Positions 1 to 64,000 of a DNA stretch of 64,000 bases are shown piece after piece. Position 1 is the first letter of the stretch. Each line of letters begins with the position of its first letter. The translations under genes and the position numbers were made by a program. The notes beneath the pieces are model-generated. The model made no database searches. It was not told the DNA's origin and was given only the letters and a program-made list of their open reading frames with translations. This stretch comes from Microcaldota archaeon (GTDB lineage Archaea > Micrarchaeota > Micrarchaeia > Micrarchaeales > CABMGC01), in assembly GCA_021818995.1 (NCBI GenBank), contig JAKASP010000001.1, forward strand, positions 93,381 through 157,380, read 5' to 3'.

Positions 1-81
1 CGCTGCGATTACAAGAACAGCCCCAATCCCGAGCATACTATCTGAACTCGACACTTTAATGCCCAGAAACTCCAATTCCAT
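1..81 (-). CDS. N-terminal fragment of an unknown, probably membrane protein running off the left window edge (MELEFLGIKVSSSDSMLGIGAVLVIAA...)
   Basis: Open frame on minus strand from ATG at 81 to window edge; hydrophobic stretch; too short to be certain. Confidence 0.35.
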   Translation of the reverse strand, partial: MELEFLGIKVSSSDSMLGIGAVLVIAA

Positions 82-183
82 GTTTCTCTACCGCAATTTA
101 AGTTTTAAAGCTATTCAGTTTGGCATAAAGCTTAGGCAAGCCATTCAATTCGACGCATTCCCACACTTTGTTCTTGAGTGCTC

Positions 184-406
184 AGGCTCGCTTGGGCGAG
201 CCTTCGCTATCTTGCAAGCGCATAGAAGCCCAATCACAGCGAGCACGCCTGCCCAATCGACGCCGAAGGCGTCTTGGGGGGCAGGCGTGCGAGCATTCAC
301 TCTCCATACTGATAGTATGGAGTTTCTCTGCTCGCCTGATTATCAAGTCAACTTCTCCACGCTCCGAGCCCTTCGGGCTCGGCCAGAGGAAAGCGTGGAG
401 CTTGAT
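184..406. repeat. Cluster of perfect hairpins (inverted repeats) immediately upstream of the recombinase gene
   Basis: 184-203 AGGCTCGC-ttgg-GCGAGCCT; 243-254/279-290 12-bp perfect GCACGCCTGCCC/GGGCAGGCGTGC with inner GACGCC-gaa-GGCGTC; 302-322 CTCCATACT-gat-AGTATGGAG; 355-363/392-400 CTCCACGCT/AGCGTGGAG enclosing 364-382 CCGAGCCC-ttc-GGGCTCGG, with outer 342-347/401-406 ATCAAG/CTTGAT. Confidence 0.9.
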
Positions 407-416
407 AGATGATGAT

Positions 417-1271
417 ATGGTGTTCGAAACGACGCAATCTCAAGAGGTGTCCATTATGATAAACGAGGACACCAAACTTGATGAGCTTGAGCACGTCAAA
501 AAAGAGTTGCAAGCCCTTCTACCTCTACTTAGCAAATGGAGAGTTGAAGAACTTCAACAGATAATCTCTCACCATTACACGACGAAGTGGAAACACAGAA
601 AGTTTAGGAAATATGGAAGCTTGAGCAAGGCATTCAGCCAAGAGGAACTCGACAAGTTTTTTGCAGTAATCAAAGAAGATCGCTTTAGATTGCTGTATTC
701 CTATCAAGCTTATTGTGGATTGCGAGTAGGCGAAGTTTGTCAGCTCAACGTCAAGGACTTCGATTTTAACATAAGAGAATTGAGAGTAAAGACAGAGAAG
801 GCGCACACACTCGACACTCTGCGAGTGCCCCAATTCCTGTTTGAGCAAACTTTAGAATATATCAGAGAGCACACAATAGAAATCGACAAGGCGCAAGGCT
901 ATTTGTTTTACGTCGATAAGAGGCACAGCCGAACCGACAAGCCATACATAGACTTGAACTACATAAGAAACACATTCCGCTATTACATCTCGCTCGCTGG
1001 CTTGAACGAGGTTTATGATGAGTCAGAGGAGAGCGTGCAGGGCAGGACAAAAAGAAGCCTGCACAGATTGACCACGCACAGCTTGAGGCACTATGCAATA
1101 ACGAAATTCAATCGGGCTGTCGGGGGCGACATTATGCTGACGAAGGCATTCGCTCGGCATAGAGAGATTTCTTCGACGCAAGTTTATGTGCATACATCAA
1201 GAGAGGAGTTATATTCGGCGATTGAACATGCGTTTGCTATAGACAAGCCAATTATGAAGGAGATGGTGTAA
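417..1271 (+). CDS. Tyrosine recombinase / integrase (XerC/D-like)
   Basis: Catalytic-type motifs GLRVGEV (Arg I), HSLRHYAITKF (HxxR), ARHREISSTQVYVH (His and Tyr); longer ORF start at 168 lies in hairpin array so ATG 417 preferred. Confidence 0.88.
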   Translation: MVFETTQSQEVSIMINEDTKLDELEHVKKELQALLPLLSKWRVEELQQIISHHYTTKWKHRKFRKYGSLSKAFSQEELDKFFAVIKEDRFRLLYSYQAYCGLRVGEVCQLNVKDFDFNIRELRVKTEKAHTLDTLRVPQFLFEQTLEYIREHTIEIDKAQGYLFYVDKRHSRTDKPYIDLNYIRNTFRYYISLAGLNEVYDESEESVQGRTKRSLHRLTTHSLRHYAITKFNRAVGGDIMLTKAFARHREISSTQVYVHTSREELYSAIEHAFAIDKPIMKEMV

Positions 1272-1312
1272 TCAGAGGAAGACATAAAAAATCTATTTCA
1301 GAAGATGAAGAT

Positions 1313-1729
1313 ATGAAAGCACAAAGAGGAGGAGGCGGAGGATTCATTTTACTTGTGATAATAGTATTAGTGGTGGCTTCCTTATCTCTTGCAAGTTTTC
1401 AAACAAAACAAGTTTTAACTATCTCTCTTGTTAAGAACAATACCTTTTACGCTGGAGGGAATTCATGGAACGTAGAAGTAAGCACTGAAAACGTTACATA
1501 TCTGCAATTTCTTAATTATTCTACAAAACCGCCCTCAATCAATGATGGAACTATTTCAGTATTAATTCAGATACAAAATTCTTCGATGCTTCTGTTCAAT
1601 AAGACCTATTATGTTAGCACATTGAGGGCTTACGAAATACACACATACCAGCCTGTGATTGCGGGTTCTTACCTTAACATCAGCATTCCCTCTTCTGCTT
1701 TCCAAAGGTCGATTCAAATTGGCAAATAA
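1313..1729 (+). CDS. Small secreted / membrane-anchored protein, unknown
   Basis: N-terminal Gly-rich then hydrophobic segment, N-glycosylation-type NxS/T-rich body. Confidence 0.55.
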   Translation: MKAQRGGGGGFILLVIIVLVVASLSLASFQTKQVLTISLVKNNTFYAGGNSWNVEVSTENVTYLQFLNYSTKPPSINDGTISVLIQIQNSSMLLFNKTYYVSTLRAYEIHTYQPVIAGSYLNISIPSSAFQRSIQIGK

Positions 1730-1781
1730 TCGAGAATTATATTTAGAAAAAAGATTTCGTTATTGGGAGATTTTGGTGATA

Positions 1782-2072
1782 ATGCACTCTTTTGTAGGCA
1801 CCGTTCTAATAGAGATAACGAATGTTAGCAGCCAGCTTGTTCTGCCATATGTGCTTTTAGTGGCAATGTTCTTTCTGAATTTGCTATTTCTTGGATTTGC
1901 CTATGATTGGAAATACAATACGTTTAGGAAAGCTCCGTATCCTTCTTTAGAAATTATGTTTGGTGTTTCAATATCGACAATTTACGGTTTTATTTTCCTC
2001 AAATTCGGACTTCTGGGCATAATTGGGCTTATCCCCGCAGGGATGTTTCTGCTTGGGGTTGCTGGGATTTGA
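1782..2072 (+). CDS. Small multi-pass membrane protein, unknown; 3' end overlaps tRNA-Trp
   Basis: Hydrophobic ORF (track start 1659; ATG 1782 more likely); stop codon lies within the T-arm of the tRNA. Confidence 0.45.
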   Translation: MHSFVGTVLIEITNVSSQLVLPYVLLVAMFFLNLLFLGFAYDWKYNTFRKAPYPSLEIMFGVSISTIYGFIFLKFGLLGIIGLIPAGMFLLGVAGI

Positions 2073-2191
2073 ACCCAGACATGCAGGTTACGCCCATCAC
2101 TTGGATCAACGCTCCAAATCTAAGTCATCGCCGAAGCTCTAAATTTTCAACATCTGGAGCCTGCCGCGCTGCCAGGTTACGCCACAACCCC
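2054..2191 (-). tRNA. tRNA-Trp (anticodon CCA) with ~65-nt intron at 37/38 (intron complement 2089-2153)
   Basis: Acceptor GGGGTTG/CAACCCC, T-arm CTGGG-TTCAAAT-CCCAG, anticodon stem GCAGG/CCTGC, loop CTCCAGA after removing intron; mature length 73 nt. Confidence 0.88.
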
Positions 2192-2248
2192 TTGCACGTA
2201 GAGCATAAGATATTAATCTTAAAATACCGAGCAGTAGAGCTGGTCCTG

Positions 2249-2854
2249 ATGATAAAGTGCATAATATTCGACCTAGGCGGAGTTGTCGTGGACTACTCTG
2301 ACAAGCGCGACTACGCTCCATACCTCTCGCGCCTGAGCGGGGTCGCGATGCGCGAGGTTGTGAAGATCTTCGACAGCAATGAGCTGAACCTGCTTGAGAC
2401 AGGGAAGATGAGCCAGTCGCGGTTTACCGGCTTCATCGCTAAGCGGCTTTCCATACCGAAGAGCAAGGTCATGTTCGTGCAGAAGAGGAGGAGCAGGGCG
2501 CGGCTCGACATGGGCGTGGTGGACATAGCAAGAAGGGCATCGCGCCACTATGCCGTCGCATATCTCACAAACGAGTCCAAGGGCAGGTATGCGGACGTGC
2601 GAAGGATGCTCAGGTCTCTGGACAAGACCTTCAGGCACAGGTTCGCATCGTGCTATCTCGGCCTTTCGAAGCCCGGAGCCGCGGTATATGTGCACGTGCT
2701 TTCGACGATGGGGCTCAGAGCAGGGGAGGCGCTCTTCATAGACAACTCAGCGGACAATGTTGCCGGGGCCAGGAGGGTAGGCATAAAGTCTATATTGTTT
2801 ACAAACGCTAAGGATTTGGAGAAGGAGCTGAAGAGGATGGGAATAAGGTTGTGA
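2249..2854 (+). CDS. HAD-superfamily hydrolase
   Basis: IIFDLGGVVVDYS motif I, YLTNES motif II, SKPGAAVY, FIDNSADNVAGA motif IV; ATG at 2249. Confidence 0.8.
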   Translation: MIKCIIFDLGGVVVDYSDKRDYAPYLSRLSGVAMREVVKIFDSNELNLLETGKMSQSRFTGFIAKRLSIPKSKVMFVQKRRSRARLDMGVVDIARRASRHYAVAYLTNESKGRYADVRRMLRSLDKTFRHRFASCYLGLSKPGAAVYVHVLSTMGLRAGEALFIDNSADNVAGARRVGIKSILFTNAKDLEKELKRMGIRL

Positions 2855-2855
2855 G

Positions 2856-4316
2856 ATGGCGAAGGAAGAGGTTGAGAAGAAGGGAATAACGGTCAAGAAG
2901 GCCGAGAACTTCTCCGAGTGGTACACCCAGGTCATAGAGAAGACCGAGTTCGTGGGCTACACCTCTGTTTCCGGAGGGCTTGCGTTCAGGCCGGACGGCT
3001 ATTTTGTCTGGGAGACGGTGCAGCGCGCGATTGATTCAGAGTTCAAAAGGATTGGAATAAGCAACGTCTACTTCCCGATGCTCATCCCGGAGCACCTGCT
3101 GGAAAAGGAGAAGGAGCACGTGGCGGGGTTCGCTCCCGAGGTCGCTTGGGTCACGCACGCGGGCAAATCAAAGCTCGAGGAGCGGCTAGCGGTGAGACCC
3201 ACTTCAGAGACGATAATGTACGAGAGCTTCGCCAAGTGGGTAAGGTCGTGGAGGGACCTGCCACTGCGCACCAACCAGTGGAACTCTGTCATTAGATGGG
3301 AGTTCAAGCACCCGACGCCTCTGCTGCGAAGCAGGGAGTTCCTGTGGAACGAAGGGCACACAGTATTTGCGTCGCGCAAGGAAGCAGATGCGGAACGCGA
3401 TCAGATACTCGGCATATACGAGAAGGCGCTGAAGGACTATATGGCACTGCCGGGAATACCGGGCATGAAGACCGATTCCGAAAAGTTTGCGGGAGCCGAG
3501 GCGAGCTACAGCATAGAGCACCTGGTCCCTGACGGCTGGGCGATACAGGGGCCTGACTTCCACAGCGACGGGCAGAAATTCGCAAAAGCGTTCGGCATAG
3601 AGTTCATAAACAAGGAAGGAAAGAAGGAGTTCGCGTACCAGAACACATTCGCGTTCACCACAAGAGAGCTGGGAACGATGATCATGATTCACGGAGACGA
3701 CAAGGGCCTGATACTTCCGCCTCCCGTTGCGAGGATACAGGCGGTGATAGTGCCGATCTACACGGATGCAAACAAGGAAAGCGTGATCAAGACGGCGCGG
3801 GAGCTGGCGAAGAAGCTGCAAGGTTCGGTCAGGGCGTACGTTGATGACAACGATGCCTACTCTCCGGGCTGGAAGTTCAACAACTGGGAACTGCTCGGAG
3901 TTCCGCTCAGGCTGGAGATAGGCGAAAGGGACATCAAGGCCGACAAGGTCGTCGCGGTGAGGAGAGACACATCTGAGAAACGCGACGTTAAAATGAAGGA
4001 GATCGAGAAGGAGGTCGCCTCCCTGCTTGGCGAGATACACGAGAATCTCTACAGGCGCGCTAAGAAGTTCATGGACGAGAACACGCACGAGGTCAATACG
4101 TACGCCGAGCTGAAGAAGGTGGTCGAAGGCAAGCACGGGGGTATCGCGCAGGGCGGATGGTGCGGCGACGCCGAATGCGAGGCCAAGGCGAAGGAAGAGA
4201 TAGGAGCGAAGATAACGAACATGCCCTTCGACGCGCAGCACAAGGCAAAGGGAAGGAAGTGCGTAGTGTGCGGCAATGCCGCGAAGTTCATGGCGAATTT
4301 CGCAAGATCTTATTGA
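2856..4316 (+). CDS. proS: Prolyl-tRNA synthetase, archaeal/eukaryal type
   Basis: RPTSETIMYESFAKWVRSWRDLPLRTNQWNSVIRWEFKHPTPLLRSREFLWNEGHTVF; C-terminal Zn-like Cys cluster WCGDAECE...CVVCG. Confidence 0.95.
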   Translation: MAKEEVEKKGITVKKAENFSEWYTQVIEKTEFVGYTSVSGGLAFRPDGYFVWETVQRAIDSEFKRIGISNVYFPMLIPEHLLEKEKEHVAGFAPEVAWVTHAGKSKLEERLAVRPTSETIMYESFAKWVRSWRDLPLRTNQWNSVIRWEFKHPTPLLRSREFLWNEGHTVFASRKEADAERDQILGIYEKALKDYMALPGIPGMKTDSEKFAGAEASYSIEHLVPDGWAIQGPDFHSDGQKFAKAFGIEFINKEGKKEFAYQNTFAFTTRELGTMIMIHGDDKGLILPPPVARIQAVIVPIYTDANKESVIKTARELAKKLQGSVRAYVDDNDAYSPGWKFNNWELLGVPLRLEIGERDIKADKVVAVRRDTSEKRDVKMKEIEKEVASLLGEIHENLYRRAKKFMDENTHEVNTYAELKKVVEGKHGGIAQGGWCGDAECEAKAKEEIGAKITNMPFDAQHKAKGRKCVVCGNAAKFMANFARSY

Positions 4317-4386
4317 AGCATCAGACACGAAGTTTATTCATCACAGATCAGAAATACCTCGTGTCATCACGATACTATTCCTCACT

Positions 4387-5262
4387 TCAGATATTTAACG
4401 TTAGCAGGTAGGCGAAGAAGACGAGCATGAGGGCAAGCGCCAGCTTCTTTACTATGCCCTTCTCGTTGAAGAGCGAGCCTGCGAAGACGACTGTTATGAC
4501 CACGTAGAAAGTGTTCCTGAGCGGCTGCGCTAGGCTTACCGGAGCCACGGTCAAAGCCACGAAGTACGTGGCCCTGTAGCCGAGCGTTAGTATCGCCTGG
4601 GCAACGAGAGGCAGCTTGTACATCTTCAAGCTGCTCACTATCTCCTTCACGCCGCCGTACCTCACGGTTATGAGTATGGTGTAGCTCGCGGACATGAAGA
4701 TGCCCGTGAGTATAAGGAAGGTGTACGGGTTCATGCTGATGAGCAGGTACCTGCTGATTATCGTGCCGACGGCCGAAAGTACGGAATAGAAGACTATCAT
4801 GTACCTGTACTTGTTGCTGTCGAATCCTGGCGCCGCGGACTTCTTCACCCTGAAGACGAGCATGTACGTTGCTAGTATCATCGCAGCTATCACTATGTAC
4901 TGGAACGGGCTGAGCACCTCGCCGAGGAATGGGAATGCGAGGAGGACCACGAAGAGCGTGGGCAGGCTGCTGAAGGCAGGAGACGCTATCGATATCTCGC
5001 CGTGCTTGAACACCCTTGCCGAGAGAAGGAAGACGTAGGCGTTGAGCGCGCCGAGAGCTATGAGAATTGCGAGCTGCTGCGCGCTCACGTCAAAGTTTGC
5101 CCAGGGCAGGAAGACGAGCGAGAAGAGGGTGACGAGAGGTGCGAGCGCGGAGCTGAAAGCCGTCGCGTGCTCTATCTTGAGGGAGAACTTCTCGACTATC
5201 GTAGCTACTCCCATCAGTACAGAGGAGAGCAGGACGAGAAGGTACCAGTAGATCGTGTGCAC
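4387..5262 (-). CDS. EamA/DMT-family transporter
   Basis: About 10 hydrophobic segments with drug/metabolite transporter pattern. Confidence 0.7.
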   Translation of the reverse strand: MHTIYWYLLVLLSSVLMGVATIVEKFSLKIEHATAFSSALAPLVTLFSLVFLPWANFDVSAQQLAILIALGALNAYVFLLSARVFKHGEISIASPAFSSLPTLFVVLLAFPFLGEVLSPFQYIVIAAMILATYMLVFRVKKSAAPGFDSNKYRYMIVFYSVLSAVGTIISRYLLISMNPYTFLILTGIFMSASYTILITVRYGGVKEIVSSLKMYKLPLVAQAILTLGYRATYFVALTVAPVSLAQPLRNTFYVVITVVFAGSLFNEKGIVKKLALALMLVFFAYLLTLNI

Positions 5263-5274
5263 ACCGTGCAGCGG

Positions 5275-6042
5275 TCAGCGCTGCATGCTGAATACAACGT
5301 ATATGTTTTTAGTTACCGTTGCCGTGCCCGCGAAGAAGGTCTGGTTGCTCGCGGCGTTGGCCGCGGAGAAGACGCCGTACGGATAGTAGATGTAGCCGTT
5401 CTGAACCGTTATGTTCTGCACGTGCAGAATAGCTCCGCTAGAGAGCGCGGTCGCCTGGCTTGTAGCGTTCTGGATGGCGAGCGTGAGCGCCTGCTGGCTT
5501 AGGCTGGTCTGCTGCTGCGCGGACAGCTTTGCTGACGCGTCGCTTATGCTGACTCCGCCTATCCTGCTGATCCCGGAGATTGCTGCGCTGGCGCTCGACG
5601 CCTGCGGCAGTGTTATGAGCAATGATTCGATCGCCGAATAGAACCTGCGTTGCGAGGGACAGATTGTGGTTGTGCTCGGGTATATGGGATAGTAGATTGG
5701 AGTGCAGTTGCTAGCAGGATAGACATTGTAAGACTGGGTCTGTATAGCGCTCGCGTTACCGTTGAGGAACGGCAGCAAGGTGGTGTTTAGCGCCGCGGCT
5801 ATGGCGCTTAGGTTCGAGACTGCGCTTGCGGCGTTAGCGCCTGTTGCGTTAAGAACAACATAGATCTGGGCCTCGCTTGGTACAGCGCTTACCGAACCGC
5901 TTGCTGATACGCTTATCAGCGAAAGGTGCTGCGGCGCTCCCTGCAGTATCGCATAGCCGACGAAAGCGAGTGCGAGCGATATGAGTATCGGGAAGATTAG
6001 GAATCGCGCGCTTGGGCCCACGTCAACTTCTGTCCTTGCCAT
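5275..6042 (-). CDS. SIMPL (DUF541)-domain secreted/membrane protein
   Basis: SVSASGSVSAVPSEAQIYVVLNATG N-terminal SIMPL-like motif after one TM segment. Confidence 0.65.
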   Translation of the reverse strand: MARTEVDVGPSARFLIFPILISLALAFVGYAILQGAPQHLSLISVSASGSVSAVPSEAQIYVVLNATGANAASAVSNLSAIAAALNTTLLPFLNGNASAIQTQSYNVYPASNCTPIYYPIYPSTTTICPSQRRFYSAIESLLITLPQASSASAAISGISRIGGVSISDASAKLSAQQQTSLSQQALTLAIQNATSQATALSSGAILHVQNITVQNGYIYYPYGVFSAANAASNQTFFAGTATVTKNIYVVFSMQR

Positions 6043-6080
6043 TCTATCATGTGCTATACGCAGCCAACATTTTAAAGAGC

Positions 6081-6153
6081 TAGCCCCGATCGGATTCGAA
6101 CCGGTGTTCGCGGGTCCAAAGCCCGCTGTCCTTGGCCACTAGACGACGGGGCT
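6081..6153 (-). tRNA. tRNA-Gln (TTG)
   Basis: AGCCCCG/CGGGGCT acceptor, anticodon arm GCGGG-CTTTGGA-CCCGC, T-loop GTTCGAATC. Confidence 0.93.
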
Positions 6154-6207
6154 GCACGTGGTATAATGGCTCTTTTATTATTAACGTTTTGTTGCCAAAT
6201 GTAAACG

Positions 6208-6939
6208 ATGACCGTCAAGCTGTACTGGAAGGACGCGTACCTGAAGGAGTTCGACTCTGTAGTGGAACGCGTTGACGGCAATAGGGTGGTGCTGAAGGAG
6301 ACCGCTTTCTACCCTACCGGCGGCGGGGTGCTGAACGACACCGGCACGCTGACTGTGAACGGGATCGGCTGCAGGGTCGCTGACGTGAGCAAGGAAGACG
6401 ACGTCATATTCCACCATGTCGAAGGCATACCTCAGATCAAAGCAGGAGATTCGGTGCACGGAGCCATAGATTGGGAGAGGAGGTATTCGCTGATGCGATA
6501 CCACACGGCCGTTCACCTGATGGACGGCATAGTGGAGAAGAGGTACCAGAACGGTGGCATAACCGGCGGCACCATCTTTCCGGACAGGGCGAGGATGGAC
6601 TTCGCGATGGAGAACCTGAACAGGGAGCTGGCGCAGAAGATAGTAGACGAGACGAACTCTGCGGCAAGCGAGGGGCACAAGGTGTCATCGAAGATAATAA
6701 GCCGCGACGAAGCTCTCTCCATGCCGAACCTTGCCAGGACAGAGCCGGGCAGGCAGCTGATAATGAGCATGCCCGAGGTGAGAATCGTCGAGATAGAGGG
6801 CGTAGACGTGCAGTCCGACGGCGGCCTGCATGTCGCGAACACGAATGAGATAGGCAGACTTGCGCTCTCCAAGTTCGAGAACAAGGGGAAACACAGCAAA
6901 AGGATCGAGATTACGCTTGGTGGATCGAATGAGAATTGA
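6208..6939 (+). CDS. Alanyl-tRNA editing protein (AlaX-type)
   Basis: FYPTGGGVLNDTGTL, RYHTAVHLMDG (HxxxH), SDGGLHVANT motifs of AlaRS editing domain. Confidence 0.9.
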   Translation: MTVKLYWKDAYLKEFDSVVERVDGNRVVLKETAFYPTGGGVLNDTGTLTVNGIGCRVADVSKEDDVIFHHVEGIPQIKAGDSVHGAIDWERRYSLMRYHTAVHLMDGIVEKRYQNGGITGGTIFPDRARMDFAMENLNRELAQKIVDETNSAASEGHKVSSKIISRDEALSMPNLARTEPGRQLIMSMPEVRIVEIEGVDVQSDGGLHVANTNEIGRLALSKFENKGKHSKRIEITLGGSNEN

Positions 6940-7195
6940 GAAAAAGGTTTGGCCGGAGTACTTCCAGAAGGTGTCCTCGGGAGAGAAGAATTTTGAGTTC
7001 AGGCTCGCGGATTTTGAGTGCAGTTCGGGTGACGTGCTGGTCCTGAAGGAGTACGACCCGAAAACGAAGAGTTACACCGGGAGGAGCGTGGAGAGGAAGG
7101 TAACCTACGTGACCAAAATTGATGCGGAGAAGTTCTATGCGAAGGATGCGATAGCGAAGTACGGTTTGCAGATAATTTCTTTCAGACCGGACTAG
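6929..7195 (+). CDS. ASCH/DUF3850-like domain protein
   Basis: KVWPEYFQKVSSGEKNFEFRLADFE...GDVLVLKEYDPKTKSYTGR. Confidence 0.65.
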   Translation: MRIEKKVWPEYFQKVSSGEKNFEFRLADFECSSGDVLVLKEYDPKTKSYTGRSVERKVTYVTKIDAEKFYAKDAIAKYGLQIISFRPD

Positions 7196-7602
7196 AGTTC
7201 TTTCGTTGCAGTGTCCACGGGCTTGTGCTCGAATTCGAACGCGGCCTTCTTCAGCGCCCTAAGCGAGAGCGTCGCGCAGTGCATCCTCACGGGTCCCGGA
7301 TCTATGTTGATTATCTTCAGCAGGTCCTTGTAGCTCATCTTCTCAAGCTGCGCTAGCGTCTTCCCCTTCAGCTCGTCTGTCAGCATGCTCGCGCTGCCCA
7401 TCGAGATCACGCACCCGCTCCCTTCGAAGCTCACGTCCTCTATCGTGCCGCCGTTGAGCTTCAGGTACACGGTTATGACGTCGCCGCACGAGACGTTCTC
7501 CTCGCCCATGCTGATGCTCGCGTCATCCATCGCGTGCTTGTTGCTAGGGTGCTCGTAATGGTATATGAGCTGCTCCGCGTACATGTCCAAGGACATTTTC
7601 AT
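7192..7602 (-). CDS. NifU/IscU/SufU-like Fe-S cluster scaffold protein
   Basis: Three conserved Cys contexts: SCGDVITVYLK, GSGCVISMGSASM, RMHCATLSLRALKKA; ORF track start at 7989 is an antisense-driven over-extension. Confidence 0.88.
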   Translation of the reverse strand: MKMSLDMYAEQLIYHYEHPSNKHAMDDASISMGEENVSCGDVITVYLKLNGGTIEDVSFEGSGCVISMGSASMLTDELKGKTLAQLEKMSYKDLLKIINIDPGPVRMHCATLSLRALKKAAFEFEHKPVDTATKEL

Positions 7603-8453
7603 CCACCTATTCCCGTGACTATGCTTATGAGCCCGCTCGCTATTGCGATTACTCCAAGCGCCGCAGTGAGATAAACGATTTTCGACCTGCCCGCGACCTT
7701 GATCAGGAAGTCTATCAGGAAGAGGCTGACCACTATCGACACGATTATCGCGACGCCAAGGCCTGCGATGCCGATGCTCGCTATCGCGGTTGAGACGTTG
7801 ACGTTTGTGGCCACGAGCGTGAGCCCGAATGCTGCGACGGATGCGAAGATGCCGGTTATGAACGAGAGCCTGAAGGCCTCGTCCGCTTCTACGTTCATGA
7901 TTAGCATAGTGCTTGTCGTTATCCCGGACCTGCTGACCCCTGGCAGCGCGGCTATGCCCTGCGCTATCCCGATCAGCACGTAGTCCCATATCCCAAGGTT
8001 TGCAAGCTTCTTCGTGTTAGCCATCTTCGCCTGCCTTCTCGAATATCTTATGAGGAGAGCATCGCCTATCAGTATCACGCCTATGACAAGCATCGGTATG
8101 CCTATCGAGAAGCCGGTTATAGAGTCGGCAAAGAGGTAGAGGGGCGCGCCGATTATTCCAGTCATTACTATAGTAACTACAACAAACGCGAGCAGCCTCC
8201 TGGCGTGCGCATCCCTAGATCCGAGCAGCACGTTCACCAAGGCAGCGAGCTCCCTCCTGAAGTAGATGACCGCTGCTATGACCGTGCCTATCTCCATGAA
8301 GAGGCCGAACGTGTACGCCTGCTGGAAGCTGAGGCCTAGGAGATAGTTCGAGGCCACGAGCACCTGGGTCTTGCTGCTTATCGGCAGCCACTCGCTTATT
8401 CCCTGCACTATGCCTATGATTGCGCCTATCAGCAGCTGGTAGAGTGAGGTCAT
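7599..8453 (-). CDS. uppP: Undecaprenyl-diphosphatase-like (UppP/BacA family)
   Basis: GIVQGISEWLPISSKTQ and PGVSRSGITTSTML motifs. Confidence 0.9.
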   Translation of the reverse strand: MTSLYQLLIGAIIGIVQGISEWLPISSKTQVLVASNYLLGLSFQQAYTFGLFMEIGTVIAAVIYFRRELAALVNVLLGSRDAHARRLLAFVVVTIVMTGIIGAPLYLFADSITGFSIGIPMLVIGVILIGDALLIRYSRRQAKMANTKKLANLGIWDYVLIGIAQGIAALPGVSRSGITTSTMLIMNVEADEAFRLSFITGIFASVAAFGLTLVATNVNVSTAIASIGIAGLGVAIIVSIVVSLFLIDFLIKVAGRSKIVYLTAALGVIAIASGLISIVTGIGG

Positions 8454-8511
8454 TGAAACATACCACTCTGGTTGTTATACTTATAAAATAGGGCACGCTT
8501 TTATAATACGC

Positions 8512-8880
8512 ATGCAGTCGATAATTGTTGACACGAGCGCGATAGTCTTCGCGGCCGAGAACGGCGTGGACATCTTCGCTACGATAGAGCAGAGGCTGCC
8601 GGGCTGCACCATGGTCGTGTCCACAGGCATAATAGAGGAGCTTGAGAGGATCTCGGGCTCTGCGCTTGCGAGCAAGAAGGCTGCGCGGCTCGCCCTCGAG
8701 ATGATGGATGCGCACAAGATAAAGGTGCTGAAGGGCGGGAACGAGGTAGACGCGTGGATAGTGAAGGAGAGCTCTGCTAGGAAGTGGAGCGTCTGCACCA
8801 ACGACATAGGCCTGAAGAAGGAGCTCAAGAAGAGGAAAGTCGAGGTTCTGAGCGCCTCAAGCAATGGGATTTTAAGATAG
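8512..8880 (+). CDS. PIN-domain protein (Fcf1/VapC9-like)
   Basis: IIVDTSAIVFAAENG, EELERI, VDAWIV, VCTNDIGLKKELK acidic PIN motifs. Confidence 0.75.
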   Translation: MQSIIVDTSAIVFAAENGVDIFATIEQRLPGCTMVVSTGIIEELERISGSALASKKAARLALEMMDAHKIKVLKGGNEVDAWIVKESSARKWSVCTNDIGLKKELKKRKVEVLSASSNGILR

Positions 8881-8919
8881 TACCTACCAATATCTCATGT
8901 TCAATCCTCAGGTGAGAGT

Positions 8920-9495
8920 CTGTACTACACATACACGATAAAAGACTCGGTCAGCGTGCCGCCGAAGTACATCGGAGAGGACATAAGCAAGGCGACCACC
9001 GAGATACTGCGCACAAAGTACGAGCGAACGCTCGACAAGGAGATGGGCGTAATGCTTGTGGTGCACAACGTCAGGGACATAAGCGATGGCTACATCCTTC
9101 CTGCGGACCCTAACATACATCACGACGTCACTTTCGACGTACTCACGTTCAAGCTGGAGGTGGACGAGGTGGTGCTCGGCGAGGTATCCGAGCTCGCGGA
9201 CTTCGGTCTATTCGTAAGGCTTGGACCTATAGACGGGCTGGTGCACCTCTCGCAGATAACGAGCGACTTCATAACGTTCGACAGGAAGGCCGGGGTGTTC
9301 GTGTCGAAGAACACGAAGCGCACGGTCAAGAAGGGAGACATGGTTTACGCCAAGGTCTCGACGATAAGCATAAGGAACACGATACAGGACGCGAAGATAG
9401 CCCTGACGATGAGGCCCGAGGGCTTCGGAAAGCCCGAGTGGGTCAAGGAAGAGAAGATCAGGGAGATAAGGCAGAAGAGGAAGAAGGGAAGGTGA
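8920..9495 (+). CDS. rpoE: DNA-directed RNA polymerase subunit RpoE (Rpo7); start proposed at CTG 8920
   Basis: YYTYTIKDSVSVPPKYIGED...GLFVRLGPIDGLVHLSQI S1 domain; canonical-start ORF begins only at GTG 8956, inside the conserved N-terminus. Confidence 0.85.
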   Translation: MYYTYTIKDSVSVPPKYIGEDISKATTEILRTKYERTLDKEMGVMLVVHNVRDISDGYILPADPNIHHDVTFDVLTFKLEVDEVVLGEVSELADFGLFVRLGPIDGLVHLSQITSDFITFDRKAGVFVSKNTKRTVKKGDMVYAKVSTISIRNTIQDAKIALTMRPEGFGKPEWVKEEKIREIRQKRKKGR

Positions 9496-9499
9496 GAAG

Positions 9500-9691
9500 A
9501 TGGCAGAGAAGGCTTGCAGGACCGATAGGCTGATAATCTCTCAGGGGGACACGTGCCCGATATGCGGACAGAGCAACCTAACTAGCAAGTGGTCCGGTTA
9601 CATGGTCATACTGAATGTCGAGAAATCAGAACTCGCGAAGAAGATGGGGCTTAAGATAAACGGCTCGTACGCGCTGCACCTGAACGACTAG
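9500..9691 (+). CDS. spt4: Transcription elongation factor Spt4 (RpoE'')
   Basis: ACRTDRLII...CPICGQSNLTSKWSGYMVIL; adjacent to rpoE. Confidence 0.92.
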   Translation: MAEKACRTDRLIISQGDTCPICGQSNLTSKWSGYMVILNVEKSELAKKMGLKINGSYALHLND

Positions 9692-10386
9692 CTCTCCTTC
9701 TTCTCCAGCGGCTTTGTCCTGGAGAACTCCTCCTCAACAGTAAGCTTCACGGTCTTGTCCATGTACCTCATGACCGCATTAACGAAGTCGCTCTTGTTTA
9801 TCAGGTACTTGCTGTCCTTCTCTGTCTTCTCTCCGAAGACCACCTTGATGTTGCCGTTCGAGATCGAGACCGAATCTGGTGCGAGGTTGTACACCTGCGC
9901 CACGGCCTTGACCCTCTCCTCGTCCTTGTCTATCTTCTCTATAACCTTTATCTCATAGAGCATTTTCTCGCCGGCGAGCGGGTGGTTCGCGTCTACGATG
10001 ACCCTGCCTGAGTTGACGCTCTTTATCGTCGCCACTGCGCCGTCTATGTCTAGCTGCATTCCAGGCTGCGGCTCAATGTCGCGCTTCTTGAAGTCAGATA
10101 GCGACATGACCTTCACGAGCGTTGCGTTCCTGTCGCCGAACGCGTCCCTAGGGTCTAGCTCGACCTTCTTGGTCTCGCCGACGCTCATGCCCTTGACCGC
10201 CGCCTCCACTCCCTTTATCGCGTTGCCCTTTCCTATGACTATCAGCTGCGGCTCGTACTTGACCTCGTCGTCAACGTCGCCGTTCTGCTCGGCCACCTTC
10301 TTCAATGTGGTGTATATGAGCTTGTTGTCGGCCACGCGCCAGGCGCTGTAGTCGACCTTCACAAAATCTCCGTCGTTAAAAGGCAT
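9688..10386 (-). CDS. FKBP-type peptidyl-prolyl isomerase (SlyD-like)
   Basis: GDFVKVDYSAW..., VIGKGNAIKGVEAAVKGMSVGETKKVELDPRDAFGDR, DANHPLAGEKMLYEIKV. Confidence 0.92.
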   Translation of the reverse strand: MPFNDGDFVKVDYSAWRVADNKLIYTTLKKVAEQNGDVDDEVKYEPQLIVIGKGNAIKGVEAAVKGMSVGETKKVELDPRDAFGDRNATLVKVMSLSDFKKRDIEPQPGMQLDIDGAVATIKSVNSGRVIVDANHPLAGEKMLYEIKVIEKIDKDEERVKAVAQVYNLAPDSVSISNGNIKVVFGEKTEKDSKYLINKSDFVNAVMRYMDKTVKLTVEEEFSRTKPLEKKES

Positions 10387-10443
10387 AGGCTCAGCTTGTT
10401 AGATTTTTAAGTATTGCATGTGTAGTTAATAAAGGTTTTCGCT

Positions 10444-11070
10444 TTGGAGAGAAAAAAACTCATAGAGCTCATAGGCTCGGTCTTCGTGGCCCTGATCTTC
10501 CTCAGCTCGTACGCGGCCTTCGGCAACATATCGCAGAGCGGGAGCAACGCCACAACAACGGCATCGACGCCGCAGACCTTCTACGGCAGCGCGATAGGCA
10601 ATGCGACGATAACGTCGTACAGCAACGCGATGAGCATAAACATCACGTGCAAGAACGTCAGCTCGGTATCGGGACCCCTCAATAGCGCGCTCACGAACCT
10701 GGAGAAGAACGGCTCCGTAAGCACATTCAGCTCGTTCCAGGCGTCGCAGATCGCTGTAGACGCTGGCAGCCTGAGCACGTATCCGCTCTTCCTGCAGCTC
10801 GCGGGCGACGCGGGCCAGGGCGAGTCATGCACAGCGTTCACCACGTCAGCTAACATCAATCTGCCAAGCAGGATGTCCTTCCACATACCCCCGCAGCCAG
10901 GAATCACCAACGGGCAGAACATAACCATAACGATACCGTCAAGCTTGCAGACGGGCTCCATCGCCATAACGCTCGAGCGCAACATGAGCACCAAGCTCAG
11001 GGTGCAGGTTGACGCGGCAATAGCGGTAAACGGAAGCATATACGGCGGACTGAGGGTAGCGCAGGTGTAG
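10444..11070 (+). CDS. Membrane-anchored extracytoplasmic protein, unknown
   Basis: N-terminal TM then S/T/N-rich body; TTG start. Confidence 0.6.
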   Translation: MERKKLIELIGSVFVALIFLSSYAAFGNISQSGSNATTTASTPQTFYGSAIGNATITSYSNAMSINITCKNVSSVSGPLNSALTNLEKNGSVSTFSSFQASQIAVDAGSLSTYPLFLQLAGDAGQGESCTAFTTSANINLPSRMSFHIPPQPGITNGQNITITIPSSLQTGSIAITLERNMSTKLRVQVDAAIAVNGSIYGGLRVAQV

Positions 11071-11071
11071 C

Positions 11072-12796
11072 ATGCTGGCCAACAAGATAAGGGATGAGGC
11101 AAGGAAGTTCGCGCTCAAGAACGCGCAGGACTACGGCAAGGCGGATCCCGGCGCTGTGCTAAGCAAGGTGCTCGCGGCCGAGCCCCGGCTCAGGCAGAGC
11201 ATAAAGGAGCTGTCGCTGCTCGTCAACGAGGTAGTGCAGGAAGTCAACAAGATGAGCGAGGCGCAGGTGCAGAAGGAGTTCGACACCCATGCCAAGGAGT
11301 TCGAGAAGAGGGAGAGGGAGACGCAGGAGAGGAACGCGAACCCGAAGATGGAGCTCGACGGAGCAGTCGCAGGCAAGTTCGCGACTCGGTTCCCGCCGGA
11401 ACCGAACGGCTACCTCCAGCTCGGCCACGCGAAGATAGCCTGGCTTGAGAGGGAGTTCGCCGACAAGTACAAGGGAACTGTAGCCCTTTACTTCGACGAC
11501 ACAAATCCCGAGAACGAGAAGCAGGAGTTCGTTGAGGAGATAAAGAAGGACCTGGAGTGGCTCGGAATAAAGTTCGAGCGCGAATATTACGCGAGCGACC
11601 ACATGGGGAAGATATACGAATATGCGGGAAAGCTCACGGAGCACGGCGACGCATACGTCTGCATGTGCGACAGCGAGAAGATGAAGAAGATGAGGTTCGC
11701 TGGCGAGGAGTGCGAGCACAGGAAGCAGTCCAAGGCCGAGAACGTGAAGCTGCTCAGGAAGATGCTAGACAGGGGGTTCAAGGACGGCGAGGCCGCGCTC
11801 AGGCTGAAGCTTGACATGAAAGCCGAGAACACGACGATGCGAGACCCGGTCATACTCAGGATAATAACGCACGAGCACTACAGGCAGGGCAAGAAGTACG
11901 CGGCGTGGCCCACCTACGACTTCAACACGCCGATCGTTGACTCGCTGGAGGGCATAACCGACGCTATACGCTCAAAGGAGTACGAGCTGCGCGACGAGCT
12001 GGACATGAAGATACTGGACCTGCTCGGCCTGAGGAAGCCGAGGATAAGGAGCATCGCGAGGCTGGAGGTGAAGGACAACATAACCTCGAAGAGGAAGACG
12101 AACGCGCTGATAGAGGAGGGCAAGCTCTCAGGCTACGACGACCCGAGGCTCGTGACGATAGCCGCACTCAGGAGGCGGGGCGTGCAGCCGCAGGCGATCA
12201 AGAAGTTCGTGCTGAGGTTCGGCATGAGCAAGACCAACAGCGAGGTCAGCATAGACATGCTGCTCGCAGAGAACAGGCAGGTGATAGACGGCATAGCGCG
12301 CAGGCTCTTCCTTGTGCAGGAGCCCACAGAGGTTAGGATAGGCGGCATGCCGAAGGAGCGCAAGGCAGTCAAGCTGAACCTCCATCCGACGAACGAGATG
12401 GGGCAGAGGGAGAGCAGCGTATCTGACGCGCTGCTGATAAGCGGGAGCGACGCGAAGACGCTTAAACCAGGATCCGTCTTCAGGCTGAAGGACCTCTTCA
12501 ACGTCAAGGTCGAGAAGGCTGGCAAGAAGGAGATAGAGGCAAAGTTCCTTGGAAACGAGAGCGTAGATGCCCCGAAGTTCCAGTGGGTGGACTCTAAGAG
12601 AAAGGTAAGGTGCGAGCTCGTGATGGTGGGCCCGCTGCTTGTCGGCGAGAAGTTCAACGATAAGAGCCTAATCAAGATGGAGGCGTACGCTGAGGAGTTC
12701 GTCAACTCGCTCGAGAAGGACGAGATCGTGCAGTTCGAGCGCGTTGGGTTTTATAAGCTTGACGATGTCAAGCAGAAGACATTCATTGCACTCTGA
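11072..12796 (+). CDS. gltX: Glutamyl-tRNA synthetase, archaeal type
   Basis: TRFPPEPNGYLQLGHAK signature, LYFDDTNPENEKQEFVEEI, archaeal anticodon domain; SD GGTGT upstream of ATG. Confidence 0.95.
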   Translation: MLANKIRDEARKFALKNAQDYGKADPGAVLSKVLAAEPRLRQSIKELSLLVNEVVQEVNKMSEAQVQKEFDTHAKEFEKRERETQERNANPKMELDGAVAGKFATRFPPEPNGYLQLGHAKIAWLEREFADKYKGTVALYFDDTNPENEKQEFVEEIKKDLEWLGIKFEREYYASDHMGKIYEYAGKLTEHGDAYVCMCDSEKMKKMRFAGEECEHRKQSKAENVKLLRKMLDRGFKDGEAALRLKLDMKAENTTMRDPVILRIITHEHYRQGKKYAAWPTYDFNTPIVDSLEGITDAIRSKEYELRDELDMKILDLLGLRKPRIRSIARLEVKDNITSKRKTNALIEEGKLSGYDDPRLVTIAALRRRGVQPQAIKKFVLRFGMSKTNSEVSIDMLLAENRQVIDGIARRLFLVQEPTEVRIGGMPKERKAVKLNLHPTNEMGQRESSVSDALLISGSDAKTLKPGSVFRLKDLFNVKVEKAGKKEIEAKFLGNESVDAPKFQWVDSKRKVRCELVMVGPLLVGEKFNDKSLIKMEAYAEEFVNSLEKDEIVQFERVGFYKLDDVKQKTFIAL

Positions 12797-12807
12797 GGCG
12801 ACAAGCA

Positions 12808-13467
12808 TTGAATAACAAAGAGGTAGACGCTAGCAGGCTCAACACGCACGACGAGCCGCGCGCGGGCTTCTCAACAATAGAGGCGAGCGCTGTCAAAAAG
12901 ATAGTGCGCGAGAGCTGGGAGTCAAAGCTGAAGGAGAGGGGCACGACACTCGACATACTCAACGAGCACGCCGAGTTCATGACCAGAGAGTTCAGCGCAC
13001 TCGATTACGAGACCCTCTGCATGCAGAACATAGCGGCTAGGGCGAAGCACATGTCCAAGGGCGAGCTGCTCGCGTACACGAACGCGATAGAGGCGCTGGC
13101 CATCGGATACAAGGAGAGGTTCGGGGCAGACCTCGGGAGCCTGCTCATCGCTGGCATAACCTTGGTTGCGAAGGACTTCAAGACAGTGAGCAAGCATCTC
13201 GACTACTTCCTAGCGCACGTGTCTGAGAGCGCGAAGGCGTACGAGACCGCTATCGGGCGCGAGGTGAAGCGCGTGGAGCGGCTGGATTCCCGGCTAAGGA
13301 GCAAGAATTCCGGAATACTCAGGTTCTTCAGGAAGAAGGAGATAGCAGAACTTAACGCCAGGATAAGGTCGAGGCAGGCGAGGATCTCCAGGCTCTCGGC
13401 AAAGAAGGCGAGGTACGCGAAGCTCGGGGACGATACGCGCTCCAGGGCAGATCCCAGGAAGCGCTGA
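12808..13467 (+). CDS. Coiled-coil protein, unknown
   Basis: Complete ORF with native codon usage; charged helical sequence. Confidence 0.55.
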   Translation: MNNKEVDASRLNTHDEPRAGFSTIEASAVKKIVRESWESKLKERGTTLDILNEHAEFMTREFSALDYETLCMQNIAARAKHMSKGELLAYTNAIEALAIGYKERFGADLGSLLIAGITLVAKDFKTVSKHLDYFLAHVSESAKAYETAIGREVKRVERLDSRLRSKNSGILRFFRKKEIAELNARIRSRQARISRLSAKKARYAKLGDDTRSRADPRKR

Positions 13468-13508
13468 CCCCTGTCTAGTTTTATAAGCCTGAAAAGAGCA
13501 GTGGTTGC

Positions 13509-14624
13509 ATGGCTGACAAGAAGGTCCTGGAGCAGAAGCTGGAGGAGCTGCAGAAGGACTACTCGAAGACCAAGTACAACAAGGCCACGAACACGTACCT
13601 CGGCCTGCTGAGGCACAAGATGGCCCTGATAAGGAAGACGCTCTCGGAGAGGAAGAAGAGGAAGGGCACAGGCTTCGCTGTCAAGAAGACCGGAGACGCG
13701 ACAGTGGTGATGGTCGGCTTCCCCAACGCGGGCAAGTCCTCGCTGCTCGGCAGGCTGACCGAGGCCGAGTCAAAGGTAGCGGATTACGCTTTCACAACAC
13801 TTGACGTCATCCCAGGCATGCTCGAGTACGAAGGGGCGAGCATACAGCTGCTAGACGTGCCAGGGCTGATAGAGGGCGCGCACGCTGGCAAGGGCGCGGG
13901 AACGCAGATAGCGAGCGTGATGCGCGTCGCTGACCTTCTGCTCTTCGTGGTGGACGCGACCGAGCCTGAGCAGATACACAAGCTGATAGAGGAGCTGTCG
14001 CTTCTTGACATAAAGGTGAACAGGGAGAAGCCGAGGGTGCTGGTCGAGGCCAGGAAGGGCGGAGGTGTCGATGTTGAGTCGAACAGGCACAAGGTTCCAG
14101 GCAAGAAGGAGATAGAGGCTGTTCTCCACGAGATAGGCACGTACAACTGCAAGGTAATCTTCTACAACGACATGGACATCGATGAGCTCATAGCCGTGCT
14201 TGTCGACAATGCGGTGTACACGCGGGGCATAATAGCGCTGAACAAGATAGACCTGCTCGCCGATTCGAAGACCGATCAGGTCAGGAGAGAGCTCGAGGCC
14301 AAGACGCGCATGCGCGTCGTGCCTGTAAGCGCAGAGCACGGATCGAACATCGACAGGCTGAAGGAGGCGATCTTCGCGAACCTGAGCCTGATGCGCATCT
14401 ACCTGAAGCCCAAGGACGGCGAGGCCGATTACGCTAAGCCGTTCGTGCTGAAGGATGGCGGCTCTGTCTCTGACCTCGCGAAGGGCCTGCACTCCAAGGC
14501 CGCGAAGAACCTGAAGTGCGCGTTCGTCACAGGAAGGAGCGCTAGGTTCGCAAACCAGAAAGTGGGAGGCGAGCACGTGCTGCGCGACGGCGACGTCGTT
14601 ACTCTGGTCTACGACAAGTTCTAA
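13509..14624 (+). CDS. DRG/Rbg-family GTPase with C-terminal TGS domain
   Basis: GFPNAGKSSLLGRLTEAESKVADYAFTTLDVIPGML, DVPGLIEGA, NKIDLL, C-terminal VLRDGDVVTLVY TGS. Confidence 0.93.
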   Translation: MADKKVLEQKLEELQKDYSKTKYNKATNTYLGLLRHKMALIRKTLSERKKRKGTGFAVKKTGDATVVMVGFPNAGKSSLLGRLTEAESKVADYAFTTLDVIPGMLEYEGASIQLLDVPGLIEGAHAGKGAGTQIASVMRVADLLLFVVDATEPEQIHKLIEELSLLDIKVNREKPRVLVEARKGGGVDVESNRHKVPGKKEIEAVLHEIGTYNCKVIFYNDMDIDELIAVLVDNAVYTRGIIALNKIDLLADSKTDQVRRELEAKTRMRVVPVSAEHGSNIDRLKEAIFANLSLMRIYLKPKDGEADYAKPFVLKDGGSVSDLAKGLHSKAAKNLKCAFVTGRSARFANQKVGGEHVLRDGDVVTLVYDKF

Positions 14625-14664
14625 GCCAGGGAAGTTATTATAAAAACAATCGAAGGATAGTATC

Positions 14665-15375
14665 ATGGCACGCAGGCCCTATTTCATAAGAGTCTCATCG
14701 CAAAAGGGCGGAGTCGGCAAGACGGTCGTATCTGTGAACCTGGCCGCGGCGCTCGCCATAAGGGGCAAGAAGGTGCTGCTCGCCGATGCGGATTTCTCGA
14801 ACCCATGCGTGGGCATACACCTCAGGTTTGAGAAGGTGGAAACTGGGATCATGGAGGTGCTGGAGGGCGATGCGAAGATAGAGGAGGCGATAGTCAAGTA
14901 CTTCCCTGCTGGTCTGAGCGTGCTGCCCGGCTCGCTCATGGACCTGCCCGGCTCGCTGACGGACGAGAAGATAAAGCGGGTGGGGGGGCCGCTGCAGCAG
15001 ATGGACTACGACTTCGTGATATTCGACACGGCCCCGGGCATACTCTCGGATGCGGTGCTCAAGTACTACGACGAGGCGCTGCTCGTGATAACTCCGGACC
15101 TGCCCTCGCTTACATCCGTGATCAGGCTTGCGGAGATCTACAAGAAGAACGGGGTAAAGAGCAACTTCGTAGTGAACAGGGTCGCTGGCGAGAAGCACGA
15201 GATAAGCGTAGAGCAGATAGAGGACGGGCTGGAGAAGCGGGCGCTGGGCGTGCTTCCGGAGGACAGGGAGGTTTCTGTGAGCGTTGCGAAGCAGATCCCG
15301 ATATTCATCGCTAACGAGGACGCGCCGTTCTCGCAGGCGATAGCCAGGCTCGCGGACCACTACCTGCACGTGTGA
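14665..15375 (+). CDS. MinD/ParA-family ATPase
   Basis: SSQKGGVGKTVVSVNLAAALAIRGKKVLLADADFSNP deviant Walker A; FDTAPG. Confidence 0.9.
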   Translation: MARRPYFIRVSSQKGGVGKTVVSVNLAAALAIRGKKVLLADADFSNPCVGIHLRFEKVETGIMEVLEGDAKIEEAIVKYFPAGLSVLPGSLMDLPGSLTDEKIKRVGGPLQQMDYDFVIFDTAPGILSDAVLKYYDEALLVITPDLPSLTSVIRLAEIYKKNGVKSNFVVNRVAGEKHEISVEQIEDGLEKRALGVLPEDREVSVSVAKQIPIFIANEDAPFSQAIARLADHYLHV

Positions 15376-15422
15376 GCGCTGCAGAATCCGCACGAAATCT
15401 ATAAATAAAGAAAGCTCTTAGC

Positions 15423-15842
15423 ATGAAGCAGGGAGGAGTGGTGGAAGCGGTTCAGGAGAAGCTTCGTGACGCTGACGGAAGGCGCGGAATTAGGGAGACG
15501 CTTGCTGGAGCGCTACGCGTTGACAGGCTGAAGGAGAGCCCGTGGACCCAGATACTACACTCTCCGCTCAGGTATGCGCTCGGGATGTCTGCCGTGGCCT
15601 TCGGCGAGGGCTTCGCTAGATACTTCAACCACACAGTCCTCTTCCCTGCGTTCCCGAATGTGCTTGACTCAGTGGGCATGGTTTCCATAGGCGCGTTCCT
15701 GCTGATCGACGTTGTTCGCGACGTGAAGAGGCGCACGGAAGTCAAGAACGAGGCGATGCTTCTGCTCAGGCGCGCCGCGAAGCACCCGCAGCAATCGAAG
15801 CTTGACCCGTTCGTACGGGGCGGGCGCGACAAAGGAGACTGA
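15423..15842 (+). CDS. Hypothetical protein
   Basis: ORF with archaeal-style start context. Confidence 0.45.
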   Translation: MKQGGVVEAVQEKLRDADGRRGIRETLAGALRVDRLKESPWTQILHSPLRYALGMSAVAFGEGFARYFNHTVLFPAFPNVLDSVGMVSIGAFLLIDVVRDVKRRTEVKNEAMLLLRRAAKHPQQSKLDPFVRGGRDKGD

Positions 15843-15869
15843 AAACAGGGCGTTAGCAACACTATAAGT

Positions 15870-16097
15870 ATGTGGAAGTCCAATGCATATGCAGGCGAAC
15901 CAATGACAATGGAGAAAAACACCGGCATCTTCGTACTTCTCATGAAGAACACGAACAAGATGGAGCTCGACAAGTCGATAATGTCAAAGCTGGGGCTGAG
16001 CAAGATAGGCTACGTGCTGAACAAGGACTACCTGATGACAAGGCGGGAGGACCTGAAGGGCGCGATCAGGGAGCTGAAGGGCTGGCACCTAATCTGA
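15870..16097 (+). CDS. Hypothetical small protein
   Basis: Short ORF between genes; internal ATG 15903 possible. Confidence 0.4.
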   Translation: MWKSNAYAGEPMTMEKNTGIFVLLMKNTNKMELDKSIMSKLGLSKIGYVLNKDYLMTRREDLKGAIRELKGWHLI

Positions 16098-16159
16098 GGA
16101 GTGCCGCATAATATTGTCTCTTAAACTCTGCGTTTCTAAGTAATATTGAATGTGATAGA

Positions 16160-16351
16160 ATGAAGGGAAAAGTAAAGATGTTCAATGCCGCACGCGGCTT
16201 TGGATTCATCACTGGAGATGACGGAAAGGACGTATACGTGCACACCTCGGCGATTGCAGGGGGCGCTGCGCTCGCTGTCGGAGACGAGGTAGAGTACGAG
16301 GTCGAAGAGGGTGAACGCGGACCGCGCGCAAAGAACGTCAAGAAGCTCTGA
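16160..16351 (+). CDS. cspA: Cold-shock domain protein (CspA-like)
   Basis: KGKVKMFNAARGFGFITGDDGKDVYVHTSAI RNP motifs. Confidence 0.93.
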   Translation: MKGKVKMFNAARGFGFITGDDGKDVYVHTSAIAGGAALAVGDEVEYEVEEGERGPRAKNVKKL

Positions 16352-16420
16352 GATCGCTAAACCTACCAAGTAGTTATAGCAGCTAGCCGCGGCTGGAAGA
16401 GGAACGCTAAAAGTGATAAG

Positions 16421-16906
16421 ATGACTAAACCTATAAGGGAACTGACCATAACGCGCACGTTCGATGCGCCACGTGAGATTGTCTGGAAGGCGTGGACCGA
16501 CCAGAAGACTGTGCAGAGGTGGTGGGGGCCGAGGGGCGTCAGCAACCCGACATGCGTCTGGGAGGCCAGGCCGAACGGCAGGATAGAGATAGTGATGCTG
16601 GCTGGCAAGGAACTGGGCCCTGCTGCAGGCCAGAGATGGCCGATGAACGGCGTGTTCAGGGAGGTGAAGCCGATGAGCAGGCTCGCCTTCACATCGAATG
16701 CGATAGACGACAGGCAGGAGGCGCTGCTGGAGAACGAGGTCACGGTAGACTTCACGGACGAGAACGGCAAGACTAAGATGGTACTGCGCGTTGCGGTCAT
16801 GAAGGCTGTAGCCGGCAAGACGGAGATGATGCTCCAGGGCATGGAGATGGGCTGGAACCAGCAGATAGACAAGCTGGGCGAGGCTGTAGAAGGGAAGAGG
16901 GCATGA
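16421..16906 (+). CDS. SRPBCC / AHSA1-like domain protein
   Basis: TITRTFDAPREIVWKAWTDQKTVQRWWGPRG. Confidence 0.9.
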   Translation: MTKPIRELTITRTFDAPREIVWKAWTDQKTVQRWWGPRGVSNPTCVWEARPNGRIEIVMLAGKELGPAAGQRWPMNGVFREVKPMSRLAFTSNAIDDRQEALLENEVTVDFTDENGKTKMVLRVAVMKAVAGKTEMMLQGMEMGWNQQIDKLGEAVEGKRA

Positions 16907-17133
16907 CGTACAAGGCGTACATTGACAACGTAAGGAAGCAGACTGGCAAGGGCCCGGAGTACTACGCTGCCGAGGCGAAGAAGAAAGGACTGAGCAAGTA
17001 CAGCGAGCTGCTCAGGTGGCTGAAGGCGGACTGCGGCCTCGGACACGGGCACGCGAACGCCATCATCCTGTACATACGGAACCCCGAGATGGCCAAGAGG
17101 AAGATCTCCGAAGACGCCAAGAAGCAGAAATGA
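16903..17133 (+). CDS. DUF4287-like protein
   Basis: YIDNVRKQTGKGPEYYAAEAKKKGLSKYSELLRWLKADCGLGHGHANAI; ATGA overlap with AHSA1 gene. Confidence 0.8.
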   Translation: MTYKAYIDNVRKQTGKGPEYYAAEAKKKGLSKYSELLRWLKADCGLGHGHANAIILYIRNPEMAKRKISEDAKKQK

Positions 17134-17178
17134 TGCCTGGATTGAAACTGCCGGATAACAGAGTTATATAAACGTTTT

Positions 17179-17197
17179 CTTGCAAATATTCTGCAAG
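17179..17197. repeat. Perfect inverted repeat CTTGCA-aatattc-TGCAAG in 5' leader of next gene
   Basis: Read directly; lies between a TATA-like gttatataaac and the GTG start at 17206. Confidence 0.7.
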
Positions 17198-17205
17198 GGG
17201 GTATA

Positions 17206-18372
17206 GTGGCAAACAATGGACTACTGTTAGGTGCGGGCGTACTGGTTGTGATCATAATAATAGCGGCCGTGGCGCTGCTCGGAACTGCTCCGAGCACCAA
17301 CACAACTACGGTTCCCTACCAGAGCCAGAGTTTCGCGGCTCCTGTGATGATAACAGACCCTGCGCAGGTCCCCGCAGGCACATCCGCACTGGTCTTCACC
17401 TATTCTAACGTCCAGATCAACGTAACGGGCCCTGGAGGGCCTCACTGGGTCAACGCAACCGGCAGCGGCAGCGTGAACCTGATAGCGATAATAAACAAGA
17501 CGCAGGTCATGGGATACGCTAACGTGAACGGAAGCGTGCAGATAACGCAGGTCAGGCTGCTCGTGAACTCTGTGCAGATAACGGTCAACAATACAGTGTA
17601 CGTTGTGCCAGTCGCGTACGCGCAGCTCACTCTTCCGATAAGCGGAAATGCAAACGCGAACGCAGGCTCCGGAGTTCTGATCGACTATGCGCCTACTGTA
17701 TCGCCCGCCTTTAACGGCAACGCGACCGCGTTCGTCAGGGTGCCGTCGGGAAGGGCGGTAGTTACAGGCAACATAAACAGCTCGACAAGCACCAACGTCG
17801 GCGGCGTCTTCCAGATAAGTACAAGCGCGAGGGCTTCGCTCGCTGCGGTAACCCCGACTCTCGTGATAAGCAACGCCTCGTTCTCAGCATCGGGCAACTC
17901 CACAAGCGTATCTGTCACGGTCAAGAACAACGGGAACCAGAGCGTGACCCTTAGCAACCTCGTGCTCTACGGGGCGCAGAACGTCAACACCACAGCGTCG
18001 TTCAACGCGAGCGTGGGCGCCAACATGGCGGCCATGGTGAGGGAGAGCATAATCGCAGGCAGGGCTGTCGCAGGCCTGCTGAACGCCAACGTGATGGCGC
18101 TTGTGAGCGTGGGGCTGAACATGCGCGCGTTCGCGATGCAGAACTTCGCGATAAGCTCCGGAGGCTCGCTGAACCTGGTCACCAACTATACCGCATCGCA
18201 GACTACCGGCGCCACGGTGGCCCCGGGATCGAGCGTTACCTTGACGTACAGCGGAGTGGCGCAGTACAACTCAGGCACGTTCACCACAACGCCGGTTTCC
18301 GGATCGCAGTACAGGATACTGGTCGGAAGCAAGACCGGAGCTAGCGCGTACGGAACAGTGACGGCCACGTAG
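17206..18372 (+). CDS. Membrane-anchored extracytoplasmic protein, S/T/N-rich, unknown
   Basis: N-terminal TM, repetitive NxS/T, Ig-like beta patterns (VSVTVKNNGNQSVTLSNLVLYG). Confidence 0.65.
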   Translation: MANNGLLLGAGVLVVIIIIAAVALLGTAPSTNTTTVPYQSQSFAAPVMITDPAQVPAGTSALVFTYSNVQINVTGPGGPHWVNATGSGSVNLIAIINKTQVMGYANVNGSVQITQVRLLVNSVQITVNNTVYVVPVAYAQLTLPISGNANANAGSGVLIDYAPTVSPAFNGNATAFVRVPSGRAVVTGNINSSTSTNVGGVFQISTSARASLAAVTPTLVISNASFSASGNSTSVSVTVKNNGNQSVTLSNLVLYGAQNVNTTASFNASVGANMAAMVRESIIAGRAVAGLLNANVMALVSVGLNMRAFAMQNFAISSGGSLNLVTNYTASQTTGATVAPGSSVTLTYSGVAQYNSGTFTTTPVSGSQYRILVGSKTGASAYGTVTAT

Positions 18373-18413
18373 TATGAGCCGGGATTAGCGTTGGTGCAAG
18401 CGCTGAAGCGGGG

Positions 18414-18677
18414 TCACTTCCACTGCTCCCAGTCCTTGGCCCTCCAGCTCTTCATCTGCTTCATGTAGGGCGCCCACCACAGTATCCAGAGTATGCTTAT
18501 CAGCGCGCACGCGGCTATGAGCACGGCTATGACCACTATTATCTTCTGGAAGATGCTGAAGCCATTAGCGTAGAAAGCTACGAAGAGCAGCGAGCCTATC
18601 AGCGCTATCGAGCCGATCAGCACCGTGGCTATTATCTTGCCGACCATCTTCTTGAACATCTTTCCTGGCTGCTCCAT
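18414..18677 (-). CDS. Small two-TM protein, unknown
   Basis: Two hydrophobic segments, W-rich C-terminus. Confidence 0.5.
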   Translation of the reverse strand: MEQPGKMFKKMVGKIIATVLIGSIALIGSLLFVAFYANGFSIFQKIIVVIAVLIAACALISILWILWWAPYMKQMKSWRAKDWEQWK

Positions 18678-18725
18678 GATACCATACGCATGCGCAGCCG
18701 TAAAACACTTTCCGTTGCGCGCCTC

Positions 18726-19202
18726 TCAGTTGAGCATCCATATGGAGAAGTTCAGCAAGGTGGCGAACGCGACCCAGAGCAGGTAGGGGATCAGCAGGTA
18801 GGCCGCTGACCTGGAGACCCTGCGGAACTCCGCGATTGTGAGCAGTATAGCCAGGAACAGGAGCACTATGTCGACCAGGCCGTAGAGCGGGGAGTGCAGG
18901 CCGAAGAAGAGGAAGGACCAGAAGACGTTGAGCGCTAGCTGGAGGTCGAAGGCCTGTAGCGCTACGCGCGCCCTCTTGTTCTTCTTTCTCGCCTCCCAGA
19001 CCAGATACAGCGCTATTCCGATGAGCGCGAAGAGTACGGTCCAGACCGGTGCGAAGACCCAGTTCGGGGGATTGAACGCCGGCTTGACCAGGCCTGCGTA
19101 CCAGGTGCCGATCGCCGGCAGGGTGAAGAGCGTGCCTATGTTCCCTATCAGCTCCACTATGACTATCGCTGCAATAAGCCCTATGGCCTGTTTCGCATTC
19201 AT
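18726..19202 (-). CDS. tspO: TspO/MBR-family protein
   Basis: [55 protein letters not shown]. Confidence 0.93.
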
Positions 19203-19624
19203 GCCTTGCCCACTGCCTTCTTCACGAGCGCTGCGATCTTAGCCTCTTCGGAAGCGGTCAGCTTCTTCACAGCGTAGGAGATGGGCCACATGTTGCCCTC
19301 GTCTAGGTTCGCCTTGTCGCTGAAGCCCAGGGTCGCGTACCTGGCCTTGAACTTGCTCGCGTCCTGGAAGAAGCAGATGACCTTGTCGCCCTTCGTGTAT
19401 GCAGGCATCCCGTACCAGGTCCTCATCGTAAGCTGCGGCGCGCTGGCCTTGATTATGGAGTGTATGCGTTTGGCCATGGTGCGGTCCGGTTCAGGCATCT
19501 TGGCTATCTTCGCAAGTATGGCGCCCTCGCCCTCCGTTCCGGACCTTCGCTCCTCGAGGGTCTCCTTCATCGCCTCTATCTCCTCGCGGGTCAGCCCTGC
19601 GGACTTCGCGTTTGACTTCTTCAT
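19199..19624 (-). CDS. DUF1801-like (YdhG-type) protein
   Basis: [35 protein letters not shown]. Confidence 0.75.
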
Positions 19625-19707
19625 CTTATCCCACTCGTTCTATGCGCATCAGTACGGCGCTAAAAGATATATTCCTTACTCGCCCCTCCGCATGCCATGG
19701 TCATTAT

Positions 19708-19780
19708 CGGGGAGTTTGGGATTTGAACCCAAGTCATGTCCGCCCGAGGGACATAGCCTACCAAGCTAGCAGAACTCCCC
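19708..19780 (-). tRNA. tRNA-Pro (CGG)
   Basis: GGGGAGT/ACTCCCC acceptor, TGTCC-CTCGGGC-GGACA anticodon arm, TTGGG-TTCAAAT-CCCAA. Confidence 0.9.
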
Positions 19781-19834
19781 TTGATTTGAATCTTAGCACA
19801 AAAAAGTTAAATAGGTGAGAAGAAAGTCGGTTGT

Positions 19835-20122
19835 ATGGAGAAGGCAAGGTCTAGGTCCGGACTGGAAGAGTACTTGAAACATTACGGTTACGATCCGGGG
19901 CCGTTGGGACCCATCAACTACGGAGAGCACGTACCTCCAGATCTGCTTGATTTTTGCGCCGAAGGAGTGTTGAAGATGGAGGCGCTGTCGAAGCACAAGA
20001 GGCATATTGAAGAATGCGAGACCTGCCGGAGAAACTTTGAAGCGATTTTCCGCGTGCCTTACGGCGAAGGTCCTGGAAAAAAGAGCATACCTGAAAGAGG
20101 TTTGCCTGCTAGAAGGGTTTGA
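19835..20122 (+). CDS. Small Zn-finger-like (HxxxCxxC) protein
   Basis: HKRHIEECETCRRNFEAIF resembles anti-sigma-type zinc finger. Confidence 0.5.
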   Translation: MEKARSRSGLEEYLKHYGYDPGPLGPINYGEHVPPDLLDFCAEGVLKMEALSKHKRHIEECETCRRNFEAIFRVPYGEGPGKKSIPERGLPARRV

Positions 20123-20582
20123 TTAGAGCCTTTCTTATAACCTTCAGGATGAACTTGGGATCGGCGAAGACGTTCGTGTATAGGCGCCCGTTCTCTATGT
20201 CCGAGAGGCTGGCCCACCTGTACGCGGTGTTCTCGATGTTCTTCCTCACTGCTTTGGTCCTGGACCTGAATAGGTATAGGGTGTTGTAGAACTTCCTCTC
20301 GTGCTTCTCGTCTATCTTCAGCACCTCCGCGTATCTCCCTGCGAGTTCCAGATCTGCCCTTGCGATTCCTGCCTCCTCGAACACCTCCCTGTAAGCTGTC
20401 TCGTCCTCGCTCTCCCCCTCTTCCCTGTGTCCAGCCACGAAGGTCCAGACCCCTGGGTAGACTATGAAGGGCAGCCAGAGCCTCTTCATCACCAACACCT
20501 TATTGGAATTGAGTATTATGGCTGTTATTCCCTGCATCCTGACCAGTTTGAACCCAGGGTATGCTTTCCGTTCGGACATCAT
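20109..20582 (-). CDS. NUDIX hydrolase
   Basis: GHREEGESEDETAYREVFEEAGI Nudix box. Confidence 0.92.
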   Translation of the reverse strand: MMSERKAYPGFKLVRMQGITAIILNSNKVLVMKRLWLPFIVYPGVWTFVAGHREEGESEDETAYREVFEEAGIARADLELAGRYAEVLKIDEKHERKFYNTLYLFRSRTKAVRKNIENTAYRWASLSDIENGRLYTNVFADPKFILKVIRKALIKPF

Positions 20583-20611
20583 AAATATTTATCATGAAAA
20601 CGTTATAAGAG

Positions 20612-21832
20612 GTGGCGATAGTGTTCGAGGCAGAGCAGCTTTCGGTCAGGCGTACGCCGATCGCTTACCTCAACATGAGGAACCCGCAGCTGCTCAAGTA
20701 CTACTATAAGTTCAAGACACTGAGCCTGATAGACAAGGAGGAGATAAGCGGGTCAAGCCCGCCGGACATCTTCATAGGCAGGATAGGCTATCCGAACGTC
20801 TACGTGGGGCCGCTGGTTCCGCCCATACTTGGCGACACGAGCGAGATGGGAATGCCGGAGACCTGGGTGAACAAGACCATACCGGAGATAGTAGAGGCGA
20901 GGAGCATGCTCGTCAGGGGCATGCTGAAGGAGAACATACACAACGTGGAGAGCGGCAGGGTGAGCGGCATGCTCCAGGAGCTGGCCATAGCTGACAGGTA
21001 CGCGGGAGTGGACATGAAGCTGACGCACAGGCCCAACCTCACGGTCAAGTTCGACGAGAACAGCCAGCCTTTTGGGCCAAGCGCGCCGCTCAGGGAGATG
21101 GCGATAGGGAACACGAAGGCGAACAGGCAGATGGAGAAGGCGTACTTCGACACCGCTATGGGCGCGGCGACGGGCATGGTGGAGCTCTACGAGAAGGGGG
21201 TGGAGGTGTCAAGGATACAGAAGATCCTGGCCGCGGGCGGGCTGGGACTGAAGAACAACAGGAAGTTCGTGCCCACAAGGTGGAGCATAACGGCAGTGGA
21301 CGACACGCTGGGCAAGTACAAGCTGAAGGAGGTGAAGCAGAGCGACAGCATAGAGCAGATAACGGTCTTCGAGGACGTTGCATTGGACAACAGGTGGCTC
21401 GTGCTCCTCTTCCCAGGAGCCTGGAGCTACGAGCTGGTTGAGGCGTGGTACCCGAACACGATCTGGAACCAGGACACGAAGAACATAGCCATATTCTCGA
21501 GCAGCGAGTTCTTCGCAGGCAGGAAGACCTACGCAGAGATAGGTGGGTGCTATTACGCGGCGAGGCTGGCCACGTCAGAGTACCTTGACAAGATAGGAAA
21601 GCAGGCGAGGGCGGTGATACTGAGGGAGACGCATCCTGGCTACATCATGCCCGTAGGCGTGTGGAACGTGCGCGAGCACGTCCGCGCAGCGCTGAAGAAG
21701 GAGCCGCTGCACTTTGACTCTCTGCAGAGCACGCTGAACTTCGTTGGAGTAAAGATGGCGATACCTGTGAACGAGTGGATAAAGAACAGCGCGGTGCTGA
21801 GAGACATAATTCATCAGCGCGTTTTGGCGTAG
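20612..21832 (+). CDS. Nre-family archaeal DNA-repair protein
   Basis: IFIGRIGYPNVYVGPLVPP, archaeal Nre pattern and C-terminal region. Confidence 0.85.
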   Translation: MAIVFEAEQLSVRRTPIAYLNMRNPQLLKYYYKFKTLSLIDKEEISGSSPPDIFIGRIGYPNVYVGPLVPPILGDTSEMGMPETWVNKTIPEIVEARSMLVRGMLKENIHNVESGRVSGMLQELAIADRYAGVDMKLTHRPNLTVKFDENSQPFGPSAPLREMAIGNTKANRQMEKAYFDTAMGAATGMVELYEKGVEVSRIQKILAAGGLGLKNNRKFVPTRWSITAVDDTLGKYKLKEVKQSDSIEQITVFEDVALDNRWLVLLFPGAWSYELVEAWYPNTIWNQDTKNIAIFSSSEFFAGRKTYAEIGGCYYAARLATSEYLDKIGKQARAVILRETHPGYIMPVGVWNVREHVRAALKKEPLHFDSLQSTLNFVGVKMAIPVNEWIKNSAVLRDIIHQRVLA

Positions 21833-21963
21833 ACACCCTCTCTGTCGCAAATATAGAAGAATATAAGAGAAGAAAAGGAGAGTAAGATTTATAACAAAGT
21901 TGGGGAAATTGGCTGATTGAAATGATACTAAAGTATATAAACTCATACTTACATAAAAGAATT

Positions 21964-22010
21964 ACGCAAAATGCGTTCTGGCAACGCTATACAAGAAGCC
22001 AACTGCTTCT
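21964..22010. promoter_or_regulatory. Two small inverted repeats upstream of MTase operon (ACGC-aaaat-GCGT; AGAAGC-caact-GCTTCT)
   Basis: Read directly at 21964-21976 and 21994-22010; TATA-like gtatataaac just upstream. Confidence 0.4.
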
Positions 22011-22045
22011 GGGTGACATTTCAATGTTAGCGAAGCCAATGCAAT

Positions 22046-23155
22046 GTGGTGCTTAATATGACAAAGAATAGCTCCAAATTTAAAGTTATGGACCTGTTTT
22101 CTGGAGCCGGAGGCTTGAGCTTTGGCTTTCAAAAAGCAGGATTTGAAATTTCTGTCGCAATCGACAACGATCCAAATCTGATAGTAACTCACCAGAAGAA
22201 CTTCCCTGACGCCGCAGGGGTAACCCAAAACCTATTTGCTTTTGGGCCGGAATCTTTTTCAAAAGCATTCGGATTCGGAAAGGGGGATTTAGAAGGGATA
22301 ATAGGCGGCCCACCGTGCCAGGGATTTTCGCTTGCAGGTCCAAGGAATTTCTATGATGAAAGGAACAGACTATACGTGTCTTTCATCGAGTATGTCAAAT
22401 TCTTCAGACCCAGTTTTTTCCTTATAGAAAATGTTCCCGGGCTCGCTGGCTTATTCAATGGCCAGGTAAGAAACAGGATAGTAACAGAATTCACGCGGAT
22501 GGGCTATAAAGTAAATTCCAAGATCTTACTTGCATCTGACTACGGGGTGCCTCAAGATAGAAGGCGAATCTTTTTTGTGGGTATGATAGAGGAAATGTTT
22601 AGTTTTCCAGATCCAACATATGTTTCCCTTCAGAACAAACAGAAAAGAATAGCATCCAAAAAGGAAAAAGTAACTGTGAGGGATGCGATAAATGACTTAC
22701 CTCTGTTGAAAAATGAACTCGGAGCCGAGGAAATGCCGTATCCAACGGGTCCTAAAAGCGATTATCAGAAAATGATCAGGGTGAACTCAGATATGATCCA
22801 CAATCATGTTGCAACCAAACATACAGAACAAACAACGAAGATAATCTCATTAGTTCCTCAAGGAAAGAATTACAAAAGTCTACCTAGAGCTTTGCAAAAA
22901 GTCAGAAATTTCCATGTGGCCTGGACAAGGCTTCACTACGATAAACCCTCCCCGACTATCGATACGGGCCACCGGCATCACTTCCATCCGGAAGCAAACA
23001 GAGTGTTGACGGTCAGAGAATCGGCACGAATTCAATCGTTTCCTGATACATTTATATTCTATGGAAGTAAGACATCACAGTACAAGCAAGTCGGAAATGC
23101 TGTTCCGCCGTTGCTTGCCCAAGTAATTGCTGAGGAAATAAAGAGGAGGTTGTGA
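22046..23155 (+). CDS. C5-cytosine DNA methyltransferase (M1)
   Basis: DLFSGAGGLSFGFQKAGF (I), GGPPCQGFS (IV), ENVPG (VI), PQDRRRIFFVG (VIII), VGNAVPPLLA (X); alternative ATG at 22058. Confidence 0.96.
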   Translation: MVLNMTKNSSKFKVMDLFSGAGGLSFGFQKAGFEISVAIDNDPNLIVTHQKNFPDAAGVTQNLFAFGPESFSKAFGFGKGDLEGIIGGPPCQGFSLAGPRNFYDERNRLYVSFIEYVKFFRPSFFLIENVPGLAGLFNGQVRNRIVTEFTRMGYKVNSKILLASDYGVPQDRRRIFFVGMIEEMFSFPDPTYVSLQNKQKRIASKKEKVTVRDAINDLPLLKNELGAEEMPYPTGPKSDYQKMIRVNSDMIHNHVATKHTEQTTKIISLVPQGKNYKSLPRALQKVRNFHVAWTRLHYDKPSPTIDTGHRHHFHPEANRVLTVRESARIQSFPDTFIFYGSKTSQYKQVGNAVPPLLAQVIAEEIKRRL

Positions 23156-23239
23156 CCTACGACGAGATATAGCATTCCACACGAATATGACTTCAGACTC
23201 CACCACATACGACCCAGATTTAAGGGGAATGTAGAAAGG

Positions 23240-24589
23240 GTGCTACTGTTTTTGTCGAATGAAATTGTAAATCTTCCAGAGCTTCCCAAAGCCGAGTTCA
23301 TAAGACGCCTCAATCAATCCATAAAGCTCTTTCCAGGAAACGCTTCAAAGAAACTCAAAACTATTAATAACTGGAGAACTGAAATATCGGCTCTTTTTGC
23401 GCTGGTAACTTACGATCCAAAAAGCGATCTGATGGCTCCTGGTGCAGTAGCCCAGAAACTTGCAAAAACCCAAGATCTCGTACAGTTTTTTAAGATATTT
23501 CTTTACTCGTTCCAGTATCACGGCGGACACCTTAAACCCCAAGAAACTAAGAAATACATAGAAAAGGGCATAAGATTCAAACCTGCAAAATACATCCTGC
23601 AATTGCTTATTGAATCAGAGAAAAATGATGGCAAGCGTGCATACATCAATAAGGCAGAGGCGACGTATTGTATTTTCAACGATTTACGAGTCACAGCGAG
23701 TGGTAGGAGCGTTAAGAAGACATTACAACTTATAGTAGATAATAGAAAGAGAGAGCTTGCATATGATTGGGCCGGAGACAAAATACGCTATGCCGGAGAC
23801 ATCTTAGACTATCTTGTACTGGGCAACCTGTTGAAAAGAAATGGTGACAAGTACTATCTCAACAAGGCAGAGTTTGAAGCAATAACGACGTTCATAAGGA
23901 GCAAAGAATGGTATTCTGGATATGATCGCTTTTATGCGAAGAAATTTTCTGTGCAGAATTTGAGATCGGTACAGAATGAGTGGTTTAACTATGCAAATCA
24001 AATCGCAAAAAGGATTTCGTTCGAGACCGACGTTCTATCACTTATCGGACAAGAACAAAAGACTCTTGTTTCTCCGAAAATCATAACTCCGGAGGCAATT
24101 GTCGAAATGCTCCAGAAAGTGGAAGCAAGAGTCGAAGTCAAGACCAAGGAGATAGGAGATAAAGGCGAAGGTCTTGTATACGGCCATGAGTGCATGAGGC
24201 TCAAGTTGGGCGGAAGGTCAAACTTGATAGCAAAAGTCGTATGCATACCGAACCAATTCAGCATGGGCTTTGATATCCGCTCATTTGAACTCGACTCTCA
24301 GGCAACAAACAGGTTTATCGAAGTAAAAACCTCAATAAGCAATGTTGCAATAGAGTTCAATCAGTTTCACTTAACAGATAATGAGTGGAACGCCGCGCAG
24401 ACCCTAAAGGAAAGATATTACGTTTATCGTTTGGCGATAAACAGGAAAGGCATTACACTTTTCGTCATAAGAGACCCAGTAGATATGTATAAGAAAAGTT
24501 TATTGGTAATAACACTATCAAACGGTGCAGAAGTAAAATTCTCTGATAAATCGGGAAAGTATGAAAAGTTGATGTTATGGGAAAAATAA
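23240..24589 (+). CDS. Putative restriction endonuclease with C-terminal DUF3883-like (PD-(D/E)XK-type) domain; true N-terminus probably upstream (~23159)
   Basis: MGFDIRSFELDSQATNRFIEVKTS core; position between two MTases; frame open back to MTase1 stop. Confidence 0.72.
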   Translation: MLLFLSNEIVNLPELPKAEFIRRLNQSIKLFPGNASKKLKTINNWRTEISALFALVTYDPKSDLMAPGAVAQKLAKTQDLVQFFKIFLYSFQYHGGHLKPQETKKYIEKGIRFKPAKYILQLLIESEKNDGKRAYINKAEATYCIFNDLRVTASGRSVKKTLQLIVDNRKRELAYDWAGDKIRYAGDILDYLVLGNLLKRNGDKYYLNKAEFEAITTFIRSKEWYSGYDRFYAKKFSVQNLRSVQNEWFNYANQIAKRISFETDVLSLIGQEQKTLVSPKIITPEAIVEMLQKVEARVEVKTKEIGDKGEGLVYGHECMRLKLGGRSNLIAKVVCIPNQFSMGFDIRSFELDSQATNRFIEVKTSISNVAIEFNQFHLTDNEWNAAQTLKERYYVYRLAINRKGITLFVIRDPVDMYKKSLLVITLSNGAEVKFSDKSGKYEKLMLWEK

Positions 24590-25608
24590 AGGTCGCTTCA
24601 ATCTTTTGTGGAATCGGGGGAACTGATGTTGGGATGACAGGTGGCTTTCATTTTCTGGGTAAATTTTATCCAAAATTACCTGTAGAGATAGTATATGCAA
24701 ATGATAACTATGTTGAGGCATGCAATATTTTCGAATCTAATTTCAAGCTCGATTGCGATCGAAGAGACATTAGGGGTGTGTTACCAGACGAAATACCAGA
24801 CCACGATGTACTTACTGCCGGATTTCCTTGCCAATCATTTTCGATAGTCGCTCAAAACCCACCCCGGCTGGGATATACGTCGGTGGAAGGAAAACTTTTC
24901 TTTGAAATAGTCAGAATCCTTAAAGACAAACAGCCGAAAGCATTTATTGCAGAGAACGTTAAGGGCATTCTTTCTGCCAATAAAGGGCAGGCACTTCCGC
25001 TGATCCTGCAAGAACTAACCGATGCCGGTTACAACGTAACGTATAGGCTACTTAATGCGGCGGAATGGGGCGTGCCTCAAAAGAGAGAGAGAGTATTCAT
25101 CATAGGAATAAGAAAGGACATAAAGGCAGAACTTAATTTTCCAGTGCTGAAAAAGATAAAGAAGGTGATTCCACTAAAGAAAGTGATATTGAAAAGTTCC
25201 GAGGTGGAAAGCAGGTACTTCTTCAGTAAAAGAGCGGTAGACGGACTAATCAAATCCAGTCCTATTATGAATAAGGGCAGGGCACAGAACATTAATGGAC
25301 CGTGCTCAACGGTTACCTCGCACCTCTCCAAAGTCAGTTTGAACAGCGTAGATCCCGTACTGAAGGTTGGCAAAAGATACAGGAGGTTCACTCCAAGAGA
25401 AGTAGCTAGAATCCAGTCCTTCCCGGAAAGCTTCAAGCTTGTAGGAAGCGATTTTCACCAGTATAAAGGAATTGGAAATGCGATACCGCCCGTATTAATG
25501 TGGTACGTTGGCAAAGAAGTCATTGAGGTCATAAAGGAAGCCGGAAGAGCAAAAGCTAAAGCTGATTCACGCTATGCTCCCATACCCGTATTACTCTCCA
25601 ACCAGTAG
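24577..25608 (+). CDS. C5-cytosine DNA methyltransferase (M2)
   Basis: SIFCGIGGTDVGM (I), AGFPCQSFS (IV), AENVKGI (VI), PQKRERVFIIG (VIII), IGNAIPPVL (X); start overlaps nuclease stop by 13 nt. Confidence 0.95.
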   Translation: MGKIKVASIFCGIGGTDVGMTGGFHFLGKFYPKLPVEIVYANDNYVEACNIFESNFKLDCDRRDIRGVLPDEIPDHDVLTAGFPCQSFSIVAQNPPRLGYTSVEGKLFFEIVRILKDKQPKAFIAENVKGILSANKGQALPLILQELTDAGYNVTYRLLNAAEWGVPQKRERVFIIGIRKDIKAELNFPVLKKIKKVIPLKKVILKSSEVESRYFFSKRAVDGLIKSSPIMNKGRAQNINGPCSTVTSHLSKVSLNSVDPVLKVGKRYRRFTPREVARIQSFPESFKLVGSDFHQYKGIGNAIPPVLMWYVGKEVIEVIKEAGRAKAKADSRYAPIPVLLSNQ

Positions 25609-25912
25609 ATCTTAAGTGTTTGTTTACTTGTCTGTCTCTTTCCATATTCTTCCTTATTTTCGGGATCCAATAACTTTTGCGAGATTTTGGAGCTGTGTAG
25701 TGCTCTAGACATCCGTGCCAGAAGCAGCCGTCAATGAAGATTACTATTTTCGCTTTTTTGTTTGCAAAATCAGGGTTGCCATATATTCCATTTGGTTGAT
25801 GCGCAAAGCCTAAAATTCTGAGAGGTTTTTTAAGTTTAAGTTCAGGAATTGTATGAGATCTTTTTATTCTAGACATGTTGTAGCTTCTTTGTTTGGCAGT
25901 CAGAACGTCCAT
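25556..25912 (-). CDS. vsr: Very-short-patch-repair (Vsr) endonuclease
   Basis: RSYNMSRIKRSHTIPELKLKK, FIDGCFWHGCLEH, GWRVIRVWEHSV; 3' end overlaps M2 by 53 bp on the opposite strand. Confidence 0.93.
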   Translation of the reverse strand: MDVLTAKQRSYNMSRIKRSHTIPELKLKKPLRILGFAHQPNGIYGNPDFANKKAKIVIFIDGCFWHGCLEHYTAPKSRKSYWIPKIRKNMERDRQVNKHLRSTGWRVIRVWEHSVNQL

Positions 25913-25915
25913 GCA

Positions 25916-26485
25916 CTAAAGCCCCACATTTTCTACTGTTTGAGCCGGCATAGGATGATTTTCTAGCCATAGTTTAAATTCTGATATGAAATTTTCCGCG
26001 CCTTTATATAGTTCGTAACAGTCTTCAAGGCTCTTGTCAAGGCTGCCGGACAAGTACCCTTTGTGTAATATCTGATTTCTGGTCATGAACAGCTGCATAA
26101 ATGAGACGGCATCATCTTGCAAGGATGTGTTATTTTGTATCTCAGAGAAACAGGCATCTTTAAAAGTTTCGCCCCATTTACCGAGGAATCTTTTAATTCC
26201 TGGATAAGATAACTGCCGTTTATCAATATCAAGCAGCCTAAACAACCCTCTTTCTAGAATTTCGGTATTCACTAACTCAGGAACTGCGGCGCTTTTAGAC
26301 TGTGCTCCGATAAACTCTTTTATTATGCTTTTTAGCTGCACTTCGATTTGACTTTCGCCACTTATAATTAGCATCTTTTTTATATTGTCCTCAAGATAAA
26401 TAGAGAATGACGGTTCTGTTTTTTGTACGTTAGATAGTACTTTGCTAAAGAAATCGTACAGATCATCGATATTTTCTAGAGGCAT
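25916..26485 (-). CDS. HEPN-like protein (RNxxxH motif), putative RNase of a defence module
   Basis: MTRNQILHKGY matches HEPN R-x4-H motif in a helical context; operonic with DUF262 and Vsr. Confidence 0.55.
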   Translation of the reverse strand: MPLENIDDLYDFFSKVLSNVQKTEPSFSIYLEDNIKKMLIISGESQIEVQLKSIIKEFIGAQSKSAAVPELVNTEILERGLFRLLDIDKRQLSYPGIKRFLGKWGETFKDACFSEIQNNTSLQDDAVSFMQLFMTRNQILHKGYLSGSLDKSLEDCYELYKGAENFISEFKLWLENHPMPAQTVENVGL

Positions 26486-26507
26486 ACTCTCGCTCTACTG
26501 AAAGAGT

Positions 26508-27677
26508 TCAGATAAGTAATTCTGAAGCTCTTCTAAGCCGCGTTTGCACATTTTTGATATCGGTTGTGCCGGTGGTGCTTGCTTGCTGGAACTCACCATC
26601 ATTTTTTAAGTTTTGCAGTTTCCTTGCATCCATATCGTGTACTTCTAGGTTTCTTTTCTTGAAAGCTTCGTTGCAAGCGGCAAAAAATACGGCTTCATAA
26701 ATGGAGATGCTGAAACGGTTAGATAATGCTGAGTTGAATGGTTTTGCTGGTAATTTTGAAGCTTTGTCTACGAAGGTCTCGAATAGTTGCTTAAGATATG
26801 TGATATCTTCTTTTTTATAATCTTTAGAAAACTGAGCGAATTTATTTAAGAATGCAATCATGGATTTCTTCTTATACTCTTCTGATTTGGCTAACATTGC
26901 AAATCCTCGAAGTAGAATTTCAACGTCTCTCATTCGCAGATCCGGCTGCTCCGAAGTCAATTTTCTCCAATTTTCATTTAGATTAATTTCTGAAAGCATA
27001 TGCAAAAACGGAGAATCAAATAAGCTCATTCGGATCTCTTGCGGAGTTAAGTTTACCCCTCCTGTGTTTAACCTGTAAAATATTTCATATATAGCTGACT
27101 CATTTGGAGGTTCTATCTGTCTTACAATTATGCTTCTTATAGTTCTGAGATCGAAAGTTTTCTTGTCGTTTGTTTCTAGAGTTGAATAATTTTTGCCATT
27201 TAATCTGCTCTGGTAGAGGTTTGATTCCAACCTTAGATTGAAATCAATAAAATACTCATTATTTGCAAATATCTCTTCGGGTATTTTGCCGTGTTTATCG
27301 AATATGCCTCTTAGTTCTATTCTTTTTTCGTCTCTCGGAAATCGCTTAGAAATGAAATAATAAATGCTTAAAAGGCGCTGTTGGCCGTCTATAACAGAAA
27401 ATTTATCTTTCTCGTTTTCATAAAGGAATATTTGAGGTATGGGAATTCCTATGATAATTGATTCTATCAATTTTGATGCTCTTTTGATATCCCAAACAAA
27501 ATTTCTTTGAAATTCGGCTATATCTATGTTGCCTTCTGTAATGAAGTTGAAAAAGGTTGCTGTATTAAAATCGTTTGCAGAAACGTTGAGTTTAAAATTA
27601 GGTGGGTAAAGATCCTCTTCTTCCTCTTCTGTTTTAATATCTTCTTTATCTATCCATTCAGAATTTTCTTCTGTCAT
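26508..27677 (-). CDS. DUF262 (ParB/GmrS-like) protein without C-terminal HNH domain
   Basis: DIAEFQRNFVWDIKRASKLIESIIIGIPIPQIFLYE...FSVIDGQQRLLSIYYF. Confidence 0.88.
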   Translation of the reverse strand: MTEENSEWIDKEDIKTEEEEEDLYPPNFKLNVSANDFNTATFFNFITEGNIDIAEFQRNFVWDIKRASKLIESIIIGIPIPQIFLYENEKDKFSVIDGQQRLLSIYYFISKRFPRDEKRIELRGIFDKHGKIPEEIFANNEYFIDFNLRLESNLYQSRLNGKNYSTLETNDKKTFDLRTIRSIIVRQIEPPNESAIYEIFYRLNTGGVNLTPQEIRMSLFDSPFLHMLSEINLNENWRKLTSEQPDLRMRDVEILLRGFAMLAKSEEYKKKSMIAFLNKFAQFSKDYKKEDITYLKQLFETFVDKASKLPAKPFNSALSNRFSISIYEAVFFAACNEAFKKRNLEVHDMDARKLQNLKNDGEFQQASTTGTTDIKNVQTRLRRASELLI

Positions 27678-27700
27678 GAATAAGATATGTCACTCAACAA

Positions 27701-27854
27701 TTAAGAAAGTTTGTAATCAGGTCCATAACTGCTTTGGCATGCGTGTAATGCCTCACATGCCTCCCCCTGCACAATCTCCAGGGTGCTTCCCTTGATGTAC
27801 CCGTTGAATATAGAGGCGTACTTTACCAGCGCTTCTTTCCATAGCAAACAAAAG
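27701..27854 (-). pseudogene. Possible gene-tail remnant (…KEALVKYASIFNGYIKGSTLEIVQGEACEALHACQSSYGPDYKLS*)
   Basis: Start-less 3' open frame with native GC-rich codon choice at right border of AT-rich island. Confidence 0.3.
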
Positions 27855-27875
27855 CCTTTTCTTCCCTATATCTCC

Positions 27876-28742
27876 ATGCTTCCGGACTGGCTTGCCATCA
27901 AGCCCGCCAACACAGAGAAGTACGGCGAGATAAAGGATACTATAAACAACCTCGGCCTGCACACGGTCTGCGTCGAGGCGCACTGTCCCAACATAACCGA
28001 GTGCTGGAGCGCGGGCACAGCCACGTTCATGATACTCGGCGGCACCTGCACCAGGGGCTGCAGATTCTGCGCTGTAAAGAAGAGCGCAATCGGCGAGGGC
28101 ATAGACATGCTGGAACCCACTAAGCTTGCCGCGGTAATCAAGAAGTGGGGCCTTGACTACGTGGTCCTCACCTCCGTATGCAGGGACGACCTGCCAGATC
28201 AGGGCTCCGGCCACTTCGCGGCCTGCGTCAGGGAGATCAAGAAAGTACGCGCAAACACACTTGTAGAGGTACTGATACCTGACTTCAGGGGCGACGTCTC
28301 GTGCCTGCAGCGGATCGTAGACGCGAAGCCTGACGTGATAGGGCACAACATAGAGACTGTAGAGCAGCTTTCGCCACAAATCAGGGACAGGAGGGCTAAT
28401 TATTGGCAGTCGCTGAAGGTTTTGCAGACCTCCAAGCAGCTTGACAGGCGCATCTACACAAAGTCGGCCATGATGCTTGGCGTGGGCGAGACAGAGGAGG
28501 AGATAATCAAGGCGCTGCAGGACCTGCGCGCCAACGGCGTGGACTTCGTTGCCATAGGCCAGTACCTCAGGCCCTCGCAGCACCACTACGAGGTGAAAGA
28601 ATACGTGACCCCTGAGAAGTTCGAGCGCCTCAGGAAGAAGGCCCTTGAGCTTGGCTTCCTCTACGTGGCCGCAGGGCCGTTCGTCAGGAGCTCGTACAAG
28701 GCAGGGGAGTACTTCATTAAGACTCTTATGAAGAACAGATGA
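27876..28742 (+). CDS. lipA: Lipoyl synthase
   Basis: LHTVCVEAHCPNITECW, GGTCTRGCRFCAV radical-SAM, GHNIETV, LGVGETEEEI. Confidence 0.95.
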   Translation: MLPDWLAIKPANTEKYGEIKDTINNLGLHTVCVEAHCPNITECWSAGTATFMILGGTCTRGCRFCAVKKSAIGEGIDMLEPTKLAAVIKKWGLDYVVLTSVCRDDLPDQGSGHFAACVREIKKVRANTLVEVLIPDFRGDVSCLQRIVDAKPDVIGHNIETVEQLSPQIRDRRANYWQSLKVLQTSKQLDRRIYTKSAMMLGVGETEEEIIKALQDLRANGVDFVAIGQYLRPSQHHYEVKEYVTPEKFERLRKKALELGFLYVAAGPFVRSSYKAGEYFIKTLMKNR

Positions 28743-28772
28743 GCACGCAGCTTGGATAGGGAATCATTAATA

Positions 28773-28788
28773 CAAGAACTATTTCTTG
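28773..28788. terminator. Possible bidirectional terminator hairpin CAAGAA-ctat-TTCTTG
   Basis: Perfect 6-bp stem between convergent genes with T-rich 3' flank. Confidence 0.35.
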
Positions 28789-28808
28789 AACTAGTTTTGT
28801 CGATAAAC

Positions 28809-29591
28809 TTATTGAAGAACTACATGATCTGTATGTGTGTAAGGTCTGTATTCTAAATCTGAATAAGTGATCACAACATCTATTCCAGTGGCTATTTCAA
28901 CTCTATCAATATCATCTAGATAAAATTGTGGAGTTTTAAAACCAGATTCTATACTACCCAGATGTTGTTCGAGATTTTGTTCAATCGGAGAATTTTGAAC
29001 CTGTTGGTTAGTTTGAAACTGCATGTTTTTCCTGTACCATTTTATCTGAATTAAAACATTCAAAGCTTTGCCTCCTGAATTTTCAACAAACCACTCGTAC
29101 CTATCGATTAAACCAAGGAACTTTGTTTCTATTTTACGAAAGTTGAGTTTCGGTTTGAGACGCTCTATTGTTTGGAAGCGTTCCGCCCGGTCTTGAACGT
29201 TTTGTTTTGCTAATGTATCTGAAATCTCTTGAAGTTTTGATGTGGTAGCATCAAGTTTCTCTGCTACATTTCCAATGTTCTGATTAAATGATTTTATCTC
29301 GTCTTGGCTTGACTGATATATTCGTTCGTTACTTGTGGCCATGATTAAAGCCAGAACATATATTGTTAGAAGTAGTGTCGTTATTTGCAGATAAAATTGT
29401 TCAAAGGCAGAGTTGCTGTATAAAAAGACAAACAAATTTGTTATTAAATAGAGAGATAGAAAACCTGCAAGAGCGAACCAACCGTTCTTGATGGTTAAAT
29501 TTTTGTACAGTCTGTCAAAATAGCTCATTAAAACACATTCCCTTCTGCCAAATTGAGTAATCATTCTTAGTTTGACAAGCCTTATTAACAA
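28809..29591 (-). CDS. AT-rich two-TM plus coiled-coil protein, unknown (likely start at internal MSYFDRLYKNL)
   Basis: Two hydrophobic segments, then EKLDATTSKLQEISDTLAKQ coiled coil and beta-rich C-terminal domain. Confidence 0.6.
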   Translation of the reverse strand: MLIRLVKLRMITQFGRRECVLMSYFDRLYKNLTIKNGWFALAGFLSLYLITNLFVFLYSNSAFEQFYLQITTLLLTIYVLALIMATSNERIYQSSQDEIKSFNQNIGNVAEKLDATTSKLQEISDTLAKQNVQDRAERFQTIERLKPKLNFRKIETKFLGLIDRYEWFVENSGGKALNVLIQIKWYRKNMQFQTNQQVQNSPIEQNLEQHLGSIESGFKTPQFYLDDIDRVEIATGIDVVITYSDLEYRPYTHTDHVVLQ

Positions 29592-29643
29592 ATAAGTATT
29601 ATTGTTTCTAGCTCTAGCAATCTATTTTGGCGAATGCGGTGAT

Positions 29644-30528
29644 ATGAAAGTCAGCATTGCAGGAATGCGTGATTTACGCCTAGCAGCCACGCCTAGGGGT
29701 CTGTACTCAGACAAGAGACGAAATGGCCGTATACTCGTGATCGGCGGCAGTTCTCGGTTCCACGGAGCTCCTGTCCTTGTCTCCAACGCCGCTTATCTTA
29801 CCCTTGCCGCGATGCGCACCGGAACTGGCTACGCGATAACCTGCGTGCCCAAGAGCATCGTCTCACCTGTGCGTAAACTTTCACCTAACCTGATAGTCAG
29901 GCCGCTGAGCGGCGAGAATCTGAACAGCAGGGACCTGCAGGAGCTGAAGGGCGAGGCGCAGCGTGCAGACTGCATAGTCATTGGCCCGGGGCTGGGCAGG
30001 TCCAGGGCCACGATCAGGACCATAGCCAGGCTGATCTCTTACTGTCTGAAGCTCGAGAAGAGACTGCTGATAGACGCCGATGCCATACTCGCTGTTGGCT
30101 CAGTGCACAGGAAGCTGGGCAAGAACGTGCTGATAACTCCCAACGACTCCGAGTTCCACAGGCTGAGCAAGGCAGAGCTCGTGGACAGGGAGGCGCGCAT
30201 AGAGGCTGCGAAGAAGCTTGCGATCAGACTGAACGCCAACGTCCTGCTCAAGGGCCACGTTACGATAATCAGCGACGGCAAACGCGTCAAACTCGTCGAG
30301 TCAAGGACAGCTACGCTTGCCACGATGGGCACAGGTGACGTGCTCTCTGGCATAATAGGCGGCTACATGACCCGCAACGGCAACGCGTTCGTGTCAGCGG
30401 TTGCCGGAGCCTACCTGCAGGCCAGGATAGGAGACCTGCTCTACAAGGAGAAGGGCTACCATGCGATTGCGACCGATGTACTTGACTATATTCCTAAGAT
30501 TCTGAAGAAATTCGACAGGACTGCCTGA
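29644..30528 (+). CDS. nnrD: ADP-dependent NAD(P)H-hydrate dehydratase
   Basis: RILVIGGSSRFHGAPVL, IGPGLGRS, TPNDSEFHRL, LATMGTGDVLSGIIGGY. Confidence 0.9.
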   Translation: MKVSIAGMRDLRLAATPRGLYSDKRRNGRILVIGGSSRFHGAPVLVSNAAYLTLAAMRTGTGYAITCVPKSIVSPVRKLSPNLIVRPLSGENLNSRDLQELKGEAQRADCIVIGPGLGRSRATIRTIARLISYCLKLEKRLLIDADAILAVGSVHRKLGKNVLITPNDSEFHRLSKAELVDREARIEAAKKLAIRLNANVLLKGHVTIISDGKRVKLVESRTATLATMGTGDVLSGIIGGYMTRNGNAFVSAVAGAYLQARIGDLLYKEKGYHAIATDVLDYIPKILKKFDRTA

Positions 30529-30574
30529 ACGAGCCTGTTTAAGCGTTGCCATGCCAATGTGAGCGGCGATAAAT

Positions 30575-30796
30575 ATGGAAAAGGGATACGCATTCCTCTG
30601 GAACTGGCTGGACACAAGAAGCGCATACTTCTGGGGAGTTGGAGTTGGGCTGATAATTGCCTGGGTAACAAGCGGCATAGCCTATTTGAAGAGCTATCAG
30701 TCTCCGGTGCTACTAGACTTGGTTATACTTGAGTTTGTTGTAAGCGTGATAATGATGGCGGTGGCATTTCTCATAAATACCAAAAGAAGAAAGTAG
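30575..30796 (+). CDS. Small two-TM protein, unknown
   Basis: Hydrophobic ORF with upstream space. Confidence 0.5.
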   Translation: MEKGYAFLWNWLDTRSAYFWGVGVGLIIAWVTSGIAYLKSYQSPVLLDLVILEFVVSVIMMAVAFLINTKRRK

Positions 30797-30801
30797 AAAG
30801 A

Positions 30802-31548
30802 CTACCTGCTGAAGTTCCACGCATCTGTGGCGTAAACTGTTCTCGCAAGTTCGCTCGCCCTGCTCTCCTCCTCTCCGCTCAGGCTGCCTTGCTTGTACTC
30901 CTTGCCCTTGGTGAATCCCTTCAGCAGCGCCTCATACGTCTCCTCTATAGATGCGCTCGAATACTTCGATACCGATGTCACCCTCTCCTCAACGCTCTTT
31001 ATCATCTTGTCAGAGATCTTCTCTGCGCTCACGTTCAGCAACGAGAACATGCGCTTGACATCGGTGCTGTAGAGCACCGTTCCGTGCTGCAGGAGCACGC
31101 CCTGCTTCCTTGTCTGCGCATTTCCTGATATCTTCCTGCCCTGCACGAGTATGTCGTTTATCGGGACGAAGGTTGCCTCAATGCCAAGAGTCTTCAAGCC
31201 TGCGATTATCCAGTCGCAGATGAAAGCATAGCTTTCTCTTATTCCGTGGGGAAAAAGTGACTCAGGAGCTATGACGCTGTATGTTATCTCGCCGTCAAGG
31301 TCGTGATATACGGCGCCGCCACCAGTTATGCGCCTTATGTAATTGACGCCGAGCTCTCTGCACTTTGCCGTGTTCACTTCCTTCTCCATGCTCTGGAAGG
31401 TGCCTATGGAGACTGCGCTGGGCTTCCACCTGTAGAACCTTATCGTTGGCTCAGCCTTTCCGTCCCTCACGTGCTCCAGTATGGCCTCATCTGTGCCCAT
31501 GTTCGTGTACGCGTCGTGTATCTCCAATGGGATTACTCGCCACTTCAT
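30802..31548 (-). CDS. lplA: Lipoate-protein ligase A, catalytic domain
   Basis: RFYRWKPSAVSIGTFQ, RRITGGGAVYHDLDGEITYS, NDILVQGRKISGNAQTR. Confidence 0.93.
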   Translation of the reverse strand: MKWRVIPLEIHDAYTNMGTDEAILEHVRDGKAEPTIRFYRWKPSAVSIGTFQSMEKEVNTAKCRELGVNYIRRITGGGAVYHDLDGEITYSVIAPESLFPHGIRESYAFICDWIIAGLKTLGIEATFVPINDILVQGRKISGNAQTRKQGVLLQHGTVLYSTDVKRMFSLLNVSAEKISDKMIKSVEERVTSVSKYSSASIEETYEALLKGFTKGKEYKQGSLSGEEESRASELARTVYATDAWNFSR

Positions 31549-31913
31549 CTGTATCCGTCCTCAGTGTTCTTTTTCATTCTTGCCTTGACGAGCCTCTTTA
31601 TGAGCCGGACAGGAATCTTTTTGTCCAAAGGAAGGTGTATTGCTGATTTTGTAGTAGTGTAACCTGCAAGTTCCTTCCTGTGCTCCGCAATGATTGGCGG
31701 TCGCAGGTAGAGGCCGATGTGCGTCTTCATGAGGCCGAACCATGCCACATTGCCCCTGTCGTAGCCTGGCATCCCGTAGCCTATGCTTTCCGCGGCATCA
31801 GGCGCCACCTCCCTTATCGCGGCCCTCACCTCCCTGAGCTTACCCTGAGCGCTCTTGGGCGCTCTTGCGATGTATGCGTCTACGCTCTTTGGTCCGTTCT
31901 TCATGCTCTTCAT
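31545..31913 (-). CDS. DUF1801-like protein
   Basis: VRAAIREVAPDAAESIGYGMPGYDRGNVAWFGLMKTHIGLYLRP. Confidence 0.8.
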   Translation of the reverse strand: MKSMKNGPKSVDAYIARAPKSAQGKLREVRAAIREVAPDAAESIGYGMPGYDRGNVAWFGLMKTHIGLYLRPPIIAEHRKELAGYTTTKSAIHLPLDKKIPVRLIKRLVKARMKKNTEDGYR

Positions 31914-32194
31914 TTCTTCACCGCCATCCTTATCGTCTCCGCGATCGCGTCAGGAGTTACGCCTATCAGCTCCGCGTTGTTCATCGCGAGTACCTTCGCT
32001 ATCTTGCCGGATATCTCGTCCTTCTTCGCCCTTGGGCTCGTTCCTACTAATGCCTTCTCTATCCTTGGCAGCGTCTCCTCCGGATGTAGGAAGAAATCGC
32101 CAAGGATTTGCACGCTTCTTATCTTTGGCCCGTAGACCAATCTAACGCTGACCATCTTTCCCCCTGGAACCTTCTGCTCTGCGAAGCCCTCCAC
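31910..32194 (-). CDS. lplB: Lipoate-protein ligase accessory/C-terminal subunit (LplB-like)
   Basis: KVPGGKMVSVRLVYGPKIRSVQILGDFFLHPEETLPRIEKALVG. Confidence 0.8.
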   Translation of the reverse strand: MEGFAEQKVPGGKMVSVRLVYGPKIRSVQILGDFFLHPEETLPRIEKALVGTSPRAKKDEISGKIAKVLAMNNAELIGVTPDAIAETIRMAVKK

Positions 32195-32244
32195 GTATGA
32201 ACTATCCGCAAAAGGTATTTAAGAATTAGGCGAGCATTCCGTGC

Positions 32245-32562
32245 ATGGCATTGCAGAAACTTGGGATAAACAGGAAGGACCTGAAGGAGGACTCGCCCAC
32301 TGGGGCTGAGGCCGGCGGGAAGAAGCTTGCCGTTGTGCTGCACAAGGGCAAGGTCTTCGCCATATACGCTGTCTGCACGCACGAAGGCGGCCCGCTTGAG
32401 GAGGGTTCCATGGATGGCGACGAGATAATCTGCCCTTGGCACTCCGGCGCATACAACATAATGACCGGCAAAGCGGACGAGAATACGAACTGGGTCCACG
32501 ACACGCCTGTGTACAAAATAGTTGAGGACAAGGCGAGCGGAGACCTCTCTGTTGAGCTTTAG
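32245..32562 (+). CDS. Rieske-type [2Fe-2S] ferredoxin
   Basis: CTHEGGPL...CPWHSGAYNI. Confidence 0.93.
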   Translation: MALQKLGINRKDLKEDSPTGAEAGGKKLAVVLHKGKVFAIYAVCTHEGGPLEEGSMDGDEIICPWHSGAYNIMTGKADENTNWVHDTPVYKIVEDKASGDLSVEL

Positions 32563-32564
32563 TC

Positions 32565-33926
32565 CTACTTTCCGTAGAAGTAGTGTATCGACCTGCCGAG
32601 CGCAGCCTCCGCTGCCTCCTGCAGCGCCTCGCTGTACGTAGGATGCGGGTGTATCGAGTCTGCGATGTCCTCAAGTGTCGCGCCCATCTCTATCGCCACC
32701 ACAGCCTCCGCGATTATATCGCCTGCATCGTCAGATACTATCTCCACACCCTTCACTATATTGTCAACATCAGCGGCTATCTTCACGAAGCCGTTGGTCG
32801 CATTCAGGGCTATCGCCCTTCCCAGCGCTGTTAGCGGGAACTTTGTGACCTTTATTCCCTCTCCCTCGAGCGTGCCTGCTATCGCGATCTCGGGATCCGA
32901 GAAGATGACAGCTGGAACCACTAGGTTGTCGTAGCTCGCGTTCTGCCCTGCGGCAACCTCCGCAGCCACTATGCCCTGACGCATCGCCTTGTGCGCGAGC
33001 ATAGGCTCGCCTATCACGTCGCCTATCGCGAGTATGTTCGGATCTGTCGTCCTGAGCGCGTTGTCGACTTTGATGAACCCCCTATCGTCTAGCTTCGCCT
33101 CCGTGCTCCCTATCTCCAGGCCGTCTGTGAACGGCGAGAGGCCCACGGCCACGACTATCAGCTCCGCATCGATCTTCTCTCCGCTGCTGAGCGTGACAGA
33201 CGACGCGTCATGCGACGCCGGGGTCGCGCCGGTGTAGATCTTCACGCCCAGTTCCGCCATCTTCTTCTTCACGAGCTCTACGGCATCGCGGTCGAACTTG
33301 GAGAGCACATCAGACCTTGCGACTATGCTCACCTTTGTCCCGAACTTGGCGTACAGGGTGCCTATCTCGACCGAGACGTAGCCTGCGCCGATTATCGCCA
33401 TGCTCTTCGGTATGTGGTCGAGCATGAGCGCCTTCTTGTAGTCTATTATGTTGCCCCCGAACTCGAAGCCCTTCAGCACAGTTGGCTCTGAGCCAGTCGC
33501 TATTATCGCCTTCTTGAAGTCTATGCTCGATCCTCCGCCTATCTGCAGGGAGGTCGAGGACATGAAAACAGCTGTTCCCTTCACCACTTCAACGCCGTTG
33601 GACTTGCACAGGAAGGCGACGCCGTCCTCCAGCTTCTTCGACGCGTTCATGCGCCAGTTGTAGAGCTCGCTTCCGTTTATGCTCACGTTCCCCGCATGTA
33701 TGCCGAAGTTCTGCGCGTGCTGTATCTCGTAGAACATGTCCGCGACCTTGATCATCGTCTTCGAGGGTATGCAGGCGTAGTTTAGGCAGTGGCCGCCGAG
33801 CTTCTCCTTCTCGATCAGCGCCACGCTCTTGCCCAGCTGCGCAGCGTGTATCGCGGCGAAGTAGCCGCCCACTCCTCCGCCTATGACCGCTATGTCAACA
33901 GCTTCAGGAAGAGAGCCCATTACCAT
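32565..33926 (-). CDS. lpd: Dihydrolipoamide dehydrogenase (E3)
   Basis: GGGVGGYFAAIHAAQLG, GGHCLNYACIPSKT, HPHPTYSE. Confidence 0.95.
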   Translation of the reverse strand: MVMGSLPEAVDIAVIGGGVGGYFAAIHAAQLGKSVALIEKEKLGGHCLNYACIPSKTMIKVADMFYEIQHAQNFGIHAGNVSINGSELYNWRMNASKKLEDGVAFLCKSNGVEVVKGTAVFMSSTSLQIGGGSSIDFKKAIIATGSEPTVLKGFEFGGNIIDYKKALMLDHIPKSMAIIGAGYVSVEIGTLYAKFGTKVSIVARSDVLSKFDRDAVELVKKKMAELGVKIYTGATPASHDASSVTLSSGEKIDAELIVVAVGLSPFTDGLEIGSTEAKLDDRGFIKVDNALRTTDPNILAIGDVIGEPMLAHKAMRQGIVAAEVAAGQNASYDNLVVPAVIFSDPEIAIAGTLEGEGIKVTKFPLTALGRAIALNATNGFVKIAADVDNIVKGVEIVSDDAGDIIAEAVVAIEMGATLEDIADSIHPHPTYSEALQEAAEAALGRSIHYFYGK

Positions 33927-33928
33927 TG

Positions 33929-35152
33929 CTAACCCAGCTTTTTGAGGAAGTCGCCGTCCTCCAGGTATTTCATTATCGCGTTCGCGAACTTCACAGCCTC
34001 TGCGCCGTCCACTACCCTGTGGTCGAAGCTGAGCGAGATCGGGAGCACCTTGCCTGCCGTCACCGCCCCACCCTTCACCACCGGCATGTCCTTTATCATG
34101 TGTATCCCGAGTATCGCCACCTCCGGGTAGTTTATCATCGGCACCGAGAGGAAGCCGCCGCCCAGGCTGCCTATGTTCGTGATCGTGAAGGTGCTGTCGC
34201 GCATCTCGTCTATGGTTATCGTCTCATCGAGTATCTTCTTGTGAAGCTCCTGCACCTCATTGGCTATGTCCATCACGCCCTTCTTGTCCGCGTTCTTTAT
34301 GACCACTACCTTGAGCCCGTCCTTCGCCTCTGCTGCGAACCCGATGTTGTAATACTTCTTTACTATTATCTCCTGCTTCTCGTGGTCGTAGCTAGCGTTG
34401 AAGTGCGGGTTCTCCTTGAGCGCCTGTATCACGGCCTTCGTTATGTACGGAAGGAATGTCAGCTTGACGCCCTGCTTCTCGGCGTCCGGCTTCTTAGCTG
34501 CCACTATGCCGACCAGCTGCGTCGCGTCGAGCATGTCCATGTGCACCGCCCTCGGTATCGTCCACGATAGTTCCATGTTCTTCGCTATCGCCTTCCTTGT
34601 CATAGACATCGGCTCCCTCGCCACCTCGCCGCCGTGCTGCTGCTCGAGCTCCTCGGAGAACTTCGGAAGCGGCCTTGACTGGAGTTCTGCTCCGTGCGCC
34701 ATTCCGCGAATATCATTCTCGAGTATGCGTCCGTTAGGGCCGGTTCCAGATATCTTGCTGAGATCAACGTTGAGGTCGTGTGCCAGTTTCCTGACAGACG
34801 GCGTGGCCATCGGCTCCTTTGCCGGAGGAACGGCCTTCTGCGGCTGCGCTATGGCTTGCTTCTGTACCGGTTTTGCTGTGGGCTGCGCCGCCTGCTGCGC
34901 GGGGGCCGCCTTGAGCTCATCCGGCGTCCCAATCTGCGCAACAAGATCTCCGACATGAACTGTCGTGTTCTCCTGCGCTGCTATCTTAAGAGTGCCTGAT
35001 ATCGGTGCTGGCACGTTGACCACTGCCTTGTCTGTCTCAACCTGAACCACAGACTGGTCCTCCTTCACCTGGTCCCCGTCCTTGACAAGCCACTTCCTGA
35101 TGTGGCCCTCGGTTATGCCTTCGCCGACGTCCACGAATCTTATCTCCTTCAT
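33929..35152 (-). CDS. Dihydrolipoamide acyltransferase (E2)
   Basis: Lipoyl domain QVETDKAVVNVPAP, PSBD ATPSVRKLAHDLNVDLSKISGTGPNGRILENDI, catalytic SFDHRVVDG. Confidence 0.95.
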   Translation of the reverse strand: MKEIRFVDVGEGITEGHIRKWLVKDGDQVKEDQSVVQVETDKAVVNVPAPISGTLKIAAQENTTVHVGDLVAQIGTPDELKAAPAQQAAQPTAKPVQKQAIAQPQKAVPPAKEPMATPSVRKLAHDLNVDLSKISGTGPNGRILENDIRGMAHGAELQSRPLPKFSEELEQQHGGEVAREPMSMTRKAIAKNMELSWTIPRAVHMDMLDATQLVGIVAAKKPDAEKQGVKLTFLPYITKAVIQALKENPHFNASYDHEKQEIIVKKYYNIGFAAEAKDGLKVVVIKNADKKGVMDIANEVQELHKKILDETITIDEMRDSTFTITNIGSLGGGFLSVPMINYPEVAILGIHMIKDMPVVKGGAVTAGKVLPISLSFDHRVVDGAEAVKFANAIMKYLEDGDFLKKLG

Positions 35153-35156
35153 TTGG

Positions 35157-36131
35157 TCATTCCTTCATTATCTTGTCGATCGCTTCCGCGACCTTCTTCT
35201 CTGTCGGAACATAAAACCTTTCGTATCCAGGGTCAGGATATGGGAAACTTGGCGATGCCACGCGCATTATCGGGGCCTCGAGGTCATATATCGCCTTCTC
35301 TGCCACCCTCGCCGCTATCTCGGCTCCCACGCCGAAGCTGAGCGGCGCCTCGTGGACTATCAGAAGCCTTGTCGTCTTCTTCACGCTCGCGAGTATCGTT
35401 GCCTCGTCCAGAGGGTTTATCGTGCGCAGGTCTATTATCTCGGCGTCGGTCTTCTTGCTCTCGATCACGTTCTTGACTACCGGCACCATCGTGCCGTAGG
35501 TGACGATCGTCAGCTTGCCTCCCTCCTTCACCACGTTCGCCTTGCCTATGGGCACATCGTAAGCGCCATCGGGCACCTCCTCCTTGAAGAGCCTGTATAG
35601 TTTGGTTGGCTCAAGGAAGAGCACTGGATCCTCGAGCTTCGAGGCCGCGATCAGCAGGCCTTTCGCATCGTACGGCCCAGATGGCTCGACGACTATGAGC
35701 CCGCCGATATGCGCGTAGAGCGCCTCGGGGCTCTCGGAGTGGTGCTCCAGCGCCCTCACCCCGCCGCTGACCGGTGTCCTGACGATCATGGGAATCTTGA
35801 GCGTGGACCTTGTCCTCATCCTGTACCTAGCCGCGTGGCTGACCAGCTGGTCAAAGCCAAGGTACATGAAGCCAGCGAACTGTATCTCGGGTATGGGATG
35901 CATGCCGGCCATGGCCATGCCTATTGATGCGCCTATTATCCCTGATTCCGCGAGCGGAGTGTCCATCACCCTGTCCTCGCCGAACTTCGCCTGCAGGCCG
36001 TCGGTCACCCTGAAGACGCCGCCGTCCTTGCCTATGTCCTCTCCGAGCAGCACGCTCTTGCTGTCCTGCTTGAGTATCGTTGCCAGTGCGTCGTTCAGCG
36101 CCGATACCATGTTCATCTGCATAATCGTCAT
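35157..36131 (-). CDS. 2-oxoacid (pyruvate) dehydrogenase E1 beta
   Basis: VLLGEDIGKDGGVFRVT, DTPLAESGIIGASIGMAM, FLEPTKLYR. Confidence 0.95.
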   Translation of the reverse strand: MTIMQMNMVSALNDALATILKQDSKSVLLGEDIGKDGGVFRVTDGLQAKFGEDRVMDTPLAESGIIGASIGMAMAGMHPIPEIQFAGFMYLGFDQLVSHAARYRMRTRSTLKIPMIVRTPVSGGVRALEHHSESPEALYAHIGGLIVVEPSGPYDAKGLLIAASKLEDPVLFLEPTKLYRLFKEEVPDGAYDVPIGKANVVKEGGKLTIVTYGTMVPVVKNVIESKKTDAEIIDLRTINPLDEATILASVKKTTRLLIVHEAPLSFGVGAEIAARVAEKAIYDLEAPIMRVASPSFPYPDPGYERFYVPTEKKVAEAIDKIMKE

Positions 36132-37205
36132 CTATTGCCAGAAGTCCGCAGCAACTCCCGCGTCGAGCTCCTCCTTAAGCGTCTCTGGAATGAAGCTGTA
36201 TACGTTCTCGAACATGCTCTTTGGATCCGGCTTGAACTGCTCGGCCTTCTCTACAGCTGCGTCTATGAGCTTGAGCTGCTCGTCAGCGGTCTGCTTCTCC
36301 ATCTCGTCGTTCCAGAATCCCTTCTTCGTGAGGTACGCCTTCACCCTTGCTATCGGGTCCTTGAGCTTCCATGCCGCTACCTCCTCGTCGCTCCTGTACT
36401 TCGTAGGGTCGTCCGCGGTCGTGTGCATGCTCATCCTGTAGGTCACGCACTCTATCAGCGTCGGTCCAATCTTGGCATTAGCTATTGCCTCGCTAGTGGC
36501 CTTGTATACCGCAATCAGGTCGTTGCCGTCAACCTGCACGCCCTTTATCCCAGCAGCTATGGCCTTCTGTGCGAGCGTCTGCGCTGCGGTCTGCTTGCTC
36601 CTCGGCACAGAGATCGCCCACTGGTTGTTCTCTATTATCACGACCACCGGCGCCTTCCAGACTCCTGCGAAGTTTAGAGCTTCGTAGAAGTCGCCCTCCG
36701 ATGTTCCGCCATCGCCAACGTACGTGACAACAGCAGCGTCCTTGTTCATGTGCTTGAGCGCGAACGCGATTCCGGTCGCGTGCGGCAGCTGCGTTGCCAC
36801 CGGAACGCAGACCGCTGTGCCGTTGAAGTTCTCCGGTATCTTGCCGCCGTCCTCGTATCCCTTCCAGTAGATGAAGAAGTTGTCGAGCGGAAAGTTCCTG
36901 ACTAGGAAGACGCCGTGCTGCCTGAAGTTAGGCACAAAGACGTCCTGGTTCCTGAGCGCGAACGCGCTCCCTATCTGCGTAGCCTCCTCGCCGATGAGCG
37001 GGGCGTATGTTGCTGCCCTTCCCTGCCTCTGCAGGCTGAGCATCTTAGCGTCAAGCGCGCGCGCGAAGAGCATGTACTTGTACATCTCCACGATCTTCTG
37101 GTCGGTAAGGTCCTTTGGGAAGTTCGCCTGGTCGACGTTCCCCTGCTCGTCCATAACCTGCAGGTTGTCTATCGCTCCCTCGAACACTCTCTTTATCAGA
37201 AACAC
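36132..37205 (-). CDS. 2-oxoacid (pyruvate) dehydrogenase E1 alpha
   Basis: TPP motif VGDGGTSEGDFYEALNFAGVWKAPVVVIIENNQWAIS. Confidence 0.95.
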   Translation of the reverse strand: MFLIKRVFEGAIDNLQVMDEQGNVDQANFPKDLTDQKIVEMYKYMLFARALDAKMLSLQRQGRAATYAPLIGEEATQIGSAFALRNQDVFVPNFRQHGVFLVRNFPLDNFFIYWKGYEDGGKIPENFNGTAVCVPVATQLPHATGIAFALKHMNKDAAVVTYVGDGGTSEGDFYEALNFAGVWKAPVVVIIENNQWAISVPRSKQTAAQTLAQKAIAAGIKGVQVDGNDLIAVYKATSEAIANAKIGPTLIECVTYRMSMHTTADDPTKYRSDEEVAAWKLKDPIARVKAYLTKKGFWNDEMEKQTADEQLKLIDAAVEKAEQFKPDPKSMFENVYSFIPETLKEELDAGVAADFWQ

Positions 37206-37277
37206 ACCCCATTACACGTTGCAATAAAAGAGATATATTCGTTTCCGTGGACAACATACCTTATTGGAGGCAGTGCG

Positions 37278-38237
37278 GTGAGGGGGATTGCGCTTGTAAG
37301 GGGCAGCGGAGGTTACACGCTCCAGCTTGAGAAGGCGCGCTTGCAGGCACACAGCTTTTCATTCTCGTCCTCTCTGCCGCTCGCGAACTCTGTGAGAAAG
37401 GGGATAGGCAGGGTGCTTTCCAGGCTCTCCTCTTTCGGATACTCGGATTTCTCGGAGAAGGAGCTCTTCATTCCAGCGGTCTACACGCTTCGCAAGCCTG
37501 GAAAGATGCTCAGGCCAGCACTGGTCTTCCTCGGAGCGCGCATAATCGGCAGGGAAACTAACGATTTCGTCGATATGGCCGCGGCCGCTGAGCTGCTGCA
37601 TACGGCCTCGCTTGTCCATGATGACATAATCGACAGGGACACGGTAAGGAGGGGCATGCCTGCCCTTCATTCGAGGTACGGGCACGAGACAGCGCTGCTT
37701 GCTGGCGACGCGCTGATCGCAAAGGCGGTGTCGCTCGCCGCAAAGTATGGGCCGAGGGTCGTCAAGACAGTCGCTGACGCATCGCTCGACATGTGCGCGG
37801 GCGAGCTGATCGACTACACGTTCCAGAGAGAGCAGAGGATGCCAAGCGTGAGGGAGTATCTGAGGATCGCGCGTCTGAAGAACGGGGTGTTCATGGGCAC
37901 GTGCTCAAGTGTCGCTGCTACATACGCGCGAAGCAGGAAGGCGAGCAAGCTCTACGCTTTCGGGCTCAACCTCGGCGTCGCCTTCCAGATAAGGGACGAC
38001 ATAATAGAGATGATCGATATGGGAGAACGCGTCAGGAATGGAGGCGCGGCGAAGCGCTCGCCGAATCTTGTCAGCATATTCGAGCGCCAGTTCGGGATAG
38101 GGACTGAGGAGGCGCTGGGCAAAGCCGTAGGGCTCAACAACTATTTCGCTGACAGGGCGCTGGGCTTCGTGAAAGGCGAAAAAGCTGGAGCTGAGCTCGC
38201 TTCTTACATCGACTTCGTCAGGATAAGGAATCAATAG
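37278..38237 (+). CDS. Polyprenyl (isoprenyl diphosphate) synthase
   Basis: LLHTASLVHDDIIDRDTVRRGMPA and QIRDDIIE; GTG start at 37278 after TTGGAGG. Confidence 0.93.
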   Translation: MRGIALVRGSGGYTLQLEKARLQAHSFSFSSSLPLANSVRKGIGRVLSRLSSFGYSDFSEKELFIPAVYTLRKPGKMLRPALVFLGARIIGRETNDFVDMAAAAELLHTASLVHDDIIDRDTVRRGMPALHSRYGHETALLAGDALIAKAVSLAAKYGPRVVKTVADASLDMCAGELIDYTFQREQRMPSVREYLRIARLKNGVFMGTCSSVAATYARSRKASKLYAFGLNLGVAFQIRDDIIEMIDMGERVRNGGAAKRSPNLVSIFERQFGIGTEEALGKAVGLNNYFADRALGFVKGEKAGAELASYIDFVRIRNQ

Positions 38238-38921
38238 TTACTTCTCTGCCACAAGCAGGTAAGCAATGCCAGAAGGCAGGGACCTTATCCTTATCCTCTT
38301 GAACCCGGTCGCCTTCGCGCTCTTGACCAGCGCGTGCTTGTCGAACTCGCTTATGCTTTCAACCAGCCAGGTGTAAGCCCTGTCAGAAAAGATGCTCGCG
38401 AACCTTATGAAATACGAGTAGAGATGGAACTTGGTCCTCTGCCACGGGTCGTCCGGCATCGCCATCTCCAGTATCACGAGCCTGCCTCCGTGCTTGAGTA
38501 TCCTGTGCGACTCTGCGAGGAACCTCTCCACGCTGTCGAAGTTCCTGAGCGAGAAGCCGGTTGTTATCACGTCGAACGTTCCGCCCTTGAACCCTGTCTT
38601 GAGCGAATCTCCGATCCTGAAGTCTATCTTCCTTCCAGAATCCCTTGCCTTCCCAACTGCAAGGTCGAGCATCTCCTTTACGAAGTCTGTTCCAATTATC
38701 CTGACGCTCTTGCCCCTGGCTTTTGCCAGGTCATACACTGCGAACGCGAGGTCGCCGGTCCCAGTGGCCGAGTCAAGGACTGTGAAGCTTCTCTTGTTCA
38801 GCATCGCCTCCCTTGCCGCCTCTTCTCTCCACTTCCTGTCCACTCCCATGCTGAGGAAGTGGTTCATGAAGTCATACTTGCCAGCGATCCTTACGAACCT
38901 CTCCTTCACCTCCCTGCTCAT
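38238..38921 (-). CDS. ubiE: UbiE/MenG-family methyltransferase
   Basis: VRIAGKYDFMNHFLSMGVDRKWREEA, VLDSATGTGDLAF, FSLRNF. Confidence 0.92.
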   Translation of the reverse strand: MSREVKERFVRIAGKYDFMNHFLSMGVDRKWREEAAREAMLNKRSFTVLDSATGTGDLAFAVYDLAKARGKSVRIIGTDFVKEMLDLAVGKARDSGRKIDFRIGDSLKTGFKGGTFDVITTGFSLRNFDSVERFLAESHRILKHGGRLVILEMAMPDDPWQRTKFHLYSYFIRFASIFSDRAYTWLVESISEFDKHALVKSAKATGFKRIRIRSLPSGIAYLLVAEK

Positions 38922-39541
38922 CAGACCACCGGAATGAAGATGACAATCGCCTCTATCCAGAGCACGTGCGTGACTATCGAGGCTAGCACGCCCGCCTTGT
39001 GGGCCACGATACCGGCTACAAGGCCAACGACGAGCGCAGCAACAACGAGTATCGGGTTCAGGGTGGAGATGTGCACGAAGGCATAGTATGCTGTTGACGC
39101 GATCCACGGCGCCTTTGCAAACCTCTCGAGATTTGCCTCGGCGTAGCCCTGCACTCCGCCTCGCCAGTAGATCTCCTCGAAGATTCCGATCACGGCCAGG
39201 AGGATTATGGTGAGCGTGCCCTTGCCCTGCGTGCCGTAGATCGAGGCGTACACGTTCGAGACGTACGAGCCCAGGCCGAGCGCGGTTGTAAGCATGCCGC
39301 CAGCCACGAAGATCAGGTAGAGCACTATGGCAGAGGCGGCCCCGAAGGCAAGGACAGCTAGCTTGCTGCTGCCCCGCGTCCACCTCACGTTCTTCCTGTA
39401 GAACAGAAGTGTAAGCGCGGCAAGAATCGCGGTAGACACCGCGAGCGCGAAGATGAACTCGCTCTGCAGCACCACGAAGGAGATCGGCCAGAGTACGAGC
39501 GGAAGGCCAAGGTACACTATATCCAGAAGGCTTAGCTTCAT
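38921..39541 (-). CDS. CPBP-family intramembrane metalloprotease
   Basis: GIFEEIYWRGGVQG and multiple TM segments. Confidence 0.85.
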   Translation of the reverse strand: MKLSLLDIVYLGLPLVLWPISFVVLQSEFIFALAVSTAILAALTLLFYRKNVRWTRGSSKLAVLAFGAASAIVLYLIFVAGGMLTTALGLGSYVSNVYASIYGTQGKGTLTIILLAVIGIFEEIYWRGGVQGYAEANLERFAKAPWIASTAYYAFVHISTLNPILVVAALVVGLVAGIVAHKAGVLASIVTHVLWIEAIVIFIPVV

Positions 39542-39549
39542 TCCAACAC

Positions 39550-40443
39550 TCAGAGGCTGTACGCCACGACCAGGATAAGCAGGTAGACGAATATGTTTGC
39601 TACGTTCGTTGCCATAAACCTCTCATAGCTCTGCGGGTTCCTGTAGTGGAGCATGCCGACTGCCACGTAGCTCGCTGCAGGCAGGGTCAGCAGCGCGAGC
39701 AGGAAGAACGGATTGAGCAGAGACCTCGCCACTCCGAATATCACGAGCGCGTACGTTACAGCCATAAGGCTCATGTAATACGCGGAGAGCTTCCTGTTGT
39801 TGTTCAGTATGATGACCGCGTGCCTCCTGCCGAACTTCTTGTCTATCTCTGCATCCGGCACCTCGTTCGCCAGGAGGGCTATGCCCCCGAGCATCCCCGC
39901 GGGTATTATTGTGAGAAGCGCTGGAGCGATTCCAGAGAAGGAGCCGTGAGCGACCACGTAGCTGCCAACTCCCACCAGCGCGAACGCGAACATCACGAAA
40001 GGCTCCGGAAGGAGGGGGAACTTGGTAATGTACTTAGTATATGCGAAGATCGCCACTGCCCCTACGGCGATCAGCACGAAGATCCACAGGCTTACCGCGA
40101 ATGCGAGGTAGAGGCCTATGAGTCCACCGATGACCGCTGATGCGACCGCCATGTAGAGAACGTGCCTGTGCTTTACCGCACCGCTTGAGACGAGCCTGCT
40201 GCCACCGCTGAATCTGGTCTTCGTGCTCTCCTTGTCTATGCCCGATGAGTAATCGTGGTAGTCGTTGACCAGGTTCACTGACATCTGCGCCAGCACAGCG
40301 CCAACGACAACCAGGAAGGAGTTGGCGTAGCTTATCGTGCCGTAGCTTGCCGCAGCAGCTATTCCGACAAGCGATATGAAGAACGCGAGCAGGAGCGTGG
40401 GCTCGAGCGCCTCGGATACGTAGTCCTGGAACCTCGGTTTCAT
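39550..40443 (-). CDS. UbiA/MenA-family prenyltransferase
   Basis: NLVNDYHDYSSGIDKES...RFSGGSRLVSSG, NEVPDAEIDKKFGRRH. Confidence 0.9.
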   Translation of the reverse strand: MKPRFQDYVSEALEPTLLLAFFISLVGIAAAASYGTISYANSFLVVVGAVLAQMSVNLVNDYHDYSSGIDKESTKTRFSGGSRLVSSGAVKHRHVLYMAVASAVIGGLIGLYLAFAVSLWIFVLIAVGAVAIFAYTKYITKFPLLPEPFVMFAFALVGVGSYVVAHGSFSGIAPALLTIIPAGMLGGIALLANEVPDAEIDKKFGRRHAVIILNNNRKLSAYYMSLMAVTYALVIFGVARSLLNPFFLLALLTLPAASYVAVGMLHYRNPQSYERFMATNVANIFVYLLILVVAYSL

Positions 40444-40488
40444 GCTCTTAACTATCAACCCACGTTTATATTGGTTTTGAAGAATGAG

Positions 40489-40560
40489 TGGACCCTGCGG
40501 GATTCGCACCCGCGACCTTTTCGTTGCGAACGAAACGCGCTACTGCTGCGCTAAGGGCCC
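40489..40560 (-). tRNA. tRNA-Ala (CGC)
   Basis: GGGCCCT/AGGGTCC with G3:U70, TTTCG-TTCGCAA-CGAAA, GCGGG-TGCGAAT-CCCGC. Confidence 0.92.
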
Positions 40561-40598
40561 ATACGTTAAATCCGTCGCTGCAGTATTTATCCTTTACC

Positions 40599-41417
40599 TT
40601 ATCTCTTCTGCGCCAGGAGGATGCCGGCAGCCCCGTTCAGGTAATCCTTGACCTTGTCCAGGTTCATGACGTCGTTTCCGTACTCCTCGCCCAGCTTGTC
40701 GCGGAGGCCTCCCTCTGCGTCTATCGAGAAATCAGTGCTGCCGAGGGCTCCCCTCAGCCACAGAGTCTTCTCCTTGACGTTCGACCCGGTAAACCCGCCT
40801 GCGATCACCATCCTGGAGCGCACGCCTCCGTTTCTGAAGGTTTCGTACGTCGAGACTACGCCTTCCTGATCAAACTCTACTCCCTTGCCGTGCGATGAGT
40901 CGAGCAGTATGTAGTCTACATCCTTGTACTCTTTGGCCAGTTTTTCCGCGACCTGCGCATCTGTCATCTCGCCGGTCACGGCCTTGGACATCTGGAGCGT
41001 TATCTTCATCCCGTGGAACCTGTTCTTGAGCTCCCACATCTGGTGCTCCGTGGGCCAGACCCTGTTTATCTGTATGCCGCCGACCAGGTCAGCCTTGTAG
41101 ATGCCATCATACTTCAACAGGGCCGTCAGCTCATCCACCAGTCTCTCTGGCTCCTTGGTGTAGTAGTGTATTGTCGGGAACGTGTCCCTCCTCACAGCGC
41201 TGAGTATAGGAGCAAGCATGTCCATGTGCGGCACTCTCCTGTTCCCCTCGCTGAACCCGTACTTCAGGCTCTTGTACGACGCCTGGAGGCCGATCATCGG
41301 CACGTGCTCGCTTCCCATCGAGAAGCCGGCGTTGCGCGCTAGAGAGGCCACGCTCTTCGCCTCCTCCACTGATGCGACGCCGCTCACCCCAACATAGTTC
41401 TTGCTGGTTTGCGGCAT
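40599..41417 (-). CDS. TIM-barrel protein resembling phosphoribosylanthranilate isomerase (weak)
   Basis: YILLDSSHGKGVEFD, VIAGGFTGSNVKE, FSIDAEGGLRDK barrel phosphate-binding pattern. Confidence 0.55.
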   Translation of the reverse strand: MPQTSKNYVGVSGVASVEEAKSVASLARNAGFSMGSEHVPMIGLQASYKSLKYGFSEGNRRVPHMDMLAPILSAVRRDTFPTIHYYTKEPERLVDELTALLKYDGIYKADLVGGIQINRVWPTEHQMWELKNRFHGMKITLQMSKAVTGEMTDAQVAEKLAKEYKDVDYILLDSSHGKGVEFDQEGVVSTYETFRNGGVRSRMVIAGGFTGSNVKEKTLWLRGALGSTDFSIDAEGGLRDKLGEEYGNDVMNLDKVKDYLNGAAGILLAQKR

Positions 41418-41494
41418 ATCCCAACACCCGTTTTGCAGCGTATAAGGAGTGCTTTATGCTATTTAAGCTTGCTTATTTTATTAGATGTGTTTGC

Positions 41495-42880
41495 ATGAAG
41501 CCGGGCGCGGAGAAGGCCGCAAGGGCGGTCTTCGTGAGGGAGCTGAAGGAGATAAAGCCGACGAAGCAGGAGCTTGAGGAATCTGTATACAGCATAAACA
41601 AGCTCACATCTGCGCTCAAGAAAGTCGTTCCTAAGGACGTGGAGATCCGGGTCGTGGGGTCTGTTGTGCGCGGCACGCAGCTTCGCGGCGAATCGGACGT
41701 TGATGTCTTCCTCCTCTTTCCAAAGAAGTACAAGAGGGAGAGGATAACCAAGGAGGGCCTTGACTACGCGAAGCGCATAGTAAAGGAGAAGGGCGACACC
41801 TACGAGGTAAAGTACGCTGAACATCCGTACGCGAGGCTCTACCTGGGCTCGCTCGGCGTTCGCGCAGACATAGTTCCCGCGTTCAACATAGACAACATAG
41901 AGGACATGAGCACCGCAGTGGACAGGTCGCCGATGCATGCGGACTTCATGAGCAAGCATCTCAGCACTGGTCAGCGAGACGACGTCCGCCTGCTCAAGCA
42001 CCTGCTCAAGGTCCAGGGGCTCTACGGCGCAGAGGTTATCACAAGCGGGTTCTCCGGTTATCTTTGCGAACTGCTCGTGTACCATTACGGCTCGCTAACA
42101 GCGCTGCTCGAAAAGGCCGCGGACTTCCCGCTGCCCATACTCCTCGATCCGAAGAGCAAGGCCTCGCTCAACGACCCCTCGCTAGTGAAGAGGTTCAACT
42201 CGCAGTTCATAGTGATAGACCCGATAGACAGGAACAGGAACGTAGCCGCTGGAGTGTCGCTCGAGACTCTTGCGAGGTTCGTGATGCTCTGCAGGGCGTT
42301 CACCAGGAAGCCGGACATAGGCTTCTTCTACGGAAGGGGCTTCGATTCCGGGAAGGCGCAGGGCCTGCTTGCGAATTTCATCAAGAAGACCGGGCTTGAC
42401 ATGTACGTGATAGAAACGAAAGTTCCTGACAAGAGCGAGGACATCGTCTGGCCGCAGCTTCGCAAAGTAACGGAGCTTGTGGAAGGGCTTGCGCAGAGGT
42501 CCGGTTTCAGCATTTATCTCTCCATGTCGATAATCGTCGGCAGGAAGGGGCTGATGGTCTTCTTCTCGCCGAAGGAGATAATGAAGACGCGCATGCAGAA
42601 GGGGCCCAGCGTATTCATAAGGAAGGCGCAGGAGGCGTTCGTGAAGGCGCACAGCGGCTCGATCGCGATGACCCTGCGGGGCGACACGATCTACGCCCTG
42701 GAGAAGAACGCGCACGAGGACATCGGGCAGTTCATGAAGAGCGCGGCCTCGGGAAAGATAGTCGGGAAGAGGAAGGACGTCGATGTGCGCGGCTCGCGCC
42801 TCTTTGTCAACAGCCTGCCAAAGGAGTACGCCGATGCCGTCTACGCGGAGCTTAACGAGAAGGCGCCGCAGATCTCATAG
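41495..42880 (+). CDS. cca: CCA-adding tRNA nucleotidyltransferase, archaeal
   Basis: VVGSVVRGTQLRGESDVDVFLLFP; archaeal C-terminal domains. Confidence 0.95.
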   Translation: MKPGAEKAARAVFVRELKEIKPTKQELEESVYSINKLTSALKKVVPKDVEIRVVGSVVRGTQLRGESDVDVFLLFPKKYKRERITKEGLDYAKRIVKEKGDTYEVKYAEHPYARLYLGSLGVRADIVPAFNIDNIEDMSTAVDRSPMHADFMSKHLSTGQRDDVRLLKHLLKVQGLYGAEVITSGFSGYLCELLVYHYGSLTALLEKAADFPLPILLDPKSKASLNDPSLVKRFNSQFIVIDPIDRNRNVAAGVSLETLARFVMLCRAFTRKPDIGFFYGRGFDSGKAQGLLANFIKKTGLDMYVIETKVPDKSEDIVWPQLRKVTELVEGLAQRSGFSIYLSMSIIVGRKGLMVFFSPKEIMKTRMQKGPSVFIRKAQEAFVKAHSGSIAMTLRGDTIYALEKNAHEDIGQFMKSAASGKIVGKRKDVDVRGSRLFVNSLPKEYADAVYAELNEKAPQIS

Positions 42881-43444
42881 TGCTATCTCCTTCCTGTGCC
42901 TCAGGAGTTTGTCGAACTCCGGAAGCAGATCTATCTCCTTGGCTTTGGGTTTTTTGCCTGAGATGAGCGCTAGCGCGTAGCTTTCCAACTTGCTGTCACC
43001 GGAAAAGGCCTCGAGCACAGTAGCATAGTTCCTCTCCGCGCGTATGCCGCAGTAGTCCGTGGCTTCTGAGACTATGTTCGCCTTGATCTTGCCGTTGGAG
43101 TAGCCGCGATCCTGCATCCTCTTTGCCAGCGTGGCAAGATGTTCCCTTAGTACCAGCGCGCTCGCGCCCCTTATCTTCAGGTCGCAGAGCAGGTGGCTCT
43201 CGATTATCACGTGGCTCTTCCTGCTCGACCTTGCCATGCGCTCTAGCTCGTTCTGCAGTCTCTTCATCTGCACTATCTTGGCGCCGTCCTTAGAGTAGGA
43301 GGTGAAAAACCTTTTCCTGTTAACGACGTCGGTTGCGTGTATAACCTCCGTGTCCCCGATCCTCTTCGCCAGGAGGTTTGAGAATGAGGTCTTTCCCGTG
43401 CCCGGAACCCCGGTTATGACGAGTATGCGCTTGCGTGGTTTCAT
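42875..43444 (-). CDS. AK6/Fap7-like adenylate kinase / ribosome-assembly NTPase
   Basis: ITGVPGTGKTSFSNLLAKRIG, HVIIESHLLC, TDYCGIRAERNYATVLE. Confidence 0.88.
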   Translation of the reverse strand: MKPRKRILVITGVPGTGKTSFSNLLAKRIGDTEVIHATDVVNRKRFFTSYSKDGAKIVQMKRLQNELERMARSSRKSHVIIESHLLCDLKIRGASALVLREHLATLAKRMQDRGYSNGKIKANIVSEATDYCGIRAERNYATVLEAFSGDSKLESYALALISGKKPKAKEIDLLPEFDKLLRHRKEIAL

Positions 43445-44043
43445 TTGGCTGCCCTGGTCTCTATGTCGCTGAGCATGTCGTTGATGAGCGTCCTGCTGTT
43501 CTCGATGCTGAGCACGGGGCTTGCAGGCGGGTTTATCGTAAGCACGTGGTTCTTGGCGCCGGAGAAGATCCAGGAGCCGAGCGTGTACTGCTTGTACGTT
43601 GCCGACACGTCAGCCACGTAGTTCGATGCGTTGACAAGCTTGCCTACGAAGGCCTCGAGGCCGTCATCGTACTTCTCTATGACTATGCTCTCCTCTTTGT
43701 CCGGTACGCGCGATACGAAGAGCGGCTTGATGTACGGCACTCTCGCTGCCGCTGCCTTTGTCGTTATTACCGAGTCTATCTCCCTGTACTGCGCTGTTGC
43801 GCTCTCCATCTCGGATTCGAGCTTAGTCTGCTCGTCCTTGAGGTTGTCGAGAAGCGCGTTGAAGTACGCGTCTGCATCGGACCTTATCCCTGTCAGCGTC
43901 GTGCCCAGGTCCTTCTTCGTCAGGTACCTGTTCGGGTTCATCAGCAGGCTCCTGAGCGATATTCCGCGGCTCTTGCTGACCGTCTCGTCAAGGTCTGATA
44001 CGAAGCCGTCGGTCTGTTCGTCCCACGGGATCTGCTTGGCCAT
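43441..44043 (-). CDS. Conserved-looking hypothetical protein, ATGA-coupled to AK6 gene
   Basis: Complete ORF, overlap with AK6 start. Confidence 0.5.
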   Translation of the reverse strand: MAKQIPWDEQTDGFVSDLDETVSKSRGISLRSLLMNPNRYLTKKDLGTTLTGIRSDADAYFNALLDNLKDEQTKLESEMESATAQYREIDSVITTKAAAARVPYIKPLFVSRVPDKEESIVIEKYDDGLEAFVGKLVNASNYVADVSATYKQYTLGSWIFSGAKNHVLTINPPASPVLSIENSRTLINDMLSDIETRAAK

Positions 44044-44111
44044 TTTTGCACCGAGATAATCAGCAGCATAGATATAAAATAAGAAAGATATAAACCTTTT
44101 GAGTTGCTTTT

Positions 44112-44348
44112 GTGGAGGAAATTGCCGACAGGATTGCCAAGGACATAAGGAAGTTCAACGAGAACGTGAAGATACTGGATGAGCACAAGCTCGGGCCGAA
44201 GGAGATAGAGGTGATGAGACTGGCGAAGAACTACTGCGACGACGCTGGCTCGTGGCTGGAGAAGAAGGACTACTACACCGCGTTCGCGAGCATCTCTTAT
44301 GCGCACGGCCTCCTGGACACGCTCCTCAAGCTCAACAGCGAAGAATGA
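44112..44348 (+). CDS. DUF357-domain protein
   Basis: AKNYCDDAGSWLEKKDYYTAFASISYAHGLLDTLLKL. Confidence 0.85.
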   Translation: MEEIADRIAKDIRKFNENVKILDEHKLGPKEIEVMRLAKNYCDDAGSWLEKKDYYTAFASISYAHGLLDTLLKLNSEE

Positions 44349-44352
44349 TCTA

Positions 44353-45447
44353 ATGCGCACAGTCAGGGAAGGCGCCGCAACCCTCAAGGTCGGCAACGGA
44401 GTGTTCTACAACCCAAGGATGAGCAAGCTCAGGGACATATCCGTGATCTTCCTGAAGGCTTCGGGCCTGAGGAAGGCGCGGCTTCTCGACACGACCGCGG
44501 CAACTGGCGTGCGCGGCATAAGATACAAGCTCGAATCACGTGTCGGAGAGGTGACGATGCTTGACATCAACGACTCTGCGTACAGGAATGCGAGATCGAA
44601 CGCAAGGCTCAACAGGATAAGCGCGAGGGTGATGGGCAAAAGCCTGCAGGAGTTCGCGGGTTCGGCGCACGAGGCTTTTGACATAATCGACATAGACCCC
44701 TTCGGCAGCCCTGCGCCGATGGTGCACGACGCCCTCAAGGTATCGCACAACGGCACGCTGCTGATGGTCACGGCCACAGACACTGCCACGCTCTGCGGCG
44801 CCGAGGCATCTGCGTGCCTGCGGATCTACGGCTCGAAGCCGATACACAACGAGCTCTGCCACGAGTCGAGCGTGCGCATACTGCTCTCGTTCATCGCGCG
44901 CGAAGCGGCGCAGTTCAACTTCGGGATAGTGCCTCTGCTGAGCATAGCGGATATGCACTACGTGAGGGTATTCCTCTCTCTTGAGAGGGGCGCGAAGGCC
45001 GCCGCAGAATCTGCTGACACTTCGGGATTCCTCTCCTACTGCGACAGATGCCACAACTTCTCGTTCAAGAAGGGCATCGCGGCGATTGCCGGCACGAAGT
45101 GCGGCAACTGCAAGGCGAAGATGCGCGTTTATGGGCCGATGTGGCTAGGCGACACGCGGGACAAGGCGCTCGTCTCGAAGATGCTCAAGATCTCGGGTTC
45201 GTACCCGCGCGAAAGTCGGGGGCTTTTAGAGACGATAAACGGCGAGCTCGACATCCCCTTCTTCTACTCGATACCCAAGATGACATCGCGGCTCGGGCTC
45301 GGATCTATATCTCCGGACCTTGTGGCCAAGGCGCTGGGCAAGACGCACAGCGTCAGCAGGACCCACTTCGAGAAGGACTCGCTGAAGACCACGGCAAGCG
45401 TCTCGCTGGTGGCTGGCGCTGTAAAGAGATTGGGTGGAAAGAAATAG
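44353..45447 (+). CDS. trm1: tRNA (guanine26-N2)-dimethyltransferase
   Basis: VREGAATLKVGNGVFYNPRM, IDIDPFGSPAPMVHDAL, ATDTATLCGAEASACLRIYG, Zn CDRCHNFSF...CGNCKAKM. Confidence 0.95.
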   Translation: MRTVREGAATLKVGNGVFYNPRMSKLRDISVIFLKASGLRKARLLDTTAATGVRGIRYKLESRVGEVTMLDINDSAYRNARSNARLNRISARVMGKSLQEFAGSAHEAFDIIDIDPFGSPAPMVHDALKVSHNGTLLMVTATDTATLCGAEASACLRIYGSKPIHNELCHESSVRILLSFIAREAAQFNFGIVPLLSIADMHYVRVFLSLERGAKAAAESADTSGFLSYCDRCHNFSFKKGIAAIAGTKCGNCKAKMRVYGPMWLGDTRDKALVSKMLKISGSYPRESRGLLETINGELDIPFFYSIPKMTSRLGLGSISPDLVAKALGKTHSVSRTHFEKDSLKTTASVSLVAGAVKRLGGKK

Positions 45448-45623
45448 GAAAGGAGGCAGCGGTTGGGTGGGTTTGGAAAAAGTAAACGCAACCTCCTACG
45501 AGATAATATGTGAATATTGAGATTTAAATAGCCTCCACTTTTTTTAAATTTACCGCTTACTTTTACGTATTTTGCAAATCTCTCCCTCGAAAGGTTTAAA
45601 TTGATTCAATCTGAGGCATAAGC

Positions 45624-46625
45624 GTGGAACTCAACAGGCAGGACAAGGCCCTGCTCCAGGAGCTGTGCACCGACTCCAGGGTGAAGACCCTCGCGCTCGC
45701 GAGCAAGCTGCAGTCGTCGAGGTACAAGATCTCCAAGCGGGTCGAGGAGCTGGAGAAGCAGCTCGACATCTACTACACCCTGGACCTTGACTACAAGAAG
45801 CTCGGTTTCAGCACGGTGCACGTCACGTACATCAACTTCATCAAGAAGCCGAGCGAGCGGGCGCTTGAGGAGATACTTGGCAAGATAACTGCTGTGCAAT
45901 TGGCCATCCTTACCAAGGGCGACTTCGAGCTTGTCTGCTTCATCATCACAAAGACGCCGATAGAGTATTCGCAGGTGGAGATCGCGCTGCAGGTCCTTCT
46001 GCAGGCCTACGGGGCGAGCGTGAGGTCGAACGAGGTCACGCTTATGCGCCACGGCTTCATACCGTTGAGCAACGGCCTGATAGAGAAGACGGAGATAGAC
46101 GATACGTACAAGAAGATACTGCTTGCGCTTAACACAAACTCGAGGAGCAAGCTGAGCGACGTCAGCAAGAGCACAGGGATAAGCGAGGACCTGATCCGGT
46201 ACCATCTTGCGAAGATGGAGCGGGAGGGCATCATAAAGAGATACACCGCTATCGTCAGGAACACGAACACCAAGTTCACGGTGATCTATTTTGCAAACTT
46301 CTCGGTTACGGAGAACCTGCAGGGCAGGGTGGACAAGGAAAGGCGGGATACGATCTTCGCCAACGACGAGCGCAGCGTAATCAACGACTTCCAGATGATG
46401 TTCGTCACCACAGGCGCCGAGCAGACATTCAACCTCGCAACCTACATGGACAAGAACTACGGCATGGAGCACAGCGTGCACGCGCACAACAGGATTTATG
46501 CGGCTGACAAGCCGGAGGTGAAGTATGCGTCCGTGGTCAAGACAATAAAGGGCGTGCTGCCTTTCAGGAACATAGACGTCAGGGCGCACTACGACGGCAC
46601 GAACTTCCCGCTAGAGTTCTCTTGA
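45624..46625 (+). CDS. Tandem-HTH transcriptional regulator (Lrp/AsnC-like halves)
   Basis: Two wHTH segments (LLQELCTDSRVKTLALASKLQSSRYKISKRVEEL; ILLALNTNSRSKLSDVSKSTGISEDLIRYHLAKMEREGIIKRYTA). Confidence 0.75.
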   Translation: MELNRQDKALLQELCTDSRVKTLALASKLQSSRYKISKRVEELEKQLDIYYTLDLDYKKLGFSTVHVTYINFIKKPSERALEEILGKITAVQLAILTKGDFELVCFIITKTPIEYSQVEIALQVLLQAYGASVRSNEVTLMRHGFIPLSNGLIEKTEIDDTYKKILLALNTNSRSKLSDVSKSTGISEDLIRYHLAKMEREGIIKRYTAIVRNTNTKFTVIYFANFSVTENLQGRVDKERRDTIFANDERSVINDFQMMFVTTGAEQTFNLATYMDKNYGMEHSVHAHNRIYAADKPEVKYASVVKTIKGVLPFRNIDVRAHYDGTNFPLEFS

Positions 46626-47864
46626 GCCGCTGATGTGGCCCTTGAACTCGGCGAACTTTTCCTCGACTGCGAGCGGCTTCCCTATTCCTATGAACACGGT
46701 CTTGTTCTCGTCTGTGCCGAGTATGTCTTTTATGAAGTCTATCTCCGCCTTGGCCACCTCCTTGTGCGGCCTCTTGTCGGTAAACACAAAGCAGTCCTCG
46801 CCAGAGTAGCTGAGCTCGCTGGGCTTTACCGCCTTCCCGAAGTCCTTCGTGTCAACGAAGAAAGCCAGAGCCCTGCTCTCGCCCTTTATCCCGTTGTATA
46901 TTATCTCGCTCTTGCTGTTGACGAAGGCGCTGGTCACGTCGAATATCGTCATGTCCCTGTTCTTCGAGATGTAGTTGGAGCTCTTCGGCTGCATCTGCTG
47001 GATCAGTATTCCGAAGGCCACACCGGCCGCAACCACCAGGTAGTAGGGCTCTATCGGGGTGTTGAGGAAGAACGCGCTGAGCAGCATCGTGAAGAATGGG
47101 CTTGCGATAAGGACGTTGCTCGCTACCGATGTCTTGACCCTCCTGAATGAGCCGACGAAGAGGAACCCGAGCAGCACGTTCTGCACCGCGCCGAGTATCA
47201 GCACCGCAAGCGCGGTATTCATCGTGAATCCTGAGAAGGCGATCGATCCTGAGAAGAACGCCAATGGCACGAACACCGCCAGTGCCACCACGTTGTAGGC
47301 GAATACCGAGCTCGTCAGCTCGTAGTTGTACCTCTTCGAGACGCCGGATCCGAAGGCGTCGAAGAAGGCGCCGAGCAGCAGTAGCAGGACGAACGGCAGG
47401 TACTGGACCGGTATGCTTATCGCAGTGCCCCCGATCAGCGTGACTGCGAGGCTTGAGAACCCTACGATGACTCCGAGCGTGTCATACTTCGTCATGCGCT
47501 CGTGCATCAGGACCGGGGCCATCAGTATCAGCATGAGCGGCCATGACCTGTAGATGACTGCGACAAGATCTGCGTTCACGTAGTGCGTGACGTAGCTGAA
47601 GATCAGCGAGAGGGCAACGTAGAGCAGCAACGAGAACGAGAGTATCGCGTAGAGCCCGCTCCTTGTAGTGAAGTAGGTCTTTACCTGATTTAGAGTGCCC
47701 TTTGCGTACGCGATTGCGAAAGATATTATCGTGCCTGCTATCGATACGAGCAGCATAAGCGCGATAGGGTTTATGCCGTTGCCCAGCACGTATGCTATCG
47801 GCGTTATCGCCGTAACCATGAGTGCGCTGAACAGCAGCACGTATCCGTAAAGCTTCATGTCCAT
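46611..47864 (-). CDS. EamA/DMT-family transporter with extra C-terminal soluble domain
   Basis: 10 TM-like segments, then ~125 aa hydrophilic C-terminus. Confidence 0.75.
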   Translation of the reverse strand: MDMKLYGYVLLFSALMVTAITPIAYVLGNGINPIALMLLVSIAGTIISFAIAYAKGTLNQVKTYFTTRSGLYAILSFSLLLYVALSLIFSYVTHYVNADLVAVIYRSWPLMLILMAPVLMHERMTKYDTLGVIVGFSSLAVTLIGGTAISIPVQYLPFVLLLLLGAFFDAFGSGVSKRYNYELTSSVFAYNVVALAVFVPLAFFSGSIAFSGFTMNTALAVLILGAVQNVLLGFLFVGSFRRVKTSVASNVLIASPFFTMLLSAFFLNTPIEPYYLVVAAGVAFGILIQQMQPKSSNYISKNRDMTIFDVTSAFVNSKSEIIYNGIKGESRALAFFVDTKDFGKAVKPSELSYSGEDCFVFTDKRPHKEVAKAEIDFIKDILGTDENKTVFIGIGKPLAVEEKFAEFKGHISGSREL

Positions 47865-47946
47865 GATCCATCATTAGACGCTAGGGGTTTTAAAGTATTC
47901 CAAAATTAGCAAAATATCTGTATAAATTTCGTATTTTGTAAATGCA

Positions 47947-48813
47947 CTACTTTGTGACCTGCGTGCCGCTGCGCGACGCGAAGACGGCATCGGCTTTCAT
48001 GAGGCTGCCTATGGCCGCGCGTTTCCCTGTTGCGCTGACGAACTCTACGCATGCTCGCACTTTCGGCAGCATGCTGCCAGCCTCGAAGTGCTCGTGCACT
48101 GCTAGCCTACGCAACGCGCTTGCGGTCGTGCGCCGCAGAAGGTGTGAGCGCTTCGTATGGTAGCCGAGGAAGACTCCGTCGACATCCGTGAGTATGAGCA
48201 AGCGGTCTGCCTTGATCCTTATCGCGAGCAGCGCCGAGGCAAGGTCCTTGTCTATAACAGCATCCGCGTATGCGAGCCTGCCGCCCTTCTCTATAACAGC
48301 TATTCCGCCGCCACCTGCGGCTATTGCTATCCGCCCGCTTTCCAACACTTTCTTGATCTCGCCGAGTTCCACTATCCTAACGGGTCTCGGCGAGGGCACA
48401 ACGCGCCTGTAGCCCTTCAGCAGCCTCTTCATCACGAATCCACGCCTTGCCAGTTTCTCAGCCTCTGCTCTTCCATAGAATTCGCCTATCGGCTTCGTGG
48501 GATTGACGAACTCGGCATCGTCCCCGTCCACGACCACCCTTGTGAAGATCACCTTGGCTCCGGTGCCTGTCCTTTTGTCGACGTGAATCAGGCTCTTCCT
48601 TATCTCGCTGCCGATCTCGGCCTGCGTCACCCGGGTCAGCGCCGCGAGGCTCTTCTTCCCGCGCATTGCAAGCCTGCCGACCTGCGGCCCGTTGCCGTGC
48701 GTTATGACTATCTCGTTGCCCCTTGCCGCGAGCTGCGCAATGCTTGCGGAAAGCTTATTAAGCACCTTGCCGCTTTTCAGCGCATTTCCTCCGACGGCAA
48801 CCACGTACCTCAT
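47947..48813 (-). CDS. arcC: Carbamate kinase-like (amino-acid kinase fold)
   Basis: VVAVGGNAL, EIVITHGNGPQVG, VPSPRPVRIVE, IAAGGGGIAV, VIDKDLASALLA, LILTDVDGVF. Confidence 0.92.
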   Translation of the reverse strand: MRYVVAVGGNALKSGKVLNKLSASIAQLAARGNEIVITHGNGPQVGRLAMRGKKSLAALTRVTQAEIGSEIRKSLIHVDKRTGTGAKVIFTRVVVDGDDAEFVNPTKPIGEFYGRAEAEKLARRGFVMKRLLKGYRRVVPSPRPVRIVELGEIKKVLESGRIAIAAGGGGIAVIEKGGRLAYADAVIDKDLASALLAIRIKADRLLILTDVDGVFLGYHTKRSHLLRRTTASALRRLAVHEHFEAGSMLPKVRACVEFVSATGKRAAIGSLMKADAVFASRSGTQVTK

Positions 48814-48933
48814 AAAAATTCATCGACGACAAGCGTGTATGATATATGATTGTCATATTAAAACATAATTAATAAATACCAGGACAAGCATAAACACAAG
48901 TACAGGGGAAGACGGAACCCAAAAGAACGGCAT

Positions 48934-49338
48934 GTGGGTGTCGGAAGGGTGGGAAACATTCAGGTGGGGAGAATGGACAAAATAGAAGTAGAGGGAGTGC
49001 CAGCTTTCGCGCGCAAAACTGCTGCGAGCGATGGAGCTGAGTACGCGGCCGAAGTGGCGGAGGACAAGGACCTCGTATACCTGATAGAAAACACGTGCAT
49101 ACACTGCAACAGACTGATGAGCAAGAGCGAGGTCAAGATACTGCCGCCGAGCTACATACAGGAACGCGACCAATACGTGAGCGGAGGGGTGGTGAAGCGC
49201 AGGCTTATGTGCCTGCAGTGCTACAACACACTGAGGTCCACGACAAGGGAGAAGGTCAGGTTCGATAGGTTCAGGAGCAGGAACAGGATGCAGCTCGTAA
49301 GGACCGCGATAGTCAGGATGCTGGGCAGCGAGCAGTAG
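48934..49338 (+). CDS. Small Zn-binding protein, two CxxC motifs, unknown
   Basis: CIHCNR...CLQCYN; ATG 48973 possible. Confidence 0.5.
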   Translation: MGVGRVGNIQVGRMDKIEVEGVPAFARKTAASDGAEYAAEVAEDKDLVYLIENTCIHCNRLMSKSEVKILPPSYIQERDQYVSGGVVKRRLMCLQCYNTLRSTTREKVRFDRFRSRNRMQLVRTAIVRMLGSEQ

Positions 49339-49404
49339 GCCTAGCGGCAAACCGCGAGGCAGAGCTAGACTGCGTACCGACTAATTTTCAGAAAATTTGT
49401 TTGA

Positions 49405-49830
49405 TCAGTGGCGTGCGAGAGCCATCAGTTTCGATTCCAGCTCTTCGAAGGAGGTAGAATTGTCGCATTCCGCAACCCACGGATGGAAAAGATTTTTCTC
49501 GAGCACGAGCGTGTATACGGGCATCTTCCTCTCGTGGTACGCGTAGAAGACCTCCATCGGTGCTCCGAACGTGTATCCCATGTTGAGTATAGCCACAACG
49601 CCGTCTGTTCTGTCGATCAGCCGCAGATCATTGTCACGTATCTCGAGCGCTTGAGACTTGTCTTTTATCCCAGGCACGGCCTCGCCCCTATCGATAGCGA
49701 GTATGTCGGGCCTTGGCACGTCGTAAAACGGGTTCAGCAGGCTCACGCCGGATCTCTTTTCAACGCCGAGTTCCCACTCCCTTATCTCTTTTCTTTTGTC
49801 AAGAGGATGAGCCAGATAAAGTTCGGCCAT
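49405..49830 (-). CDS. Nucleoside 2-deoxyribosyltransferase-like protein
   Basis: LYLAHPLDKR..., NPFYD, DLRLIDRTDGVVAIL..GAPMEVFYAY NDT-like. Confidence 0.65.
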   Translation of the reverse strand: MAELYLAHPLDKRKEIREWELGVEKRSGVSLLNPFYDVPRPDILAIDRGEAVPGIKDKSQALEIRDNDLRLIDRTDGVVAILNMGYTFGAPMEVFYAYHERKMPVYTLVLEKNLFHPWVAECDNSTSFEELESKLMALARH

Positions 49831-49843
49831 CTGATCCCTGGCG

Positions 49844-50593
49844 CTACTTCTTGCCGTTCTTCGAATGTACGGCAACCATGTGGTAGTTGTCCTCGAAGCC
49901 AAGAGCCGACTTGAAAGCGTTCGTGTCGAGGGTTATCGTGCTGTCCGAGTAGGGATCGTTGATGTAGAAAGTGTCCTTGTCGTATCCCTTGACCACGACC
50001 CAGTGCGGCATCGAATCAAGGTATGAGTTCACTATGCGCGCGTCTATCAGAACGATGGGTATGTGTCCTGAGGAAAGCGCCTTCTTTATCGAGGTCAGAG
50101 AGACCACGCCGTGGTCCTCCTCTACGCCGGCGTTCTCAGATTTCTGCTTTATCTCGTTGAACGAGGCGGTGAGTGTGTCGAGGTTCACGTTCTCATAAAC
50201 AGCCATCTTCCTCTCATAGCCCTCGTTCTTGGTGTTGCTGACTATGCCGACGTTTGCTCCCCTCTTCGCAAGAGCGTAGGCGAGCCCGTACTTGCTTCCG
50301 TACCAGACGCTGCCGTTTACAGCTTCCTGCCAGATCTCGTACTCGCTCTCCCTCTTGAACTTGAAGCTCGGTGTTATGAACTTTAGAACCATCATCGCGC
50401 ACGCTGCAGAGCTTGTGAAGTCCTCGGTCTGCGGGTAGTGCGGTATGTCGAGAAGAACCTTGTCCTTCAGCCTTGCCTTCTTCAGCTTGCCTATGACAGA
50501 CTGCCTCGGGGCGCTGCGCTTTGCAGACCTGTGCCTCTGGGACTTGGCTCTGCTCGCCTTCGCCTTTCTTGATTTGGTTCTCGTCTTTGCCAT
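49844..50593 (-). CDS. Peptidase C39-like domain protein with basic N-terminus
   Basis: IPHYPQTEDFTSSAACAMMVL, MPHWVVVKGYDKDTFYINDPY. Confidence 0.7.
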   Translation of the reverse strand: MAKTRTKSRKAKASRAKSQRHRSAKRSAPRQSVIGKLKKARLKDKVLLDIPHYPQTEDFTSSAACAMMVLKFITPSFKFKRESEYEIWQEAVNGSVWYGSKYGLAYALAKRGANVGIVSNTKNEGYERKMAVYENVNLDTLTASFNEIKQKSENAGVEEDHGVVSLTSIKKALSSGHIPIVLIDARIVNSYLDSMPHWVVVKGYDKDTFYINDPYSDSTITLDTNAFKSALGFEDNYHMVAVHSKNGKK

Positions 50594-50629
50594 GTTATCC
50601 ACCCTAAGTGCCCTATAATCGCAAAGAGG

Positions 50630-50715
50630 TGCAGGGGGAGAGATTTGAACTCACGCAGGCCTATGGCCAACAGATCTTGAGTCTGCCGCGTTTGACCAAG
50701 CTCCGCCACCCCTGC
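50630..50715 (-). tRNA. tRNA-Leu (CAA), long variable arm
   Basis: GCAGGGG/CCCCTGC, GCAGA-CTCAAGA-TCTGT, variable arm TGGCCATAGGCCTGC, TTCAAAT T-loop. Confidence 0.93.
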
Positions 50716-50839
50716 ACCTTATTGATTGTCAGGGATAACTTAAAATGCTTACAACCATATTGTATTTAGGTTATATTTAAACGTTGATGTTAAAAACGAC
50801 GATAAAATATAGCGCGAAAAGCCGTTTTCGGGCCTATTT

Positions 50840-52279
50840 ATGGACTTTGAAAAGCTGAGCGATGTCAGGTTCAGGCTGAAGAAGGACGAGTCAAAGGGAA
50901 TGCGCACCGGCGTGGTGGTCTACGCAACGGAGAGCATGCTGGAGAAGATAAGGAGCGACAGGACTATCCAGCAAGCGGTCAACGCGACTACGCTGCCTGG
51001 ACTGGTCGGCGACGTGCTCGTGATGCCTGACGGGCACGAGGGCTACGGGTTTCCTGTTGGAGGGGTTGCGGCGTTCGATGCGAACGATGGCATAATCTCT
51101 CCTGGAGCAGTGGGCTACGACATCAACTGCGGGGTCAGGCTGATAAAGACGAATCTCACTGACAAGGAGGTGAGGCCGAAGATAGGCAAACTACTTGACG
51201 CGCTCTTCAAGAACGTGCCGACGGGCGTGGGAAGCAAGCTCAAGACCGGCTTCTCCGAATCTGACCTGAAGAAGATAGCAGAAGAGGGTGCCGGATACGC
51301 GATAGGAAAGGGATTCGGGTGGAACGAGGACGTAGAGAAGATAGAGGAGAACGGAACGATACTGGACGCTGACTTCTCCAAGGTCAGCAAGGAGGCAAAA
51401 TCAAGGGGGCTGGAGCAGTTGGGCACTCTCGGCGCCGGAAACCACTTCCTTGAAGTGCAGAAAGTTGACAGGATTTTTGACGAGCGCATCGCGAAGGAGT
51501 TCGGGCTCAGCAGGAACCAGGTAGTGGTCATGGTCCACTGCGGATCGCGAGGGTTCGGGCACCAGATATGCAGCGACTACCTGCGCATACTGACAGAATA
51601 TCAGGCGAAGAACAACATACAGCTCATCGACCGCGAGCTGAGCTACGCGAAGATCGGTAGCAGGGAAGCGGACAACTATCTCGGAGCGATGAACAGCGCA
51701 GTGAACTACGCGTTCGCGAACAGGCAGATGATAATGCACAACATAAGGAGGAGCTTTGAGGAGACTTTTGGCAAGAGCGCGGAGGAACTTGAGATGCATC
51801 TGCTCTACGACGTGGCGCACAACATAGCGAAGCTGGAGGAGCACACGGTCGAGGGCAGGAGAAGGGCCGTTTACGTGCACAGAAAGGGCGCGACCCGTGC
51901 TTTTCCTAGGAACAGCGAGGGCATACCCAAAGAGTACAAGGGGATAGGCCAACCTGTGATAATACCAGGAAGCATGGGAACCAGCAGCTACATACTCTGC
52001 GGCGAAGAAGGCTCGATGAAGGAGACGTTCGGCACTACGTGTCACGGTTCAGGCAGGCTGATGTCAAGGCACCAAGCGCTGCGCGAGATACCTGCAGAAA
52101 AGACTTTCGAGTCCTTGAAGAGCAAGGGAATAGAGATTCGCGTAAGGACAAGGAAGCTAATCAGTGAGGAGGCAGAATGGGTATACAAGAACGTCGATGA
52201 GGTTGTGGGGGTCGTTGAGAAGGCAGGCATATCGAAAATCGTGTCAAAGAATGTGCCGATGGGAGTAGTGAAGGGCTGA
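50840..52279 (+). CDS. rtcB: RNA-splicing ligase RtcB (no intein)
   Basis: MPDGHEGYGFPVGGVAAFD, GYDINCGVRLI, LGTLGAGNHFLEVQ, MVHCGSRGFGHQ, HRKGATRAF, GSMGTSSYI, CHGSGR. Confidence 0.97.
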   Translation: MDFEKLSDVRFRLKKDESKGMRTGVVVYATESMLEKIRSDRTIQQAVNATTLPGLVGDVLVMPDGHEGYGFPVGGVAAFDANDGIISPGAVGYDINCGVRLIKTNLTDKEVRPKIGKLLDALFKNVPTGVGSKLKTGFSESDLKKIAEEGAGYAIGKGFGWNEDVEKIEENGTILDADFSKVSKEAKSRGLEQLGTLGAGNHFLEVQKVDRIFDERIAKEFGLSRNQVVVMVHCGSRGFGHQICSDYLRILTEYQAKNNIQLIDRELSYAKIGSREADNYLGAMNSAVNYAFANRQMIMHNIRRSFEETFGKSAEELEMHLLYDVAHNIAKLEEHTVEGRRRAVYVHRKGATRAFPRNSEGIPKEYKGIGQPVIIPGSMGTSSYILCGEEGSMKETFGTTCHGSGRLMSRHQALREIPAEKTFESLKSKGIEIRVRTRKLISEEAEWVYKNVDEVVGVVEKAGISKIVSKNVPMGVVKG

Positions 52280-52282
52280 TGC

Positions 52283-53101
52283 CTACATCTTCGACGCTTC
52301 CTGCGTAAGTTTTATCCTGTACAGCAGCTCCTGCGACATGGAAACCTCGGAGATCGTGCCGAGTTTTTGGAGTATCGCCTCGGCCTCGGCTAGTTTGCCG
52401 TGCTTTGCAAGGTATTTTGCGAGATAGTAGTAGGCGTTTATCTCCCCGTTCTCGAGCGCCTTGCCCAGGCTCGCATCAGCCTGCTTCGTGTTCTTCTCTG
52501 CGCTGTAGACCAGCAGCGCGTATTCGGATACCGCGCCGTTCTTGTCAAGTATCTGTATGCTCCTGAGCGTGGACGCCGCGTCAACCAGCTTCTGCAGCCT
52601 TATCTCGGACATGAACTTTACGAAGACGAGCTCGGGATCGACCTGCATGTTGCCCTGCAGCTCCGTGCCTATGACCTTTATCGCCTTGAAGAAGTACTCC
52701 TTCCACTTCATAGTAAGGTCGAGACTCTCCCTTATGTTTCCCGCGTTCTGCTCCATGAAGCCCATAAGGTTGTAATCCTTGCTCTGGAACTTCGCTGTTG
52801 AGGCGTTGCGGTAGAGCACTCCGAGCAGGTAGAGCATCATCGGATCGTTGTTGCCCTTTGCAAGCTGCTCCGCGGACTTGAGCGCCGCGGCCCAATCGCC
52901 GGACTCGACCTGCGCCATAATCGGCGCGAACTGCGACTCTGCTGTCTGGCCTCCCTGCGAGAGGTTTACCGGCTGCTCGCAGAAGTTGCAGAACGTGAGC
53001 CTGCCGCTCGACGAGTAGGTGCTTGCGCCGCAGTGCGGGCATCTCTGCTCCACGAGCCTGTAGCCAGAGAGAAGCCTAAGGTACCTCTTGCCGTCAAGCA
53101 T
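52283..53101 (-). CDS. Zn-ribbon plus TPR-like helical repeat protein, unknown
   Basis: CPHCGASTYSSSGRLTFCNFC N-terminus; helical repeats. Confidence 0.55.
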   Translation of the reverse strand: MLDGKRYLRLLSGYRLVEQRCPHCGASTYSSSGRLTFCNFCEQPVNLSQGGQTAESQFAPIMAQVESGDWAAALKSAEQLAKGNNDPMMLYLLGVLYRNASTAKFQSKDYNLMGFMEQNAGNIRESLDLTMKWKEYFFKAIKVIGTELQGNMQVDPELVFVKFMSEIRLQKLVDAASTLRSIQILDKNGAVSEYALLVYSAEKNTKQADASLGKALENGEINAYYYLAKYLAKHGKLAEAEAILQKLGTISEVSMSQELLYRIKLTQEASKM

Positions 53102-53149
53102 CCAATTCCCATTTCCCTTCTCTTTTAAGGTTTAAAGCAGTTTTGCCGC

Positions 53150-53809
53150 TCATCTCTTCCTTAGCACCAAGAACAGGTGCATCTTCGTGTACGGCGTTAT
53201 GTCTATCTTCTCGAGCACCTCGAACTCCTGCGCGATCCCCTCAATGAATTCCTTGAATACGCGCTCCGGGCTCTTTGTCACGTCTATGCTCTGCGACTTC
53301 ACGGCGACGTACGCGTAGCCGCCCTGGCTTATCAGCGCGCTGTTCCTCGCGAGTATGTCCGCCTGGTCCGGGGCAGCTATGTCCTGGTAGAGCACGTCGC
53401 AGATCCCGGTGTCGCCAGAGTACGAGTCCACGTCCCGCGCGTCCTTGAGCATCGGAAGCATGTTCGGCCTCGATTCGCACGCCTTGACAAGGTCGCGCAC
53501 GCTCCTTTCCGATATCTCTATGCAGTAGACGATGCCCTGCTTGCCCACTATGTCGCTCACGTGGCTGGCTGTCGTTCCGGTCGCGGCACCGAGGTAGAGC
53601 ACCTTCGACCCCTGCTTTATCTCCATGTGCTTCATGCCCTTCATTATAGCAGCCGCGAGCTTGCTCCTGTACGGGGTCCAGAGCCTGTACTGCTTGCCCT
53701 CGATCTCGACCAGCTCCTCGCCGTACACCCTGTTGCCCTTGACCAGGTTCAGCGTGGCGAGCTTGCTCTCTATCTTGAAAACCCCACCGAAGATCTTCTT
53801 TGCCTCCAT
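53150..53809 (-). CDS. flpA: Fibrillarin-like rRNA/tRNA 2'-O-methyltransferase
   Basis: LWTPYRSKLAAAIMKGMKHMEIKQGSKVLYLGAATGTTASHVSDIVG, VLYQDIAAPDQADIL, AVKSQSIDVT. Confidence 0.96.
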   Translation of the reverse strand: MEAKKIFGGVFKIESKLATLNLVKGNRVYGEELVEIEGKQYRLWTPYRSKLAAAIMKGMKHMEIKQGSKVLYLGAATGTTASHVSDIVGKQGIVYCIEISERSVRDLVKACESRPNMLPMLKDARDVDSYSGDTGICDVLYQDIAAPDQADILARNSALISQGGYAYVAVKSQSIDVTKSPERVFKEFIEGIAQEFEVLEKIDITPYTKMHLFLVLRKR

Positions 53810-53810
53810 C

Positions 53811-54335
53811 TCAGCGCCCCTTTGCGCCTGCCCTGAGTTTCTTGAAGAGCATCAAGGCCTCGAACTCCATGCCGGGCGCGAAATCCTTCCGCTTCCTCGT
53901 CTCGGCCTCCGTCAGGTAGATGAGCTTCTTCGCCCTCGGCTCCTTGTCGAAGAGGCAATAGAAACTGAGCACGACCTTGCCGTTCGGCAGTGTGAGCCCG
54001 AGGAAATACCTCAGCTGCTCCTTCCTTATCCTGAGCCTGCACTCCTCGAAGAACTCGCGCACAGCGCAGTCCTCTACCGAGAAGTACATGACATCGTGCA
54101 CCGGCCTGCCGTCCTTCCTCTCAAGCTTGCCTCCCGGAGCTACGAGAGTTCCTGGCAGGTACGAGTCGTTGGGGGCCCTTCTTACAAACCCTATCCTGTA
54201 CCTGCCCTTCGTGCGCACCACCGGCATGACGGTAACTGCGCACCTTATCTCCCTCTTCTCCACAAATACCCCCAATCTCTTTGGTTTCGGTGCTGTTGTA
54301 AGTGATTGCGAGCTAAACGTATATAAATTTGGCAA
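53811..54335 (-). CDS. NUDIX-like hydrolase
   Basis: GTLVAPGGKLERKDGRPVHDVMYFSVEDCAVREFFEECRL. Confidence 0.8.
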   Translation of the reverse strand: MPNLYTFSSQSLTTAPKPKRLGVFVEKREIRCAVTVMPVVRTKGRYRIGFVRRAPNDSYLPGTLVAPGGKLERKDGRPVHDVMYFSVEDCAVREFFEECRLRIRKEQLRYFLGLTLPNGKVVLSFYCLFDKEPRAKKLIYLTEAETRKRKDFAPGMEFEALMLFKKLRAGAKGR

Positions 54336-56608
54336 ACGTTCCGTATAATGCGACCGAAATGCAGGAAACTGTGACCGTTGAGCAGCTCATTTCAGAGATC
54401 TTCACGATTGCAAAAGAGAGCAGCGGGAGCGCAGAGATGCTCAGCAGGTTCTCTGCGAAGGTGAAGGAAGCGGTGGGCATAGACTACATAATGATAAGCG
54501 ACGCCTACCAGGAGAAGGGCGAGCTGTCGGGCCTCGAGGAGTTCGCGATCAACACCGGAAAGCCCTATGTTGACAACAGGCTCAGCGGCTACTCCGCGTT
54601 TCCAGAGCTGATAAAGCACTACAACCTCGGCTTCAGGAGCTGCATGCTGCTGCCCGTGTCTGTGGAGGGAAAGCCTGTGATCGTGGCAACGTTCCTCTCG
54701 AGGCAGGAGGACAGGTTCGACACCTCGCTCTCTTCCAAGCTCACGCTCTCAACAGAGATACTCGCGTACTTGTCTGTTGCGAAGACCGAACGCGAGAGGA
54801 GCATAAGCCTTGCAAGGTATTTCGACGCCGCATTCAACACCTACGCGCCGCAGATGCTGATAGACAAGAGCGGGGCTATCGTTAAGGCGAACAAGAGCTC
54901 CGCGGGCCTGTTCGGCAAGACGCAGAAGGAGATGATTGGAAGGAACGTGAGCGAGTTCTTCAGCGTAGATGCCAACATGCTCTACTCGCTGCGCGACGGT
55001 TCAGCAGCGGAGGTGAGGGAGAACGGGGATGGCGGGAAGATCTACAAGGCGACGTGCGGCAAGATAAACGACCGTCTGACGCACCTTCTCCTCTACGACG
55101 TTACCGAGCTGAAGGAGCTGGAGGAGAAGGTCAGGCTCTCGGAGAGGAGCACGAGCGAGGCCTTCATGCTTCTGGCAAAGGACACGACGGTGCTCTGGTC
55201 AAGCCAGAACGTGGGCAAGATACTCAAGATGGACCGCGATGAGCTCGTGGGCAGGAGGCTGCTCGACCTCGCATATGAGGACAAAGAGTTCGCGGGCGAG
55301 ATAAGCGCACTGTCCGACACTCTCTCGAAACCGCTGCGCCTGAACGTTGGGAACGACGTGATAATAGACACGAAGGCCACGCTGATGAAGAACCAGTTCG
55401 GGGGCTTCTCGTGCGTGCTCACGCACAGCAACCTGGAGAAGTACGTCGCGACTATGCAGGGCGCGCTCGAGGGGCTGATCGGAGACGCAGGCGACGCGAT
55501 ATTCAACATAGATGCATTGGGCTACATCAAGTCCGTGAACAGGAGCGCGGAGAAACTGCTTAATTACGCGAACAGCGAACTGAACGGCAGCTCGCTAGTC
55601 TCGCTCTACGCCGACGAGGAGAGCCAGCAGAAGCTGAGTTCCTCGCTCTCCCTTGCGAGGAACAGCGGCGTAGTTGAGAATGTTTTTGTCAGCCTGAGGG
55701 CGAAGAACAGCGACGAGCCTCTGCCGTGCGAGCAGTCGATAAGGAGCATGGTCGACAGCGACAACAGCCCGGTGGGCTACATGATAACCACGCGCGAGCT
55801 AGCGACCAAGATGAAGCTCAGCCAGCTGGAAGAGGACGCGGAGGAGCTGGGAGACCAGCTGAAGAGCGAGAAGGCGGAGAGCGACCTCAAGACCCAGTTC
55901 TTCTACAACATAAGCCACGACCTCAAGACGCCGCTCACTAGCATCTACGGCTACGGGAAGCTGCTCATGGGGAGCAGCGAGGGCATGAGCGAGCAGAATA
56001 GGGAGTATGCCGGCATAATCGCCAACGAGGCTGACCGCCTGCTGCAGCTAATCAACCAGATACTCGACGTAGCCAAGCTCTCGTCGGGAAGGATAAAGCT
56101 GGACATGAAGGATGTCAGCTTCAACGAGCTTCTCAAGAACCCGGCCATAGGCTCTCTCGTTGAGTTCGCGGAGAAGAAGGGACTCACTTTCAACGTTGAA
56201 GTGGACTACAGCGTGCCCACGATACAGGCGGACCCGAACAGGCTGATACAGGTCCTAGTAAACCTGATCGGCAACGCGATAAAGTTCACGGAATCTGGGA
56301 GCATAAGCGTCAAGATATCGAGGGCCGGAAAGAAGAGCAAGTTCGTGCGCGTGGAGGTGACGGACACCGGCACGGGGATAAGCAAGGAGGACATGAAGAA
56401 GCTGTTCAAGAAGTTCTTCCAGCTGCAGAGGAAGGGGCTTACAGTCCAGGAGGGCTCTGGCACAGGCCTCGGGCTCTCGATAGCCAAGGAGATAGTGAAC
56501 CTGCACGGCGGAAAGATCGGCGTGAACTCCGAGCCCGGCAAGGGCAGCACCTTCTGGTTCACGCTGCCGATAGTCGCAAGGGCGAAGAAGGCGGCGGCTT
56601 CAAAATAG
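54329..56608 (+). CDS. Soluble sensor histidine kinase, GAF-like plus multiple PAS domains
   Basis: HisKA FFYNISHDLKTPLTSIYGYGKLL; N-box NRLIQVLVNLIGNAIKFT; G-boxes DTGTGIS, GSGTGLGLSIAKEIV. Confidence 0.93.
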   Translation: MANVPYNATEMQETVTVEQLISEIFTIAKESSGSAEMLSRFSAKVKEAVGIDYIMISDAYQEKGELSGLEEFAINTGKPYVDNRLSGYSAFPELIKHYNLGFRSCMLLPVSVEGKPVIVATFLSRQEDRFDTSLSSKLTLSTEILAYLSVAKTERERSISLARYFDAAFNTYAPQMLIDKSGAIVKANKSSAGLFGKTQKEMIGRNVSEFFSVDANMLYSLRDGSAAEVRENGDGGKIYKATCGKINDRLTHLLLYDVTELKELEEKVRLSERSTSEAFMLLAKDTTVLWSSQNVGKILKMDRDELVGRRLLDLAYEDKEFAGEISALSDTLSKPLRLNVGNDVIIDTKATLMKNQFGGFSCVLTHSNLEKYVATMQGALEGLIGDAGDAIFNIDALGYIKSVNRSAEKLLNYANSELNGSSLVSLYADEESQQKLSSSLSLARNSGVVENVFVSLRAKNSDEPLPCEQSIRSMVDSDNSPVGYMITTRELATKMKLSQLEEDAEELGDQLKSEKAESDLKTQFFYNISHDLKTPLTSIYGYGKLLMGSSEGMSEQNREYAGIIANEADRLLQLINQILDVAKLSSGRIKLDMKDVSFNELLKNPAIGSLVEFAEKKGLTFNVEVDYSVPTIQADPNRLIQVLVNLIGNAIKFTESGSISVKISRAGKKSKFVRVEVTDTGTGISKEDMKKLFKKFFQLQRKGLTVQEGSGTGLGLSIAKEIVNLHGGKIGVNSEPGKGSTFWFTLPIVARAKKAAASK

Positions 56609-56615
56609 CAAAGTA

Positions 56616-57623
56616 CTACGGAGGAGTGATGTAGGCACCGCAGTCGTTGAGTATCTTGCTCTGGAACGAGTAGGAGCTGTTAAGCGTCGAGTAGTTCAGG
56701 CCCGTGTAGAGTCCGGTGTAGGTCAGCGAGCTCAGGAAGTTGGACGATGACGTGTTTATTATAGCCAGGACGGCCTGTCCTGTGGTGTCTGGAGACGGCG
56801 AGATCGTTGAGTAGGTTATCAGCACGTTGTTCTTCGCCTGCAGCGTACTCTCGTTTATCGTTATGTCTGTAGGCGTGTGCGCGCTAATATTAGCAAAATC
56901 CACCGGTGCAGGAGGATGTTTGCTATAATAAGTGGCGTACGTCGAGTTGTAGACTCCTGAGGTGCAGCCCGCGTCCTTCTCGTAGAGAGTCCTGTAGCCC
57001 TTCATAAGTATGCCCGTTCCCGTCTTGTTCATGAGAGTGAGCGCCTGCTGGAATAGGAGCTGCGTCGAGTTCTGGGCCACGGTTGTCGTTGACGTGGAGA
57101 GCACGGAGGTCGTTGAGACGGTGAGCCCCAGTCCGCCGCTGCCGCTGCCTATGCTGCTGAGGCTTGACGGGTTGAGCAGCGTCACGCTCGGACTCGGCTT
57201 TATGCTGAGCGCAAGTATGAGGGGCGTTATTTCCACTGTTGCGCTTGAGTTGCTCTCTGTCAGGAGCCTGATGTTTATGTCTGCGGTCTGCGAGCCGTCG
57301 GTGCTTACGTTGAGGCTGGAGACCGGGGAGAGCGAGAACGAGACCACTGATCCGTAGAGCGCGGGCACGTGGGTTATGTAGAACGACGCCCCGCTGACAG
57401 ACGATGCGCGTAGCTCTAGGGCCGTGGTGCTCCCGTTGTATATGCGTATGAACTGGGTCTGGTTTGGCGAGAGCGTTATGCTCCTCGTGGCCGTTATTGT
57501 GATCACGCTGGGGACGAGCACCCCGTATACTATGTATATCACTATCAGCGCCGCCACTAGCGCGAGTATCTGCCTTCCGGAAAGCCGCCATGCTGGAAGA
57601 GTGAACTTTTTAGGTACCTGCAT
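56616..57623 (-). CDS. Membrane-anchored extracytoplasmic protein, S/T/N-rich, unknown
   Basis: N-terminal TM (ILALVAALIVIYIVYGVLVPSVI), S/T-rich. Confidence 0.6.
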   Translation of the reverse strand: MQVPKKFTLPAWRLSGRQILALVAALIVIYIVYGVLVPSVITITATRSITLSPNQTQFIRIYNGSTTALELRASSVSGASFYITHVPALYGSVVSFSLSPVSSLNVSTDGSQTADINIRLLTESNSSATVEITPLILALSIKPSPSVTLLNPSSLSSIGSGSGGLGLTVSTTSVLSTSTTTVAQNSTQLLFQQALTLMNKTGTGILMKGYRTLYEKDAGCTSGVYNSTYATYYSKHPPAPVDFANISAHTPTDITINESTLQAKNNVLITYSTISPSPDTTGQAVLAIINTSSSNFLSSLTYTGLYTGLNYSTLNSSYSFQSKILNDCGAYITPP

Positions 57624-57707
57624 CTACCACTGCCTCTGAAATCGGTTGCGACAACAAACAATATTATACTTTCGTTGCCCATTACTCTCGCGCGACCAGG
57701 GAATCAG

Positions 57708-58904
57708 ATGAAGGGCATAGAGGACGTCGAGTCCGACATCATGTCGTTGATAAACGACAAGCAGGAACTAACATACAACGAGCTCAAAGACTATGCGGGC
57801 TCGATGGAGATAGACAACGACACGCTCAAGCGCGCGCTCGCAGAGCTCGTGAAGGCGACAGCCATAGCATCAAGGAGCAGCGGGGGCATACCCACTTATT
57901 ACATGCTTCAGGAGCCGCAGCACATCAAGCGCATCTTCGTGATAGAGGACGACCAGAACATCAACAAGCTCATGGCCGTATCTCTCGGGAAGGGCTACGA
58001 CATAACCCAGATATACGACGGCAAGGAGGCGATAGAGAAGATAAAGTACCAGAAGCCGGACCTCGTCGTGCTTGATCTCATGCTCCCCGGGGCCGATGGC
58101 CTTGAGGTCTGCCAGACGATAAAGAAGGATACAAACCTCCGTGACATAACGGTCATAATAGTGAGCGCTATGGAGGCGAGCACGAACAGGTTCAAGGGCA
58201 TAAAGTACGGTGCCGACTACTACATCAAGAAACCCTTTGACCCCGACGAGCTCCGCAGCCTGGTCACCATCTTCCTAAAGAAGAAGGGAAAGAAGTTCGA
58301 CCCGCTCATAGATCTCCCGAACGAGGACCGAATATCGGACAGCGTCGAGAAGTCGCTCAAGGAAGCGGATTCTGGCTATGAGATTGGCAGGCTGCGCGTC
58401 GAGGGGCTCGCGAGCTTCGCGAGCAAGTTCGGCAACGACGCAGGCATAACTATACTCAGGCTTGTGTCGCAGCTGCTGCAGGACAAGGTTCGCGGCAAGG
58501 AAGTCGAGGGCACTTTCGTCGGCTTCCTGAACGGCGACGATTTCGTTCTTGCAGGCAACCAGAAGAACGTCGACAGGATAATCGAGAGCATAAAATCCGA
58601 GTTCCAGGCGGTGCTTCCTTTCATCTACCAGAGCGAGGGCTACAAGCCGATAGAGAAGGGGATAGACGACCTCTATGCGGTGCAGAACCCGACGCTGTCG
58701 CTGGGCTACACCGAGATAAAGCGCGAGACTCTGATGGCGAGACGCGCCGAGGTCATCAAGGAGAAGAGGAAGGAGGAGATAGGATCTTACACGTACGACG
58801 AGCTGCGACGTATGCTCGGAAGCGAGAACCTGGACATAACGATAACGAGGGACACGAACGGGGTTAAGCTCTCTGTAGGGAAACGAGTACAGAAGGAGGA
58901 TTAG
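57708..58904 (+). CDS. Response regulator: N-terminal helical/wHTH-like, REC, degenerate GGDEF-like domain
   Basis: REC IFVIEDDQNINKLM...PDLVVLDLMLPGADGLEVC...VIIVSAMEA...YIKKPF; DPLIDLPNEDR, FASKFGNDAGITILRLVSQLL, FLNGDDFVLAG. Confidence 0.85.
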   Translation: MKGIEDVESDIMSLINDKQELTYNELKDYAGSMEIDNDTLKRALAELVKATAIASRSSGGIPTYYMLQEPQHIKRIFVIEDDQNINKLMAVSLGKGYDITQIYDGKEAIEKIKYQKPDLVVLDLMLPGADGLEVCQTIKKDTNLRDITVIIVSAMEASTNRFKGIKYGADYYIKKPFDPDELRSLVTIFLKKKGKKFDPLIDLPNEDRISDSVEKSLKEADSGYEIGRLRVEGLASFASKFGNDAGITILRLVSQLLQDKVRGKEVEGTFVGFLNGDDFVLAGNQKNVDRIIESIKSEFQAVLPFIYQSEGYKPIEKGIDDLYAVQNPTLSLGYTEIKRETLMARRAEVIKEKRKEEIGSYTYDELRRMLGSENLDITITRDTNGVKLSVGKRVQKED

Positions 58905-58907
58905 CCG

Positions 58908-59195
58908 CTATCTTTTGCGCTTCTTTTTTGCGTGCTTCACTTGGCGCTTGGCCGTGGCCCGCTTCGATTTCCTGCCCTTGCCGCTTTTGCCTCCGGACAT
59001 CTCCGACCTTGTGAACCTCTCCGACTCGAGCAGGTCGACAACGTGCGTCTCGTCCGCGGGCCTGCTCTCTCCTGCGCTGTCGAGGAGCGCCTGACTCTGC
59101 ATGCCGCCTATCTTAAGCAGCTCGTTCATCTTCTGAGCGCGCAGCAGGGCTTCTAGCCTCTTGCTGCTCGATGAACGACTCGGTCTTTTCGCCAT
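58908..59195 (-). CDS. Highly basic small protein, unknown
   Basis: KSGKGRKSKRATAKRQVKHAKKKRKR tail. Confidence 0.45.
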   Translation of the reverse strand: MAKRPSRSSSSKRLEALLRAQKMNELLKIGGMQSQALLDSAGESRPADETHVVDLLESERFTRSEMSGGKSGKGRKSKRATAKRQVKHAKKKRKR

Positions 59196-59265
59196 AGAAT
59201 CGGGATTAAGTATTTATGGCAGCAATATTTAAATGATAGATAGAGACGGTCTGTGGGGGCTGTTT

Positions 59266-59433
59266 ATGGCAGTTGAAAAATCGGGATTGTACTCGTGCCC
59301 CGTCTGCGGGCTCCACTACGATGACAAGAGGACCGCCGACGCGTGCTACGCCTGGTGCTCCAAGCACAGTTCGTGCAATCTCGAAGTTGCGAGACAGTCC
59401 GTGGAGGCCAGGAAGGCAGGAAGGAAAGGCTAG
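59266..59433 (+). CDS. Small Zn-finger-like protein (CPVCGLHY...CYAWC)
   Basis: Short ORF with two CxxC-type motifs; ORF track start at 59233 possible. Confidence 0.5.
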   Translation: MAVEKSGLYSCPVCGLHYDDKRTADACYAWCSKHSSCNLEVARQSVEARKAGRKG

Positions 59434-59442
59434 CGGTGCGCT

Positions 59443-62103
59443 ATGATAGAGTACTACAAGAAACCATTTAGCAGAGAGGAGAGCCTCGGCTCGCTAAACT
59501 TCTACATACGCGACTGGTTCGAGAAGAGGTACAAGAATCCGACCCCGCCGCAGCTCTACTCGTTCAAGCTTGTGCGCGAGCAGAAGAACCTGCTCATAAC
59601 TGCGCCGACCGGCAGCGGGAAGACATTCTCTGCTTTCATGGCCATACTGAGCGACCTGATGGACATGGCCGAGAAGGGCGCTCTTGAGGAGAAGATCTAC
59701 TGCGTCTACATCTCTCCGCTGCGCGCGCTGAACAACGACATCTACCGCAACCTGAACGAGCCCCTGGACGAGATATACAAGAAGCTGGGGGAGAGCGTCA
59801 AGAAGATAAGCGTGGCGATACGCACAGGAGACACGCCGCAGGCAGAGCGGCAGAAGATGCTCAGGAACCCGCCGAACATCCTTGTCACCACTCCCGAGAG
59901 CCTTGCGATACTGCTCAACGCGCAGAAGTTCTCCGAGAACCTGAAGAGCGTAAAGTACGTGGTCATCGATGAGATACACGAGCTCGCGAACAACAAGCGC
60001 GGAGTGCACCTCTCGCTCTCGCTCGAGAGGCTTGCGGACCTCGCCGGCAGGGACTTCACCCGGGTCGGGCTCGGGGCGACGCTCTATCCGCTGGAGACAG
60101 CCGCCGGGTTTCTTGTTGGCTACGGGGACGACGGCAAGGAGCGCGACTGCTACATAATAGACGCCACGTGGGACAAGAAGATGGACTACACCACAGTGTG
60201 CCCAGTCAGCGACATAGTAAACGCGGCCGACGAGAAGATCGACGAGTCGATATACAAGACGCTTAACGAAATAATAGAGAAGAACAAGACCACGCTCATC
60301 TTCACGAACACGAGGAGCGGCACCGAGCGGGTCATATACAACCTTATGCGCCGGTTCAAGTACGGAGAGGAGAACATAGCCGCACACCACGGCTCGCTCT
60401 CAAGGGAGCTGAGACTCGGAGTGGAGGAGATGCTGAAGAAAGGAAAGCTCAAGTGTGTGGTATCGTCCACGAGCCTCGAGCTGGGAATAGACATAGGGTA
60501 TATAGACAACGTGGTGCAGCTCGGCTCGCCGAAGAGCGTCACGCGTGCGATCCAGCGAATCGGCAGGAGTGGGCACAGGTTCTCTGACGTTGCGCGCGGG
60601 GAGATAGTTGCCATAAACCGCGACGACCTGGTCGAGTGCGCAGTGATGCTCGACTCTGCTAAGAAACGCAGGCTAGACTCGTTCACGATACCGAAGAACG
60701 CGCTGGATGTGCTCGCGCAGCACATTGTCGGCATGGCGCTCATGAAGAAGTGGAAGATCGACGACGCTTTCGCGCTCGTGAGGCGTGCCTACTCCTATCA
60801 CTCGCTCGACAAGAAGGACTTCATGATGCTCATAGAGTACCTGTCAGGCAGCTACGTGGGCCTCGAGAGCAGGCGCGTCTACGCGAAGATATGGTATGAC
60901 GCGAACGAGGCTGTGATAGGGAGGCGGGGCAGGTTGACCAAACTCATCTACTTCCTCAACATAGGCACGATACCGGACGAGGTCTCCGTGGACGTATACC
61001 AGGACAGGAAGCAGATAGGGAGCATACAGGAAGAGTTCCTGTCGAGACTCAAGCCCGGAGACATCTTCGTTCTCGGGGGCAAGCTGTACAAGTTCGACCA
61101 CTCCCGCGAGATGAAGGCGTTTGTCACCGGCACCGAGAGCAAGATCCCGACGATACCGCCGTGGTTCTCCGAGACGCTGCCGCTGACATACGAGCTGGCG
61201 CTAGAGATAGGGAGGTTCAGGCACGAGCTAGCCGACGCGATAGCCAAGGAACTTCGCGGAATCAAGGGCATAAGCAAGCTGCTCAAGGCGCGGAAGTTCA
61301 CCGGAGGCAAGGATGCGGAGGCGATACTCGACGCGATGCCCATGGACAAGAACACGCGCAGCTCGATAACCTCGTACTTCACCGAGCAGCTGCTCTTCGC
61401 GAAGCACGTGCCGAACGACAAGCTTGTGCTGATAGAGAAGACGAGCGACGAGAAGGGCGAGCGCAACTACCTGGTCTTCCACAGCCTCTACGGCAGGCGC
61501 GTGAACGACGCGCTCTCTAGGCTCTTCGCAATAGAGGCGAGCGACATGTTCGAGACCGATGTCGGCCTCATGATAAACGACAACGGTTTCGTGATAGTGA
61601 CCGATGCTGCCCTGAAGATCGGAAAGGAGGACATCTCAAGGCTTGTGTCGAACGTGGCGAACAGCGACGCGGCGCGCATAATAAGGGCCAACGTGAGGCG
61701 CACGGAGATGATGAAACGGAGGTTCAGGCATGCAGCGGTGAGGAGCTTCATGGTCCTAAGGAACTACAAGGGCAAGAAGATAAGCGTGAAGAGGCAGCAG
61801 ATAAACTCCGAACTGGTGCTCAAGGCTGCTGAGGAGATAAGCCCGGACTTCCCGGTCGTGAAGGAGACGTACAGGGAGATAATGGACGACGTTATGGACC
61901 TGCCTCGCGCGAGGGAGATACTGAAGAAGCTCAAGGAAGGAGAGATCGCATACGAGATAATAGAGACGCAAGTCCCTTCGCCTTTCTCGCACGTGATGGT
62001 GACCTTCGGCGAAGCTGACGTGGTCATGATGAAGGACAGACGCAAGCATCTTCGCGAGCTGCACAAGCACGTGATGCAGCAGATAAGCAAGAGGTATGGA
62101 TGA
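59443..62103 (+). CDS. lhr: Lhr-like superfamily 2 DEAD/DEAH-box helicase
   Basis: LITAPTGSGKTFSAFMAIL, VVIDEIHEL, GLGATL, LIFTNTRSGTERVIYNL, VVSSTSLELGIDIG, RAIQRIGRSGHR. Confidence 0.95.
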   Translation: MIEYYKKPFSREESLGSLNFYIRDWFEKRYKNPTPPQLYSFKLVREQKNLLITAPTGSGKTFSAFMAILSDLMDMAEKGALEEKIYCVYISPLRALNNDIYRNLNEPLDEIYKKLGESVKKISVAIRTGDTPQAERQKMLRNPPNILVTTPESLAILLNAQKFSENLKSVKYVVIDEIHELANNKRGVHLSLSLERLADLAGRDFTRVGLGATLYPLETAAGFLVGYGDDGKERDCYIIDATWDKKMDYTTVCPVSDIVNAADEKIDESIYKTLNEIIEKNKTTLIFTNTRSGTERVIYNLMRRFKYGEENIAAHHGSLSRELRLGVEEMLKKGKLKCVVSSTSLELGIDIGYIDNVVQLGSPKSVTRAIQRIGRSGHRFSDVARGEIVAINRDDLVECAVMLDSAKKRRLDSFTIPKNALDVLAQHIVGMALMKKWKIDDAFALVRRAYSYHSLDKKDFMMLIEYLSGSYVGLESRRVYAKIWYDANEAVIGRRGRLTKLIYFLNIGTIPDEVSVDVYQDRKQIGSIQEEFLSRLKPGDIFVLGGKLYKFDHSREMKAFVTGTESKIPTIPPWFSETLPLTYELALEIGRFRHELADAIAKELRGIKGISKLLKARKFTGGKDAEAILDAMPMDKNTRSSITSYFTEQLLFAKHVPNDKLVLIEKTSDEKGERNYLVFHSLYGRRVNDALSRLFAIEASDMFETDVGLMINDNGFVIVTDAALKIGKEDISRLVSNVANSDAARIIRANVRRTEMMKRRFRHAAVRSFMVLRNYKGKKISVKRQQINSELVLKAAEEISPDFPVVKETYREIMDDVMDLPRAREILKKLKEGEIAYEIIETQVPSPFSHVMVTFGEADVVMMKDRRKHLRELHKHVMQQISKRYG

Positions 62104-62846
62104 TGAGGCTTACCAGCGACATCGAACTTGCGGACGGCCTGCCTCTCCTCTACATTAAATCTCTTGACGCGATCGTATGCTCGGACCTCCACCTCGGATA
62201 CGAAGGCGTGATGGCCAGCCGCGGGAGCTTCGTGCCCAAGCTCAACTTCAGGAAGATAAAGGAGACTATGATGAAGGCCGCGAAGGCCTTCGGTGCGAAG
62301 ACCGTGATTGTCGTAGGCGACATAAAGAACGAGTTCGCGGATGTGCACGTGGAGGAGTTCAACGAGTTCCGCGAGTTCATAGGCTTTTTGAGGAAGGAGC
62401 TTGGGATAGGCAAGATAATACTGATCAAGGGAAACCACGACAACTTCATAGACAGGTTCAGGCAGGCGCTCGGCTTCGAGATATTCGCGCAGGAGGCGCT
62501 GCTCGGCGACTATCTATTCTTCCACGGCGAGGAACTGCCGAAAAGCAAGGGCGGAAAGACCCTCGTGATGGGCCACCTGCATCCCGCGATAGCGGTGTAC
62601 AACAAGGTTGGCGTGAAGGAGAAGATTAAATGCTTCCTTTACGGACAGACGGCTGACGGAAGAAAGATAATAATCCTGCCTGCCATGAACTATTTTGCAG
62701 AAGGCGTGGACGTGAACCAGGAACATCTCGGGAAGATGGCGCCGATCTTCGACCGCATGCTCGATGTTGACGAGATGAAGGCGCTCTGCCTGGGCGAGGA
62801 CGAGATACTCGATTTCGGCAAGGTAGGAAAGCTGAGAAGCGTGTGA
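62100..62846 (+). CDS. Metallophosphoesterase (ICC-like), Lhr-associated
   Basis: IVCSDLHLGYEG, VIVVGDIKNEF, LIKGNHDNF, FFHGEE, VMGHLHPAI. Confidence 0.93.
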   Translation: MMRLTSDIELADGLPLLYIKSLDAIVCSDLHLGYEGVMASRGSFVPKLNFRKIKETMMKAAKAFGAKTVIVVGDIKNEFADVHVEEFNEFREFIGFLRKELGIGKIILIKGNHDNFIDRFRQALGFEIFAQEALLGDYLFFHGEELPKSKGGKTLVMGHLHPAIAVYNKVGVKEKIKCFLYGQTADGRKIIILPAMNYFAEGVDVNQEHLGKMAPIFDRMLDVDEMKALCLGEDEILDFGKVGKLRSV

Positions 62847-63274
62847 CCATGAAGCTCTATGTTTACACAGACGGCGCCTCTCGTGGCAATCCGGGTGAGA
62901 GCGCCTCCGGCTACATGATAATGGACACCTGGCACACGCCGCTCTACAGGCATGTGTTCTACAACGGCAGGTGCACTAACAACGTCGCCGAGTACAAGGC
63001 GATAATCGCCGCGCTCAAGAAGGCGCTCGGGATGGGCAAGGACGGTGTCGAGCTTGTGCTCGCCTCTGACAGCAGGCTGGTCATAAACCAGCTTGCCGGA
63101 AAGTACAAGGTGAAAGACAGGGAGTTGAAGAAGCTGAACGCCGCGGCTAGGTCGCTGCTCAAGAAGTTCCAGAAATACGAGCTGCTGAACGTTCCAAGGG
63201 AGAACAAGCACGTCGCCTCTGTCGACGCCGAGCTCAATTCCTTCCTCGATTCCGAGGTACAAGATAAAGTATAA
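62843..63274 (+). CDS. rnhA: Ribonuclease HI-like
   Basis: YVYTDGASRGNPGESASGYMI, NNVAEYKAIIAALKKA, LASDSRLVINQLAGKYKVKD. Confidence 0.93.
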   Translation: MTMKLYVYTDGASRGNPGESASGYMIMDTWHTPLYRHVFYNGRCTNNVAEYKAIIAALKKALGMGKDGVELVLASDSRLVINQLAGKYKVKDRELKKLNAAARSLLKKFQKYELLNVPRENKHVASVDAELNSFLDSEVQDKV

Positions 63275-63313
63275 ATACTCGGGAAAACAACAGGTTGTTG
63301 CACAGTGTTGTAA

Positions 63314-64000
63314 ATGGCGAGCAGCAAGGGGAAACCGGTCAATACGCCTCCAGCAGACGCGAAGGAGGTCTACGACCAAGCCGGCAAGCTCTTCGAAGAG
63401 AACAAGTTCGACGAAGCGATAGCTCTGTACACACAGGCAATTGAGAAGTATCCCGATTATTCGAGCGCGTACTTCAACCGCGCACTCTCGTACGCGCTGC
63501 AGAGCGAATATGAGAAGGCGACGAACGACGCGATGAAGGTCATGGAACTGGAGCCGAACGCTCCGGATGCACCTTACGTGATGGGCGTCATAAGCGAGTA
63601 TCAGCAGGACATGGACGGCGCTAAGGAGTGGTACGAGAAATCATTGAAGAACAACCCAGAGTACGCTCAGGCGAAGGACAGGCTGAAGATGCTCAAGGAG
63701 AAGATGAAGGGCGCACAGCCGGGCCTGAAGGCCAAGGGCGAGGAGGTCACGCAGACCGTGGTCGAGGAGGGCCAGATAAAGAAGGTGGCGTGGTTCACCT
63801 CCGACATTACCTTCAAGGACATAGTGGGCATGGAGAAACAGAAGCAGCTGATACACGACAACATAATACTTGCGATAACTAAACCGCAGCTGCTCCAGGC
63901 ATACGGCAAGAAGCTAGGCCTGGGAGTCATCTTCTACGGCCCGCCTGGAAACGGAAAGACGCTGCTGGTGCGCGCCATAGCGGGCGAGACCAAGGCCAAG
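63314..64000 (+). CDS. TPR - AAA+ ATPase fusion (truncated by window end)
   Basis: TPR repeats AKEVYDQAGKLFEENKFDEAIALYTQAIEKYPDYSSAYFNRA, then VIFYGPPGNGKTLLVRAIAGE Walker A; open to window edge. Confidence 0.85.
   Translation, partial: MASSKGKPVNTPPADAKEVYDQAGKLFEENKFDEAIALYTQAIEKYPDYSSAYFNRALSYALQSEYEKATNDAMKVMELEPNAPDAPYVMGVISEYQQDMDGAKEWYEKSLKNNPEYAQAKDRLKMLKEKMKGAQPGLKAKGEEVTQTVVEEGQIKKVAWFTSDITFKDIVGMEKQKQLIHDNIILAITKPQLLQAYGKKLGLGVIFYGPPGNGKTLLVRAIAGETKAK

Follow-up and report, generated by a model that had tools for sequence, protein, structure and literature searches.

The window, the whole 64,000-nucleotide stretch of DNA that was analysed, lies in a 0.48-Mb archaeal assembly, and repeat and tRNA comparisons place the hairpin array at its positions 184-416 in a mobile element of Ca. 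Micrarchaeota that is integrated at the 3′ end of a tRNA gene. The genes and borders of this element are as follows.

G000:C2:93129-93143, 252 bp before the window start: partner attachment repeat GCTTGGGGTTGCTGG (repeat comparison)
456..1271, + strand: tyrosine recombinase, likely start ATG 456 (PF00589, active-site residues, fold model)
1313..1729, + strand: 138-aa ORF, probable membrane or secreted cargo protein without a Pfam match (ORF list, Pfam)
1782..2072, + strand: 96-aa ORF, probable membrane protein without a Pfam match (ORF list, Pfam)
2051..2065, no strand assigned: attachment repeat GCTTGGGGTTGCTGG, 15 bp, tRNA side (repeat comparison)
2054..2191, − strand: intron-containing target tRNA gene, probably tRNA-Trp (Rfam RF00005, 50.2 bits)

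The copy of the attachment repeat at 2051-2065 overlaps the 3′ end of the tRNA gene, and together with the copy at −252 it gives an element of 2,302 bp, whose cargo consists of the two small probable membrane proteins. As here, 19 more elements carry a tRNA 3′ end as a direct repeat at each of their borders. The target gene is called Arg by ARAGORN and has an anticodon loop reading CTCCAGA, while the same locus in genome G004 is called tRNA-Trp, which is probably the correct assignment. The elements of orthologous recombinases measure 2,313 bp in G004 (same tRNA), 2,099 bp in G007 (tRNA-Lys) and 6,153 bp in G002 (tRNA-Val), with similar border repeats at tRNA-Trp, -Lys and -Val, respectively, and the tRNA-Trp gene of G007 and G002 has different flanks. 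A second recombinase, 48% identical, is encoded outside the window in the same genome (L034, G000:C2:30222-30950) and has its own hairpins, GTGCGCTC-TTGG-GAGCGCAC, with a tRNA-Ser downstream on the opposite strand.

The recombinase matches PF00589 (E = 3.4e-15) and conserves the active-site residues R, K, HxxR, H and Y expected of a catalytic tyrosine recombinase. Its fold model (pLDDT 82) has just two N-terminal helices ahead of the catalytic domain, and the nearest PDB folds are those of Brujita Int (a phage integrase), XerH, XerA and IntI. The protein falls short of both NCBIfam assignments considered, scoring 39.9 bits with the integron integrase model TIGR02249 (cut-off 265), which does not make it IntI-type, and 65.8 bits with the equivalog for archaeal chromosomal XerA (cut-off 220). 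Nor does it behave as an SSV-type (suicidal) integrase, where attP lies in the gene and the gene is split on integration, as the recombinase gene is intact inside the integrated element. Single-protein scans of the genome and viral collections gave no match, and an alignment scan of the genome collection found relatives at 80 loci; the named relatives are mostly Ca. Micrarchaeota.

Ahead of the recombinase gene, two direct repeats, designated L and R, bracket the hairpins.

144..163, + strand: left direct repeat L, a candidate recombinase-type site TTCAATTCGACGCATTCCCA resembling a tRNA 3′ end (repeat pairs in relatives, tRNA similarity)
184..203, no strand assigned: hairpin AGGCTCGC(TTGG)GCGAGCCT (sequence)
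238..296, − strand: main hairpin, model R1/R2 family (covariance models, alignments)
302..322, no strand assigned: 9-bp hairpin CTCCATACT(GAT)AGTATGGAG (sequence)
342..406, no strand assigned: compound hairpin ATCAAG/CTTGAT, CTCCACGCT/AGCGTGGAG, CCGAGCCC(TTC)GGGCTCGG (sequence)
423..442, + strand: right direct repeat R TTCGAAACGACGCAATCTCA (sequence, tRNA similarity)
444..449, + strand: Shine-Dalgarno-like GAGGTG (sequence, kept in relatives)

The initial annotation had the last stem ending about 10 nt before a start codon at ATG 417, and this spacing has to be revised. ATG 417 is in frame and is not conserved among relatives, and the gene probably starts at ATG 456, which is preferred because GAGGTG is found at 444-449 and because clear conservation with the relatives begins there. 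The array would therefore end about 40 nt before the ribosome site, with the R repeat in between. An inverted repeat, GGTGTCC/GGACACC (446-452/467-473), spans the probable start codon, overlaps the ribosome site and is kept in G004 and G007; it possibly serves translational control.

L and R have the appearance of recombinase-type sites. Pairs of such repeats are perfect or near-perfect in five relatives, being perfect over 14 nt in G007 and G064, 16 nt in G002 and 17 nt in L089, and their letters differ between elements. Among a pool of 81 tRNA 3′ ends, that of the target tRNA shows the best resemblance to L and R here, tRNA-Trp being closest to R (17/28); the corresponding resemblance is weak in G007 and G002. 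In family loci L094-L168, repeats resembling a tRNA T-arm are often found at the start of the gene, and in L176 (G064) the stretch from the hairpins to the recombinase gene contains several T-arm-like fragments with similarity to different tRNAs.

All of the perfect, partly nested stem-loops initially described at 184-416 are present, and the stems are genuine and far beyond chance. The main hairpin has an outer 12-bp stem (243-254/279-290), an inner 6-bp stem (258-263/267-272) and the loop GAA on the + strand, so that the − strand carries a TTC triloop and a CCCAA/GATT internal loop. In the compound hairpin, ATCAAG at 342-347 pairs with CTTGAT at 401-406, followed inwards by a 9-bp stem (355-363/392-400) and an 8-bp stem (364-371/375-382) closed by a TTC loop; its outer CTCCACGCT/AGCGTGGAG stem is also seen in L163, which belongs to a different recombinase lineage. 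When folded as DNA, positions 180-420 reach −72.0 kcal/mol compared with −40.3 ± 3.6 for dinucleotide shuffles (z −8.8; 0/200 shuffles as low), and as RNA the + and − strands each give z −7.7, again with no shuffle as low among 200. The array has two perfect stems of at least 8 bp with a 3-base loop within about 100 bp, whereas the 61.5 kb at 2500-64000 of the window contain a single one, and none with a stem of 9 bp. The view that this is not a terminator is reasonable. The array also matches no known RNA family in Rfam 15, where a search gave neither a gathering score nor a credible weaker match for it, with the same outcome for the larger region of another element; the only Rfam matches in the window and related loci are tRNAs.

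The window recombinase and its five closest sampled relatives group together in a tree of 17 rows with 100/100 support for their clade, the relatives being 80% (L089), 73% (G004), 70% (G007), 64% (G064) and 63% (G002) identical to it, and hairpins lie between L and R in all six. The L-R interval folds strongly here (z −9.6) and in G064 (z −5.3), moderately in G007 (z −3.7) and weakly in L089, G004 and G002. The main hairpin of the window aligns with its counterparts in L089, G004 and G007 once these are reverse-complemented, so compared with them it is inverted relative to the recombinase, and the comparison with these three shows five doubly changed pairs, with only two outer pairs broken in the relatives. 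A scan of 59 genomes finds CCAATCN6GAAN6TTGG at three places, all just upstream of an orthologous recombinase, and reversed controls give none. The contig with the closest recombinase and a hairpin, L089 (JAJYTI010000121.1), is labelled Bacteroidetes and is probably misbinned Micrarchaeota.

Only the main hairpin is widespread, the remaining stems of the array being conserved at the level of the clade. A covariance model seeded by the main hairpin (238-296, − strand) found matches in 53/148 genomes, with the common form GCCCGCC-YYAAA-GNCRCC-TTC-GGYGNC-GCNC-GGCGGGC. Its refined version (model R2), applied to 295 sampled genomes of the phylum, gave a match at E ≤ 1e-4 in 54, which are confined to two families belonging to a single order. 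The recombinase family is present in 46 of the 54 genomes with the hairpin and in 51 of the 241 others (Fisher p about 1e-18, relatedness not corrected for), and members of family f7 have the recombinase with no hairpin match. At least 45 of 69 hairpins are within 3.5 kb of a recombinase in the lists used, and about a third have no recombinase on the contig list, several of these being at contig ends. The linked copies fall into position classes, 38/45 being downstream of the gene, where 35/38 are on the recombinase strand and mostly at about 200, 320-440 or 700-1,190 bp, and 7/45 upstream at 130-208 bp. It had been considered at the outset that homologous recombinases might lack conserved stems or that the stems might be peculiar to this locus; instead, the stems are conserved and there are many copies. 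An expectation that strong arrays precede the whole recombinase family was abandoned, since only 7/80 upstream regions fold with z < −4 and the hairpin turned up downstream, and the strict pattern CGCTC-hairpin-CTCGCT was dropped as a box motif as it had too few matches. In G007, loci L036 and L149 have recombinases that are only about 48% alike and a nearly identical hairpin, GCGAGGGCTTC..AAGAAGCCCGAAGCGAGC.

The covariation that the initial annotation asked about is strong. In an alignment of 49 matches, 98.7% of 691 cells are paired and 14/16 pairs are doubly changed, compared with 5.4 in shuffles (93 cells; 0/500 shuffles, with slid controls near zero), where the pair counts lean towards the model because the alignment was fitted to one seeded with the main hairpin. 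Two unfitted alignments, A3 and A6, agree, and in a plain alignment of 17 larger regions the main hairpin covaries together with further hairpins. G-U pairs make up 2.2% overall, with only two G-U cells at the three most variable pairs, and the TTC triloop is kept in 30 of 43 hairpins, along with internal loops kept in type, in the presence of 15 different inner stems. The scarcity of G-U, the varying orientation and the varying stems with kept loops argue for folded DNA rather than RNA; the DNA would be recognized through its unpaired bases. Counting against this, template switching can keep palindromes perfect and likewise avoids G-U. It is conceivable, if very improbable, that the hairpins have no function and are palindromes in GC-rich non-coding DNA whose perfection is due to template-switch mutation, as the perfect Watson-Crick arms, the inversion of the main hairpin and the variability of the neighboring stems would allow, but such a process does not fit with a triloop and two internal loops that are conserved across two families while the stems change, nor with the tight association with the recombinase and the position classes. 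Because its shape is kept with changing letters beside the same enzyme family in dozens of related genomes, the main hairpin is probably a functional DNA component of these elements, one not previously described. The proposal that the array is a recognition region of the element holds in the sense of a conserved cis part.

What such a part does is a separate question, and one suggestion was a structured 5′ leader or non-coding RNA. Transcription would then begin near L, and the hairpins together with the inverted repeat at 446-452/467-473 would damp translation until excision is needed. By eye, most of the six relatives have TATA-like boxes about 28-31 nt upstream of a CCCAC box that follows L, and TATA-like boxes are also found upstream of L in relatives; moreover, the array precedes the Shine-Dalgarno-like site and its RNA fold is far below that of shuffles. 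A leader is thus possible locally, and in the six-member clade the array may additionally be transcribed as one. As a general role it does not stand, since the hairpin is mostly downstream of the recombinase and is in the opposite orientation here and in G058, G-U is nearly absent, and the − strand folds as well as the + strand. As the account of the array itself, an RNA leader is unlikely. Where a tRNA gene is immediately upstream on the same strand, as for 56/83 members of the recombinase family, expression by read-through from the tRNA is possible.

The other suggestion, a folded single-strand recombination substrate comparable to attC, divides in two, with a folded-DNA role being supported by the covariation and the kept loops and use as the crossover being disfavored because the 15-bp attachment identities are away from the hairpin. 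The hairpins might still form an accessory recombination site, in which L and R are bound by the recombinase and are brought together by the hairpins, as cruciforms or a folded strand, in the manner of attC or a folded phage attP. Their position between L and R throughout the clade, the recombinase family being the most constant partner, and the free stems with kept loops are all in accord with this. On the other hand, the attachment identity and L are some 80-450 bp apart, other elements often have about 1 kb between hairpin and recombinase, no IntI-type model is matched above its cut-off, and the idea that folding of the hairpins brings L and R to a fixed distance was rejected as the folded distance was no closer than in shuffles. 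Overall, an accessory site seems rather unlikely. Integrons, including those of archaea (PMC9668308), resemble the present elements in combining a tyrosine recombinase and cargo genes with an imperfect hairpin of varying stems and kept unpaired bases. They differ in that the elements here do not reach an IntI-level score, mostly have one match to the hairpin model and no cassette array, rather than at least two attC sites within 4 kb between cassettes, and cross over at a tRNA 3′ end, the comparative identity borders being at −252 and 2051 and not at the folded hairpin. The I2 helix is described as integron-specific in PMC7790495.

It is quite possible, although a little short of probable, that the array works in cis, as folded DNA, and provides an origin or processing site for a tRNA-integrating cargo element. 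The conserved core hairpin has an outer GC stem and an inner stem, separated by an internal loop of the YAAA/GCNC type and capped by the triloop TTC, which reads GAA on the opposite strand. In this proposal, it would act as folded DNA, either a single strand or an extruded cruciform, that is read via its unpaired bases. The recombinase would be responsible for integrating the element at the 3′ end of the tRNA gene and probably binds L and R as well; in the six-member clade L overlaps a probable promoter and may serve as an operator. Most likely the hairpin would be used once the element is an excised circle, offering replication proteins of the host or a helper an origin or a site of strand processing. 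These proteins are invoked because the elements examined encode a recombinase and variable cargo and no recognized replication protein, Pfam scans of about 15 element proteins having yielded no Rep. The same economy of genes would suit satellites whose hairpin is a packaging or transfer signal for a helper virus or plasmid, as these small cargo elements are also without recognized capsid genes; yet single-protein and alignment scans of 2.9 million viral contigs, with the patterns used, found no relative of the recombinase, no helper was identified, and a signal of this type is considered quite improbable.

The origin or processing site proposal draws on the wider family, in which 19 tRNA-coupled elements of about 1.8-4.5 kb were delimited. 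Among their cargo are DNA methylases, proteins with nuclease domains of the Mrr and HNH types, cation efflux proteins, the LMW phosphatase family and an ArsR-like regulator. One element encodes ParA, a transposase and a T5orf172/MUG113-type protein, and ParA was rejected as a constant partner as it is in this element only. In tRNA-coupled elements the main hairpin is within a larger multi-hairpin region with TCTCTACATG/CATGTAGAGA repeats that has an origin-like look; no iteron-like repeats of the kind present in other elements are seen in the window element. It was also considered that the hairpins always mark the tRNA-distal attachment end, and this was rejected given that none of the 19 delimited elements has an array at that end. 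In L219-L251 (e.g., L226:3285-3765), the recombinase is followed by a conserved region of about 450 nt with multiple hairpins, which contains CATGTAGAGA repeats as well as a CTACTGCACATCAATATTA box and whose modules look as if exchanged between elements; the one such region tested had no Rfam match.

More broadly, and more tentatively, the hairpin could represent a previously undescribed folded-DNA site that is the regular partner of a large archaeal tRNA-integrating family, whose life cycle would proceed partly via single-stranded DNA in processing, replication or recombination, a counterpart in logic to attC or single-strand origins. An integrating element whose life involves a folded hairpin of single-stranded DNA is the CTX phage, with a folded attP used by XerCD; in that case crossover takes place at the hairpin, unlike in the elements described here. 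Tycheposons of marine cyanobacteria are also small tRNA-targeting cargo elements with a tyrosine recombinase, in different hosts, and they are not known to have a conserved hairpin partner. They are named in PMC10872708. Archaeal tRNA-integrating elements (PMC8371274) share integration at the tRNA 3′ end, a restored tRNA gene, a direct-repeat remnant and their own tyrosine recombinase, and differ in that the gene here is not split by integration. The main text of that review of archaeal tyrosine recombinases (PMC8371274) does not mention DPANN, Micrarchaeota or a hairpin, nor does that of the archaeal integron paper (PMC9668308) mention Micrarchaeota, and no paper joining Micrarchaeota, tyrosine recombinase, tRNA and integrase was found in a search that covered literature outside subscription, which makes the novelty provisional.

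Little is known of gene exchange in the tiny DPANN archaea, and the present analysis defines an abundant class of elements of about 2-6 kb with restriction-modification and metal-efflux cargo. Many of these have in common a conserved DNA structure, and further examples can be found with the covariance model. Should the site work as folded single-stranded DNA, mobility that depends on such DNA would extend beyond bacterial integrons and phages.

It is common for contigs to terminate at or close to these elements (L222, L223 and many others), and an identical hairpin is present near both ends of one 30-kb contig (G108:C3); such ends may reflect repeats or circular forms.
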